A DNA stretch of 64,000 nucleotides. It comes from Polytrichum commune (Eukaryota; Streptophyta; Polytrichopsida; Polytrichales; Polytrichaceae). The notes below the pieces were generated by a model, which worked only from the letters and a program-made list of their open reading frames with translations, did not search any database and had not been told where the DNA came from. Shown here in pieces: positions 1 to 64,000 of this stretch. Numbering within the stretch: the stretch's first letter is position 1; each line of letters opens with the position of its first letter. Position numbers and translations under genes: made by a program. The stretch covers positions 52,655,554 through 52,719,553 of the forward strand of contig OX485803.1 in assembly GCA_950295325.1 (NCBI GenBank), read 5' to 3'.

Positions 1-2
1 AC

Positions 3-494
3 GCCTACCAAAAGTTTTTCCTTGATCATAAATCGCACAAAGACCCGGTATGTTTCCGTGCTGCAATATTTTGTGCAGTTTTAGCAAATTGGTGTTCCCA
101 ATGGAATTTTGCCATCAACGTGAATTGCTACCATGAATCGCAACAGGAATTCTGGATGTTGTTAAAGTTGCAGTATCAACCTACAAGTTGGATTCGAGTG
201 GTGGAGGCCATGGCGATCACGCACTTCATCGAAGGTGTCCATACATCCTTGATCAATGAATTTCCCTTTACTCGGGCTGGACCACTTGACAATTTCTTAC
301 GGTGGCAGAAGACGAACAATCCACAGGCGGTGGAACAAGATGAAGACCTCAACCGGGCAGTTGCTAGGCTAGATGCACGCGAGACACGACACCGATTCAA
401 CCCACGTAGCCCTACTTGTTTTCCAGAAGATCAAGAGGAAGCGCTAGCAGGTGCTGCCAAGAGGAAGAAAGTTGGCGGGGGCGCCAACAGCTAA
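3..494 (+). CDS. Partial unknown ORF running in from the left edge
   Basis: An open frame enters at the window edge and ends at a TAA after about 163 codons. The first ATG-like start lies well inside, so the N-terminus is outside the window. The visible protein has an aromatic-rich N-terminal half and an acidic stretch (around EQDEDLN). It ends in a basic tail with AKRKKV, which could be a nuclear localisation signal. I recognise no domain. The sequence downstream is repeat-like and purine-rich, so a transposon gag or other element-encoded protein is possible, but nothing proves it. Confidence 0.35.
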   Translation, partial: AYQKFFLDHKSHKDPVCFRAAIFCAVLANWCSQWNFAINVNCYHESQQEFWMLLKLQYQPTSWIRVVEAMAITHFIEGVHTSLINEFPFTRAGPLDNFLRWQKTNNPQAVEQDEDLNRAVARLDARETRHRFNPRSPTCFPEDQEEALAGAAKRKKVGGGANS

Positions 495-2919
495 AGGAGG
501 GGGCTATGTAGTTGATTTTTTTGGCCGAAGCAGCCTAGTTACTTAATTTTGGTTCAAATTAGTGCCAAAACCTACTTTGGTTAGAGCATTAGTAAAGAAA
601 TGCTAGACCTAATCACTAAAACTCAAAAAGTAGGTTAGCCGAATTAAAAAGCAAAAATTAGGCTAATGACCTAAAGTTAGTGAGTAAAATTTGGACATGT
701 GTCAAATGACTAAAACCCTTGAAAACCTAGTTACGGGAAGACACATCCATTGGGTAGGGATTTGACGGGTAACTACCGAACCTACTCGAGAGGAAAAAAG
801 AGAGAGACGAGGGGAGAGCGGGGCATTATCAAGTTTGAGTTTTTTGAGCGAAAGAGAGAGCATTATTGAGTTTTGAGTTTTCGAGCGAGATACAATAAAT
901 TCCTCTCGTGAAGAGAGTGAATGTTATACTTTTGTTGAAATAAAAATTATTATTATTGCATTCTTCAAAGCTTTTGTGAATTGGGTGTGAAGCCCTTCTT
1001 TGTTTTGCGTGCAAGTGTCTAACATTTTTCTAGTTTTCGGCGCCGAAACGAAGAAGAAGCTTGGAAGCCAGAAGGTTATCCCATAACTATTGGGAAGATC
1101 AAGCAATGTAGTAATAAAAATCTTTGGACGAAGAGGCTAGTCAAGTACACTTGTCTATAAAAGTCCAACCCGAGAGCTCATCTTCCTAGAATTGAATCAT
1201 AAAACCTGCAAGTTGCAAAATACATGTGTTAATTTTTTGCACATCATAATACTTTGCATCATTTAAACACTACCATGGACATCCAACATTGCACAATTAT
1301 CACATAAATTCAATGCTTTAATTAAAGGAAACTGTGAAAGTTGTATAAATTAATTTTTAGATGTGAAGGCAATAAGATAAATTACAAAAACAAAAACATC
1401 AAAATTAAGGCTTATTCCGAAGAGAATTCCAAATCTAAATTAATGGAATAATAAGGAACCAAAAGATGAATGAATTAATTGAATTATAAAATTGATTAAA
1501 TAATATGAAAGAACCGAATGCTATAAAAAAAATATATATTTTTTAAAAATATGGCCTAAACATATTATCGAAGAATAATGGATCCGTAACCACCAACTTA
1601 GTTTGGGGTAAGGACCATACAATATACTGCCACACTAAATCTCACGGTAAATAAATGAGTGAAAACAACTCGTAGGGTTGTTACTACTGTATTTCATGAT
1701 CCGTTAAATTCACAAATTAATCAATGAGAGATTATGGATCTAGTCAGAGCGCCCTTGGCTCTGATGACATGTGGTTACTGGATACTCAAAAAGACTATTG
1801 TTGAGCCGTGACTCCCTGCATTGCGAAAAATCCCAAATGTCTAAACACATGGTTACTACTGGACAATGGTAGTGAGGGAGAGACTGAGCAAATGCATGTA
1901 CGGACTTGAGAGCCCCTGAACCACAAATATTGTAATTTAACCCTAAAATAACTCTAAAATGTTAGATTTACCTTAGGTTTGTGTGCACAAATCACATACA
2001 TAAACTATTTTGAACTATCAATTCACTTAAGAGTGACATCTAGATGAATAACCTGACACTCACTTAGTCTTCCCTGGGGTGTTTCATATAAAATTGAACC
2101 CAAGTAAAAATCCTATCTACATGGTTGTGAGCCAAATTTTTGGTCACTTAATAAACTATAGGCTTATAGTTGAACTTTGGATGAATTCGTCCTAGAGGAT
2201 GAATATAGTTAAACAATAGGCTAGAAGAACGGTTGTATCTTTTGGCGTGGCCTTAGGAGGTCCTAGGCGGTTACTGTAGCTATCGTCTACCTTCCCTCCC
2301 CGCCAAGCTAAGAGGGCTGGCGAAGAGGGAGAATGCAGACATTCACTGAGTAATTTTGAGCGCAAAACAAAAACTATAGGCTGTCTCCCTCAACTTGCAT
2401 TCGGGCGAGGTTCATTGTTTAACTATCTTCAGAGTAAAATTAGTGGTCGAAGCAGTGATTGCGAGACACTATTCGCTACTGAGGCTTATTGTTATCTTAC
2501 ATTTTTGAAGTTATGTGGAATGGCCGAGAAGGGTCGAACTATTATCTGTGTGTATTACTGTTATGTAAGCGTGAAGCATTGTCTGCTGTAGTTGGAGGAG
2601 TTAGCAACTGAGATCGAATCGAGAGGATTGAGGAAAAGGAAATAGAGTGGGAATTAGAAGTATGAGAATTGTTATAGAATGAAACTGCTATTGAGAGGAC
2701 AATCTCTTCGGACTGAGAGATAGAGATTGAAAGATAAGGGCGCCGTGGATTAGAGTTGAGTTAAACTATGGGCGATAAATCCTATTGGAACTCGAGCGGA
2801 ATTCCTATTCTTGGCCGAAGAAGGTGAAATGTGAATGAGCGAAGATGAGAGAATTATTGTATGAGGATAAGAGTGGAGTAGAACTATGAGCGGTTGTCCC
2901 TGGAGAGCAGGGCAGAGCC
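495..2919. other. Gene-free, repeat-derived left flank of the MULE
   Basis: No credible coding frame. About 780-970 is GA-rich followed by an AT-rich stretch and resembles the R/U5 part of a plant LTR. A 14-bp palindrome TTTCGGCGCCGAAA lies at about 1036-1049. Because the MULE at 2920-10446 duplicated its target, this DNA was originally continuous with 10457 onward. The similar GA-rich texture of the two sides fits one older repetitive element, but I could not define its ends. Confidence 0.4.
2910..2919. repeat. Left target-site duplication of the MULE
   Basis: GGGCAGAGCC, identical to 10447-10456. It abuts the inverted terminal repeat that starts at 2920. Confidence 0.8.
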
Positions 2920-3314
2920 GAGGGAAGCTAGCATGTGAGCGTTGAGCGGTGAGCAGTGAGCAGTGAGCGGTAACATGTGAGCAGTCAACAAAAAAATGAC
3001 CAATAATAGGATTTTAAAAGAAAATATTCCAATATAGTTGGATTATATATTATGAAAACAAAATTGTGGGAAAAAAAATGTATTGAACTCGGCCCTATTA
3101 CCATGGATTTCAGGAAGTTTGTTGATCCACGGTGATAGGCATTTTATTGACATGTCAAGTACGGCATTGAAATGTCGAGCACTTTATTGTGACAAACAAC
3201 TATTTAGTTGTACCATCAGTTTGTACTACATACATTTCATATGGATATACACAACTATTTCTATATATGTAAAAATGATGAATAATTGCGTCCATGCCCT
3301 TCACCCCTATGCCA

Positions 3315-6225
3315 CTACGCCTCTTCTGTAACACCCGCGAGCTCAAGAAGTCGCATCACCTCATTGTAGCTGAATGTCGGTGCATGAATGAACTTGTCAG
3401 TGGCGTAGTCAACCTTGCACAAATACCTGAACACGTAATACAAGTGCTTGCATGAAACCCACTGACCCTTTTTTCCCACTGCCAAAGACAACATTTTCAC
3501 AAAGTCCGGGCAAGTGCATTGTGGAATATCTGCAATGGAGACAAGGTATGTCTTCTCTTATTTGGAAACTATGGTTATGATGCATCCGTATCCAGGGTAT
3601 GGAATGGGAGTCACACCAACCACATAATATCCATCCATGTGTAATGCGCTCTCCCATTTATTCCTGTGCTCTGATAATGGTGCTGCCATGTTCCGTCGAA
3701 CTGCCTTGGAAAACCGTGTGTTTGGATGCGCATTTGGGTTTGGAGGAACACAGAAATGTGAACAAGGGATGGGGAGGTTTGTCATTGTTCTCAATCGACG
3801 ACGTGGTGACAGTGCCTCTTTCTGTTGCAGTTGAAACCCAACATCTTCCAATGCAAACACCTCCTCCCGTGTAAGGTTTGTACCAACCTTCACTGGCCAC
3901 ACCTTAGGGAGATTTGGCCAATCAAACACCCATTTCTTCTTGCTCCCCTTCACACATCGATTAATGTCATCTACACAAAACCAAAAATTTGTTGGAACAT
4001 GGTTGTTGGAACGGTATTCTTTTTTCATGCCTGTGTACTTTTCCCAACTTTAGCCCTACATGGATGTCCAGTATTGGCCTGCAATGCCTAACACTCTTTC
4101 TTGGACGGATAAGGCAATCGTGAAATATACCATTGGGATTCAGGACACTCTGACCCCAACACATTAGTGGTGTAAGACACCACATTCTCATCACGCTTGA
4201 AGGATTCATCTATGCGTGCCCTCGTTGACCTTGTATTAGGGTGAGGGATGGAGTAGTTCACTTTGTCAGGACGATGAGAATCATACTCAGATCCAGGTGG
4301 TAAGTCTAGTTTTCTCTTGGTTGATCCAAACAACTCAGAGCCCTCAAGTGCACAATTCCTTGTATTAAGATCCTCTGCCCCAGGGTATGACCTCATTGCC
4401 TCTGCAAGAAGCTTGGGATCACCAGTGTGTGCTGCAGCTTTGAGCTTCAATGATGCTTGATCTGGCCCTTTCCTTGAAGAACCCCCTTTAAGCCAATAAC
4501 GATAATTTGCGATCTGCATGAATGCGCGGATCATGTTATCCACGGTTGCCTCGTACAAGCATGTCATTTTGTTCCCTAATTGTTGTAGCCACTTGTTATG
4601 CACTGTTTCTGCTAGGTTGCAAGTTGGCATCTCAGCACACTGATCCAAAGCCAGATCCTGTAGTACATATTGGGAATATTTTTAGTTTTAAAAATTGAGA
4701 TGACACAACAATTTTATCAATAGTAGAGGAGGGGCACTTGTGTATAGGAGAAACTTACAATGAGCATGTGACCTCCCCATTGTCTATATCGATAATGCCA
4801 AAACCCCAACCATTCCGACAAGCTGTATATGCCCTCCTCATTGGTTGCCCCTGATGACAACCACCATGCCCGTATTACATGGTATTTGATGTTGGCGTCC
4901 TCCAAACTCTTGGCATCCTTGTAGTCTTTACAAAGTTGTTTGTGTTCATGTTGCAATGACGGTCGGATGTGTTTTTGTGTTATTTTATCCAAATTGGCAG
5001 ACCAATGAAAAAAACATGTACGTTCGCGACCCTCGAGGGGAACAGATGGGTCACCATCCCCGTAAATTTTCCTCACAACAATCCAATTTGCTTGGGCACT
5101 GTCCGCCATGAATCCTTTGAAATTGACATTGGGAACACCATTCTCCAACATGACAGCATTTAAATTTTCCCAAAAAATGGTTTGGGCCCGAGCATCCTCC
5201 GATTGCATATCACAACATGCTATTGTGAGAACCTTGCAATGTTTGCTATCGTAGACATGACATGCCATTGTAGTCCAGTCTCGTAATCGCTTCACATGGT
5301 CAAACATGATCTACGAATTTTCCATGTCTCCTCCATACAGCATGCGCTTCACCAAATCGACTCCGCTTCCAGCAAGATCCACAGACATCTTGAACACAAA
5401 GACCTTATCTTTGGATTGCCCTGGAAATCAACTATCATGCACATATTTGAACCCAGAGTGGTTTTTTAGCGCCATGATGCTATCCAAGGAACCCATTCCA
5501 CTACGAATGAAACGTTTGGAACCCGCCACAAAGTTCCTATAGTTAGGGGAAGCCAAAGTGGAGAATTTATCCATTACCACCTCCAAGGATGCTCTATGAA
5601 GATGGTTTTTTTCTCCTAGGAGTGGGGATTTGAGGATGTAATTAGCCAAAAATTGTTTATTGGCAGCCATAACAATAGCCGAGTTCTTTGCAGTTGGAGT
5701 TTTAGCCACCTCATTTGCCACACACTGGTAAGCCATGTCTAGTGACTCACGACACACTCCACTAGACACAGGATGGTTGTGAACACCCAAATGAATACAA
5801 ACACGGGACATGTTTGACGATTATGAATGCACGTATATAATTTTTGCATAGCAAACATCAAGACATATGGGAGCGGCATGACAAACCTTGCATTGAACCT
5901 TAGATTTCTCTGGTGGGTCTCTACCAACCATGAAAGGAGTGGGTGTAATACCGATCCATTCAGTACAGTTGGGAATTCCTCCATTTCATGAAAAATACTC
6001 ACATGAGTCGTTAGGACATTGGAGATGATCAATGCATGAAGACCTCCGAAAAGTCAAACCAAATTCATTTTGAATGTTTGTTGTTTTGGTTCTGCACCAG
6101 GCATGTCCGTCGTAAATCTTGTCCATGTCATCCATCGCCTTGCCATAACCATCTGGAACTCCAATCTTGACCGGTGGCAAAATGAAAAGGACATCCCCAT
6201 TGAATGAAGACGGCAGATACTTCAC
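3315..6225 (-). pseudogene. Degenerate MULE transposase (zinc finger, MULE core, SWIM)
   Basis: Reading from 6225 downward, a cysteine/histidine region ends in CIHLGVHNHP (about 5.78 kb), like the WRKY-GCM1-type finger of MULE and FAR1-like transposases. A MULE core follows at 5307-4759, with ADSAQAN and CFFHW motifs and a conserved EWLGFWHYRYRQWGG segment. A good donor at 4758/4757 joins in phase to an exon starting at 4657. The C-terminal SWIM finger is near 3318-3520 (CTCPDF ... WVSCKHLYYV). The frame is broken. Two in-frame stops (5428-5430 TGA, 5311-5313 TAG) stand where W would fit, and frame changes occur near 5.9 and 4.05 kb. This was the mobilising enzyme of the surrounding element and is now almost certainly inactive. 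Confidence 0.8.
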
Positions 6226-6356
6226 ATCCTCTATAGCAATGTTATCGAAGTCAATATTTGTGAGATCGGATTTGGATCTTCTATGACATTTGGTGATTTT
6301 GAGGGCTTCTAATACATGAACATCATATATGGATGACGTAGGATGAACATGAGGTT

Positions 6357-7985
6357 GCCTTGATATGTATGCTTGGAAGTTGCTGTGTGGTTTGCTTGAT
6401 GGGGTTGTAATGCATCAAAAAATTTCAATGAAGAAGCTTCAAGGTTGAAATTGAAGCTTCAAGGATTTCTAAAAGGTTGAGGGCACGGATTTCATGACCT
6501 TCACCTAGCCCTTGCTTTCATAAGGTGTTGAAAATAAGACATTAATGTCGACAACAACAAGAAATGAAGAAACAAGAAAAAACATCAAAATTTCAACAAA
6601 GTGAGTTCCGATTCCGAGACTAGGTTTTTTGGAATTTTAGGGTTTTCTTCTTGCCTCTTCATGTCTTGTTTTTGTTCTTCTTGCTGCACTTGTTTATCTT
6701 CATTACTTATATCTTGCCTTGATATGTATGCTTGGAAGTTGTTTTGTGATTTGCTTGATGGGTTTGTAGTGCATCAAAGAATTTCAATAAAGAAGCTTCA
6801 AGGATTTTTGAAACGTTGAGGGCATGAATTTCATCAACTTCCCCGAACCCTTGCTCTCATAAGGTGCTGAAAATGAGACATTAATATCCATAAAAACAAG
6901 AAATGAAGAAGCAAAAAAAAACATCAAAATTTCAACAAAGTGAGGTCCGGTTCCGAGACTATATTTTTTGGAATTTTAGGGTTTTCTTCTTGTTTCTTTA
7001 TGTCTTGTTTTTGTTCTTCTTGCTGAACTTGTTTATCTTCATTACTTGTATCTTGCCTTGATATGTATGCTTGGAAGTTGTTGTGTGGTTTGCTTGATGG
7101 GTTTGTAGTGCATCAAGGAATTTCAATAAAGAAGCTTCAAGGTTGAAATTGAAGCTTCAAGGATTTTTGAAAGGTTGAGGGCATGAATTTCATCAACTCC
7201 CCCGAACCCTTGCTCTTATAAGGTGCTAAAAATGAGACATTAATGTCCATAAAAACAAGAAATGAAGAAGCAAGAAAAAACATCAAAATTTCAACAAAGT
7301 GAGTTCCGGTTCCGAGACTAGGTTTTTTGGAATTTTAGGGTTTTTTTCTTACTTCTTCATGTCTTGTTTTTGTTCTTCTTGCTGAACTTGTTTATCTTCA
7401 TTACTTATATCTTGTCTTGATATGTATGCTTGGAAGTTGTTCTGTAGTTTGTTTGATGAGTTTGTAGTGCATCAAAGAATTTCAATGAAGAAGCTTCAAG
7501 GTTGAAATTGAAGCTTCAAGGATTTGTAAAAGGTTGAGGGCACAGATTTCATGACCTTCACCTAGCCCTTGCTTTCATAAGGTGCTTAAAATGAGACATT
7601 AATGTCCACAAAAACAAGAAATGAAGAAGCAAGAAAAAACATCAAAACTTCAACAAAATGAGTTCCGGTTCCAAGACTATGTTTTTTGGAATTTTAGGGT
7701 TTTCTTCTTGCCTCTACATGTCTTGTTTTTGTCTTTCTTCTTGCACTTGTTTATCTTCATTATTTGTATCTTGCCTTGATATGTATGCTTGGAAGTTGTT
7801 GTGTGGTTTGCTTGATGGGTTTGTAGTGCATCAAAGAATTTTAATGAAGAAGCTTCAAGGATTTCTAAAAGGTTGAGGGCACGGATTTCATGACCTTTAC
7901 CTAGCCCTTGCTTTTATAAGGTGTTTAAAATGAGACATTAATGTCGACAATAACAAGAAATGAAGAAACAAGAAAAAACCATTAA
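6357..7985. repeat. Tandem array, ~359-bp unit, between the two divergent MULE genes
   Basis: The phrase GCCTTGATATGTATGCTTGG, or a one-base variant, recurs at 6357, 6716, 7055, 7414 and 7773. The spacings are 359, 339, 359 and 359; the 339 copy lacks a 20-bp internal repeat. There are four full units and one partial unit. Each carries GAAGCTTCAAGG repeats and a TTTTTGGAATTTTAGGGTTTT segment. The array fills the space between the transposase 5' end and the methyltransferase-like gene, so it probably contains promoter sequence for one or both. The 72-residue frames inside it are repeats of the same unit and not genes. Confidence 0.9.
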
Positions 7986-8000
7986 AATGGAATTATGCCA

Positions 8001-9880
8001 CTTTGCAGTCTTGTCCATGGTTTATTGAGTGTCCTTTTACATTTTGTTCAAGTAAGGAGGAGGAGCTTAGGAAACAGTCATGTCCAATAGACTTGCCTCC
8101 TGATGATATTGACATTATAAATAATGAGGATGTGTGTGTGGTGAAAGTAGTCAAACCGGAAGGAAAAACTAAACGTAAGTGTGGTTTAAAGGTGGATGAG
8201 GGTAATTCAACACCTTCATCTCAAATTGGTATTATGGCACGCAATCCTAGTCCTTCAACATCTACACCTAGCACTCAAGGCAATGATGGACCTAAGTTTT
8301 TTCCTATTTCGAGATCACAACGATCTCACCATGTGTCAAAAATCATTGTCAATGGTGCTTCATCTTTTGGGCCAATTTCTTCAGTGATGTTGGAGAAGAT
8401 TTCAATACAAACATTGAGAATCCGTTAATGTTGAAAACATTCGAATTTATGAGTAAGGTTAGTATACTGAACATTGAACTTATTTTTATTTTATAAAATA
8501 TGGTGTTGATTTTGCAACATGCTTTGGACTTTAGTGTAATTATTGTTTTTTGGTTCTTTTAATAGGTGGGTTCCGGATGCAAGAGGAGGGTTTCTTCAGA
8601 GGATTGTAATTTTGGAGGTTTTGATCTTATTATTACAGATTTGCCAGAAGGTTTACGTGTACCTAACGTTTCATCTCCTCCACATGTAATCCCAGCTTGG
8701 AACGACTACAAGAGAAAGAACATTGAGGCTCTATTTGAATTTGCATGTGCATATCTCACAGATGATGGCCCTTTGTTTTTGTTTATCCCTGAGATGAAAG
8801 ATGTCAGAGACGATGTAATGACATTCGCAACCTCCTATGATTTTGTATTGCGAAAAAATTGGCGGGGCTTCAACGAGTTGCCTTTGTGTTATCCACTTGA
8901 CACGTCGTTGACGGTATACATTAAATTCTATTATTTATTACTTCGATTTCTACTTTTTTATTGTATTACAATGTTCTCCTCAATTTTGCAATCGATTCCC
9001 CTGCTAAAGATTTTCTTGTGGTTTATAGACTCGTCGTTTCCGCATCATGTTGTTTCTTCGTTCTACTCCCAAGTCAGAGTTTGTTTTTAAAAAAAAAAAC
9101 GCAAGTACTGAGGTGAATGTGGAGGCCTTGGATGTGTTCTTCAATCTCACATCGGCGAGCATTCAACCCATGAATGGAAAAGTGCCATGGAGAGGTGGTA
9201 GGGAGAAGGACTCGGAATCTATGCAAATCTTAATAGAGGCTTTAACAACCCCCGCATCGGTTGTCCTCGATGCTTACGCATCTACAGGTCGGTTTATTTC
9301 TTAGTCAAGGACCTATTATATCATCTCTCAATGTGTTTTAATGAAGTCACTATAGTGTTGTCAGTGGTTTTTGCAAATTAACTAACATTGCAACATTTCA
9401 TTGGCAGGTGCATCTATTCATGCTTGCAGAAATAGTGGCCGCCATCTAGTTGCATACGAGGAAGATTCTATATTGTTTGATGCTATTCTATCCCCATTAA
9501 GTGATCCATTACCAACTACTAGTGTAGGTGGATTTATGCCACATAATGCCTCCATCGATTCCGATGAAGAGCTTGTTAAGAAGGTTGCGAGAAAAAATCG
9601 ATTGAGAACGTAAGTTTTTAATTTCTCCATATTGTTTGCTAACTTGGCCTCCAATGTCTGGTATGTGTGCACTAGAAGTCTAACACTTATGATTTTATTT
9701 CGCAGAAAAAAGAACAACATGATTTCATCTCCGAATATGGGTTTGCCAATATATGCTGAAAATGTTGCTCAAATCATGGCAAGATCAGTGACGCCAACAC
9801 CTCGCCGTATGTCTGCACGGATTGCCCGTAACCCGTACGTAGATTATGAGGCGATTCAATACGATGATCTAAATGATTAA
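8001..9880 (+). CDS. Beta-class amino-methyltransferase-like protein, spliced, inside the MULE
   Basis: Exons 8566-8913, 9029-9287, 9408-9609 and 9706-9880 join perfectly in phase through GT-AG introns to a TAA stop. An upstream exon (from an acceptor at about 8008 to 8400-8456) carries a Ser/Thr-rich segment. Its junction is unclear: the frame ending FEFMSK fits exon 2, but the longer upstream frame is shifted by one base near 8370, so a frameshift or an extra splice is needed. No start ATG is visible. Exon 2 has FDLIITDLPEG (motif IV position, degenerate DPPY). Exons 3-4 have PWRGGREKDSESMQILIEAL, then VVLDAYASTG (motif I, FxGxG-like), then GRHLVAYEED (motif II). Motif IV before motif I is the permuted order of beta-class N4/N6 DNA methyltransferases. 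The tail is basic (RRMSARIARNP). Catalysis is uncertain because the DPPY motif is altered. Confidence 0.65.
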
Positions 9881-10446
9881 GCTAAATTAGTTTAGGGACA
9901 TTTAGGTAGTTGTCAATACCATCCACTATGTATTTGATTGGATTGGATATGATTGGATTGGATATTATTTGGTTGGATGTGTGACAAAGTTTGGATTCAT
10001 CATTTTAAATTACCACCATTAGTGAACATTGAATTGTGTGAGCAATTTCCTCTTATTCCTGAACCCTATATCCTAAAATTTAATTACCTCATTCAATTCA
10101 TTTCTCAAACTTACATGAATTTTAGAAATACAGTTCAAAGCAATACTTGGAAGATGCTTGCATTGATATTACAATTGGATGTTGAATCCAACAACAATAT
10201 TAAAATTCTTTTTCAAACCCTCAAGCCAAGCTTGCAGTTGTTGAATTTTAAAATAGAGTTAGACATTCATGAGGATAATTACATTTTTTTAACTCTCCAT
10301 TAATTTTATTTTAGAAAAAAATTATATTATTTATGCCAAAATACCACGGATATAGGGTACTAGTGCGTGTATTTCCAAAAATCTTTCCTCACTCACCGTT
10401 CACAAGTTACTGCTCATCGCTCACCGCTCACATGATAGCACTCCCC
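9881..10446. other. 3' flank of the methyltransferase-like gene and right end of the MULE
   Basis: AT-rich, with no convincing gene; the 116-codon frame at 9953-10303 shows no domain. The last ~60 bp (from about 10385) form the right terminal inverted repeat, with repeated CTCACCG/GCTCA motifs. Confidence 0.5.
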
Positions 10447-10456
10447 GGGCAGAGCC
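10447..10456. repeat. Right target-site duplication of the MULE
   Basis: GGGCAGAGCC, identical to 2910-2919. It follows the right terminal repeat that ends at 10446. Confidence 0.8.
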
Positions 10457-12897
10457 AAGTGATTGCGAGTGGAAGGAAGTATGATAACTATGACATGCTA
10501 TTGTCGTGAGGGGGAGAAGTTAGCCATGCCGAGAGAGACGAGGGAAGGAACAAAACCTTGTTGAGTGTAGTGGAGTCCCATTCTGAGAGAGTAAGGCAGC
10601 AGGCCAAGTGTCGGCCAAGCGTTAACCTGAATATTGTGTAACTATTGGCTATTGTGTTATTTCCTATAGGCTGAAAAGAAGCCGAGAGGCCAAGTGTCAG
10701 GCCATTGTGTGGGATGATTGATTATTGTTAGCCTAAGAGAAGCAAGGAGTGAAATGATTATAGTTCCGCCATATAAGATTATAGCTGAATCTTGAGTGTA
10801 GGCTGTTAGTATTGTAATTGGGAAGAATGGAATTTAAGAGAGGATCTCAATCAACTGAAGTGATGAGCAATCACTTCTGATCAGTTGATTTGAGGGAAGA
10901 GTAAGGGTTGTAAGAGGGATTGAATGTAAGCAAAATATAATTAACTTTGGATTATAAAGAAAACCTAGGCATAAGTTAATTTAATTTTAATTGGAGTTGT
11001 AATCGATAATTAGTCAAGAGATTAGATCTTTGAGTATGAGATGTGAATTAACCCAATCAACTATTGTCTTGTGTGTTACCCTGGTTGTTGTTGTTGCAGG
11101 TTGTGCAGGGCGACGAAGATTATAGCTTGACTGATAATGGTTAATTGCATAAGTTGTGAGTAATGATTAAATATGGAATTAATGAATGAACAATTGTTTT
11201 GTATTGGAATTAACATTGACCAAGTAATGAAGGAGTTGTTTTGAATTGAAGACGCATTGGCCAATGGTTACCAAAGACAATTGTGATACTCAAAGACTAT
11301 TGTTCTCGAAAGACTATTGTTATACAAAATCTCATGGCGAGATGGAAACTACAGCTTACTGACACACATACCCCACTGAATGAGACATAGTGAGAGGAAA
11401 CCAAGAGAGAAAATGAGAGTAAAAGACATACCAGTCATGTTTTAGAGTGAAGATAGCAACCCTTTGGTCTAATTAATGAACTATGAAGTGACAAGTGCCT
11501 GTAATAGACACCAGTTAAATCTTCCTTGAGAGTCTGTACCCTGGGTTTGGGTTATTTAAGTGAAAGCAAAAACTTACTACAATGGCCCAATGACCTACCC
11601 TCAGGGCAAGTTTCCATTACCTTGGTTGATACCCACGTATATACCTGCCTCAACCCAATATACCAAACCAACATTGATTTACACCTCATTTACATTGAAC
11701 TTGTCCAAGATCAAAGAATTGCCAAAATCGAGCGATTTTGTTAGTCATGAGAATTGTTTTGGACCCAAGGAACTTACTTAGGATTGGGTCTAAGGTATGA
11801 AAATTGAAGCAGTGCTAATGTGGCATCACTTTCCTATCAAATGTTGGTAGTCTCAATTTATGAAAGTATTCTTCTAGTTTGAGAAACCAATCTTCAAGCT
11901 TAGGTTCATTCTTGAGTTCAAAAATAAGGTCCATTTAAAGGGGTATTGTAGACCCCAAGTTTCTTAGATCCGAATCTTAATGAAGAATAAAGTGGTGACC
12001 AAGAAAGCCAAAGTGGACATGCCCAGTGGATAGGAAAGGCATGTATAAAGTGTGGTATACCCTTACTAGATGCGATGCTATGCTATGCTATAAAATAATC
12101 ACATGCAGAATAAAAAATAATAATTCCAACATGCAAACAATCATACCCACCCATTTATAAGGTTGAATTAGCTTGCGTGAGATTCATGGCAAATTGGTCT
12201 AGAGTGGTTTCTATGTAGTCTGGTGAGATTGCAATATTGCAATCAATACTTCTTTTGGCATAATATGGGAATAGAGTTATTTGTAAAGTAAAGCCGATGA
12301 GACCATGGATTAAGTCCCAAAGCCTGAGTTTATGGGAATGAGCATAAAGTCATTCAAGTTTTGTTGATGCTTAAATTACCATACACAAAGAGTGGTGCTG
12401 GGCTATTGAAAACCGGCTTTCTAGCTTGTCATGTTAGGAGGATGGCTCAAGCTAGCCTTGCATAGGCCGATCTGAGATTCGAGACAACGAGTCCCATGTG
12501 CATACCCTATTTTAGCTCCTAATATTTTCTTCCAAGTTTGAGAGATAAAAAAAAAAAGTCTGAAAAGTTTCACCCAAGTTTCAAAATAAGCTTCAAAACA
12601 TGATGAGCCAATGAGCTTTTAAGAAAAAGTTTTCTCAAAGAAGAAGGATGAAGGGCCCACGGTTTTATCCCTCTTTGAGGAGCTTTACGGATAACTGTAA
12701 TACATCACATGTTTACGTAACTTTATGTTGACAATACTGTATCAATGGGTGTATCTCCGTGAATAAAAGTATGAAATTCTATTAGTTTGGCCCACTTTCA
12801 AGAGATGATTTCTAATCCGGTGATTTGTCGCTAATTTGTGATTCTAGAAATTTACAATGGAATATTTTGTAGTTGTTCCATGTCTTCGCATGGATGA
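10457..12897. other. Gene-free, repeat-derived right flank of the MULE
   Basis: No supported coding region. The DNA is GA-rich up to about 10950, then mixed, and was originally continuous with 1-2919. Short echoes such as CTCAAAGACTATTGTT at about 11288 match 1785-1800, suggesting parts of one older retroelement. I could not identify LTR boundaries. Confidence 0.35.
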
Positions 12898-13167
12898 CAG
12901 GGTTGTCTATCCCACCGTTATGACGGTGTCATGCCGTCATGACGTGTCGTGTCGTGACGGACCCCTCCGTCACGACATAATAGGGTCCACGTAGGGTCAA
13001 CATAGGGGGAACGGAGTAGGGTGGGTAAAATACTTACCTTCTTGCCAAGGTGGCGTCCTATGTGGCAGAAAACGCCGATGTGGACGTGGATATGCCTAGC
13101 GCCAGGTAAACCATTTTGCCATTTTGTTTACCATTTTGTTAAAATCAAAGTAGTAAAAAACGACTAA

Positions 13168-13291
13168 GGAGGGTGTGGGGCGGACGGGGGAGGGGGGTGG
13201 GGCGGACGGGGGGGAACGGGGGCAGACGGGGGGGGAACATGGCGGACGGGGGGGAACGCGGGGGCGGACGGGGGCGGGAACGGGGAACATA
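13168..13291 (+). repeat. G-rich low-complexity block near the left hAT end
   Basis: About 120 bp of GGGGCGGACGGGGG-like tandem motifs on the plus strand. It sits some 270 bp inside the left end. The open frames crossing it are simple Gly/Arg or Pro/Arg repeats and are not counted as genes. Runs of four or more G at short spacing could form G-quadruplexes. Confidence 0.85.
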
Positions 13292-14619
13292 GACCCATTC
13301 ATGACCCATAGACTTATCCAAAAGAAACAAAGGAACAATTGTGAAGCAACACAAATGATGGCGAGAAATGTTCATGTATATATTGAAAGTCGGCAAAATT
13401 AGGTCGTTGTCATGAATAGGTGTCTCTACCTTAGTACAAATCGACGCAACGAGTTGAAACTATTGTTGAAGGATGTATTTGAAGAAGATTATGTAGTGGT
13501 TTTACACATTCATGCAATTCGGTAATGTCATGACCTACTCCCTACAATGCATGCTGGCGCTATTGGAATATTCAAAGATGAAGAGCAGCATTGGTATGAG
13601 ATCATAGGTTTTTTTTAATTATAATTTTATTTGAACTTGCTTGAAGATGTTTTACAAGAGTTGAATAAATTGAATATGAAATTTAAATATGATATGGTTG
13701 ATATCACAACTATTAATGCAATCATCAATTTCACTATTTCAATTTATCATGTCAATTTAAAATCTAGGAATGGACCTATGTTGGGTCGTACAAGCAAGAA
13801 TTTGGAAAAATTCTTGAGGAAATTTGCAAGAAATCTTCAGTTGAGTTATGAAAAAATACAAGATATTGTGTTGTTCATGCATTGGCAACTGATGGGCATA
13901 ACATTAAGTAGCAAGCCCGCATTGAACTTCTCAAAAGAGCATCAAACCGGCGCATGCTTAAACTATTTGGATAGTTACTTTCAATGTTTAAAATGAATAT
14001 GTCGGTTTGTAGGACAAAACTAATGCCAAGTGGTGGTAAAGGTTCTAATCTAGGCTAAATTACGATCTAAACAAATCTTAATAGCTATATAGCAACGGAA
14101 AACTTGGTGAGGTCAAAAAGGTAGTTGCACACTTTGAAAAGTTTCCCAACATCCGCATTGGAAACATCTTTGATGCCTTTTTGAAGTTTCTATATTTGAT
14201 AAATTATCCATTCATTCACCCTTGCTTTGCAACCTTTTTCCTTCTTGTTCAGGTAAATTTGTGGGTACTCAAAGGGTACCCTCCTAGCCTTGTTACTTGA
14301 TGTTATGGGCCTAATGAACTACAACCATTCATATTATTGGGTGTATCTTGTCTGCAAAAAGTTGTTCATATTTTGAATGATCGTTTCCCATACCTCCCAA
14401 TATTCAATGCAGCCAAACTTTTTAATCCTCGTAAATATCCAAGCGATGATAGTGATCGAAACACAAATACCGAATTGTGGCTTAAAAGGATATTGTTGGA
14501 GTTTCAATACACTGAAGAAGAAAGTGACATGTGTAAAGGAGAACTATTGGAATTTATGGAAACACTTCTACATGAGTGTGAGAACAAAACAATGGCACAT
14601 ATGTGGTAGCAATTTGGAA

Positions 14620-14690
14620 TGGTTTAGGGGTTTAGGGTTTAGAGGTTTAGGGTTTAGAGGGTTTAGGGGTTTAGGGGTTTAGGGTTGAAG
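14620..14690 (+). repeat. Degenerate interstitial telomere-like repeats
   Basis: About ten imperfect copies of GGTTTAG/TTTAGGG in head-to-tail order (for example GGTTTAGGGGTTTAGGG), the plant telomere motif with slippage variants. The tract directly abuts the 84-bp tandem array. Confidence 0.8.
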
Positions 14691-15060
14691 CACAAATATG
14701 TGATTTGTTGAATGAGAGTGGCCTTCGGATGCATGACATGGGTTGTGAAACCGTATGAACCACTAAGGTTGAAGTACAAATTTGTGATTTGTTGAATGAG
14801 AGTGACATTCGGATGCGTGATATGGATTGTGAAACCATATGAACCACTAAGGTTGAAACACAAATTTGTGATTTGTTGAATGAGAGTGGCATTCGGATGC
14901 GTGACATGGGTTGTGAAATCATATGAACCACTAAGGTTAAAGCACATATTTGGGATTTGTTGAATGAGAGTGGCATTCGGATGCGTAACATGAGTTGTGA
15001 AACCATATGAACCACTAAGGTTGAAGCACAAATTTATGATTTGGTGAATGAATGGATGAC
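14685..15060. repeat. 84-bp tandem repeat array
   Basis: Units begin TTGAAGCACAAAT or a variant at 14685, 14769, 14853, 14937 and 15021, exactly 84 bp apart. There are four full copies and a partial fifth. Because 84 is divisible by three, the minus strand shows a 158-codon frame made of a 28-residue repeat. I treat that frame as a by-product and not a gene. Confidence 0.9.
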
Positions 15061-16592
15061 TAATCAAATATAGAAGCTTCAAAGAGGTATCAAAGAGGTT
15101 TCCAATGCGGGTGTCGGAGGACTTTTTCAAAAAGTGCAACTAACGTTTTGACTTCACCAATTTTCTTTTTATTCCTATTGTGTTGTCTTTATCTTATGAA
15201 CAAGAATTGAATCCTCTACATCTTGGATTACCTCAATTATTGTATATTTCATAAAGTCCTTTGAGCTCAGTATATAAGTAGAGCCTTTAGACTCACACAT
15301 ATAACGAGGGTAGAGTATCATGGATAGGATGGAAGAGAAGAGAGACATGTTTTAGGGTCTAAGGTGTGATGAGGAGATAGAGAATTTAAGAGAACCCATA
15401 TTCCATTTAATCCATCACCCGAGCGTGAGAGAGATGAGAGAAGTGCTAGAGATCGATTTCATGATGACTATGTTATGACCCCCTTCTCACAATCTACACA
15501 AGCATCGAAATTAAGGACGGAGGAGGACCAACGACGATATGCGATCAAATTCGAGATCGATGTGGTGGAGAAGGACCTAACAAAAAGCGTGGGTGGATAT
15601 CCAAATGATGTGGTTGATTTGAGCGAGGATATTTTACGGAAGCCCGGGGATGTGGATGTGGATGACAATTCAATCGACATTGAAGAAGTCAAGGTAGCGG
15701 AAAATTCTTCAAGGACTTTGTTTTTTCGTAAGAAGAGGAGAAGATTATCGCCTCATCGGCTACCGTTGAAGGAACGGATGAAAGACCGAACGATTAGCTA
15801 TGTTAATTTATTTAGGCCGGATCCTCTTCCGCCAAGATTGGACCCTCGACGGAAGCCACAAACATCTACGAGGTTGCCATAACGGAAGTCAAGTTGACGG
15901 AATGAAATGGAATATTAGATTATGCATGGTTTGTTCATATATGTGATTTATAAAGGGCATTTGTACCATCGTTCCAATAATAAATTTATGACTTGTATAA
16001 TATGTTGTACCACTTTTAGGATTTTTTATTTTTATTTAAAAATTCAACCAACCGTTTATTATTGTATACTTCTATGCATGTTCATCGTTGTCTTACAAAA
16101 TTTGAAATTTTAATATTATATATAGAGTAGAAAATATGTGTATTTTAATATATTTGTCCTTATAACAAATTGTTGTATAGATCAAAAATCTCCATAGCGG
16201 TGATAATTTGTTGGTCATCATAATACATTGGTTACTTTGTTGCTTGAGGGATCCCTAATTAGTTTTGTATGGATAAGTAAACTGGTTATAGTATTTAGTA
16301 TCACATATATTATTTGCGAAGGGCCTAAGTTAGATGCCTAGAGGACTCAAAGTGCCAATATGACATTATTTATGAACATTAGTAACTTCATAAAATGGAA
16401 AAGTATTTACATTATAACATTTAGCATTGCACATTGGAATACTTCATATGGTAGCTTGCGTTTTAGTATCAGGATACTATTGAGCATACTAATGAAAAGT
16501 GTCATATGCTTCTATTTTAGTGTGCAAGTGATAGATATTCTTAATTCATTTGAGTACATGGGGGCATGGCGTTAGTTAGTTAGGGAGAAAAA

Positions 16593-16755
16593 GGGGCGGA
16601 CGGGTGGGAACGCGGGGGAACGTGGGGGCGGACGGGTTGGGAACGGGAGCGGAGGGGGGGCGGACGGAGGGGGGCGGACCGGGTGTGGGAACGGGTGGGA
16701 ACGGGGGCGGACGGGGGGGCGGACGGGGGTTGGATCGGGGGTTGGATCGGGGGCT
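16593..16755 (+). repeat. G-rich low-complexity block near the right hAT end
   Basis: GGGGCGGACGGG/GGGAACGGG motifs like those at 13168-13291, on the same strand and therefore in direct, not inverted, orientation. It lies about 230 bp inside the right end and finishes with GGGGGTTGGATC repeats. Confidence 0.85.
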
Positions 16756-16992
16756 AGTAATTTTTTCCCCACTTTACCTCTACTTTGCTAACATGTCATC
16801 ACATGTGGACATCTTACATCTTACGTGTCCAAAATGGGGTAATGTAATTACACACAAAATTCCGTAAAATTCAAGTCTGTCAGGATAAAGACAGCATCCG
16901 ACATAATGTCGTGACGGATACGTGTCGTGATGGCACGACATTATGCCGAGATTAGCCTCCGTCACGACACAATAGACAACCCTGATGGATGA

Positions 16993-18331
16993 AGTTGACA
17001 AAAAATCCCTAAATAGCATATACATTGGATGAAATATTTGAAATTTGCATGAATATGTAAATGTTTGGATGATTTTCTCGTATAATCATTCATATGTGGC
17101 TTCTTCGCTCTAATAATTGTAGCCAGATTTGCTCCTCTTGAAAATTTGAAAAAAATAAATTAAATATCATTGCTTCCAAGTTTCATGTCATCGCTTTTGA
17201 ACCTTGGTACTATAGTAGTCCATGATGTTGTCGATGACCCAATTCCACCTACTACTTTTTTTGTTTTGTTCTAAAGTGGGCAACCACATGCTTGAATATG
17301 AATGCTAATGAAATCATTCTAAGAGTCATTTGGTTGATATCAACTCTTTTTCCTATGATTTCTTGTTTATCGCTCAGGTAGCACCAACGAGATATAGAGT
17401 GTTGTTCATCCACATTTTGGATGAGATAACTATAAATGGACGAGAATTATACAAAATGGATGAAGAAGTCAAAGTGGATTTTTGATTGGGCGAATTTTGT
17501 TTTGAGAAATTGGTATAAATTTTGCCAATAACAATTTATTTTATAAAATTGCCTCTTGGCTATATTGCACCACAAAAAGTCACCGGGTATATAGAGCCAG
17601 ATTTACATGCTTTGCGGGTGATTATATAGGTAACCGCTTACAAAAAGGAACTTCATGATTTTTATTGATCATATCTACATTACAAGATGTTGAAATTCAA
17701 TAACATCAACCTCTATGTGCATTTTGTTTTTGTGAGTTACTTTGAGCATGTTAGGCGTCTCAAGTCCTCAATAATCCCATTACCGGAGCCTTTACCTTAC
17801 AAGTCTCAAGTCCCAATGCTGCAATGACACTACAAAATCTGCTTTGAATTGTCCCATGCTATAAAAAATCAAAGGACAAAATGCATTAATTGAGTGCAAC
17901 TATATGATACATCTTTTTCCATCAAGGAAGGTAGTCATCATGTATTGTGAGCAATTAGTGGTTTCCAACATCACATGCTTCAAGTTTTACATGCCCAATG
18001 CCTAAACCTGCGCACAAGCAGAAGAAACTATAAATGAGGGGATTAGAGGTCTTTATTATTAGGCATCCAAGGGTTTTGGTTCAATACTGTATGGAAGTCA
18101 ACACAACTAAAACATATCCTCGTGTCAACATGCAAACTTACAATTCTTGCACAATTACAAATTATGCCTATGAGTATAATACTGAAAATCATATTTATGT
18201 AACAAACACAACAACTCGTGGACATGTACATTCAATATCAATAAACGAAAGTCACAAACCAAGATTTGGCCATTGAAATTAGTTGCGAGCCGACGTGAGC
18301 CGCCTTTGGAATCATATTCTTATGGAATCTA
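16993..18331. other. Intergenic stretch, no gene seen
   Basis: AT-rich sequence between the hAT element and the 3' end of the unknown 861-residue gene. The short frames present show no recognisable content. I see no clear repeats or RNA genes. Confidence 0.4.
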
Positions 18332-21300
18332 TCAAAGGAGAAGTTGTGGCATGCTTCTAAATAGGATGCAACATTGTAATACATAAGCTTGTATGAACGT
18401 CTCAATTTGGTGGTCCACGAACGTCAAGCGGTCCATGATTCTTTCCCTCGTCAACTTGTTAAGCCGAGGATGCTCATCACCCGTCCTCGAAGGTGTGGAA
18501 TCTCCATGAGGGCCAAACACAATATTCATCATGTCTAGATCGCCGTTTTTGGAAAGTGGGTTTAGATCGCACCACCTTGCGCTCTCTTCCTGCTTCTTTA
18601 CATTTTCTTTCCGTTCAAACACACATATATGTTGTTGTTGTTGTTGTTGTTGTTGTTGATGTTCTTCGTTGCACTCCACAAAGTAGTGTGTCGCCGGTTC
18701 GAGATGCCAATTCATCATTTGTTTCGTAACCACATTGGCCTTGTAAAGCGTCTTCAACAAAGAACACATTTCAAACTCGCCTTCGTTTGTGGACCCCATC
18801 GCAAACTCCAAGTCGTGTTTGGGTCTCGCGTGCTCTTGGACGTTCCATCCTTTTCGGCCGCTATGCTTACCTTGTAAAAATTCTTGAGCAGGTGCCGTAC
18901 TTGGGCGATTTACTGCAATATTCTTATCGAATTCGTCGCTGTCATTCATCTCCACATCAGAATTTGCATCCATGTGCGGTGAGCACTCTTGTGGAGGTTT
19001 TAGCCGAGCACAGACGTTGATAACATTGAATGAATCAGGTGCTGTAGACGGCCTTTGCTCCCAAACATGTTCGGTTTGGGTGGAACAATTTTTGAGAACG
19101 TGGTTTCTGTGCGACCTCGTCATGTCCATGTGGTATTTGGTCGTCGTCGGTAGAACCAAGGGAGTGTTGAAACTGCCGTTGCTTCTCGGTGAGAACAAGC
19201 GTGCTCGAAAACCACCGTCTTCGCTACAATTCATGTATACCTCACAATTGGAGAAAACACATTGCGGTGTCTTCACATAAGAGGAACACTGATCGATGTT
19301 TTTTACGTCCTTCACAGCTCCTGATACACAAGTTAAATTTAGGGTTCACTGATTTACATAATAATGGGGGTTGTAATGCGCAGCAAATTGTGATTCAACA
19401 TCCACATGAGACCCTACATTCTTCAACATGGATCCCTGGCTTCCCTACTCCTCCTATTATTTGGGCGACAATTAAATCAAAATCGATGTATTCCGTGGCT
19501 CGAACAATGTGAAGGTTTCCTTTTGCACTTTTAGGTGTAACCTACTACACGAGACATGGCCGAGGAGCTTCAAGCCCTTGAAATCTCCCACTTCGGAGGA
19601 TGTTTAACCTAGTGTCCCCCAAGCTCGGTAGTATGCTACCAACTTCGTATTTACAACATGGAATATTCTATCAACTGAGGTTGTATTTGGGAATCAGTAG
19701 AGTTATCCTCAAACTCAACATGGTTTATGGCAAGGAGTTGGTTTTTTTTCAAAGAATACCCTCCATTTTGGCAATTTTGCAGTGCATGGTTGGAAGTAGT
19801 GTGGAGGTTTGAACAAACATCATTCTATATCAATCATTGAAAGTCAAAAACTCATTTGGGAATGCCAATAGGTATTAAATTGAGTTTGACCCTTAGTGAA
19901 CTGGAAAAGGTTTCTCTTCATCATTAATTTCAAACACAGCCTCCGAGCATGCACCACAAACGGAAAAAAAATTAGCATAAAAAACCACCAATGAAATATA
20001 GTAGGGGACCAACTCCCAATGTAAAACCCCATTGAGTTAATTGATGATTCTAATGTGAAAATTTGCTTGGACCCACATAAACAAACCTTTGAAGATAAAT
20101 AATGTTACCCTTTTTGCAAAGGTAAAGAGCCCCTTGAATTTCACTATGTTACATGTTAAATAGCATTGTATAACATCGGGAGTATCCTAATGACTGCTTA
20201 TCAAGTAAATACTTTGTGGACTTCACCACAAGCACAAATATCCATTTGCAATCTCAAATTTTGAGAGATGAATTCAAGTTTGATTGATGTGTGAGCTCAA
20301 AATATGGCACTAAAACATACCATTACTCTCCTCAATAGAGATGCTTAGTATGAATGTTCGTTCAATGGTCATACATCCCTTAGAATATATCATGTATGTA
20401 ATCTCAAAACATGAGTTGTGAGAGTATATTTACCTGTTCTCAAATCGTGATGAGGATCATCAATGTCTCCACGTATGGTTAACACTTGTTGATCTTGGAA
20501 TGGTGACCTAATCTTAGTTGGCGACTCAACATATCGATCATTATTCCAACTGTTCAGATGATGTGTTTCCTTGCAAACACGAAAAATGTCATCAAAAACA
20601 TCACATATGATATTCGACCAAAGCTCCTTAAAAATCAGCTCACCCATCTTCAATCTCGCCTCTTTTTTCTTTATCGTCACGGATTCAATCGATGTGATAT
20701 GGGCCTGTGATTGCGAAGCATTATTTGCGTTGTTGCAAGACTTGCTTGAACCAACACTCACAACCTTGGCTACTTGAGGCATCGCATGAGATCGGAACCC
20801 CAAATTCTTTTTCGTATCACTTGGTGAGAAATGTGTGAAATTTTGCGGAGAAACTAAAGGCAAAGTAGGCTCGCCTTCGAAAGCAACATTCACCTTCTTC
20901 AAGGATAATAAACGGGTATTCCCAACCCCCGAGTTCGTGGCACTTATATTCATGCCCCGCGATGTCGGCCGAGACTTTGGGATTGATTTCTCTCGTGGTG
21001 GACTTGTTTTTTCTCCTGGTGACAATTGCATGCGCCCGCCAACAAACATGGTATTCGACCCTTCGGTCTTGACGTTGTTGTGGTGTGCCTTCCGGACAAC
21101 AAACTGGCTCGACTCTTTTCTGGTCGGCGAGAAATTCAAGTCGTCTTGATGCGAATGAGAGCGAACCTCGTTATGAGCATCGATATTCTTTTCCTTAATG
21201 TTCTGCGCGGCCGAAGGAAATAAAAATTTAGCCTTCTCGGGGTGAACGATGCTCGAGCCGGTGCGGAAGGGCGGCGATCTCATCTCACGTGTTGTGATAG

Positions 21301-22030
21301 GATATTGCCGATCGTCACTCGCATCGTGTGTCGCTAATGCAGCATTGGAGCCAAGAAGCACGGCATTTACATCCTTGGTATGAGAACCCTCTCGTTTGAG
21401 CTCCACACCATTTGAGGCGCCGTAGCTCACAGAATTCGGGTTATACGCAACTGCAGGCGATTGAGTTGCATTTGTCGCAGGATGAACTTCTTTTTGTGAT
21501 CCCGTGCACGCTGCCTCGATCCGGTCCACAAGCAATGTTGCCAAATTCTTCAACAACAAAATGCGCTCGTTCTTAATCTCGTCCGTGAGTCCGTGTTGAT
21601 CCGGTAAAGTCGATGTTTTTGTGGGTGGTGTAATCGGTACTTTCATTTGCAAGCATGCGGGTGGTGTAATCGGTACCTTCATTTGCAAGCATGCGGGTGG
21701 TATATTAGGCATGGGCGCAGCCCTTAGCACACATTTCAGTTTGCTCGCGTTTGTGGGTTGAGCGAACCCCAGTGGTTGCGTCTTCAATTTCGTGACGCGG
21801 TTTCGGTTCTTCGACTCCCTTGAGCGCGGCCTTTGGATGCTCATGATATCAGGCACGGTGAGATTAAGAACGTCTTGTTTGTGGATTCGGCGCGGCTTAA
21901 TTACATTCATGGACAGAAATTTCGAGTACTTGTCAAAACACTTTTGGCCAACAGCAGCTCCGTAGAGAGGAGGCCAAGAGTCGGTCGCCCTTTGTTTGTG
22001 GTGATGATACCTTCCATTGAACGATGCCAT
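18332..22030 (-). CDS. Unrecognised two-exon gene, 861-residue low-complexity protein
   Basis: Exon 1 is 22030-20434 and exon 2 is 19320-18332. The donor (ACAG/GTAAAT) and acceptor (TATCAG) join in phase to give an uninterrupted 861-residue product. The start ATG is preceded by an in-frame TAG 9 bases upstream, which supports it. The protein is mostly Ser/Pro/Asn-rich and likely disordered. Likely helical stretches are NERILLLKNLATLLVDRIE (about residues 154-172), KMGELIFKELWSNIICDVF (about 475-495), and a C-terminal segment from RERIMDRLTF. It has a 12-residue tandem duplication (PPACLQMKVPIT), two RPSTAP motifs and a run of about nine Gln encoded by a CAA-type microsatellite. I do not recognise the family. 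RPSTAP motifs occur in some ciliary/centriolar proteins, but that link is weak. Confidence 0.7.
19660..20050. repeat. MITE family A copy, in the intron of the 861-residue gene
   Basis: About 390 bp. One end carries AGTTATCCTCAAACTCAACA and the other CCCCATTGAGTTAATTG, imperfect inverted ends shared with copies at 30.8, 31.9, 34.1 and 46.9 kb. The centre contains the shared TGGAGGTTTGAACAAA and GAGTTTGACCCTTAGTGAAC words. Confidence 0.7.
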
Positions 22031-24102
22031 ATCAAAATCCTAGAACACACCGACAGTCATTGCGAACATCATCTTGGACCGACAAAAAATCGATCATGTT
22101 TGACCTCAAAAACAAAACTTAATGCTGTCCCTATAATTTTAGCCCTTCGACTATTCCTCGTAAAACAAACTCCCACTTCTCCATCCACTTCATACTCAAG
22201 CTGAAAATAATTGTAGCAAGATTTTGTATCTCGCACTTGTATGTTAGGAATTGTTCACAAGGAACGAGAACTCCCACAAAATGATGCGATGAAGTGTGCT
22301 CATGATTATCACATCTAGATCGATGGTGCATCTTCAAATTTGGTTTCTGTTGATGTGTTGCAACAGAAGCATTATGGAATTGCAAAGCATCGCAATGGAG
22401 CCATGCTTTGTGTAACACGTAGAGAAAATCTTAGGACATGGGGGTTACGTAGTCGAGTTGATAACGAATCTATTCAATCAAAGTTAAGAAAACATGATAA
22501 AAACTAGGTTTGCAAAAGAGTGGTGTGAAAAACCGAAGCTTTGATATTCATAAAACTTTGAAGATGTAAATAAAGGCCTTCGATTATTAAGGCTTTGGAA
22601 GGAGGACCGTATTGTGGGGACTTGAAAGGCCGGGGTGTCAGCATTGGGAGTTGGAATCATTTACAATAAAAGTTGACAAAAGTGTGTGAATTAGTGGAAA
22701 CCTAATCATGAAGGAAAGATCCCCAATTATGAGATATGTTCAAATCAACCAACATTTGAAAGCATGTGGAACATTGGGTTCAAGCGAGTCACAAGATAAA
22801 AGGGTCTTCTCCATCACAAGCTTTGACACATTGATTGCAGATTCTTTCTGCGGAAATTTTCAGATACGTTCTGGTTTCACAACCTCATGAATATCCCCTT
22901 TTGTTAACAACTTTAGGAAAAGAGGAAAAGTGAGCAAGCTTATCAATATACAATGACCCAACAGGTGATGCAAAATCGTATGCGGACTCTATCTCAAGAA
23001 AAGGTTGTTGCATGGGCATCGCCATTTTAACTTTGCACACTTATAAACACAATGCAACACAAAAGGTGTGTCATAGAAAATTACAGGAGTGTTTTTCAAT
23101 CTCATCCACTGAACTTGTGTATCGCGCTTTGAGACTTTCACACATCAAAGTAACAGGCACAATCTTAAGATAGTCATTTATTTGGTGGCCAAATCCCTTG
23201 AACTTTAGCCACATCGTGAAACCAGAACACAAAAGATATGCAATGCCCAAGGAGAATATTGTGCTTGGAAGTACTTAGGGCATGGACTAAGTTAGGGCTC
23301 ATGCCATAAAGGATAAAATTTCTGTAGATGAAATATCATACATGAAAAATATGCCATAATCAGTGTCCGGGGAGAGTTTTGGGCACGATCGGTCAAAATC
23401 CTAGTGTTTTAAGATCCAACCAGTTATAAGTTGTGATCTTTCGGGTTTTTCTTTATTATTTTGAGGTATATTCTATAGATTCCTCTATAATGATCCGTAA
23501 TTTTTCCAGAAGTCCTGAACTTCAACAAGTCATTTCTCAAGCTCATCAACCAGTTCACTTGGAACTACACTAAAAAGGATATTTAGTGTTTGATTATATT
23601 CAATGTTGTTACCATCCTACCATGCTCAACACTAATTTTCAATTCCTTGACAATTAGAGTTAGACATAAATGTGCCGCTACCTTCCCTACTGCCACCTCC
23701 CTTCTTGTGAAGCATGGATTCTACTGAACTGGGTAACACAAAATACAAACTTGTAACTTCCACATATTACCATGATATTTATTGTTTGAGTTTACATTTA
23801 ATGCTACTTACATTCATAGGGTTATTGACATTTAGTGTATGCGTTCGTATATATTGTATCAAACATTAAATATCCTTTTTTGTGTAGGGGTCAGTTCTCC
23901 CCATTTATTGGTCATAATGCTTGTGAAGGGTACCACTTGTGTCCTTGCCATCTTTTTCCAACTAAATCTTCCATTCTCAACATGTCCCATATAGAACCCC
24001 GTGGTTGGGGAAGGGAGCTCTAAATATATCTATTCTTCTCTTTTAAAACTTTTTTCCATTAGATTTTTTTATATGTTTGGTATTTTTTTAATCCATAAAT
24101 CC

Positions 24103-24430
24103 ATGCAAAAATGCCCTCCTTTCATCAAATAATTTCATCAATATTTATTTTTAATTTGATTTCACATGTTAATCCTTCACATGGTCTTCTCTTTTTACTT
24201 CTTATCTACATTGTTTTGTATGATTGGTTTTTTTCATGCACAAATTCCATGCAAAAATGTCCTCCTTTCATCATTTATTTTCCTTCAATTATTTTTATTT
24301 TTATTTATTTTTGAAATTCCCAAGACTTCACATCTTCTTCTCCTTTTAATTTATTTACATTGTCTTAATATGATTGATTTCTTTTCATCCACAAATTTCA
24401 TACAGAAATGCCCTCCTTTCATTGATTGCT
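24103..24430. repeat. Three-copy tandem repeat, ~148-bp unit
   Basis: The words ATGCAAAAATGCCCTCCTTT (24103), ATGCAAAAATGTCCTCCTTT (24249) and ATACAGAAATGCCCTCCTTT (24400) are spaced 146 and 151 bp apart. Pyrimidine-rich, AT-rich sequence lies between. Confidence 0.75.
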
Positions 24431-25244
24431 TTTCATCAAATTTAGTTTTATTTATTTTTCACATGGAGTTCATACTTGTAAACTTTAATTGATCTTCTCA
24501 AGAATTAAGCTCCAATGGATTCATAGTTTGCTCGTCCATATTCTCCTCATATGTTAATAATTTCAAACATGAACAAGTCATATTCATTATAACCTTTCAC
24601 ATCTAAGACTAGCAGTCAATAAGATGATTCATTATTGACCTTTCATATCTTCCATACCATGTTGACCTTTCAAGCATGTCCTCTTACATCCAATATCATG
24701 CCATACATGCACACATGAATTATGTACAAAATCGTTGTGTACTGTCCATGGACCAATGACATGAGATTTTCTTTGACAACACTCTAGATAAATTTAGAGA
24801 ATACATGTTTGCATGAAGAGGTCAAATTTGTCAAATTTGGTACACTAACGTCTCTAATATTATGCATGTGGCAACCAAAGTGCATGTGATATTAACGAGG
24901 TCTGTAGGGTTAATATGGATGCCTGATAATAGAGAATCAGGATAGCATGTGACACATTATGGAATAACACAAAGTCAACATTGCAATAATGATAATATAA
25001 CAATGATGACATTGTGATGTGTCACATGTGTGAGTGTGTGGTTGGAATTCTTTGATGGATTATTTTAATGTTGAAACCCATGGTATATGAGAGGTAAATG
25101 TGACAACAAGGAGGGAGATTTAAATTGAGCGCATCCCTTCCCCTAGGGTTTTGGGATATAAGAGAGGAAGCGACATTCCAAAGAGTGACATTACAGATGG
25201 TAGGGTGTACCTCTGGTAAGGTGTTGCCTTGAATGTTGTGCTAA

Positions 25245-25640
25245 GGTAAGTAGGCCTCAAATGGACAATTTTAACTCTACACCCACTTCTCGTAGGATAT
25301 GAAACACACCACTAGTGCAAGCAGATTGCCAATTCTAAATCGTGGTCATAGCCATTTTCCTTGTAATTTTTGGAGGTTGTATGAATATCTTATTCATTGT
25401 CAAAGTGAAGATTCTCATGGATATTAAATGATCATGTAGGTCCCCACAACTATGTTGACAATTGAACCAATGATTTTTTTTTAAATTTTAATTAAATTTT
25501 TTTAACAGGTCGCCCAATCTCTTTCATCAACATGTCTTTTTTGGTCTTTGTTTTCACATCCACACCTAACCACACACCCACTCCATTATAGTTGTTCGAT
25601 TAGAATATGTGACCATAAAAGGCTCGTTTACTTTCATGCA
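25245..25640. repeat. MITE family B copy
   Basis: About 390 bp related to copies at 32.55-32.90, 35.10-35.42, 45.00-45.39, 51.18-51.53 and 54.13-54.49 kb. Shared words include ACCCACTTCTCGTAGGATAT, TAAATCGTGGTCATAGCC and TCATGTAGGTCCCCACAA. The ends are weakly inverted (TTAAATGGACAC-like). The family has no coding capacity. Confidence 0.65.
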
Positions 25641-28600
25641 ATACACAAGTACCCAAATTGAGGAGAACCACGCCTTGGAGTGGACTCAGATCACCTAAGG
25701 AATTGAGCTTACAATTTTCTTTAAGATGTATCTTGAAACATCAATGCTTTTCTAAGGTTTCAATAAGAAATTGAATGCATTTACAATCGAGGCAAGTTTT
25801 GAATATAAGAAATCTAAGCTTGTTCATACCATTGTGTTCCAAAACCAAGTAGAGTAGAGGCGCCCACACTATCTACTCCCTACTCGAGGGCTTGCTTTGG
25901 CACCACGTTGTTTGACATATAAGTATGAGGACTACACACTACATATTCATAAATTTCAAGAGAGGGAATTATTGTATAAGAGTGTACCTCACTTTCATCC
26001 AACATAATAGCCATGAAATAGTTGCAACCCAAAAGCTACTTTTTAAAGTTGGTTTGACACCATGGAATTCATTTTGAGAACCCCAAATTAGTCCACTTGA
26101 GGTCATTTGAGATGAATTGACAACAAACCTATATCCCTTGGAATCCCACAAGGTCTCGTGTTCGATTCCTTGCGCCCACACTTGCCTAGCCTATCACACC
26201 TCAAACCACACCAAAATGAGCTACAAAGAAGAACGCTTGCCATGCAAACGATTGGTGGCGAAGATAGAAGCGGATCCAACTTGGGAGCAAGAATTACTAG
26301 CAAGCTCCATTTCCATAGAGCGATCCCACGCTCCTATCATGGCAAGCTTGATCACCAAGGCAAAAGCCACAAAGCAAGCCATAAACTAAAGAGTCAATGA
26401 AGCTCGCCAATGTCGTCTTGACGCTCATAAAAGACATGCTCAAGCACAAAGAGCCTTTGAAGCTCAATAATGAAGCTCAAAGAGCCAATGAAGCTCAGGT
26501 GAAGCCCAAAGCAAACACCCCCCAAAACACAAAACTTTATTTGATTTTTCCAAACATATATTTTTTTTGTGGGGGCCATTTTATTCCCTTCGAGGGATTT
26601 TTCATATATATATATGCTTATGGGCAACTTATTGTTCAAGAACATGTACGTGAATAGATTAAATGAAGGCCCCGGTTATTACTTAAGGGTATTGCAGTTG
26701 CAATATATTGAAGGATAAGTTAGGCATTACTATCCGCCATTCTTTAAGATGTTAAATGGATATTTAAAGGCTCTTGATGAATGCAATAATGGCGCATGGT
26801 AAAATTATTCTAGAAATGATTTATTTTATGTTGAACCATAAAGGCAACTTTGGTATTATGGTTTAAGCCTCTAAGCACTTCCATCGCATTCCACTAAGGG
26901 ATATTATGATTCCAAACAATTTTGTACACGCGGATCCAACTGGACTTAGGCTTCGTGATATCTATGTAAACCCATTCATCATAGACAAAGGGGTTGCAAT
27001 AAAACATACCCCATATAAGATGAAAGTCTAATGCCTATTCATTTTCGATTCGACTTTACTAGATTAATTTGGGGTCTCTTAATTAAATTTAATACATTAA
27101 AACTCGTCATTAATTTCCAGACTATAGAATAGTTCAATGCATTTTCACCTCGTTCCTAATGAACGAGTTTACGTAGACACTATGAATCCTTGGCCACCCT
27201 TGAAGTGACTCGTGTCTTGATGTTTTATTATTGCGATCATTTTAAAAGATTGACTTTAGCTCCTCTCCATACTTACTATACAATAATAGGTACATTGGGT
27301 AGCCGAGACCACTTTCATTTCCAGCCCAAGTTGGGATCACAACTTAGGGCTTCACTTTAGGTATGAACTACTCTTTGTGTCCTCCACTTGACGGAGAGAG
27401 GGACTTATTGCATACAGTCTAATCCCAATAATACAACACTTGATAATACAACACCTTGATTATAAGACGTATTTTTCGTTGACCAAACTTTTTAGTGTTA
27501 ACTTACCCTGATATTACGACTATGACGATCGTAATACAATATTTTTATGCCCAATTTGTTATATAGTAGAGGTAGTTGATGTTTGCATGCAGTGGGACCC
27601 ACACTAAGGATTTGCTTGGGATTGGGAGCACATGGTGAATTTATCAATGGGTTGACTTAAGTTGACTCAAGTCAATTGTTTTAAACTTTGGTTTCAAAAC
27701 ATAGGTTGCACTTTTGAGTCTTTGAGTTCGGGTGAAGGATAATGGGTTTAGGGGTTGTTGGATTTGCAATATAGAATTTTGAAGTTGTTGATTTCTCTTC
27801 TTGATTCAAAATATATCCTCACACTTGAATATCGCATTTGTTTAAATTGGAAATTTTAGTCCTTGTTGATTTATACTCCTAGATTTGCCCAGGCTCCTCT
27901 TCAATTTCTTGGCTCTGAAGGTAATGGTAGTTTTGAGTGGCGGATGCTTTTCATTTTGGTCATAATTTCAACAATTTCAATGTTGATGACCACATCGGTA
28001 CACAAAACAACTTGCACACAATTTGGTAAGCACTGACCTCCTCTACACTGGTTATGGCACCCGAAGATGTTACATTATAGATGAGACTAATTTATTTTAT
28101 CAAGCCCAACCAAACAAAACATTGAGCGCAAGGAAAAGTTCGTGGGTGCAAAATTCATAAGGACTGTCTTACTCCTGCTCTTGTTGTAAACACAACATGC
28201 ATTGACAAATCCCTCTCTCCGTCAAGTCAATCCCTCACTGGTTGTGGTAGGCTGTAGACATTGGTAATGTGTTTGAGCGAACTTTTGGCTTCAAAAATTC
28301 ACAATTATTTCAATATAAGGAATAAAATTACCAAAAAAATTGCAGTTCTCCCAATTTCTATCTTCCTACACGAGAAAATTAGCACCACCTTATACTTCTC
28401 CAAATCTGGAGCAAAATCTCTTAAGTGATCGGTTATGGGCGCTCTTCTCTACCCTCATGAAAGTTTTGACACCTATCGTAACCAAGCATTAGAGTTTAGA
28501 TGACTGGTTATGGGTAAACCTAGAGTTCGACCACGTGTTAACCCTAACTTTACCACTTCGAAATTTGTTGCAGTTCCATATTCATGAGAAAAAAATGAAA

Positions 28601-29143
28601 TTTTTGAGCGTTCTCCTTAGAATTTGTTTCTCTTTGCAAGAAAAATGATTCCCCACTATTACTCCTCCTAAACAGATGCAAAGTCTTATTTTATTATGTT
28701 ATAGATACCTCAACCTTAGGCAGCAAATTGATGAAAAATAATTATATCTGCATGACTTGGTTAAGACTACTAATGGAATCAGAAGGTGATCATTTGGTTC
28801 ACATACGAATACCCAGAACCAACACAATGTACAACATCTTACATTTGAGGGTTCAAAAGTCCAACTGTGGTACAAAGTGTTGGTTTTGGTATATCTTCAA
28901 CATCTCACAAGATTGAAATAAATATTTACATGGCTCTGCATATATTGGGAGGGACAGCCTGCACACAAACCTTAAGGTCAAGGACAATTTCAAACTCCAA
29001 CAGCCACAACAGACTAGTACAAACGAAAGACTCAAAATTCTTTTTTCTTCTTCTCAAGTGAGTGATGTACATTCTTGGCCTCCAGTGACACAATAAGGAG
29101 AGTAGAAGGTAGACATCATAAATGGTGATGAGCCTGGCATCAA

Positions 29144-32100
29144 TTATGCCTGTTTTTGTGGTGCCACAACAATTTCAGGCCTCCAAAACTGTTTTGTTGC
29201 AACAAAAACCCTCTCTCTACCCGTTGATCCTGGTTCACTATCGTATAAATCAAACTTCCACTGGAGTGCTTTGGCGACCTTAGACACCCTGGCAAGCATA
29301 GTGGGTGTATCACGGATCAGAACTGTTCCTTTGGGTCGTAAAATTCGGTCCATCTCAACCATTACTTCTGCCAATGTGCACCTGCGCATTTGATCTGAAA
29401 TGTCAGGTACCTCATTTGCATAAATAAAAAGAAAAAAGAGGGTAATAAATGTTCATACCCAACGATCCAAATATGAATTGATTAGAATTGTATCATGCCC
29501 CATCTGACAATATTACTACCAAAGCTACCAAATTACTAAATACCTCCCAGGAAACACAAAATAGAATTGAAGCAGACCTTTTTTGTAAGGTGGTGAAAGC
29601 TTGTAGTGAAGCCACATGAATTAAATCATATGTACGTGGATATGTTGAAAATGCCTCACACCTGCATAGACGGAAATAACTAAATTGAGCAGGCAAAATA
29701 CAAGTCTTTGACAGATCCAGGAAATCTACAACTAAAAACAGCTTCAGAGTATTTCTTAAACTACTTCAACCACACAACAGTTTATTGCAAGGACAAGAAA
29801 AAAGCATCACGTTATGAAGCACATTTCCAACATTCTCTGTTCTTTGGAAAATTTTCATGACTTACCAGTCATGAACAACTCCAAGGAGTCCTCTGTCATA
29901 AATTGTGGTTAGTGTGTTAGGTCCAAAAGCTGGAACCACATTCATCACCCAGATTGAGTCGTTGGTAGTCATCAGATTAGCTGCGAAGCTTCCATATCCT
30001 GCATTCATGTCCATCACATTTCGGTACAATGGAGGTGCAATTTTTATCTTCAATGTCTGCAAAATTACACATGCCACCAAACACAGTTAAGTTCTTACCT
30101 CACCATAAGCCAATAAATAGAGTATAAGTTGTTCGTATTGTCTACTGGAAAATATTTATCAGTGAGCACTTGATATTTTAAGCTAAAAGTGTCAAAAGTG
30201 ACCCTATCTAGATTAACCCATTTGTCATATGCATTATTCCAATTGGGGCATATACATATAGGAAAATTGAATTATGGGAGAAATTATCTCATATAAATGA
30301 CCTAATCTCAAATACACACCACCTACATCTAATCACCGTTGTCACATGTGACTTTTTAGTAGGTTGTGCTAAACATGACTTCAGTATTAAAGAACACATA
30401 AAATAAGATTTCAACACTTGTTCGGGGTTTGTAAAATTTGTCATGTATCTTATATCAACACACCCTTGGTCCTTTAATGGTTAAAGCATTAAGGCATAGA
30501 TGAGGCCCCCTACAACCAACTAACCTCTTTGTAGTATCGGAGTCGTCTTCTCCACCTCCTTGTGTCCTTATCAAACTGAAAACTGTCTCCATTCAGAACT
30601 TGCAATAGCCGCTTAGGGACAGTTTCGAGGCGTTTCTGCCAATGGAGTGACCTGGATATTAAGTTGTCAGCAGCATTGACCGCTCGAGGGGCAATGCATT
30701 CCCCTAGTCGAACAGACCTGCAACATTTTATAAACAGGGTCTTTAAGTGAACTTACAAGTTTCACCTCAAAAAAACACTAAAGAGCATATAAGTTTCCTT
30801 TACCTCAATTGGACTTTTCCTTGGGAGTTGGTCTCCTACAACTTTCCATTGGTTATTTTGCATACAACATCTGTAGTTTCTTTCCACTTGTGATGCATGC
30901 TTGGAGAAATGTCTAAATTGAATGAAGAGCAACCTATTTCCATTCATTGAGGGCCAAACTCAAATTAGCACCTCTCAGCATGCCAAAATGAGTGACCCTC
31001 AATAAACCAATATAGAATGTGCTTCGCTCAAACCTCCACACTACCTCCAAGGATGAACCAAAAACTTACCAAACATGGAAGGTTTGTATGCGAAACAACC
31101 AGCCCCCACCGAAAAGTCCCTTTGAATAAGAGGATAACTCTATTTTCTAGGTCCTTATTACCGAACAAAAGGATTCACACACCTTTGTAACAGTTAAGGT
31201 TCTACTGTCAATGTAACCTTACCTTCTTAAGGCAATAAAGATAGCACATTTTGTCTTGATATTCTAAGACCTAGAGCTTTTAGTTAGTCAATATGGTACA
31301 GAGCACCAAAGTACATGATCAACAGGACATTTTGGAGTAAAAAAAACACTGACCAAGCATTGTCGGGGTCATCATCCTTGCAGGAAGACAACATGTAATT
31401 CACATTCACGCATGATGCATTCATCGGCTTTTTCCAGATTGCTGTTTTGTCATCAATTGCAACTGGTGCAAAACACAATTTCTCTACAATAAGTTCCTGA
31501 AGAAGCTCAAAATCTCTCTCTTTTCCCACCCAGTTCACTGGTGGCCCTGATAGTACAAAGTAGCCGCCAGGTCGTAGTAACCGGTCCATCTCCACCAAGT
31601 AAGAGCCATCTGCAAAAAACCATCTGTCAATTTCAGTTATCATTGTGCATTTTGCTCACTTGGTATTTCTATCTCTTCCTGCTTCTGCATCTCCATCTCA
31701 TGCATTCAAATATGCAAAGTTGTACCTCCAAAAGGTAGAATCTGCTTCTCACTATCAAAATGAATTTGGATTGATCATTTAACTCATCCAGAACCTCCAA
31801 TTTAGTAACTACGTCACAATTACGTAAGCTGCACAAAACCTGAAGCCCAAAATGACTTTTGGTATGGAGCTGGTTGAATTGCATACAATACCTTCCACAT
31901 TCAGTAAGTTTTAGGCACATCCTTGGAGGTAGTGTGGAGGTTTGGACAAAAAACATTCCATATTGGTTCATTGAGGGTCCAACCCAGTTTGGCATGCCAA
32001 GAGGTGCTAAAATGACTTTGACCCCCAATGAACCGAAAAAGTTGCTCTTGATTTAAATTCAAACACTGCCTCTGAGCATGCATCACAAGTGGAAAATTGT

Positions 32101-34722
32101 TTACTCATTTTGTGAAAACCAACCAATGAAAATCCATGGGGGACCAACTCCCTACAAAAAATGTCCCATTGAGTTAAAGGACAACTCTTATCCTTTAAAC
32201 TGAAGTGATGGAGGTGGATTTATGCCTACAAGTCAGCAATTGAGAAGGTGAAGCAAAAAGAAGCATACTGTATGCAGTAAACTGAACTTGGCAGTGTGAG
32301 CAGTGCACGACATCATATGAAGATGAGGGAAAAGGAAGTCGTTGTGTTCCAAGCATGCCCACAAAAGCTGGCAGCCCTCGCTCCAAAGCAAATTGAATTT
32401 GTGCCTTGAAAGAGTCACGTGGTGCAACAGACATTGTGACCACATCCTTGCTCAACAAACTTGCAGCAAAGCTGGCAACCTGCAAGAATTAGACCCTCAC
32501 TATCAACACAAGCAATAAATAGATTGAAGATTAATACAGACACTTAAGATAAGTGGGTGTTAAATGGACACTTTTAGCTCAGCACCCACTTCTCATAGGA
32601 TTTAAAAACCCATTGCAAATAGTGTGAGATGATTTACAAATCTAAATCATGGCCGTAGCCATGTTTCTCCTCATAGTTTTTGGAGGTCATTTAATATCTC
32701 GTCAACTATCAAAGTGAGGTTTCTCAAACTCATTAAATGATCATATAGGTCCCTGCAATTATGTTGACTATTGAGCCTAGAATGCTTAACAAGTTCTTAG
32801 CACGTAGTCCAATCTCTTTTAAACACATGCCTTTTTGGTTATAGATACACGCCTAAGAACTCACCCCTCAAATATAGGTGTCTGATAAAGAAATTAACTG
32901 AGTAAGGCCCACAATACCTTAGTGCAAAAATACCATGACTCAAAGAAAAGATCACAACAGCAAGTCCATCAATTGAAGCTCAGTTATGTGTTGATCACAA
33001 GGTCTTTTTAGTTCAGATTGAGGGTTGAAGAGCATGGTATGACTGTACCCCACAGCCTATATCAAGCACCGTGCGCACAGAATTAGTTCCAAAAGGAATG
33101 AACTTTCCCAGCTTCTCAATATAACCGTCTGCTCCTTCTGGAAATGAAGTACCACCACCAGGGAAGACAAAATAGTCGCCCTCTTGAACCATCCAACCTT
33201 GATCTGATTTGAGTGTTGCTATCTTGGCGTGTGGTGTATTGTTGAACCATATCTGACAGGAAAGGTATGAAAAAAAAAAATTATATTCCTCAGATTGAGC
33301 TTTTTCTTAATGAATATCAATTTCACACCATCCTCTCTTCCCCTCCCCCCCCCCCCCCCCCCACACACACACAAAAACTATTTGCGCAATGTGACAAAAC
33401 TTGGCTGCAGAAGAAGAACACAATGCAGAGGAGGGGAAAAGAGACCTTCTGAAGACTCTCTGGCCATCGTACAGGTATTTGGTAGTCTGAAGGAGGGGGA
33501 ATTAGACACCTCAACTTCTCTTCGAAAGATGGGCAATGGCGTTCTCGATAATAATTGCGCTCCTTGGAGAAAAGTTTGGCTCGCTTGGGATCATGGCAGG
33601 GCATAATATCAGCTAGCCGAATTGGACAAGATTCAATAAGCATGCCATTTTCTACCTGCTCCCAAAAACCTGAAGCAGACATCAGTCAGGTGATGACATT
33701 GATCTTGAATTACAGAATAAAGATGGATCACAGATCCTAACTTAGCTGTGATCACAGATCACAGATAAGAAAATTGCATTCAGTAATTCCCAGTAAACAG
33801 ACTTTTCATCCAGAGTTGCAGTTGGCATCTGTTTGGTAACTCAATGTTTCAAACCTACCGTCGTCAACTGTTCAAGACTTCATCAACTGCAGTTTTTGGA
33901 TCTTTTTTATTATTATTATATGCAAGAATGCTACATGTTCTGAAGCATAAATCCATATCAAATAAATAACAGATAAATTCCAATTGACCTTCTGGCTCTC
34001 TGTAATCAAGAGCATGTGCTTGACTAATAATTGGTCACTGACTAATTTCTACCATGTAGGGGACTTTCAAGTAGATAAACATTCAAGTTCTACAGTTATC
34101 CTCTAACTCAACATGTCTTTTTGTCAGGAGTTGGTTGTTTTGCACATAACATGTTCCATGTTTGGTAATTTTTGGTGCATGCGTGGAGGTTGGAACAATA
34201 GAATATTCTATATCAGTTCATTGACGTTCAAACTCATTTTGGCATGCCAAGAGGTGCTAAAATGAGCAAGGCCCTGAATGAACTGAATAAGGTTGCTCTA
34301 CATTCAAAATCAAACACTACTTCCAAGCATGCACCCACAAGTGAAAAGGAATTATTGATAGTGTATGCAAAACAACCCATGGTATATCATAAGAGACCAA
34401 ATCCCAACTAAAAGTCCTATTGAGTTAAAGGATAGTACTCCTATTTGACACATTTATGGATGATGATTGCAACAAACACAAAAAAAAAAACATTGCAAAA
34501 TGCATGTTATCAACAGAACAATAACTGACCAGAGCTCAAAGGATCTGCCTGATCCGCCACATGGAGATACCGTTCACCCGAGGCAGCCAACGAGTCTCCC
34601 AGAGATGTAAATATGAGGACAAAAAGAACAAACATTCCAGTCATAATTGTGAAGCTCACAAGGTCGAGCAGTTTCCATTGCCTCACGAGCGGCAGCCTTT
34701 TCCTTTGTGGTGTTGTACCCAT
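29144..34722 (-). CDS. QUA3: QUA3/PMT13-like Golgi pectin methyltransferase, complete
   Basis: Nine coding exons: 34722-34530, 33669-33446, 33252-33049, 32479-32269, 31609-31354, 30717-30525, 30056-29866, 29661-29578 and 29381-29144. All junctions are GT-AG and in phase, giving 597 residues, close to the ~600 of Arabidopsis QUA3 (PMT13). A short basic N-terminus precedes one membrane anchor (about residues 14-36, ending [12 protein letters not shown]), a type II Golgi topology. The SAM-binding motif [11 protein letters not shown] spans the exon 3/4 junction. Other family marks are [68 protein letters not shown] and [18 protein letters not shown]3 is reported to methyl-esterify homogalacturonan; substrate here is inferred from the family. 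For the last exon I chose the acceptor at GCGCAG, because the one 12 bases upstream breaks the frame. Confidence 0.9.
30797..31145. repeat. MITE family A copy in a QUA3-like intron
   Basis: It lies in the intron between exons 5 and 6. One side carries CCTTTACCTCAATTGGAC and the other a GGATAACTC end. The central words AATGAAGAGCAACCTATTTC and CATTCATTGAGGGCCAAACT are shared with the 46.9-kb copy. Confidence 0.7.
31850..32190. repeat. MITE family A copy in a QUA3-like intron
   Basis: It lies between exons 4 and 5. The right end CCCATTGAGTTAAAGGACAA is clear, and the left end is degraded. The palindromic centre reads GGTTCATTGAGGGTCC and later GACCCCCAATGAACC. Confidence 0.75.
32545..32900. 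repeat. MITE family B copy in a QUA3-like intron
   Basis: Between exons 3 and 4, in the same orientation as the 25.2-kb copy. Shared words include AGCACCCACTTCTCATAGGA, TAAATCATGGCCGTAGCC and TCATATAGGTCCCTGCAA. Confidence 0.7.
34095..34440. repeat. MITE family A copy in QUA3-like intron 1
   Basis: The best-preserved ends of the family: AGTTATCCTCTAACTCAAC on the left and TTGAGTTAAAGGATAGTACT on the right, inverted. It lies between coding exons 1 and 2. Confidence 0.8.
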
Positions 34723-34987
34723 CTCACTTTACTTCTCCTATCTGATCAAATTTGATGTTCTTTTGCTTGGTCTTTCTTTTGCTCAGCTGCATGAAATTCG
34801 AGCCATGGGATCCATTACTGGACTCTTCTTGTGAACCCTCAGAAACTGAGGACTTAGAATTTTACAAATTGATCAGGTCTACAGTTCCCGTACCATCCAA
34901 AATATGTTCTACCCATAATCACTTTCTGTCCCATATTATTGATAACCCTCCTTTGCTATACTCCATCTCCTTTGACGTTGAGGCAGC
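34723..34987 (-). promoter_or_regulatory. 5'-untranslated part of the first coding exon of the QUA3-like gene
   Basis: On the minus strand a splice acceptor (TGTGTTTAG) precedes 34987, and about 265 bases lead to the ATG at 34722. This implies an intron in the 5' leader, running back to the donor at 36439/36438. Inferred from splice signals only. Confidence 0.5.
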
Positions 34988-35099
34988 CTAAACACATAAG
35001 CCACACAAGATTAGGTCATAAATATCAGCAAAATGCAGAAAAGCAGGTAAATTAAGCAGGCATTTCATGGTTATTCTTTTTCTAAGCAAACAGCTATAT

Positions 35100-35420
35100 T
35101 TGAATGGTGTGTGGTTAGGTGTGGGTGTAAGAACAAACACCAAAAAGGCATCATGTGTTTAAAAAAGATTGCACTTCGTGCCCAAAATTTGTCAACCATT
35201 CTAGGCTCAATAGTCAACATAATCGGGGGGACCTATATGATCATTTGATGTTCATGAGAATCTTAACTTTGACAATGAATAAAGATATTTATATGAGCTC
35301 CAAAAATTATGAAGAAAATGGAATTGCCAATAACTTCGCACTGAATGCGTGTTTCGCAAACCGCAAGAAGTGGGTACAGAGCTAAAAGTGTCCATTTAGG
35401 GCCCACTTACCTTAGCCCAG
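35100..35420. repeat. MITE family B copy in the leader intron of the QUA3-like gene
   Basis: Inverted relative to the copy at 32.55 kb and parallel to 51.18 kb. Shared words include GTGTGGTTAGGTGTG, TCTAGGCTCAATAGTCAACA and AGCTAAAAGTGTCCATTTAG. Confidence 0.75.
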
Positions 35421-36199
35421 AGGTGGCTTTGAGGACTCCTAATAACAAGAGGCACTTCAGTACAAGATGCAAGTGGAAGTGCAACAATTTTCACTACATG
35501 AACTAGCATTTGCAACAACCACTAGAGACAAAGCAATGATTAGATAGTGGCTTAAAAGCCATGGATGTGTGCAGACTGTGAAAGCACAGGCACCAGGAGG
35601 CAGTAGCTTAGAATTGGCAAATTACTGGCAAAAAACCTTCTCAAGGTTCACAAACCTTTGTCCTTGTTGATGATACAAACTCACACGTCCATTTTGTTTG
35701 TCAATTTGCTGTAGCGCCAACTTCAAGAAAAAAAATCTCCCTGTACAAGAACATGAGGATCTGTAAAGGGAAGGGAACTGGCCTCATTCCATGTTTGATC
35801 CTGCCAGAGGATCAAATATCAACAACTAGTAGACAGACAAGACACAACACGACAACACAAAAATCAGTAAACCTAATGGCATTTAAGTGACATAAATCAA
35901 TCAGGCTCAGTAACCAAACGAAGCAGCCAAAAGAAGAAATTTCTGGCCAAGAATGACCCCACAAACAGCATGGGTAAGGTTTTATGAACTGCAAATTTCA
36001 TCAAGCCTGCTTCATCTCCTTTAAACAAGAAACCACATCAACCCCAACACAGTTCAGTTACGTAACCCAGATAGGAAATGAGGTGTGGACTTCATCAACC
36101 AACTGAAATTTTACCCCGGTAATTCAAAGATTCATGCAAACAGACAAGATGACCTGGATTCTCAAAAAAAACTCAGAACAGGAGCTTGGAAAAATAAAC

Positions 36200-36705
36200 C
36201 CAATTTAGAACAAAACAGCAGATTGATTGAGAATTAGAAGGCTAAACGAATTGTCCAATGTAGAAAATTCCAAATACTATACCCCACAAAACAGAGGGTT
36301 CACCCAAACCTACAAGACCAAGCTGAATTCACTAACAGAATCCTGGAAACCCAAACCGCACAGCAGATTGAGTGGTGGAGGCTTGAATTTGAGGCCAAAC
36401 TCTTTCCTACAAGAGCAGCCAGCTGATCAAACCTTCTACCTCAATCAAATGATCGAAGAATTAAACTGCAGCAAACGAAAGTTCGAAATTACAAGTGTTT
36501 CAAGCTGGATGAAGTGCAGAGCCACAAACAAACCATATTACAGCCTCTTCTTTCCACCTATGGAATCTGTTGTGAATCAAACCACGGTGTGATCAAACTT
36601 GGAAAATTACAAGGATTTCAAGTTAGGTGGAAGTGCAGACCCAAGAACTAAATTGCAGCCTCTTCTTTCTCCCAGCTATGGAATGGCATGCTGCAATGGC
36701 CCTCT
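36200..36705 (-). promoter_or_regulatory. Leader/promoter segment of the QUA3-like gene, homologous to 45565-46000
   Basis: Read on the minus strand, this holds CCATTCCATAGCT, AAGAGGCTGCAATTTAG, ACTTGTAATTTCGAACTTTC and then a donor TTGATTGAG/GTAGAAGG at 36440/36439. The following intron start contains GTTTGGGTGAACCCTCTG and GGGGTATAGTATTTGGAATT. Each has a counterpart, in the same order relative to its gene, at the head of the SOUL gene. An internal partial duplication (about 36490-36575 and 36610-36675) is present only here. The 121-codon plus-strand frame across it is not taken as a gene. Confidence 0.6.
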
Positions 36706-37734
36706 TCTTCTTCTTCTTCTTTCTTCTTCCTCCAAATCAGGCTCTTCTTCTGTCAACATTCGATCAATAATAGAGCCAAGGCAGAAGAAGCATCTTTCTA
36801 AGATATGGCATCCCATCCCATCCATCCTGGGAACATGTCAAACACATGCTACTTCTACTTCTACTTCTACTTCTACCCTTATGATTTGGAGCGGTGGATA
36901 ACTTGCTTAACATTTCTTCCCAAAGTATTGTTTCCATTAACCCATACTACCCGGATGGTAAAAGAATCTAAACCCCCCGCATCACCAGATCCGCTACAGT
37001 AGCGCAGTAGAAACAACAACAACAACAACAACAAAAAGCTTCCAACTGGCTCTATCTACATACCCAGTTGTGAAGGATTCCTACACGCCTTTCTTGCAAC
37101 ATTCCAACATTCTTGCACTCTGCTTAACGCATCCTGCCTGTGTCCCCTTAATAACATCAGTTCGATTGCAAGTTGCGCTACGTCAATGCCCTCCCTCATG
37201 CGAGGAAGCTAAAGTGTAGGTGGCATGACGACTCTTTCAAAGTTGAAACCATATGAAGAATATTCGGGGGAGGCATTATGAGAGGAAGGATAAACTCTGT
37301 CTGTCATTCGGTGCGGCAATAGGAGGTAGGTTAGGCCCGTACGGCAGGGTAGATACAACCTGCCGACATACACCCTCGACCGACTCATGACCCATTTCTC
37401 CGATCTGGACTCGCTACTTATTCAATAACATTCTTCCGTTCTCGGAGACAATCCGAGAGTCCTTCCTCGGAGGAGAAATGAAGTGCGGAGGGAAGGAAAG
37501 GGAAGGGATTAGGCAGGGAAGTGTGAGGTTAGGTCCGGTCTGTTCTGAAATAGGAAAGGGTGAAGAATGTAATGTGTTACATCTCGAACTGACGATCCTG
37601 TCGAAGCTAACTTACTACGAGCAGGGTGGACAGGATTTCTCGACACAGTCGAGATTGCCAAAACTCAAGAAGCCAAACCCAGACAGATTGAGAGCAAAAA
37701 TTTGGGCGCCAAGATCCACAGAAATCAGGACAAC

Positions 37735-38115
37735 TTAAATCCGACCCATACAGAGTGACATGAAACTTTTGTGAGTTAACCCACACAACTACTACACACA
37801 TTCCTTACCGAGGTAAGCATGAACCGAACCATTCAGATTGATTTGAAACTTTGTGACTTAACCCACACATCCACATTCCTCACCGAGATGAGCATAAACT
37901 GAACCATTCAGATTGATTTAAAACTTCGTGACTTAACCACATATCCACATTCCTCACCGAGGTGAACATGAACCGAACCGTACAGATTGACATCAATGGT
38001 TGTGACCTAGCCCACATATCCACATTCCTCACCGAGGTAAGCCTGAGTGAACCATAAAGATTATCATGAAACTTTGTGAGTTAACCCACATACCCACATT
38101 CCTCACCGACGTAAC
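37735..38115. repeat. Tandem array, ~75-bp unit
   Basis: CCTCACCGAG (or CCTTACCGAG) recurs at 37803, 37878, 37952, 38027 and 38101, spaced 75, 74, 75 and 74 bp. Each unit also holds CAGATTGA, a GTGA(C/G)TTAACCCACA box and ATCCACATTCCTCACCGAGG. Five copies. It lies between the two divergent genes. Confidence 0.9.
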
Positions 38116-39519
38116 GCTGAATCTTGGAAACTGGAGCTCATTCATGCCATTTTAAGCCCTATTCATCATGCCTACACACAAAGAGGAAGAGCTCCACGCT
38201 ATCTTAACAAATGTTATGGCATTTGTGCACCGAACCACCCAATATAATGTAATGCAACCTGTGCCGGGCTACCTGCTACTTACTTATTCACTCCGGCGAA
38301 TAAAGTGAACAAAAGGCTGAACAAGCACCGCAAAGTGACCCCTAAACCCTAAACCTCTCCGAGAGCCGTCGCAAGCTTTAAATTAGTCACTGTCCCCTGT
38401 CTGTGGGTTAAATTCTCTGGGTGGAAGCAAACAGCAAGACTCTACTTAAACATTGTAGCATCCTTCCGCACCTTAGCCAATCTGGAGGTTGGTGGTGCAC
38501 ACAAATCTGAATGTCAACCAAATGTCTTGTGTGTCCGAAATTGGTACGAAGTTACGGGTACTTGAATGACGATGGTAATGGTAATGCTTGAATGTCAGCG
38601 GTTCGAGTTGGCAGCAATCTGGCAGGGTGTTGCAAATTACTTACTTGCACATGAAAAGTGCCACCAAAGGAGCTTCAAAATTTCATCCTCCCTTAAAAAA
38701 TGTACTGTTAGTTGCTCCTTGCTTGTGATCAGATTCTTCGAATTTCCGAACCTGAATATTTTAGTGCAAGGCTACTTTTAGCAACATTCCACCCATTCCA
38801 AGAGCCAATTCCTGTGATTTTTTTCCCCTTTTCATTCAAAAAATAGTCAAGTTAACTTAGTGGCGGAACTGGCATCAATTATTGGAGTGGTGAAGTCAGA
38901 TGTATGGATGAGAATGTACGTTTCATCCATAGATATGCACATTCATCCCAACATTGGCAATTCATCCAGGTTCTTAGTACCACAAGGAGCCCTCCTATAG
39001 GCCATGTACGTTTCAATATCGAGCGTAGTGCTCACCATGTTGTAAGAGCCGCTTGCTTTGGTCTACATTCATTGTGTTTATGTCCAATGAAGACATTGCA
39101 CATTAGTAAGATCTAAGATGATGAGTGGTGTGACTTTTGGGAGGGTTTGTTGGATGATTTCATCCGTGAAAGAATGACTTTGGACTCTCTCTCTTTTTAC
39201 TTATAAAAGCCAAGTTTGACAATTTTCATTGAAAGTAAAATGGTGGCCCCAGATTGTCACATGCAAGTATATCTTGAGGGCATGGTCCGAAAAGTTTTTG
39301 AAGGTATTGAGGTTAATTGCCTACCTCTTTAAAAGGGCATAGGCTATTTCCCTCATGGCATAGGTTGCATCCTACAATATCAAATTTTTGTAAGTTGAAA
39401 ACCTTTTGAGTTTTTAAGTTACCCGCCAATTGCCTTCAAAACTAATTGTTAGTAGGTTAAAATCCTTCATATCTTTTAATGTTGTAGGCTTTAAATTCAA
39501 AATTTGAGTACTAAGTGCT

Positions 39520-39605
39520 ATCCTTGGCAGGAATTGAACCTGGCTAAGCCCTTCACCATGTTTGAAGGCCAAGGATTAACCAACTCTTTTTTAAAGAGTT
39601 GATTA
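39520..39605 (-). repeat. Au-SINE-like tRNA-derived fragment
   Basis: On the minus strand, AGTTGGTTAATCCTTGGCC (A-box-like) is followed about 40 bases later by AGGTTCAATTCCTGCC (B-box-like). This is the arrangement of the plant Au SINE. A related fragment is at 44465-44535 on the plus strand. No cloverleaf can be made, so it is not a tRNA gene. Confidence 0.55.
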
Positions 39606-39635
39606 TAATGAAAGGTTGCTAAAATTCAAATGAGT

Positions 39636-41863
39636 TTAAGGGTGAAAGTCCTCACCGTCTTCTAATTCAACCTCTACTCTTCCTGCAAGATATTTCTCAG
39701 GATTAGTAAACAAGAATCGAAACTTTCTTGAATCCTTCCACAAAGATATAGCTTCCTCCAAAATAAACTCAAAATTTTTGGTTGGTCCTTCAATCGCCAC
39801 CCACATCACATTATCCAAATGTGTTGTTGTCATTCGATTCCTAGTCTTCTGCTTGATGTTATTCTGCACAGAGAAAGCTCTCTCACAAGTAGCAATACTA
39901 ACACATTGGCATCTTGCAATGTCGGCAAGCGTTAGTAGGTTAGGAAATTTCAGTTTCAAATAAGGACTCCAACTTATAGATGTCCACAAATCCTCGAAGG
40001 TACGATCACTCCATTCACAACTACCTTGCACTTTGAAAGCAAAGAATTATTGCTTACAAACTACAACATTTACCAATGGAGGATATGTTGTGCCCCCAAT
40101 ACGCTTTTCTTCTCCATAATGTTTCAGAAGCAAATCCAATTGCACAACTCCATAAGAACTCAAGCCAACTTGCCTTTGAGGCAAATTAGTAGGGCTCAAA
40201 ATCTTAAAACAATCAATAAGATCATTGTCAACAAATTGATTTTCTAATGCATCACAAACTGCTTGAGCATACAACCTTTGAAAAGACAAAGCAACTTCTA
40301 AATCAGCCCCACTAGGATCCCGAATAATGTCTACACTATGAAATTTAGACCCTTTAATTTCGCTTGACAAACGCCTGAGAAATCCACCCGGAGGTCCAAA
40401 TTCTGGAATTACATGAAATCCTAAAGAGGGATTGAAAGTTTCTTGATTCAAGTCATAAGCCTCAACTAAAAAACATATTCTAATAGTAGTTATTTCACTT
40501 TTCACAATGGACCCTAAACAAGAAATGTCCACAAGCTTGCATTAAAAAATCTTAGACAATTTGCCAAGCATTTGTAAAATGTCTGCTAGAAAATAGAGAA
40601 CATAAATGAACTTGAACTCTCTCAATTTGTCATACAAAACATGAGTTCCGTCAAAACTAGGAGAGGAGCAAGAATCACACAAATATACCAATACAGACTC
40701 TAACGAGTCACATAATGTTGTCACAACTTCAAATCTAGAAAGCCAACAAATTTTGTGATATCTCTTTAATGTTTTTTTAGCATCGTTCAATTAATCTTGT
40801 AAAGCTTGCAAAGCTGATTTCCTTTTAGAAAATTTAATAAAATGACCAGCCAATGCATTCAATACATGATCAACAACCAATGACAATTCTTTACAACTTT
40901 CTGTTTTAGAAGCTTCCAAAGCAACTAGATTTGTTCTATGAGCAACACAATGGGTAGAGGTAAGAAAAGGGTTTACCTTTTTTAAAAGTGTAGCCACATC
41001 TGTGTTTTTACCCACCATGGTAGATGCACCATCAGATCCAAAACCTACACACTTATTCATATCTAAATTCCAAGTATTCAAAGCACCAATAAGTAAGTCA
41101 AAAATCACACTTGAGCTCTTTTGCCCATCAACAATCCACAATAAACCAAGATAAGCTAGTTGTAACAACACCACCTTCTAAAAAAATAGCGAAAATTACA
41201 AGATGACCCAAAACTAAAATATCAGTGTTTTCGTCAATCATTATGCCAAAAAATCTAGAATCTCGAATTCTGTTTAAGATTTGTCTTTAAAGTATAGTAG
41301 AAATTGCAAACATCATTCTACACATGTTTTTTCATGATGATACAACTTTTCAATTATTGGAGTTTTACAAGACACAAGCAATTCATACAAAGATGCAAAA
41401 TTGTGACAATGAATAGATTTTTTTCCTAGAAAATAAACAGCCTTAAAAAGTGACATCACAGCCTCGTCACATGCACGGTTAGCTTTAGCAACACATTTCT
41501 CCAAAGTTTTTTTGCCCACATGTTTAGCATATGATAATTTTTTATGTTCATTTCTTTTAGAATGGTATTGTAGTGCTGAAACTTTAACATTAGTTGAACC
41601 CTTGCATACACAAATTTCCCACCTCCTTCTCTACAAGTTTTGCAAAACACTTTTCCTGACTCTTTGTTGAACTCTACCCAATCATATAGATCATACCATG
41701 CATCTTTCAATTCTTCATTGGCCTTTTTAATGTGATTTTCTTCATCGTTGTTTATAGTTGAAGTTGATGGATTGATAGCAACATGTTCAATTTCTAACAC
41801 GGACTCTCTAGGATTTCTCACCCTAACTAACATGTCTGTCATTGTACGTTGACGCTTTGCCAT
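39636..41863 (-). pseudogene. hAT transposase pseudogene (ZNF862/DUF4371 type)
   Basis: From 41863 down, an N-terminal ATG frame contains a TTF-like finger (GKVFCKTCREGGGKFVYAR). The frame shifts near 41.58 kb and again near 41.16 kb. The core includes RDSRFFGIMIDENTD, GFGSDGASTMVGKNTDV and THCVAHRTNLVALEA. The C-terminus has the hAT dimerisation signature CVSIATCERAFSVQNNIK followed by KTRNRM. Most of 41.52-39.636 kb lies in one frame but is interrupted by stops (after CVE, ALQD, SKIF and VCKQ). The length and domain order are otherwise complete, so this was a full-length element. I could not find matching terminal repeats. Confidence 0.85.
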
Positions 41864-42407
41864 AGCACCCCAAAGACTTCCTCAATACTTATCAAACAAA
41901 AAATTCAACACAATCAAATAGAAAATTCAACCCTAAACTCGTGGCGGCAATCTTGATCTTCGGTCCACCTTCTCCGTCAGAATTCTTGGGACGAATAAGT
42001 TACTCACATTACTCTTACTCTTTACTCTAGTGATGATTCATCCAGCAGATCTGGTGATGTTTTCTGGTCGCTAGAAATCAAGAAGCATCGTCCATGTCTA
42101 TCTACAGCACCACATGAGCATTATGCTCTAAATCTTTCATCTCGCACAATTCCAAGGGGTGGATCGCACCCGGTGGAGGCCAGAGAAGAGGCCAATTCAG
42201 AAGGCGCACTCCTCAAAAGAAGAAAGCGGAGGATCGAAATGTACCTCAAGAAACATCATGGGAGAACTTCAACGTTGATAGATCACTGACTGGGAGAACT
42301 TCAACGATGAATAGATCAATTCGAATCAAGGTCTGCTTGCTTCACACACACACACACACACAGTTGCTTGATCTGCGACCCTTGGAGAACTTCAACGCTG
42401 TTTGCGC

Positions 42408-42451
<44 letters not shown>

Positions 42452-43453
42452 CTGATGAGAGAGGAGTTGTGATGAATGGTATTTGTAAAGATCGGCGGGG
42501 AAGGAGTTAGGGCTATTATTAATATCCACCTATGTGCCATCCAAGAGCCCCGAGTATTAGCCTAAAGATATGTACTTAGGCCAACTAATTTTCCAATTTG
42601 AAGAAGGATGAATGGCTAAAATCCTCTCTTTTAAAAAATCTGTAGGCAAAATTTCCTACATGTTTTTTATCACATAGGTTGATATCCTATGTTTTTAAAT
42701 TGTCTATAGGCTCTTTGTCCTACACTTTCAAAATTTTATAGGCTAAGTCACAAATTTTGTAGGCTGCATTTACACTAGCCTTAGGCTCTTGGCGGACCCT
42801 GCTTGAGGGTGATTGTATAGCTTAGGAACCTTGTCCATTCGGAAGGCAAAAGACATAACGAGCTCTTTTGCAGCTTGAAATGTTTATTTTATTTATTCAA
42901 TCTAACCGATTGACTTGAAAACCATGATTATTTGGGTGGGATCAAGTTGGATTGAGTTACTCACAAACCCAAAGGGGCAAGTTACTAGGGTCAATGTACT
43001 TGTCCATCCATCGCTACATTTGTCATGGGGAAGATTGGGCAATGCTATCAACTTGTGTCAACAATGTTGTTTGTTTTGTTTTAACAATGCAGAAATTGTA
43101 TACTCGTTTGAAATTATTACTATTATTATTTTACTTGAATAGCACTGACAAGGACACACATGACACCACAACAACCGGTTGTGAAGGTCACCTTGGAAAC
43201 AATTACTTGTTGAAATAGAATGTGTAAGATGTCAAACCTTTGTAAATAGGGTTAGCCCTTAACCCTTAAACATATGAGAGGCCTAGTAAGGGCATCTTGT
43301 CCCTCAAAACAAACTCTTTGTCCTTCTAGATGTTGTGTCTTCGTTAGGTGCCACAAAAACCCTCCCTTTAATTCTTTGTTGGACTTGCCTTGTATTTGTC
43401 ATGTGCCTCTCGTGCTATATCCATGAATATCAAAGCTATTATATAAGAGTATC

Positions 43454-43611
43454 CATAACATTATTCAAATCCATAACAATGTTACGTGGGATTGACAATA
43501 TTCCACATAATATTCCCCCACATTCAAACTAAATATGGGAAATATCATCGAATATTTTGTGGAATATTGTCAATCCCACATAACATTGGCATGGATATGA
43601 ATCATGTTATG
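43454..43611. repeat. Foldback hairpin, ~62-bp arms
   Basis: CATAACATTATTCAAATCC at 43454 pairs with GAATCATGTTATG at 43599-43611, and GTGGGATTGACAATATTCCA pairs with TGGAATATTGTCAATCCCAC. The loop is about 35 bp. It looks like a foldback MITE. Confidence 0.8.
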
Positions 43612-44464
43612 TCTCCGACGCTTGCTCCTCTCATAATTTTAAAAGGCAGTTGTGAAGCTCTCCCATGTGTAGCTCCAAAAGCATGCACTTGTTGTCATTG
43701 TAGGGTTTTGTATTTTTTGTTATATTTTGTATTTTGTAATTTTTCATTGGAGTTCAGCAAATTGTGCTTTGAACAACCATTGCACACATGAAGACTCTGT
43801 ATGTGTTGAGGGTCGTTGCATTTGGATTTGCTAGCATTCGTTGTTGCAAAACCAATCTTAGTGGGGCCATTGCAACACCAAAATTTGTGTTTCACTGTTG
43901 TCCCAGGGCTAACACTTAGTGTGACTTCCAAGAATCACGTGCAGCAAGGGTATAATTATTTGGGAGGTATTATCTTGGTGATAAGAATTTGAATGACCTA
44001 TTTAATTAGATAAAATTTTGATTGTGCATATTTTGTAGTATCCTTTCAATTACTTTGAAAGGTTGGGGTATGTCATTTTCAAGTACCACATGTTTATTAT
44101 AAATCAACAAGCAACGTGCTGCAAGAGTGCTATGGAACACACACACACACACCTATGTTCGGGGAAAACCGACGGCTAGTTCATTATGAGCCGATGGATT
44201 TCCCCTCATGGCCGGTCCAAATTTCCAACCATCAGATGGCAATCCGACTATAAGTTCAATCCTCCGGCAATTAGCCGATGGACCAGAAAATGTCCCGGAA
44301 ATGTAGCCGATTCTTCTTGTGAGTTACTGGATTTTAGCCGGAAGCATGCATAGCGCTATTTGTTTGGGGCATCTGATGATGCACTTGAGGAAGTACCCTA
44401 AACCTTAAACTTTTTGAATTATGCAACCTTTCCATGACTAAATTTAATTGCTTCTATGAAGAAT

Positions 44465-44535
44465 TGGGGGACCCTTGGCCTTCAAGCGGTGAACGCATTG
44501 CTAGGTTCAATTCCTGCCAAGGATATTAACTCTTC
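44465..44535 (+). repeat. Au-SINE-like fragment
   Basis: CTTGGCCTTCAAGCGGTGAA is followed by AGGTTCAATTCCTGCCAAGG, parallel to the minus-strand fragment at 39520-39605. Confidence 0.55.
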
Positions 44536-44999
44536 AAATTTAAAGTTTTGAACATGCCTTTCTTTTCACTTATTCAAGATTTTGTACTAAGAAATGATTT
44601 CTAATAAGTTTTCATACATTTTTTAAACAATTAGTGCCGATATGAATTCCATTTAATCAGATATTGGCCAATGAAAATATGAAAATATAGGCAATTGGCC
44701 GATTGATTTTACAAAAGACCGCCTCTTGCCAATGTAAATTGGAAAAAATCCGACCCTTTGTAGCAACTACCAGCAATTAGCCACTAAGGCTTCAAAAACT
44801 TCCCGAACTCTAACACACACACACACACAGATATATATATATATTTGGGTTCAATGGCTATCATAGGTATGCCAAATACCTTTAACTTCTTGGTTTAAGG
44901 TGCACCTATCTTAGTAATTCGTGTGGAGGGGGAGGCTGGGAAGACGGTGGGTCTCAACGATTACATCCTAACCCCTCCTCATCCAAGCTTGGTGGCTGT

Positions 45000-45390
45000 G
45001 TGTAACTTAAGGTAGACAAGTCTTGAATGGTTACTTCTTATGGCTAGCCTGCTTCTCCTAGGATATGAAACACACAATCACTAAAGATGGTTAGCAAATC
45101 CAAATTGAGGCCGTAGCCACTTTCATCATAATTTTTAAAGTTCATATATATATAAAATTCATTATCAAAGTCAAGATTCTTGTACTCATCTAATGGCCAT
45201 ATAGTCCTCCCCAATTAGGTTGACTATTGAACCTAGAATGGTTATCGTTTTCTGCACACAAAATCCAATCTCTTAGACAAACATGAGTTTTTTGGTATCC
45301 GTTCTTGAATCACAGCAAACCGCATGTCACTCACATGTAGGTATCCGATTAAGATGATTTTGGTGACCGAATTAGGCACGCTACCTTAAA
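45000..45390. repeat. MITE family B copy upstream of the SOUL leader
   Basis: Shared family words include CTTCTCCTAGGATATGAAAC, AAATTGAGGCCGTAGCC, TGACTATTGAACCTAGAATG and AATCCAATCTCTTAGACAAA. Confidence 0.65.
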
Positions 45391-45564
45391 CGGACCTTCA
45401 GTGGAGGTCGGGTTGATTTGAGTCACGGTTGTGCACGGTCATAGAGCCTTCTACCAGAACGGTCGCCGTCCGGAAGACTGAGAGTTTCCCTGGTCGCCGT
45501 CCTCCGAGGCGAGAGGGCGTGGCGACCGTAGAGGCTGCTTTCGCTTTGCCTCTCGTTGCCACCC

Positions 45565-46000
45565 ATCGAATGCATTGCAGGCCATTCCATAGCTCCAGAA
45601 AAGAGGCTGCAATATGGTTCGTGGCTCTGAACTCCATCCACCTCGAATCACTTGTAATTTCGAAGTTTGGTTCATCGCAGTTTGATTCTTCTTCGGTCAC
45701 TCAATTGAGGTAAACTGGTTTGATTAGGTGACCGCTCTGGCTTCTGGGGAAGAGTTTGGTCTCCAATCCGAGCCTTCACCTATCAATCTTCTTTCCTCTT
45801 TGAATTTCCAACATCCTTTAATTCATTTTTAATTTTAATTTTAATTTTTTTCTTAAAGAATCCATCTCGTTCTTGTGGTTTTGGGTGACTCCCCTGTTTC
45901 CTGGGGTATAGAATTTCGAGATTTTTACATTGGACGATTGGGTTTGCCTCCAAGTCTCAATCAATTCTCTTTTTTTGTTCTTAGTTGTGGAATTTTTTCG
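45565..46000 (+). promoter_or_regulatory. Leader/promoter segment of the SOUL gene, homologous to 36200-36705
   Basis: On the plus strand it reads CCATTCCATAGCT, AAGAGGCTGCAATATGG, ACTTGTAATTTCGAAGTTTG, then a donor CAATTGAG/GTAAACTGG at 45709/45710, then CTTGTGGTTTTGGGTGACTC and GGGGTATAGAATTTCGAGAT. The same ordered blocks are at the head of the QUA3-like gene on the other strand. I take 45709 as the end of a non-coding first exon whose intron ends at the acceptor at 47331-47332. Confidence 0.6.
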
Positions 46001-46904
46001 AAGCTTCTGAGCTGAAATCCTCTGAGAGTCCAGCTCATCTTGTGGGTTTGGGTCGATGCTCTGTTTTTTCAATTTGATGGATTTTGTAAAATTTGAAATT
46101 GGACAGTTGGACAATTGGGTTCGGTCACTCTCTGTTATTTACGGTACATTTCTCGTATGTTTGGGAGATTTTATTTTCATTTTTTTGAGGTCGTTGGATT
46201 TTGGCTTTTGTGATCGAACAATTAGGTGCATAGGTTTCTTGATTTTCCGTACTAACTTATGCCATTTTGAGTTATAAGACACGAGTTTGGGTAATCTATG
46301 AACATATAGTCTATGCCATTTAATTTCCTTCCTCTTCTGAAATTCAAATTCTGATTGAGTCTCGCAATGCAAGGGAAGCTCCAGGTGGTTTTTTTGTGTG
46401 TGGTTTAGGGCATTCTTGATCTGATTGAGGACGTGTTAATTTAATGCGTTAATAAGGTTCATGCAGAATGGGGCCGGAATCTCTCCATGTAAAATTACAG
46501 TCATAACTCTGTCATTTGCACCTGTGATGAGTCTTTCTTTCCCCCAATGTTGCAGCTCATGTTAAGACATGTCAATTACTTCTCCAGCCCGTATACTTAC
46601 AAGAGTGAATACAAAATGTGAAGTTTTCTGCCTATTAGTGTGTCTATGCTTCATCTTGCGGTGAGATTTTCTTACTTAGTCATGCGAAAATTTTCTTGAT
46701 AAACCATGCATTTCGCACACCCGAGCTCCAGGCTTTGTATTAATGTCATGTACTATTTGCCATATGACAATATTATATCACTTGGGGCACCTATCTCTCA
46801 ATGGTAGTCCTGTATCCAATTTTTCTCTTGTTTTGTGGCAAGATCTTTTGATACCTTTCAAATGCAACTATTAAGCAAATGGTTGTATTTTACAGGAAGC
46901 ATTA

Positions 46905-47265
46905 CTTAGAGTCATCCTTTAACTCCATGGGACTTTCTGTCGTGAATTGGTCTCCTATGATTTTTTATTGATTGTTTTGCATACAACATCACTGTCTTCT
47001 TTGCACTTGTGTGCATGCTCCAAGGTAGTGTTTTGGATTTGAATGAAGAGCAACCTATTTTGGTTCATTTAGGGCCAAACTCATTTTAGCACCTCTAGGC
47101 ATGCCAAAATGAGTTTGACCCTCAATGAACCTATATAGAATGTTTGTCCTTCAAATCTTCACACCACCTCCAAGCACGCACCAAAATCTTACTGAACATG
47201 GACGTTGTTGTACGCAAGGCAATGAACTCCCCACCAAAACTCATCTTAAGCTAGAGGATTTTTAT
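46905..47265. repeat. MITE family A copy in the SOUL leader intron
   Basis: It begins ATCCTTTAACTCCATGGGAC. The centre contains GAAGAGCAACCTATTTTGG and GAGTTTGACCCTCAATGAAC. The end is CTCATCTTAAGCTAGAGGAT. Confidence 0.75.
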
Positions 47266-47361
47266 TATTATTATTTTTTTAATAAATAAAATTTGAAATT
47301 GTACTAAACGTATGCCTCCATCTATTTTGCAGGTGGTGTGTATACATTTAAAATATCAAAC

Positions 47362-50300
47362 ATGATGGCAACTAAGCAATGTCCAATGGTACCAACCTTG
47401 GTTGGGGTGTCTCCAGGCATTGCTGTGCAAGGCAGCTCGTCACAGGTACAAGGGAAGCGCATGCAAGGTTTTATGAGGCAGACAAGCACAGCAAGTAGTA
47501 ATCGCATTTCATTACTGCAAGCCCTTACACAACAAACTGTGGTGCAGTCACAACGCTGTAATGTTCATTCACTTAAACCTTTCTTACAACAAGTATTTTC
47601 ACCAGAACATGTTGGTTGTTCAATGCCTCAATAGAAAATTCTTAGGTCCATTTTGGAGTATTTGAGCAGAGTATGTGGTTATTTTCATGTTTTCATAGCG
47701 AGTTTTGAGTTCCCTGTAAAATAGATGGTGTTGAAACTGTCACTTTAAGGGCTGAGAATGGATATTGTTATCAAATTAGAAAGGTTTTAGATGATTCTTG
47801 TTAGCAGTTGGCAGGGGATTTCAACGTACCAAAGTATGTCTTATTTGTATCCTGTATGCATAAGTTGTAAGGGTTCAAATGTTCATGGATAGATGACCCA
47901 CAACCAACATGGGAACCTGAGGTTAAATGAGCTGAGCTATGATTGGGCGGCTTAAACTCAAGGACTGGGTGGCTTAAACCCAAGGCCTTAACCCAGATCC
48001 CATGGGAACTTCGAGGTTAAGCTGTCTAATCCATCTAAGGCTGGAATATTACTTGATGGTGGAGCACTTGATTTCCTCTGCACCCTACTATCTATGGTCC
48101 ACCCAGTCATAGTGGGGATATCTAGGTGAACCAGATATTCTTCAACCAAACATGTGGGAACCTAAGGGCTTGCCCTTGGGGGAGATAGGTGCCGGCTGGC
48201 TTGTGCCCGTTTCCAGATTACATATAGACTTAGACCAATTTGAAAATGAAGCAACATGAGAGTCGTCTCTCTTTCTTTCTGCTGGACATTCTCAAAATCA
48301 ATATGTACTTATTTACAAGATTCAGGTTGTTAGTTTTGGGTGGGGTGTTGGTTTTAGGTCTTGTGCCCCTATTTGGATGTGGATTCAACACATTTGTATA
48401 ATTGCCTGCCACATAACTAAGATTATGCTTAAAGCGATCATTAATACGACTTGGATGGGTTGTGTATTATCTGGGGTGTGAACAGCACTTCAAAGCTTGT
48501 TTGGGGAAATTGGAAAATATGTGAATATGCCAAGGACCGATCCGCGATCCTTGGAGGAGTCTTTCATGTCTGGTGAGTTGAAATCCATTTCCAAAAAAGT
48601 CCTATAAACCCTGGCAAGTATGTTATTGTTTCAATTTCCTACAGTCTCTTCATTTGCAACAAATAGAGACTAAATTTGCAGTTAGCCATAGTTTCCAATT
48701 GCAGTTAGCAACCTAAATTGCAGTATCTTCATTCTACTTTCATGTTTCAAGCTCAAAATGAATCTTTTGTTGTTGACTGTGAAAACCTTTTGTATCTGAA
48801 TGTTTAAAACTCGTCCTGTTTGAGATTGATTATTAGCACTCTTAGGTTGTAATGTTGATGCCTTGGTATGGTAATCTAGTGGCAGGGGTAAAGAGTGAGA
48901 CATTTGCACTACCTGGAATCAGCTATAGTTTCCTATCTGCAATTTAGCAATTTTACCTTTCATTGTGACAAATCACCTCTAAGGTCATCAACCTAGTTTG
49001 TATTGTGATACCCATGGCTTCTAGATACTTACAAAAAAATATTCATATTCTAAGGTTGTGTGGTGAATTGTTGCAGTGCCTGATTTAGAAACTATACCTT
49101 ACAATCTGATTCGACAGGCACAAGACTATGAAATTCGAGAAGTATTGGTAAGAAAATATGAACATATGTGGTCAAATATTTTAGTCGTTCTACTTCCATG
49201 TTTCAAGCTCTAAATGAATCTTGTTGCCAACAATGAAAAAATTCACGTGTGAATATTTACAAATAGTCCTGTTTGAGAATGAGTACTAGCATTCTGAGGC
49301 TGTACTTTCAAGCCCTTGGTATATTAATCTAGTAGCAGGGATAAAGAGTGAGACATTTGAATATGAATTTAATGTAATAATTATATAATACACCACCCAC
49401 TGGAAATTTGTGATGATGGCTCACACCTGTGGCACTTTCTTTGAACAGTCTTATGTGGTTGCAGAAACAACAATGCCAGGAAGAAGTGGATTTGATTTTG
49501 CAAGCTCGGGTCAATCTTTTAACACTCTTGCCGCTTACCTCTTCGGAAAGGTATGAAGTTAATGATTCTTATTGGCTTTGAATGTTCTGAAGTGGTGTTA
49601 TTTCAAGAGCTTTGGGCGGTATTCATTGTCTGAAGTGTTTCAAAAGTGGAAAATGTTAAATTGGAGGTGTATGAACTGGATTAGAACCTCATCAGAGGAG
49701 AGTATTTTATGCGTTGGTGATTTAGCCTCAGGCTTGAACATATAAAAACCATGTCTTCTGACTATTAGTCAGCCCTCTTCTGGTTCTGGGTTATACTAAA
49801 TATCTTAGTCCAAATTTATCAAATGTGGATCCAGAATCTCTCGATTCAAATCAGTATCTGGTGACTACACTAAGAATATTTAAGTCTAGTTTGGGGCTTT
49901 CAGATTTTTACACATGGACCTCTCTGTAGTGTTGGGGCGTTCAATCACATTGAATACCTTGCTTTGATATCATGTGAGCCTGGGATTTGCTGAGATTTTT
50001 GGCTGGTCTATTTTACCTCTTGAGTGCCTCCAAAATGTGGATTTGTACCAGACTATGCACTTAATATGTGCTGAAAATCTGACTTGTAAGAACAAGTATA
50101 CTACTGGAGAAACCTCAACTAGTTAGTGCTCATAGACCATCCCTTAGATTTGTGTAGCTACCATAAAAGGATGTTTGGTTCAACACTTTGAGTGGTGAGA
50201 GGTAATTTCCATGTGGAATTCAACAATCATTGGCCAATGTGAATGTGAGACGTGGCATTTTACTTCCCCCCAAAAATTATTCTGTGTCGAACCAAACAAC

Positions 50301-53105
50301 ACCCTATGGTATAAGTTATTATTGCATTGTAGTGGTTTTGAGCCATGTGAGCTGCCCATAGTCTTCTGTGGTGACGTACTTACAAAAGCACCGCACCAGC
50401 TGCATAAAAAGACACAGGAAGGCAAGAAGCTAGAGAAACATGTCGTTAGTTATGTTTCCAGGGTATACTGTAGAGGGTGCTCTATTTCATCTTGACTAGT
50501 GCCAGAATATAGTTTCCACATGGGATTCAAAAGGGTATCAACTGGTGTTGGTCTTGAATCGTCTGTTTTTTATTTCATTTGGGTATCTTCTAGGAGGATT
50601 TCACATTTTCTGCTAGTAGGGTATGGGTATTTGACAGCGTTTTTGTTTTCGACACCACTTGGGTCTATATACCATGCAAGAACCTTCATATCTAGGCAAA
50701 ATCGCCCGAGTATCAATATGGTTTACAATGGTATTGATCCAAATAATTACTTGGGTTTACAAAGATTCTCTCACCTTGACATACCTACCAAATATCAATA
50801 TTGAAGTGGTATAACAACTTTGATACCCATGCATTCACCTATACACCAGTCCAAATTGGTATCAACCAATTTAGGAATGACACGTGACGAAATGTGAGGG
50901 GAAAATAGTTATCAGTTGCCGGAAAGTGTCATTTACTGATTTTTGACGTCATGTTTATCTGGTGGACGCAGAATGAGGGGCGGATAGAGATGTCAATGAC
51001 CACGCCTGTTGTAACACAGAAGGGTGAAGCAGGAGGGGAGAAAATGGACATGACTACTCCTGTAATTCAGCAGGTATGTGTCACCAGAGTTGGTGTCAAG
51101 TAGCTCATTTTGTGTGTTAGATTTATTCCTATGTCCAATACTTGAGTGCTAGGGCAAGTGGGCCTAATTCAATTACTTGTCTTAAATGGACACCCATATT
51201 TGAGTGGTGTGTGGTTAGGTGTGAGTCTAAGAACGGACACTGAAAAGGCATCATGTATTTAAAGGAGATGGGGTTGTGTGGTCAAAATTCTTCACCATTA
51301 TAGGCTCAATGGTCAACATAATTGCGGGTACCTATACGAACATTTTATGAGAGGGAGATCATCACCTTGATAATCAAAAAGAGATTCATATGTCCTCTGA
51401 AACTTATTAGGAAATTGGCTACAGGCACAATTCGGATTTGCTAATCATTTTGCACTAATTGCTTGTTCATATCCTACAAGAAGTGGGTGCTGTGCTAAAA
51501 GTGTCTGTTTAAGACCTGCTTACCTTATTTTGTAAGCTGAGTGAGTGAGTGGTTACCATCTCTTTTCCCATTCATCAGGTACCTAATGCCGGAATTGATG
51601 TTTTTGTTGTCATCCATTCTGGTAATGGACATGAAGGTCTGAGATAAGCTTCAAAGAGGAATGCTATTTTTATTTATTTCATGTAGTTATTTGTGAGAGA
51701 GCATAACATTCTTAAGTAACCTATTTACATTCCAATGCAAATAGACCAATTTTAAGGTAATCTGGATAACCTAAGAACGATTCTATCAGGGATGCACTTC
51801 TTTAGTTGAATCTTGGTAAATGCAAGAAGGCTTTGTGTATGAAGATATGCAATAATGAGGTGTTGACTAATGAGAGCTTGCCACGTGACATGCTTGGCAT
51901 TCATGCATGTACTCAAGGACCTTGATTCTTGGAAAAAAATTCTTGAAGCTGCACTAAATTTGATATTTAATGTCACTATGGTAACTTTTCGGATGACACT
52001 CATGAATAAGTTTACGAATACTTTCATGGATGATGGATGAGTTCATCCATTGGCTTCTCGGACTTTAAATCAATTTCGTTTCGTTTCATTGGCCAAAACC
52101 CTACCTTTCTTGTCAGCAACTTGTGATGAAATATTGTCATAGATGATTGAAATTTGGATGAAAAATCACTTGGTAAGTGACAGTAATTGCAACTCTGTAA
52201 ATCTACAATCCCTCAAAAATTTTACAAGGAATGACAAATAATGTTGGGTCAACATTTAGTGTTGGTGACACTATACAGCAGTTTACAATTAGTATTGAGC
52301 AAGACATTTAGAATTGGTGACACCAAATATCATATTTAGTGTACTAGAAAGAGAACGTACTTGCACATGCTTAAAATTGCAATAAGGGATGTGGTTTTTA
52401 AGGCTTACATCTACTGTTTGTGGGTGAAGGCCTCTGGGGAAGGGCAGTGGCGCATGTCATTTGTATTGCCAGCCAAATACAATGAGGGACCTCCGAACCC
52501 CATCGATTCCAAAGTGACGATTCGAAGGATCCCGGCCAAGAAAGTAGCTGTTGCAGTGTTTTCTGGTATGTCCTCATTATTTTACTTCATAATAGTTTAT
52601 ATGAATGTCACTTCAATTATTCTATCGAATTATTAAACTCTAATCATTATTTCTTAAACTCTAATCTTTAAGTGAATCTCTAGAGTTTGTAGTAATCTGC
52701 ATTGTATGTGTTCTATACTTGGGCAGGTTATGTGAGTGACAATGATGTGAAAAATCGGGAACAAGCTTTGCGAAGGGCACTTTTAAAGGACCCTGTTGTG
52801 CGGGTGAAACTTGGAGCTCAACCTGAAGTTTCACAGGTTGGTTTGAACTGGTTTGTACTTTAGCACTAGGACTTCAGTTAGGCTGGAAGGTGAAATAGCA
52901 AGTACTCAACTATAAAATTCTGAAGATTTGTGCATTTAATTTCATTGTTTTGGTCAGCCTTTTTAGCACTTCAGAAGTCGATAGTCATGACAGTGTATCA
53001 CACCATCTAACCAATGATTTTCCTTGTTTGCAGTTTAATCCTCCTTTCACACCACCATTCATGCGGCGCAATGAGATCTCTTTGGAAATCGAGGATGTCT
53101 TTTAA
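47362..53105 (+). CDS. SOUL heme-binding family protein, plastid-targeted
   Basis: Coding exons: 47362 to 47557 or 47614, 49077-49147, 49449-49550, 50972-51073, 52430-52565, 52727-52836 and 53034-53105. Exons 2-7 join in phase. Two exon-1 donors fit (giving 262 or 281 residues) and I cannot decide between them. Residues 1-60 are Ser/Thr/Gln-rich, low in acid and lack a clear hydrophobic core, like a transit peptide. The SOUL domain runs from [14 protein letters not shown] through [29 protein letters not shown] and [11 protein letters not shown] to the near-terminal [19 protein letters not shown]. It resembles the Arabidopsis plastid SOUL protein At3g10130. Related proteins bind heme and other tetrapyrroles; the exact role is unsettled. 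The introns carry MITE copies. Confidence 0.9.
51175..51535. repeat. MITE family B copy in a SOUL intron
   Basis: It begins GTCTTAAATGGACACC and ends GTGTCTGTTTAAGACCTGC, showing imperfect inverted ends. It is parallel to the 35.1-kb copy. Confidence 0.8.
51955..52345. repeat. MITE family C copy in a SOUL intron
   Basis: Shares GGTAACTTTTCGGATGACAC-like, TTGTCAGCAACTTGTGATGA and TGACAAATAATG blocks with 55615-55985, and the last two-thirds, inverted, with 59816-60000. It ends in ATCATATTTAGTGTA. The related ends elsewhere read TACACTAAATATGATATTTA. Confidence 0.75.
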
Positions 53106-54129
53106 AACCCTTCTTGCGAGATGAAAGGTTTGGAGATTGTGAAAGAAGTATTTAAGATTCAAGCAAATCCATGTAAATGAGAGGCAGAGTATACAGAAAG
53201 TCTCCAAGAGTTTGGACGTGTTTGTCCGTACTATGGTGGAGGAAAGGAACTGGCAAACTATGTTAAATTCACTGTTTTTGAATACTGTTAATTCAGGAAG
53301 GTTCCATAATTCACTTTAAAGAACTTTGCATTGTACTGGCATTGTTTTGAAATTCAAATATGTGAATGTGTTGGACGATCTTCATTTAAAATGAATATAT
53401 ATATATATATATATGTATAATGATTTTAAAATTAAAATTGCAAATTACAAAAATTTCTAAAAAAAAATGGTAATTTGAAGGTTGTTGCCTATTCTTGTTA
53501 AATGTCAAATGCATTAATTCCATCTGTGAATTTCAAAGCCACAAATAAATTTCTTACTATGTTATGCAGATTAATTAGTGCCTCAAAGATGTTCTTAGGA
53601 CATGCTGAATGGAGTGTTTACCCAGCTTTTCCGTGGAGAATACATCATTCATGGACGAGAAAAGACCATAAAACCGTTGTTAATTCTTACTGCAAGGTCA
53701 GAATTTAGCTTTCATCTTGCACAAATTTTTTACAATCAGTCTTCTTTGGTGATCATGTACCATTGACATCTATGCATGGCCTTTGGGTTACCACAAAATC
53801 CTTCTTTCAACGCAATTGAGTTCCTCCCAATCAGCCACTTGAATTTGAGGAAGTCAAGATGCACTTCAGGCTTTTTGAAGAGGGTGGTAAATCAAAGGAT
53901 TGGAATTTTCATGACACGGAGATCGGACACCTTGAAATCATACTAATCAAACAGTAAAACTTGCATGATGAGCTAACAATTTTTTTTGGCTCTAGTTGAG
54001 GTTATGGGCTGTTGAGTTTTTGGTCCATTGCACAAGGAACTTTGAGCAATCTGCTATTTGGGGAAACATGTGGTAAAGTGGACAAAAACCTAATGAATGG
54101 AGAATAAGTAGACATGCCTAATTAAGTTA

Positions 54130-54490
54130 CTTATCTTAATTGGACATCTATAATTGATTTGTAAGTGATTCGATGTGGCTCCAAGAACGGATGCCAATGA
54201 GTAATGTGTTTAAGAGAGATTGGACTACTTGCTCAAAATATGATAATCATTCTAGGTTTAATAGTTGACATAATTGGAGAAACTTAGGTCACCTTTTAAT
54301 GAGCACAAAATCTTCACGTTGATAATAAACAAGGTATTCATATAAGCTCCAAATATTATGAGGAAAGTGGTTATGGCTTGGATTTAGATTTGTTGACCAT
54401 CTTGTACTAATCACGTGTTTTATATCCTAAGAGAAGTGGATTAGTTGGAAAAAGTAACCATTTAAGACCTACTACCTTTATTGGACATAA
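54130..54490. repeat. MITE family B copy
   Basis: Parallel to the copy at 51.18 kb. Shared words include ACTTATCTTAATTGGACA, GATAATAAACAAGGTATTCA and ACCATTTAAGACCTACTACC. Confidence 0.7.
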
Positions 54491-55614
54491 ATTTATAACA
54501 ATTCCTTGTGTTCTGAGAGCACTTGTTTGTACCTTACAACTTGAAGCCACTAGACTTTGATTTTTGTTACTTTCTAGCTCCTTTGGCATCTCCAATGCAA
54601 CAGGGGGTTGCTAAAACATGAACAAACTGACATGAGCAGTGAATGCAACCAATATAGCTAACAAATGAGGCAATGAGGAGTTGAGGCAAGTAGCATTAAT
54701 CCGGATCTCGGGCAACATGGAATGTTGAAACATGTTAAAATGATTTGATTTGAATCATGTAACAAGGAAGCAAGCCCTCCCATCTAATGCATATTTTGCT
54801 CATCCGACATGGCATGAATGGTTGAACCTGCACCTCAAGAAATGTAACGCCTTGAGGAAATTAGTGTCATTCCTTAAATGGGAATACAGAAACGAAGCAG
54901 TTTGCAAGCCTCCAGGAAGACCAAAAACCATGTAGCCTAATTGACTACAAGTTGATGAAAGTTCATCTGCATGTTCATTACTTGTGAATGATGCAGCTTA
55001 GTAATGGACATGTTTGGATCCTGGGCAACAAGTTCAAGCGAAGACATGGACGATCACGACGTGCGATGTGTTGTGCTCTTGATCCATGAGTTCACAATGA
55101 CCCATTATTAATCATGGTTGCAAAGCAAGCATGGCCTATGTGTTACTGTACGGGATGAACATGCTCACTTGGCTGTAGCTGAAGCCTGTCGCACTTGAGA
55201 CTAAAGATATGCGGGTGATATTCGATTACTTTTCTTTACTGGACACCTTTATTGTTTTAATTGGGGTGTAGTTACGTGAGGATCAATGACCAAACACATA
55301 AATACACATGTTCAAAAGAGACTAGACTATGTTTTCAAATTTTTATTATCTACTCCACACTCAACGGTGAACACAATTGGGAGGATCTACATATGCACTT
55401 AAGGAATCAACAAATGTGCACTTCCATAATCATAATCAAGTTTGGTATCTTCTTCTTCTTCGTCTTCTTTCTTCTTCTTGGGTTTTTTGTTTGCTTGATG
55501 TTTCATCATTGATTTGCTAATGCAATGCAAATCTGAAGACGTAAGTTTGATCAATAGAAGATGGAGAACAAGAATAATGAACCAAATAACACCCTCATAC
55601 CTTACTACACTAAA

Positions 55615-55985
55615 TATGATATTTAGTGTCATGTGGTAATTGATGTCACAATGGTAACGTTTCGGATGATACTTCTTATGAATAAGTGAACAGATATTGT
55701 CATGGATAACGGATGAGCTCATCCATTGGCCAAAACCCTACCTTCTTTTGTCAGCAACTTGTGATGAAATATTGTCATGGATGATTGAAAGCTGAATGAA
55801 AAGTCACTTGGTACGTGATGGTAATTGCAACACTGCAAATCTATAATCCCCCATAAATGTTACAACGAATGACAAATAATGTGGGGTCAACATTTAGTGT
55901 TGGTGACACTATACCGTGGTTTACACTTAGTATTGAGCAAGACAAGTAGAATTGGTGACACTAAGTATCACATTTAGTGTAGCTA
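55615..55985. repeat. MITE family C copy
   Basis: Starts ACTAAATATGATATTTAGTG and ends TATCACATTTAGTGTA, with the interior shared with the SOUL-intron copy. The interior is not obviously coding. Confidence 0.75.
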
Positions 55986-57333
55986 GTCGCCAGTAGTTGG
56001 GTCACATCCCATGCCGATACCAGACATAGGTGGATGATTGGGACATGTCGAGCTTGTAAATGGCAATGTGGTAGCTGGTACAACTACAGTTCTGGGGAAC
56101 TTCCGGATACAAAGGCTAGGGGTCAGTGATCGGGGAGATTTTTGGGCATACTCGGTTGAGATTCTAGTGTTTGCAAGTCCAACAGGTTACATGGTGACAT
56201 CCTCCGGTTTCCCTTTATTAAATTGAGGTATATTCTATAAATTCCTCTAAAACGATCGGTAATTTTCCTACAGTCTTGAACTTCAACCGGTTATTTCTCA
56301 AACTTAACCGGTTCATTTGTAACTAACTGCCGGTTCTTCCCGATCATTGCTAGGGATATTGAGCGTGCTTCATGGTGATCGCAACACAATATGTCGGCAA
56401 GACCTACCTGGGCCCAAAATCAGCTATCACTTTAGAATGCATTTAAGGCAGAAATACCATAACCCGTGAAAATAAGGTGATTCGCATTGAAGTTCTGGTC
56501 TGACAATCATGAGATAATTTTCCAAGATAGACGAGAAGGATTCATGAAGAATGCAAGTTGTTTCATATTTTTCTGCCCTATACAAAAATGCTACAATTTT
56601 TCAAAGTGGAAAGTTGTCCAACCCCCTACTCGTTTACTAGATCTCCCTACACTGAACACGGTACTCCGCATTTCCATACAGAACATCACCTAAATCGGTT
56701 ACCTCATGAGTACATTAACACTTGACTCCCATTGGCTACACTAAGTGTACGCGCATTGAAGTTGTCGCTGAACCATGATTGGTTTTAGAAATGGCACTTC
56801 ACCATTACGACGGCGGTCTAGTGCATGGCTAGAGGATGGTTAACGGGTTATGGTATTTCTACCTTAGATTCGGCGTACGAGTTGACGAGATGCACGGGAG
56901 CAAACACGTCATCATGCATCTTTCTTCTGCATGCAGGTTGTCCATGGCTGGTCATAAAGACTTGTAGATTCCAAATTCGCCTTCCACATGTCCTCGAGCC
57001 TAGTTCACTGAGGTGGCCATCTTTCGCAGCTGAAGGTGTGTTATTGTGCAGTCTATGGTTTCTCCAAACATTGGGTTAGCTCAGGCTGGAGATCACAACA
57101 CGGGGTCTCCACAAATTTCCAGTTACTTTGAGGTTACTTGCACATAACCATGATTTCAGTTTGTGGTGCCTGAGGTGGCGTTCCAAGATCCAGATAGAAG
57201 AGGATGACTACCTCCCTAGAACATGGTCTCCGTCCTCCTCCGTCGTCAATCGAAGTCATAGAGCTCCATGGTCGGAGGGCCTAGCTAGAGCAGGTGGCGT
57301 CCAAATGGTTATGTCCGGTAACCCTTTCGAGCC

Positions 57334-57570
57334 TTAGCGGTTAGCTAGTCCATGGGAGAGGAGACCGCGGAAGGGACTGATGTCGATTGATGAATTAAGT
57401 TTCTTGATCAACGTGGCCACGGTAATTAATTTGATCATGGAGGCTCTTGCACAACACCGGATGCTTCCTTGTGCACAACGACGAGGCCTCTCACCGGCAC
57501 CTTCGTGTCGTTGTTGAGGGCCGAATGGGCCGGCACCCATAACGGTTCCTTGGTCACAATGCAAGTCTCC
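57334..57570 (-). pseudogene. Decayed tandem copy of the bestrophin-like 3' exon
   Basis: Read on the minus strand, CCGTTATGGGTGCCGGCCCA, CGGCCCTCAACAACGA and GTGCACAAGGAAGCATCC match CCGTTCTGGGTGCTGGCGCT, CGGCCCTCAGCAACGC and GCGCACAAGGGAGCGTCC inside the real exon at about 57.86-57.94 kb. It starts close to the gene's own stop at 57554, so the two copies are adjacent. The frame does not continue after the match. It is a non-functional fragment. Confidence 0.75.
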
Positions 57571-60500
57571 ATGTTATCTCATGTGGCTGTGGGCATGTAC
57601 ATGGGAGAGGAGCTTGTGGAAGAGGAGAGCCCCAGTACGACGGAGAATTGATGGACTCGACTGAGTTGGACGACACGGCCTCGGATCGCGAGCTGGAGAC
57701 CGCCACTTGCTCATCAACAATCGCACTGTTGTGACGACACGGTAGCCGGTTGGCCAGCACCACCGCCTCGTGATCCCGAGTAGCTTGTTGCTGCCGCCGC
57801 AGGTGCGCCGCGGCGGCGGCGTCGTCGTCGAGGCCGTCGTACACCGCGGACGCTCCCTTGTGCGCGACCTCCAGGCCTTCCACCGCCACCTTCATGGCGT
57901 TGCTGAGGGCCGAGAGCGCCAGCACCCAGAACGGCTCCTCGATCATCACCCCGACCTCCTCGATGTAGAAAAAGCCGGTGGCGCTCATGAATGTGATGGG
58001 GATGGTGAGCCAGCCGCAGAAGCTCCAGAGGCCGAACGGGAGGCCGAGGTGCCACAGCGTGAGGATGCGCGACGTCATGCGCGTGAGCGACACCGGGATG
58101 GGCGTGTTGAAGATGCGCTCGCAGGCGCCCGTGATGGTCTGGAAGTCGGCCACGCACTTGTCCATCGCCAGCCTCTCCCACACCGAGATGCGGCACCTCA
58201 CGAGCACCTCCGTGATCACCTGCTCCGCCCACTGCTCGACCCCATCAGCCCAGTGCGCGTTGCGTTGCTATTCGGAGCTAAGCGACGCAATGCACTACAG
58301 TAAAAAGAATATGTATATATATTGAGAGAGAAGGTCCACGGGCCAGTGCCAAAGCACAGGAGGCAGTTGACCACTTGGCAAGTTTTCCGTCAAGTAGAGA
58401 GGACATTTCACAGCTGGGAATTGAACTCTTAACTTCTTTCTTGAGATTTGGGTATCTCTCCACCATCATATGGTAGTTTAGGGTCGTCTTGGACCTACTA
58501 AAAATGATATATATATATAAAAAAGGCAGACGGGCGAGTGCCAAAGCACAGGAGGCAATTGACCACCTAGCAAGTTTTCTGTCAAGTAAAGAGGAGATTT
58601 CACAACTGGGAATTGAACCGCCAACCTCTTCCTTGAGGTTTGGGTATCTCTCCACCATCATCCGGTAGTTTAGGGTCGTGTTCGATACACTAAATACGAA
58701 TGCGTACCATTAAATGTCAACAAATTGGGTTGTGGGAAGCACGCAACCAATCCACACTTTAGACAGAAGGCCGATAGGCCAGCGCCAAAGCACAGGAGGT
58801 GGTTGACCACTAGGCAAGTTTTCTGTCAAGTAGAGAGGAGATTTCACAGCTAGGAATTGAACCGCCAACCTCTTCCTTGAGGTTTGGGTATCTCTCCACC
58901 ATCATCCGGTAGTTTAGGGTCGTGTTCGATACACTAAATACGAATGCGTACCATTAAATGTCAACAAATTGGGTTGTGGGAAGCACGCAACTAATCCACA
59001 CTTTAGATAGAAGGCCGATAGGCCAGCGCCAAAGCACAGGAGGTGGTTGACCACTAGGCAAGTTTTCTGTCAAGTAGAGAGGAGATTTCACAGCTAGGAA
59101 TTGAACTGCCAACCTCTTCCTTGAGGTTTGCGTATCTCTTCATGATTATCCGGTAGATTAGGGTCATCTCGGACCGACTAAAAAGGATATTTAGTGTTCG
59201 ATGCACTTAGTACGAATGCATACCACTAAATGTCAACAAATTGGGTTGTGGGAAGTACGCGACCAATCCACACTTTTGAGGAGTTGTTCAAAGACATGCA
59301 AACTGGAGTGAGGAGGATCTGGAGTGCAGAGAGCATTGGGTACCTAACCCTAACGAGTGACGTGGCCGCCTCAGAGGGCGGCGGTTTCGGAAAGGACTAT
59401 AGGCCTCCTCCTTGATAACCCTATGAAAGTAAGTAACATTAAATGTAAACTCAAGCACTACATGTCAACTATGATAGTACGTGCAAGTTACATGTTTGAA
59501 TTTAGTGTTAATAAGGATATGGAAAATATAATAAAAATAGCAACGATAAAAGGAGAATTCCAACATATCGTCTAGCAATAGGGAAGGTAGTGGTACATTT
59601 ATGTCTAACACTAGTTGTCAAAAAATAAAAAATTAGTGTTGAGCAGGGTAGGGTGGTAACAACATCAAATATAATCAAACACTAAATATCCTTTTTAGTG
59701 TAATGCCTTGCTACTCACAAGTTCAATTCTCACCAATGAAAGCTCAATACAATGTTCGGACATTACAGAACATAAATGACTTTTGCTTCATAATAAATTG
59801 TTACATTCTCATTAAGTACACTAAATATGAAATTTAGTGTCACCAATTCTAATTGTAAACCACGGTGTAGTATCACCAACACTCCATGTTAACTCCCACA
59901 TTATTTTTCATTCCTTGTACAAAATTTGAGGGATTATAGATTTACAGTGTTGCAATTACTGTCACTTACCAAGTAATTTTTCATCCAAGTCTCAATTCAT
60001 CCACACGGGGGGGGGGGGTTCACTCACTTTCTAGAGATATGAACCACTTAAAATAAAGAGATCTTTCCAGGGGAGTTATGAAGTAATGTGCATATTCATG
60101 GATATTTGGAAATCAAGTGAATATTAAGTGAATACACCTAGTATCATTTCCAAATGAATTTCCAATATACCCTAGATTTTTTTTATTTTTACTTTGTGTC
60201 ATTAATTAGGACCATATCGCATTGCATTTTTTACTGGAATGTCAGGTTTGCCGCAAGAGGGGTCCTAAAGATACATAGTGAGCACCCTAGGAAAGATCAC
60301 CTGCAACACATAGTTTGGCTTGTGGCGGGTGCCCATGACACCCTCGAGCTCCTGTGGCTCCAACACCCCAACAAGATCCTCATGAACCGTGTTCCCCACA
60401 GTCAAGTGGTCTTTCAAGCAATACGGGTACGCCTTGACATGGCGTACCACGCACTCCATCTTACTCGCGTCTGCCGGGCACCGAACCCATGCCAACGCCT

Positions 60501-60885
60501 GCCGTGCGAGGTCCCGGGTGCGGATGACGCTCAACCCCCACAAGCGCCGCGCCTCATCGAACCTCCCGAATGTGGCATTGACACGGAACACGAGGAGGAT
60601 CGCGAGCGACGGCGCGCTCAAAGTGAATGGGAAGGAGGAGACACTCAAGAGCGGCACCAACTTTGGGAGTCCGCCTTTGGACACCCAATAGTTGAAGGTG
60701 GTCACAAACACGGCGTTGAACGTGCAAAGAACAATGATAGGAGGTCCGACGGCGATGAAGTTGGGGCCTGATGACCACACTATGGTCCACATGGCGCGAG
60801 CATGGCGCCATCGCGATTTGTGACGGAACCAATCAGCGTGGTTGTAGAGTCGGTGTCGGTGCCTATACACTGGTAGCACCTCCGC
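57554..60885 (-). CDS. Plastid bestrophin-like (UPF0187/VCCN-type) anion channel, 5' end not seen
   Basis: Exon 60885-60301 and exon 58231 (or 58234)-57554 join in phase and give about 420 residues. The first begins after an acceptor with AEVLPVYRHRHRLYNHADWF. Family marks are FRHKSRWRHA, ILLVFRVNATFGRFDEARRLW, the exon 2 CERIFNTPIPVSLTRMTSR, LWHLGLPFGLW and YIEEVGVMIEEPFWVLALSA, several of them membrane segments. Arabidopsis VCCN1 is a voltage-dependent chloride channel of the thylakoid that tunes the proton-motive force; that role is inferred here. An acidic/Ala-rich then Ser-rich tail follows. The exon carrying the transit peptide should lie above 60885 but I cannot find it. Both exons are far richer in G+C than the surroundings. 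The 2.07-kb intron holds SINE-like and MITE repeats. Confidence 0.85.
58326..59275 (-). repeat. Tandem array of a SINE-like 244-bp unit in the bestrophin-like intron
   Basis: The word CCAAAGCACAGGAGG recurs at 58349, 58541, 58785 and 59029, spaced 192, 244 and 244 bp. On the minus strand each unit carries TGGTGGAGAG (fits the pol III A box) and, 28 bases on, GGTTCAATTCC or AGTTCAATTCC (B box), so it is probably tRNA-derived. Between the SINE-like parts lies an ACTAAATACGAATGCGTACC segment, so the unit is a SINE plus flank. Confidence 0.8.
59580..60015. repeat. MITE pieces in the bestrophin-like intron
   Basis: 59580-59705 (ending AACACTAAATATCCTTTTTA) is the inverse of 23570-23700. 59816-60000 is an inverted partial copy of family C. 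A run of about 12 G follows near 60007. Confidence 0.7.
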
Positions 60886-63383
60886 CTGTAGTGTTCAATC
60901 ATATGTTGTAACACATTAGGAAAGAGTCTAAATGCATTTAACTAGTATTTGACCAATAAATGTCGACCAAGACCTAGCTTGAAATCCGGGTAGTTGGTAA
61001 CCTTTGTTATTATATGGTCAAGTCTCAAAGCCTTATGATGCATCTTAACGCAATTATATTACTAGATTATAAGATTCATTTTAGTGTGAGATTTTTCTCA
61101 TAGCCATTGAGTAAAGGAACTCGATAACATGAGTTTAAGAAGTCACATGACAATGATCCTTAAATCAAATTTTCCATATTCCTAATAACTTTTGGAGTTC
61201 ACATGAATTTATGGTTCATTATAAGATTTAGTTTTTTAATTTTCCGGCCTCATTTCTTACCCGATCGTTTGGAGTCCCCCAATGAAGTTGATTACATAAC
61301 TTAGAATAACTAACATATTATGAACACATAGTCTAATCTCTTTTAAATGTGTGTCTTTTGGTGTCTGTCGTAGATCCAGATCTAACCACACACCATTTAC
61401 ATACAAGTTTCCAATTAAGACAAGTGACTAAATTAGGTACACATACCTTACATGCATGAGATTACTTGACATTGTTGAGGACCTAGTCTATGGATTTAGT
61501 CTACAATTTTGGCTTTCCTTAGTTAACTCCCTCCATGGCGGCATGAATGTTTTATGTAACCTAAACACAACTTGCCATAGGTGGTGCACTTGATGACACA
61601 AGAGCCTCCATTTCCCATGTGTTGTCCACTTTACCACATGTTTCCGCGCAGAACGTATCATTTTATCAGTTGATGTTGTGGGGAGTTGTAAATTGTTGTT
61701 TATTCTTACCTAGTCTATCATGCTAGAGGTTTTATTCTAATTTTACCTAGAAACCTCTTTACGAGTAGCAAATATAGTCTAATCATTTTTGAACTCCAAT
61801 GCTCTCGTTTTGGAACACGTGCACAATGCATGGTACACAAAAATTGGAACATATGATGACATGAACACTCGATCATGCATTTGTATTACAAAAGTCACAT
61901 GTGAATTTGTGAGGTGAAATAGAACTTTTAGGACACGAGTTTTATTCATATAAAGAAGAGACTGAATGGTGAAGAAGAGATCTAGATGTTGTCCCATACC
62001 CTACCACCAGGTCAATTTCGTAATCACTCCACAAAATTCTACCACTAAATAAGAAAATCCAATTATTTGCATGCATTTGTGAGCTTTGAAACTTCATATT
62101 TGTAATGAAATCAAACTAATGTGGTGTATTTCTTGTATTGTAGTTGTATTAAAAAAAATCAACACACAACTGCTTAAAATGACCTAGAATGAATGGTTCT
62201 TGATTTCAAGAAATTTGTTTCCAGTCCAATTCATACAAGAAACTTGCCATTTCATTCAAGTCAATTTAAGATATCACTTTCCGAAATCTAAATGAACTCC
62301 ACTATATAGTATACATGTGATTCAGTGTGGCCCACACTATTCATTATCAACCCATGTAAATGATATCACAATCAATTTGGTAGGAACCGAAGAAAATGGC
62401 ATGAAAATTTTGTTGGAGATACCTTTTGTTTTCATAACATACATCAAAGCCTCCTTACAAATTAGTGAATCCAAATAGGTTGTTTGTTGATCATTCAAAT
62501 GTAAACATCGTCTCCAAGCAAGCACCATAAGTGGAAAGAAAGTATTGGAAAATCACAAACTCGCTCGCAAATGGAAAGCCCCATCCAAGAGTCAAAGGAT
62601 AACTCTCAGTTGCTTCATCAAAACTCATGCAAGGTAGATGGGTCTTAAGTGGCTCGTTTTTTTCTTGATCGGACCCGGAGATTCAACTGGTATGTGGTTC
62701 GTTGAGGATCAAAGAGCAAACATCACAAAGACACATGTTGAAAAGAGTATTCAACTATGTCTTTAAATATCAATAACTATTCTGCACTCAATAGTGAACA
62801 CAATTGAGAGGACTTAAATATTTAGTTGAGAAATCAACAAACATGCACTTCCAATAACCATAACTAAATCAAGGGAGGTCCAATTTCCGATCCGGTTTTT
62901 GCACAAGTTTCATCATAGATTTGCTAATGCACCATGACTTTTGTTGTGTAAAATCTCATTGGTAGAAGTTAGAGAACATGAAAAAATGAACCAAATAACA
63001 CGCACATACCTTAGTCCTATATCACAAGGCCACTTAAAGGGAAGGTACCTTGCGCGTCCAAAACATACATCAAAGCCTCCTTGCAAATCAGTTCATTCCC
63101 GCTTAAAAGTTCGCTCCAGTTGGCAGATTAAAACCTCTGCTTTACACAGGGATTGATGACATTGGAAGCAATTTCCTACATGTTGATTAAGAGAATTTGT
63201 GCATTAATTCTAGACTAAATTATGTGAAGTAGGGAGTCTGGTTGAAAGTGGCCATTCATATTGTGCTCACAAATACTTGGCTCATGGCACCCTTCAAAAT
63301 GAAATAGGTTAAGGGATGCCAATAGACGCAACATGAGATTGGTGTGTCTATTGGATGTCAATAGACGTGACATTGAAAATAAC
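60886..63383. other. Intergenic region upstream of the bestrophin-like exon
   Basis: No gene supported and no exon for the missing N-terminus found. A degraded MITE family B piece is at about 61190-61450, a partial family A copy at about 62380-62615 (ending TCAAAGGATAACTC), and another B-like piece at 62640-62960. The phrase AACATACATCAAAGCCTCCT occurs at both 62439 and 63061. Confidence 0.4.
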
Positions 63384-63733
63384 GCCCCGGGCTAGATCAC
63401 ATCTTCATTCGGCTGGGCCCCGCCCCTCCCACGCCTCCTTCACTGCCTGGTCTTCTTGCCTGCACCTACGCAAGAACTTTTCCTCGTTGGGAACCAATAT
63501 AACAATACCCGGTCAAAATTACAAACATTCAAGTTGACATCATTATTCCCAAGTTTATCGATGAAGTTCCTTCACATGCCAATGGAGCTTAATGGCTTAA
63601 GTGACCGCGTATTGTCATGTTGGTTCCCAACGAGGAAGAGTTCCCACGCAGGTACAGGCAAGAAGACCAGACAGTGAAGAAGGCATGGGAAGGGCGGGGC
63701 CCAACTAAATGAAGATGTGACCTAGCCTGGGGT
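63384..63733. mobile_element. Foldback MITE, Mutator-type, with 9-bp target duplication
   Basis: GAAAATAAC flanks it perfectly at 63375-63383 and 63734-63742. The left end starts GCCCCGGGCTAGATCACATC and the reverse complement of the right end ACCCCAGGCTAGGTCACATC. The arms pair for about 120-130 bp with few mismatches, around a loop of about 110 bp. A 9-bp duplication fits Mutator-like elements. It has no coding capacity and is more GC-rich than its surroundings. Confidence 0.85.
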
Positions 63734-63742
63734 GAAAATAAC

Positions 63743-64000
63743 ATGCAACATGTGTATATTTGTCCAGCCTTTGAAGTTGAATGAAATAAGCCTTATTGAG
63801 TCTTTATTACAAGCTCCGTGGGGGGGGGGAGGAATAGGTTGAGAATTGTGGAATTGTTATTCTATGTCATCCTCCTTTGCCCAAAATGTAAAATTTCTAA
63901 TTTCTAAATGGACATTCCTGTGCAAAAAGTCATTTACTTCCACCTATGGCCAATAGCTAAGGCCAACTAAATAGTTTATGAAGCCCAGTTTCATTGACAC
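63743..64000. other. Right edge, nothing recognised
   Basis: AT-rich anonymous sequence with one run of about nine G near 63822. Confidence 0.4.

What the first reader, a model, noticed from the sequence alone, without database searches (positions are those of the whole stretch)
2920..10446. A MULE carrying a DNA amino-methyltransferase-like gene as its second gene
The ends are firm: perfect 10-bp duplication GGGCAGAGCC and matching inverted termini. Between them are a MULE transposase (minus) and a spliced beta-class methyltransferase-like gene (plus). The transposase has stops and frame breaks, while four methyltransferase exons still splice in phase. Known precedent: VANDAL MULEs encode VANC proteins that counter host DNA methylation. 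An accessory protein related to a DNA methyltransferase could play an analogous role, by binding, modifying or masking element DNA. That role is inference. I know of no described MULE with this pair.
Basis: partly seen in the sequence, partly recalled or inferred. Interest (0 to 1): 0.92.

Follow-up and report, generated by a model that had tools for sequence, protein, structure and literature searches.

The report
Moss transposon carrying methyltransferase-like second gene
In a moss, a large family of jumping genes carries, next to its transposase, a second gene for a protein shaped like a DNA methyltransferase but with an altered active site; elements swap this gene, and clade-specific palindromic repeats tend to go with it, as expected of a factor that recognises its own element.

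Summary
Window 2920-10446 is a MULE-like transposon with a 10-bp duplication, 54-nt inverted arms, a broken transposase and four in-phase methyltransferase-like exons. In the same genome (a moss, by its LEAFY gene) the pair recurs: 70 of 150 listed transposase places have a listed second gene head-to-head within 16 kb (0.6 expected); none has one only in another arrangement. Eight of 11 elements whose ends were examined have matching ends and 9-11-bp duplications. Fuller second proteins are long: a ParB-like domain (candidate), a helical region and a beta-class methyltransferase fold. The catalytic tetrad is canonical in 0 of 33 copies read; 21 read D[L/I]PE. One pair of copies shows strong purifying selection in all five segments tested; the window copy lacks the front part, has a frame change and drifts. 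The two halves of the element recombine: transposase and second gene have discordant histories. Palindrome arrays, where present, go with the second gene rather than the transposase. Most likely mechanism (inferred): a sequence-specific DNA-binding accessory factor working like VANC of VANDAL elements, not an active methylase. Not shown: binding, activity, expression.

The parts
2910..2919 (.). left target-site duplication GGGCAGAGCC
10447..10456 (.). right target-site duplication GGGCAGAGCC
2920..2971 (+). left inverted terminus with tandem RTGAGCR-type heptads
   Evidence: (I1); such heptads, or variants, at one or both ends of the other seven elements whose ends were found
10395..10446 (-). 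right inverted terminus
   Evidence: (I1)
5986..6414 (-). transposase N-terminal block (broken gene)
   Evidence: matches the same part of a 742-aa open frame
5428..5820 (-). transposase block 2
4717..5310 (-). transposase core block
   Evidence: 150 matches in the own genome, capped list
4088..4681 (-). transposase block after the intron seen in relatives
3558..4049 (-). transposase C-terminal block
3315..3557 (-). SWIM-type zinc finger block of the transposase
   Evidence: Pfam SWIM 14.7 bits here, below the 19.6 cut-off; 21.9 in a deep relative
6355..8050 (+). tandem repeat, steps of 339-359 bp, between the two genes; holds all eight GAAGCTTC sites of the element
7964..8445 (+). remnant of the exon part before the methyltransferase domain (linker with CPWFIECP..FC), with a frame change
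   Evidence: one open frame in the C7_26.8 copy
8566..8913 (+). methyltransferase-like exon with motif IV (DLIITDLPEG)
9029..9287 (+). methyltransferase-like exon, motif X and start of motif I (WRGGREK..VVLDAYAST)
   Evidence: alignment to solved DpnA
9408..9609 (+). methyltransferase-like exon, rest of motifs I-III (G.SIHACRNSGRHLVAYEED)
9706..9880 (+). last exon with stop codon

Best explanation
Shown: this is a decayed member of a large MULE-like transposon family of a moss. Fuller copies carry two divergent genes, a SWIM-type transposase and a long second protein (candidate ParB-like domain, helical region, Cys-rich linker, beta-class methyltransferase fold). The second gene is a regular part of the elements; in one compared pair it evolved under purifying selection; elements exchange it; where palindrome arrays are present they differ between second-gene clades and mostly agree within them. 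Inferred mechanism: the second protein uses its methyltransferase fold as a DNA-reading (perhaps AdoMet-sensing) scaffold rather than as an enzyme, binds the palindrome arrays of its own element, probably as a dimer, and thereby keeps the divergent promoters and the transposase gene active against host silencing, or helps transposition; exchanging the gene together with its array changes the address. It works like VANC of VANDAL elements; no relationship to VANC is claimed.
For: Co-occurrence 70 of 150 against 0.6 by chance, head-to-head; 3 of 4 opened places without a listed partner also have it. Ends and 9-11-bp duplications in 8 of 11 elements. The profile of the domain finds solved DpnA (1e-10) and CcrM (3.5e-6); 6 of 6 members match PF01555. 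Tetrad canonical in 0 of 33. dN/dS 0.10-0.21 in five segments, 56 nonsynonymous to 92 synonymous changes, P 3e-25. Discordant identities: transposase core 97% with second gene 49% or 32%, and 74% with 93%; in DNA 69% in one half and 92% in the other. Five elements with transposase cores 89-97% alike have four second genes (27-41% alike) and four different palindromes; the two with the same second gene (97%) share theirs. Five elements with a window-type second gene, three of one transposase type and two of another (72-79% alike between types, second genes 85-92%), share GAAGCTTC. GGTTTCGGTACCGAAACC: 10 of 19 genome clusters lie within 8 kb of a listed second gene, all 10 upstream of it, 0.07 expected. 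In one clade the same motif also stands in the transposase intron, in 3 of 3 copies, and not in the sister with another second gene.
Against: No binding, expression or methylation data. The arrays lie mostly on the second-gene side of the recombination points, so linkage alone can explain much of the association. TTTGGGTCGNNCGACCCAAA occurs 9,731 times in the genome, also in clusters without a listed transposase or second gene; 9 of 19 clusters of the other motif have no listed second gene near. Seven of 15 element stretches have no repeated palindrome of arm 8 or more, and the three-fold palindrome of C5_18.2 occurs once, never and never in three elements with a similar second gene. AdoMet-site residues D...TG are kept, which would also suit an enzyme. 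In the window's clade, and for L016 against L017, dN/dS is near 1 in most pairs.
Confidence: 0.45

Rival explanations
1. The second protein is an active adenine-N6 or cytosine-N4 methyltransferase with a variant active site, marking element DNA so that it is read as permitted.
For: Motifs IV, X, I-III collinear with solved enzymes; the tetrad's D and second P are mostly kept; one copy reads DIPY (L016); a methyltransferase on an IMG/VR contig has DIPD with an otherwise canonical motif I (L083).
Against: First proline replaced in 33 of 33 copies, no aromatic fourth residue in 32 of 33, acidic instead in 28 of 33; the one 742-clade copy read has QFPD. L016 differs there from its near-identical sister L017 (DIPD).
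Confidence: 0.2
2. The second protein is a transposition factor (like mudrB or yeast mutB products): it helps assemble or integrate the element and has nothing to do with silencing.
For: Regular pairing; palindromic sites suit a structural DNA-binding role; MULEs with such ORFs are described (PMC6446971, passage).
Against: Exchange between transposase lineages and clade-specific arrays are less expected of a partner that must fit one transposase; the end heptads, likely transposase sites, stay alike while the palindromes do not (inference).
Confidence: 0.25
3. Palindrome arrays are mere minisatellites; they ride along with the second gene by linkage and are not its binding sites.
For: Most arrays lie between the genes; the motif of C1_64.5 occurs 9,731 times in the genome, also outside listed elements; elements with a C5_18.2-type second gene do not share a palindrome array.
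Against: Array also in the transposase intron of one clade, with varying site number, absent from the sister; 8 of 9 distinct repeated long palindromes carry CpG in each half (16% of 8-mers do; noticed after the fact).
Confidence: 0.3
4. Chance capture of a host methyltransferase gene by one MULE (Pack-MULE).
For: MULEs often capture host genes (PMC6446971, PMC13317346, passages).
Against: Second gene also in deep clades with 57-64% transposase identity; purifying selection; the PF01555 matches outside two small contigs both fall in this family (searched exon by exon, so a spliced host gene could be missed).
Confidence: 0.03

Closest known systems
VANC proteins of VANDAL MULEs (Arabidopsis); PMC5735166 and PMC10398659
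   Same: MULE-type element with a transposase and a second, fast-diverging gene; variable tandem repeats in intergenic and intron DNA with a clade-specific short motif; related elements with different specificities (passages of PMC5735166; PMC10398659 listing and start of abstract only).
   Different: Here the second protein has a methyltransferase fold (VANC is not described so in the passages seen); motifs are palindromes, the long ones mostly with CpG; elements have clear inverted ends; function untested.
Beta-class amino-methyltransferases (DpnA, CcrM; Pfam PF01555)
   Same: Fold and motif order IV ... X-I-II/III.
   Different: Tetrad D[L/I]PE or similar instead of DPPY-type; long front part; carried by a eukaryotic transposon.
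Phage ParB-CTPase / N6_N4-methyltransferase fusions (PMC12704722, passages and section 7)
   Same: Candidate ParB-like domain with GNHR (GxxR) ahead of a PF01555-type domain, on mobile DNA.
   Different: ParB assignment here is weak; a helical region and linker stand between; eukaryotic, spliced.
MULEs with extra ORFs (mudrB, mutB, vanB, Ulp1/KIU); PMC6446971, PMC13317346 (passages)
   Same: DNA transposons with one or more extra genes.
   Different: None of the extra genes named in the passages is methyltransferase-like; the word methyltransferase occurs 0 times in both main texts.

Membership tests
Mutator-like elements (MULE) | 8-11 bp target-site duplication with long inverted termini | tested here: met
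   8 of 11 elements whose two ends were examined; C3_57.2 is weak at the extreme ends; C6_11.8, C3_58.8, C4_3.4 gave none in the stretches fetched
Mutator-like elements (MULE) | MULE transposase domain (PF10551) | tested here: inconclusive
   No PF10551 match for this lineage at E up to 1 or 10, though 142 other places of the genome match it; profile-profile comparison with nine such MULEs E 0.17, no better than an unrelated control at 0.16, although it lines up the MADSAQANWNAV...C..HW block with the MULE D...A..I...C..H block
Mutator-like elements (MULE) | C-terminal SWIM zinc finger | tested here: met
   CxC...CKH in the four clades tested; over the Pfam cut-off in 1 of 4 (21.9 bits), 16.7, 14.7 and 10.9 in the others against 19.6
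Beta-class DNA amino-methyltransferase | methyltransferase fold with motifs in order IV, X-I-II-III | tested here: met
   by sequence profile: DpnA both halves collinear; CcrM 17-226; 6 of 6 members match PF01555
Beta-class DNA amino-methyltransferase | catalytic (D/N/S)PP(Y/F/W) (form of the motif recalled; DPPY seen) | tested here: not met
   0 of 33 copies
Beta-class DNA amino-methyltransferase | methylates DNA | not testable with these tools
   needs protein or native long reads
ParB-CTPase fold | Pfam ParB match or profile match to solved ParB | tested here: not met
   0 of 7 in Pfam, no ParB among solved structures
ParB-CTPase fold | GxxR P-motif in a ParB-like order of boxes | tested here: inconclusive
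   GNH in 7 of 7, GNHR in 6 of 7; PHROG ParB-like family in 3 of 7, best E 0.08; box order is my reading from recall
VANC | sequence similarity to VANC | not tested
   no VANC sequence was fetched
VANC | sequence-specific demethylation of own element | not testable with these tools
   needs transgene and bisulfite data

The most novel reading that the evidence does not exclude
A plant transposon family has turned a phage-type ParB/methyltransferase fusion into a pseudo-methyltransferase that reads palindromes, mostly CpG-bearing, private to its own clade, and protects or awakens that DNA; gene plus array form an exchangeable address cassette, so the elements re-target by recombination. This would be a second, independent invention of a VANC-like anti-silencing system, built from a methylase.
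Probability: 0.25. Interest if true: 0.92.

Novelty: new variant of a known kind. Interest (0 to 1): 0.8.

Why it matters
How transposons answer DNA methylation is known in detail for few proteins. This family offers a natural experiment: near-identical transposases paired with different second genes and different palindrome arrays, with many open transposase frames, in a moss, where Physcomitrium tools could be borrowed. If the methyltransferase-like protein reads or guards clade-specific sites, it links methylase evolution to transposon counter-defence; if it still methylates, a eukaryotic mobile element would write 6mA or 4mC itself.

Tried and rejected

Led nowhere: the search for related loci with the ParB-like alignment found no relative in viral contigs or genome contigs; with the methyltransferase alignment only 3 distant places in viral contigs, one of which I opened. 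A solved DpnA sequence as query matched only contigs C10 and C12. Profile comparison of transposase and canonical MULEs was not decisive. A first set of exon limits was wrong; one search has the right ones. The mixed dN/dS (55 transposase pairs, median 0.34; 103 methyltransferase pairs, median 0.49, 21 of them at or over 1; pairs with no usable dS or under 150 sites dropped, out of 105 each) mixes decayed copies and is not used. The CpG probability was worked out for seven palindromes that I had picked; the full list has nine distinct repeated ones, eight with CpG, so I give no probability. In some searches the window element was cut 10 bp short at its right end. Ends were not found for C6_11.8, C3_58.8 and C4_3.4.

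Both lists were capped.

Not searched: Repbase, subscription papers, other mosses (not held). That no such MULE is in print rests on searches of open-licence papers and on word counts in two texts only.
Full report
OBSERVATION. The window is G000:C1:52655554-52719553 of a 407.8-Mb assembly in 64 contigs. The element is 2920-10446, flanked by GGGCAGAGCC at 2910-2919 and 10447-10456, with 54-nt arms 78% complementary. The plus-strand exons 8566-8913, 9029-9287, 9408-9609 and 9706-9880 join in phase at GT-AG sites into 327 aa. They match PF01555 at E 9e-5, under the curated cut-off. The minus-strand transposase lies in six open blocks separated by stops and frame changes.

HOST. A LEAFY C-domain of this genome matches best the solved chain 4bhk (E 2e-100; next 2e-81), which I recall to be the Physcomitrium protein; so the host is a moss or near one. 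Seven large contigs would fit n = 7, as in Polytrichaceae (recall, not tested).

A FAMILY, NOT A SINGLE CAPTURE. Searches in the own genome gave 203 exon matches to the window's methyltransferase-like protein (122 of 2,437 candidates scored) and 150 to its transposase core (150 of 1,825 scored). All counts are lower bounds. Of the 150 transposase places, 70 have a second-gene place from my lists head-to-head within 16 kb (median distance 6.4 kb); none has one only in another arrangement; random placement gives 0.6 on average, at most 4 in 500 runs. Four of the 80 places without a listed partner were opened: 3 of 4 carry the second gene in the same arrangement; in the fourth nothing was found in 8 kb. 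With a 714-aa query from a clade with a 742-aa open first frame, 62 copies 89-100% alike are listed, 26 of 62 without a stop in the matched stretch, so activity is recent and open frames exist.

ENDS. Eight of 11 elements examined have inverted ends with 9-11-bp duplications, all eight different: window, C5_19.3, C4_24.0, C7_26.8, C1_64.5, C5_18.2, C3_57.2, C3_18.6. C3_57.2 is weak at the extreme ends. For C6_11.8, C3_58.8 and C4_3.4 nothing convincing was found in the stretches fetched. At one or both ends all eight carry tandem RTGAGCR heptads or close variants.

THE SECOND PROTEIN. Translated comparison of four clades shows conserved exons in one order: an exon with LCR...VRP.L..D...L...F..GY ... 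MFF(V/I)(Y/W)(D/E)GNHR..AW ... AMHD(I/M)N, an exon HV...LVH.L.R, a helical part, a Cys-rich linker, then the methyltransferase-like domain and a tail. The profile of this domain finds solved DpnA (1e-10) and CcrM (3.5e-6, profile positions 17-226), and the alignment sets the DPPY of DpnA against D-L-P-E here. Six of 6 members match PF01555, best 3e-9. The first exon looks ParB-like: GNHR corresponds to the GxxR P-motif, and phages have ParB/N6_N4-methyltransferase fusions (PMC12704722, passages and section 7). But no Pfam ParB model and no solved ParB was matched, and a PHROG ParB family only weakly in 3 of 7. I call it a candidate.

ACTIVE SITE. Motif IV was read in 33 of 33 copies examined: DLPE 14, DIPE 7, DLPK 3, and one each of nine others; canonical (D/N/S)PP(Y/F/W) in none. 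Motif I keeps D....TG and the GRH..A.E stretch in most. L016 reads DIPY, its near-identical sister L017 DIPD. A methyltransferase on a 140-kb IMG/VR contig reads DIPD with a canonical motif I (L083), so such a replacement is not unique to the moss. Loss of catalysis is likely but not proven.

SELECTION. L005 and C3_57.2 (proteins 93% alike): dN/dS 0.21, 0.19, 0.10, 0.16 and 0.13 in five segments, 56 nonsynonymous against 92 synonymous changes, P 3e-25 under neutrality. Both copies show a stop inside an exon, so selection acted on their ancestors. In the window's clade the ratio is 1.55, 0.95 and 1.00 against L003, L004 and L002, and 0.52 against L010: the window copy mostly drifts. L016 against L017 is also near 1 (14 changes).

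EXCHANGE OF MODULES. In 23 elements, chosen because both genes had been found, identities of transposase core and of the motif-IV exon correlate poorly (253 pairs, Pearson 0.36). Window and C5_18.2: 97% and 49%. C1_64.5 and C6_11.8: 97% and 32%. C2_49.5 and C2_12.3: 74% and 93%. In DNA, window and C7_26.8 are 69% alike over the transposase half and 92% over the methyltransferase half up to the right end; window and C5_18.2 are 92-95% alike in the stretches compared up to the start of the tandem repeats, and beyond that match only in pieces at 68-81%. Recombination in the intergenic stretch explains both.

PALINDROME ARRAYS. Seven of 8 elements have strong tandem repeats of their own between the genes or in introns. 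In 9 of 17 arrays, from 6 of 10 elements, the unit holds an inverted repeat longer than in nearly all shuffles. Repeated palindromes of arm 8 or more were found in 8 of 15 element stretches: C1_64.5 TTTGGGTCGNNCGACCCAAA 10 times and TGTGCGTTAACGCACA 6; C6_11.8 GGTGGCCGTTAACGGCCACC 6; C3_58.8 and C4_3.4, whose second genes are 97% alike, GTTTCGGTACCGAAAC 7 and 4; C1_9.66 TTGTGCGCNNGCGCACAA 4; C5_18.2 ATTCTGCANNTGCAGAAT 3; C3_57.2 CTGTCGGATCCGACAG 6 and a second one; C3_18.6 GTGGTCGGNNCCGACCAC 10. The long motifs counted across the stretches occur in no element with another second gene; that of C5_18.2 occurs once in C4_10.8 but not in C7_13.9 or C4_44.2, whose second genes are similar to its own, which speaks against a strict rule. 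Seven of 15 stretches have no such palindrome; five of these have a window-type second gene and hold GAAGCTTC 8, 4, 6, 2 and 5 times, against 0-1 in the other ten. Transposase cores of C1_64.5, C6_11.8, C3_58.8, C4_3.4 and C1_9.66 are 89-97% alike. Eight of the nine distinct long palindromes carry CpG in each half (16% of 8-mers do); noticed after the fact.

TESTS OF THE MOTIF. GGTTTCGGTACCGAAACC occurs 41 times in the genome (reversed control 0), in 19 clusters; 10 of 19 lie within 8 kb of a second-gene place, all 10 upstream of it, 0.07 expected; for 9 of 19 none is listed. In the 742 clade the transposase intron holds the clade's own motif in 3 of 3 copies, 2-4 full sites each, while the sister C6_11.8, with another second gene, has none though its DNA on both sides is 86-95% alike; the second genes of the two extra 742 copies were listed but not read. 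Against this: TTTGGGTCGNNCGACCCAAA occurs 9,731 times (control 0); the places printed form six clusters, of which by eye three have a listed transposase or second gene near. Whether the others are unlisted relatives or other repeats is open. Linkage of array and second gene remains the main alternative.

READING. In VANDAL elements VANC binds a short motif in variable tandem repeats, in introns and upstream regions, and related VANC proteins act on different elements (PMC5735166, passages). The moss elements show similar outward signs: a diverging, exchangeable second gene, and clade-specific repeat motifs in intergenic and, in one clade, intron DNA, while the terminal heptads, likely transposase sites, stay alike. 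I therefore hold a sequence-specific accessory DNA-binding factor as most likely (0.45), with anti-silencing as its purpose by analogy; a transposition factor or a variant methylase are live rivals. On recounting I lowered the most novel reading from 0.27 to 0.25, because one long palindrome lacks CpG and is not shared within its clade.

LITERATURE. No described MULE with a methyltransferase-like gene turned up in searches (listings). PMC6446971 and PMC13317346, which treat extra genes of MULEs, contain the word methyltransferase 0 times in the main text (passages seen). This covers open-licence papers only.

Noticed in passing
G000 contigs C10:4592-5212, C10:15117-15353, C12:29682-30278: Three of the five PF01555 matches of the assembly, the best among them, lie on two small contigs in open frames; these look like bacterial contamination.
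   Followed up: no
G000, e.g. C1:616089-626109, C1:1180628-1190830, C1:2115506-2125785: The 20-bp palindrome TTTGGGTCGNNCGACCCAAA occurs 9,731 times in the genome, often spaced 32-78 bp; three clusters of about 10 kb have no transposase or second gene in my capped lists.
   Followed up: partly
L083:2968-3672: A 140-kb IMG/VR contig encodes a methyltransferase with DIPD in motif IV but a canonical motif I.
   Followed up: no
L008:5340-5405 and the array after it; L100; L101: The transposase intron of the 742 clade holds a partial duplicate of the following exon (NLAETVHNK) together with the palindrome array.
   Followed up: partly
L082:6985-8001 (minus): A transposase-like N-terminal frame lies upstream of the transposase at C5:1352444: probably a nested or neighbouring element.
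   Followed up: no
L088, L089, C7:8635861-8637757: Three LEAFY-like loci; two of the six listed exon matches have a stop in the scanned frame.
   Followed up: no
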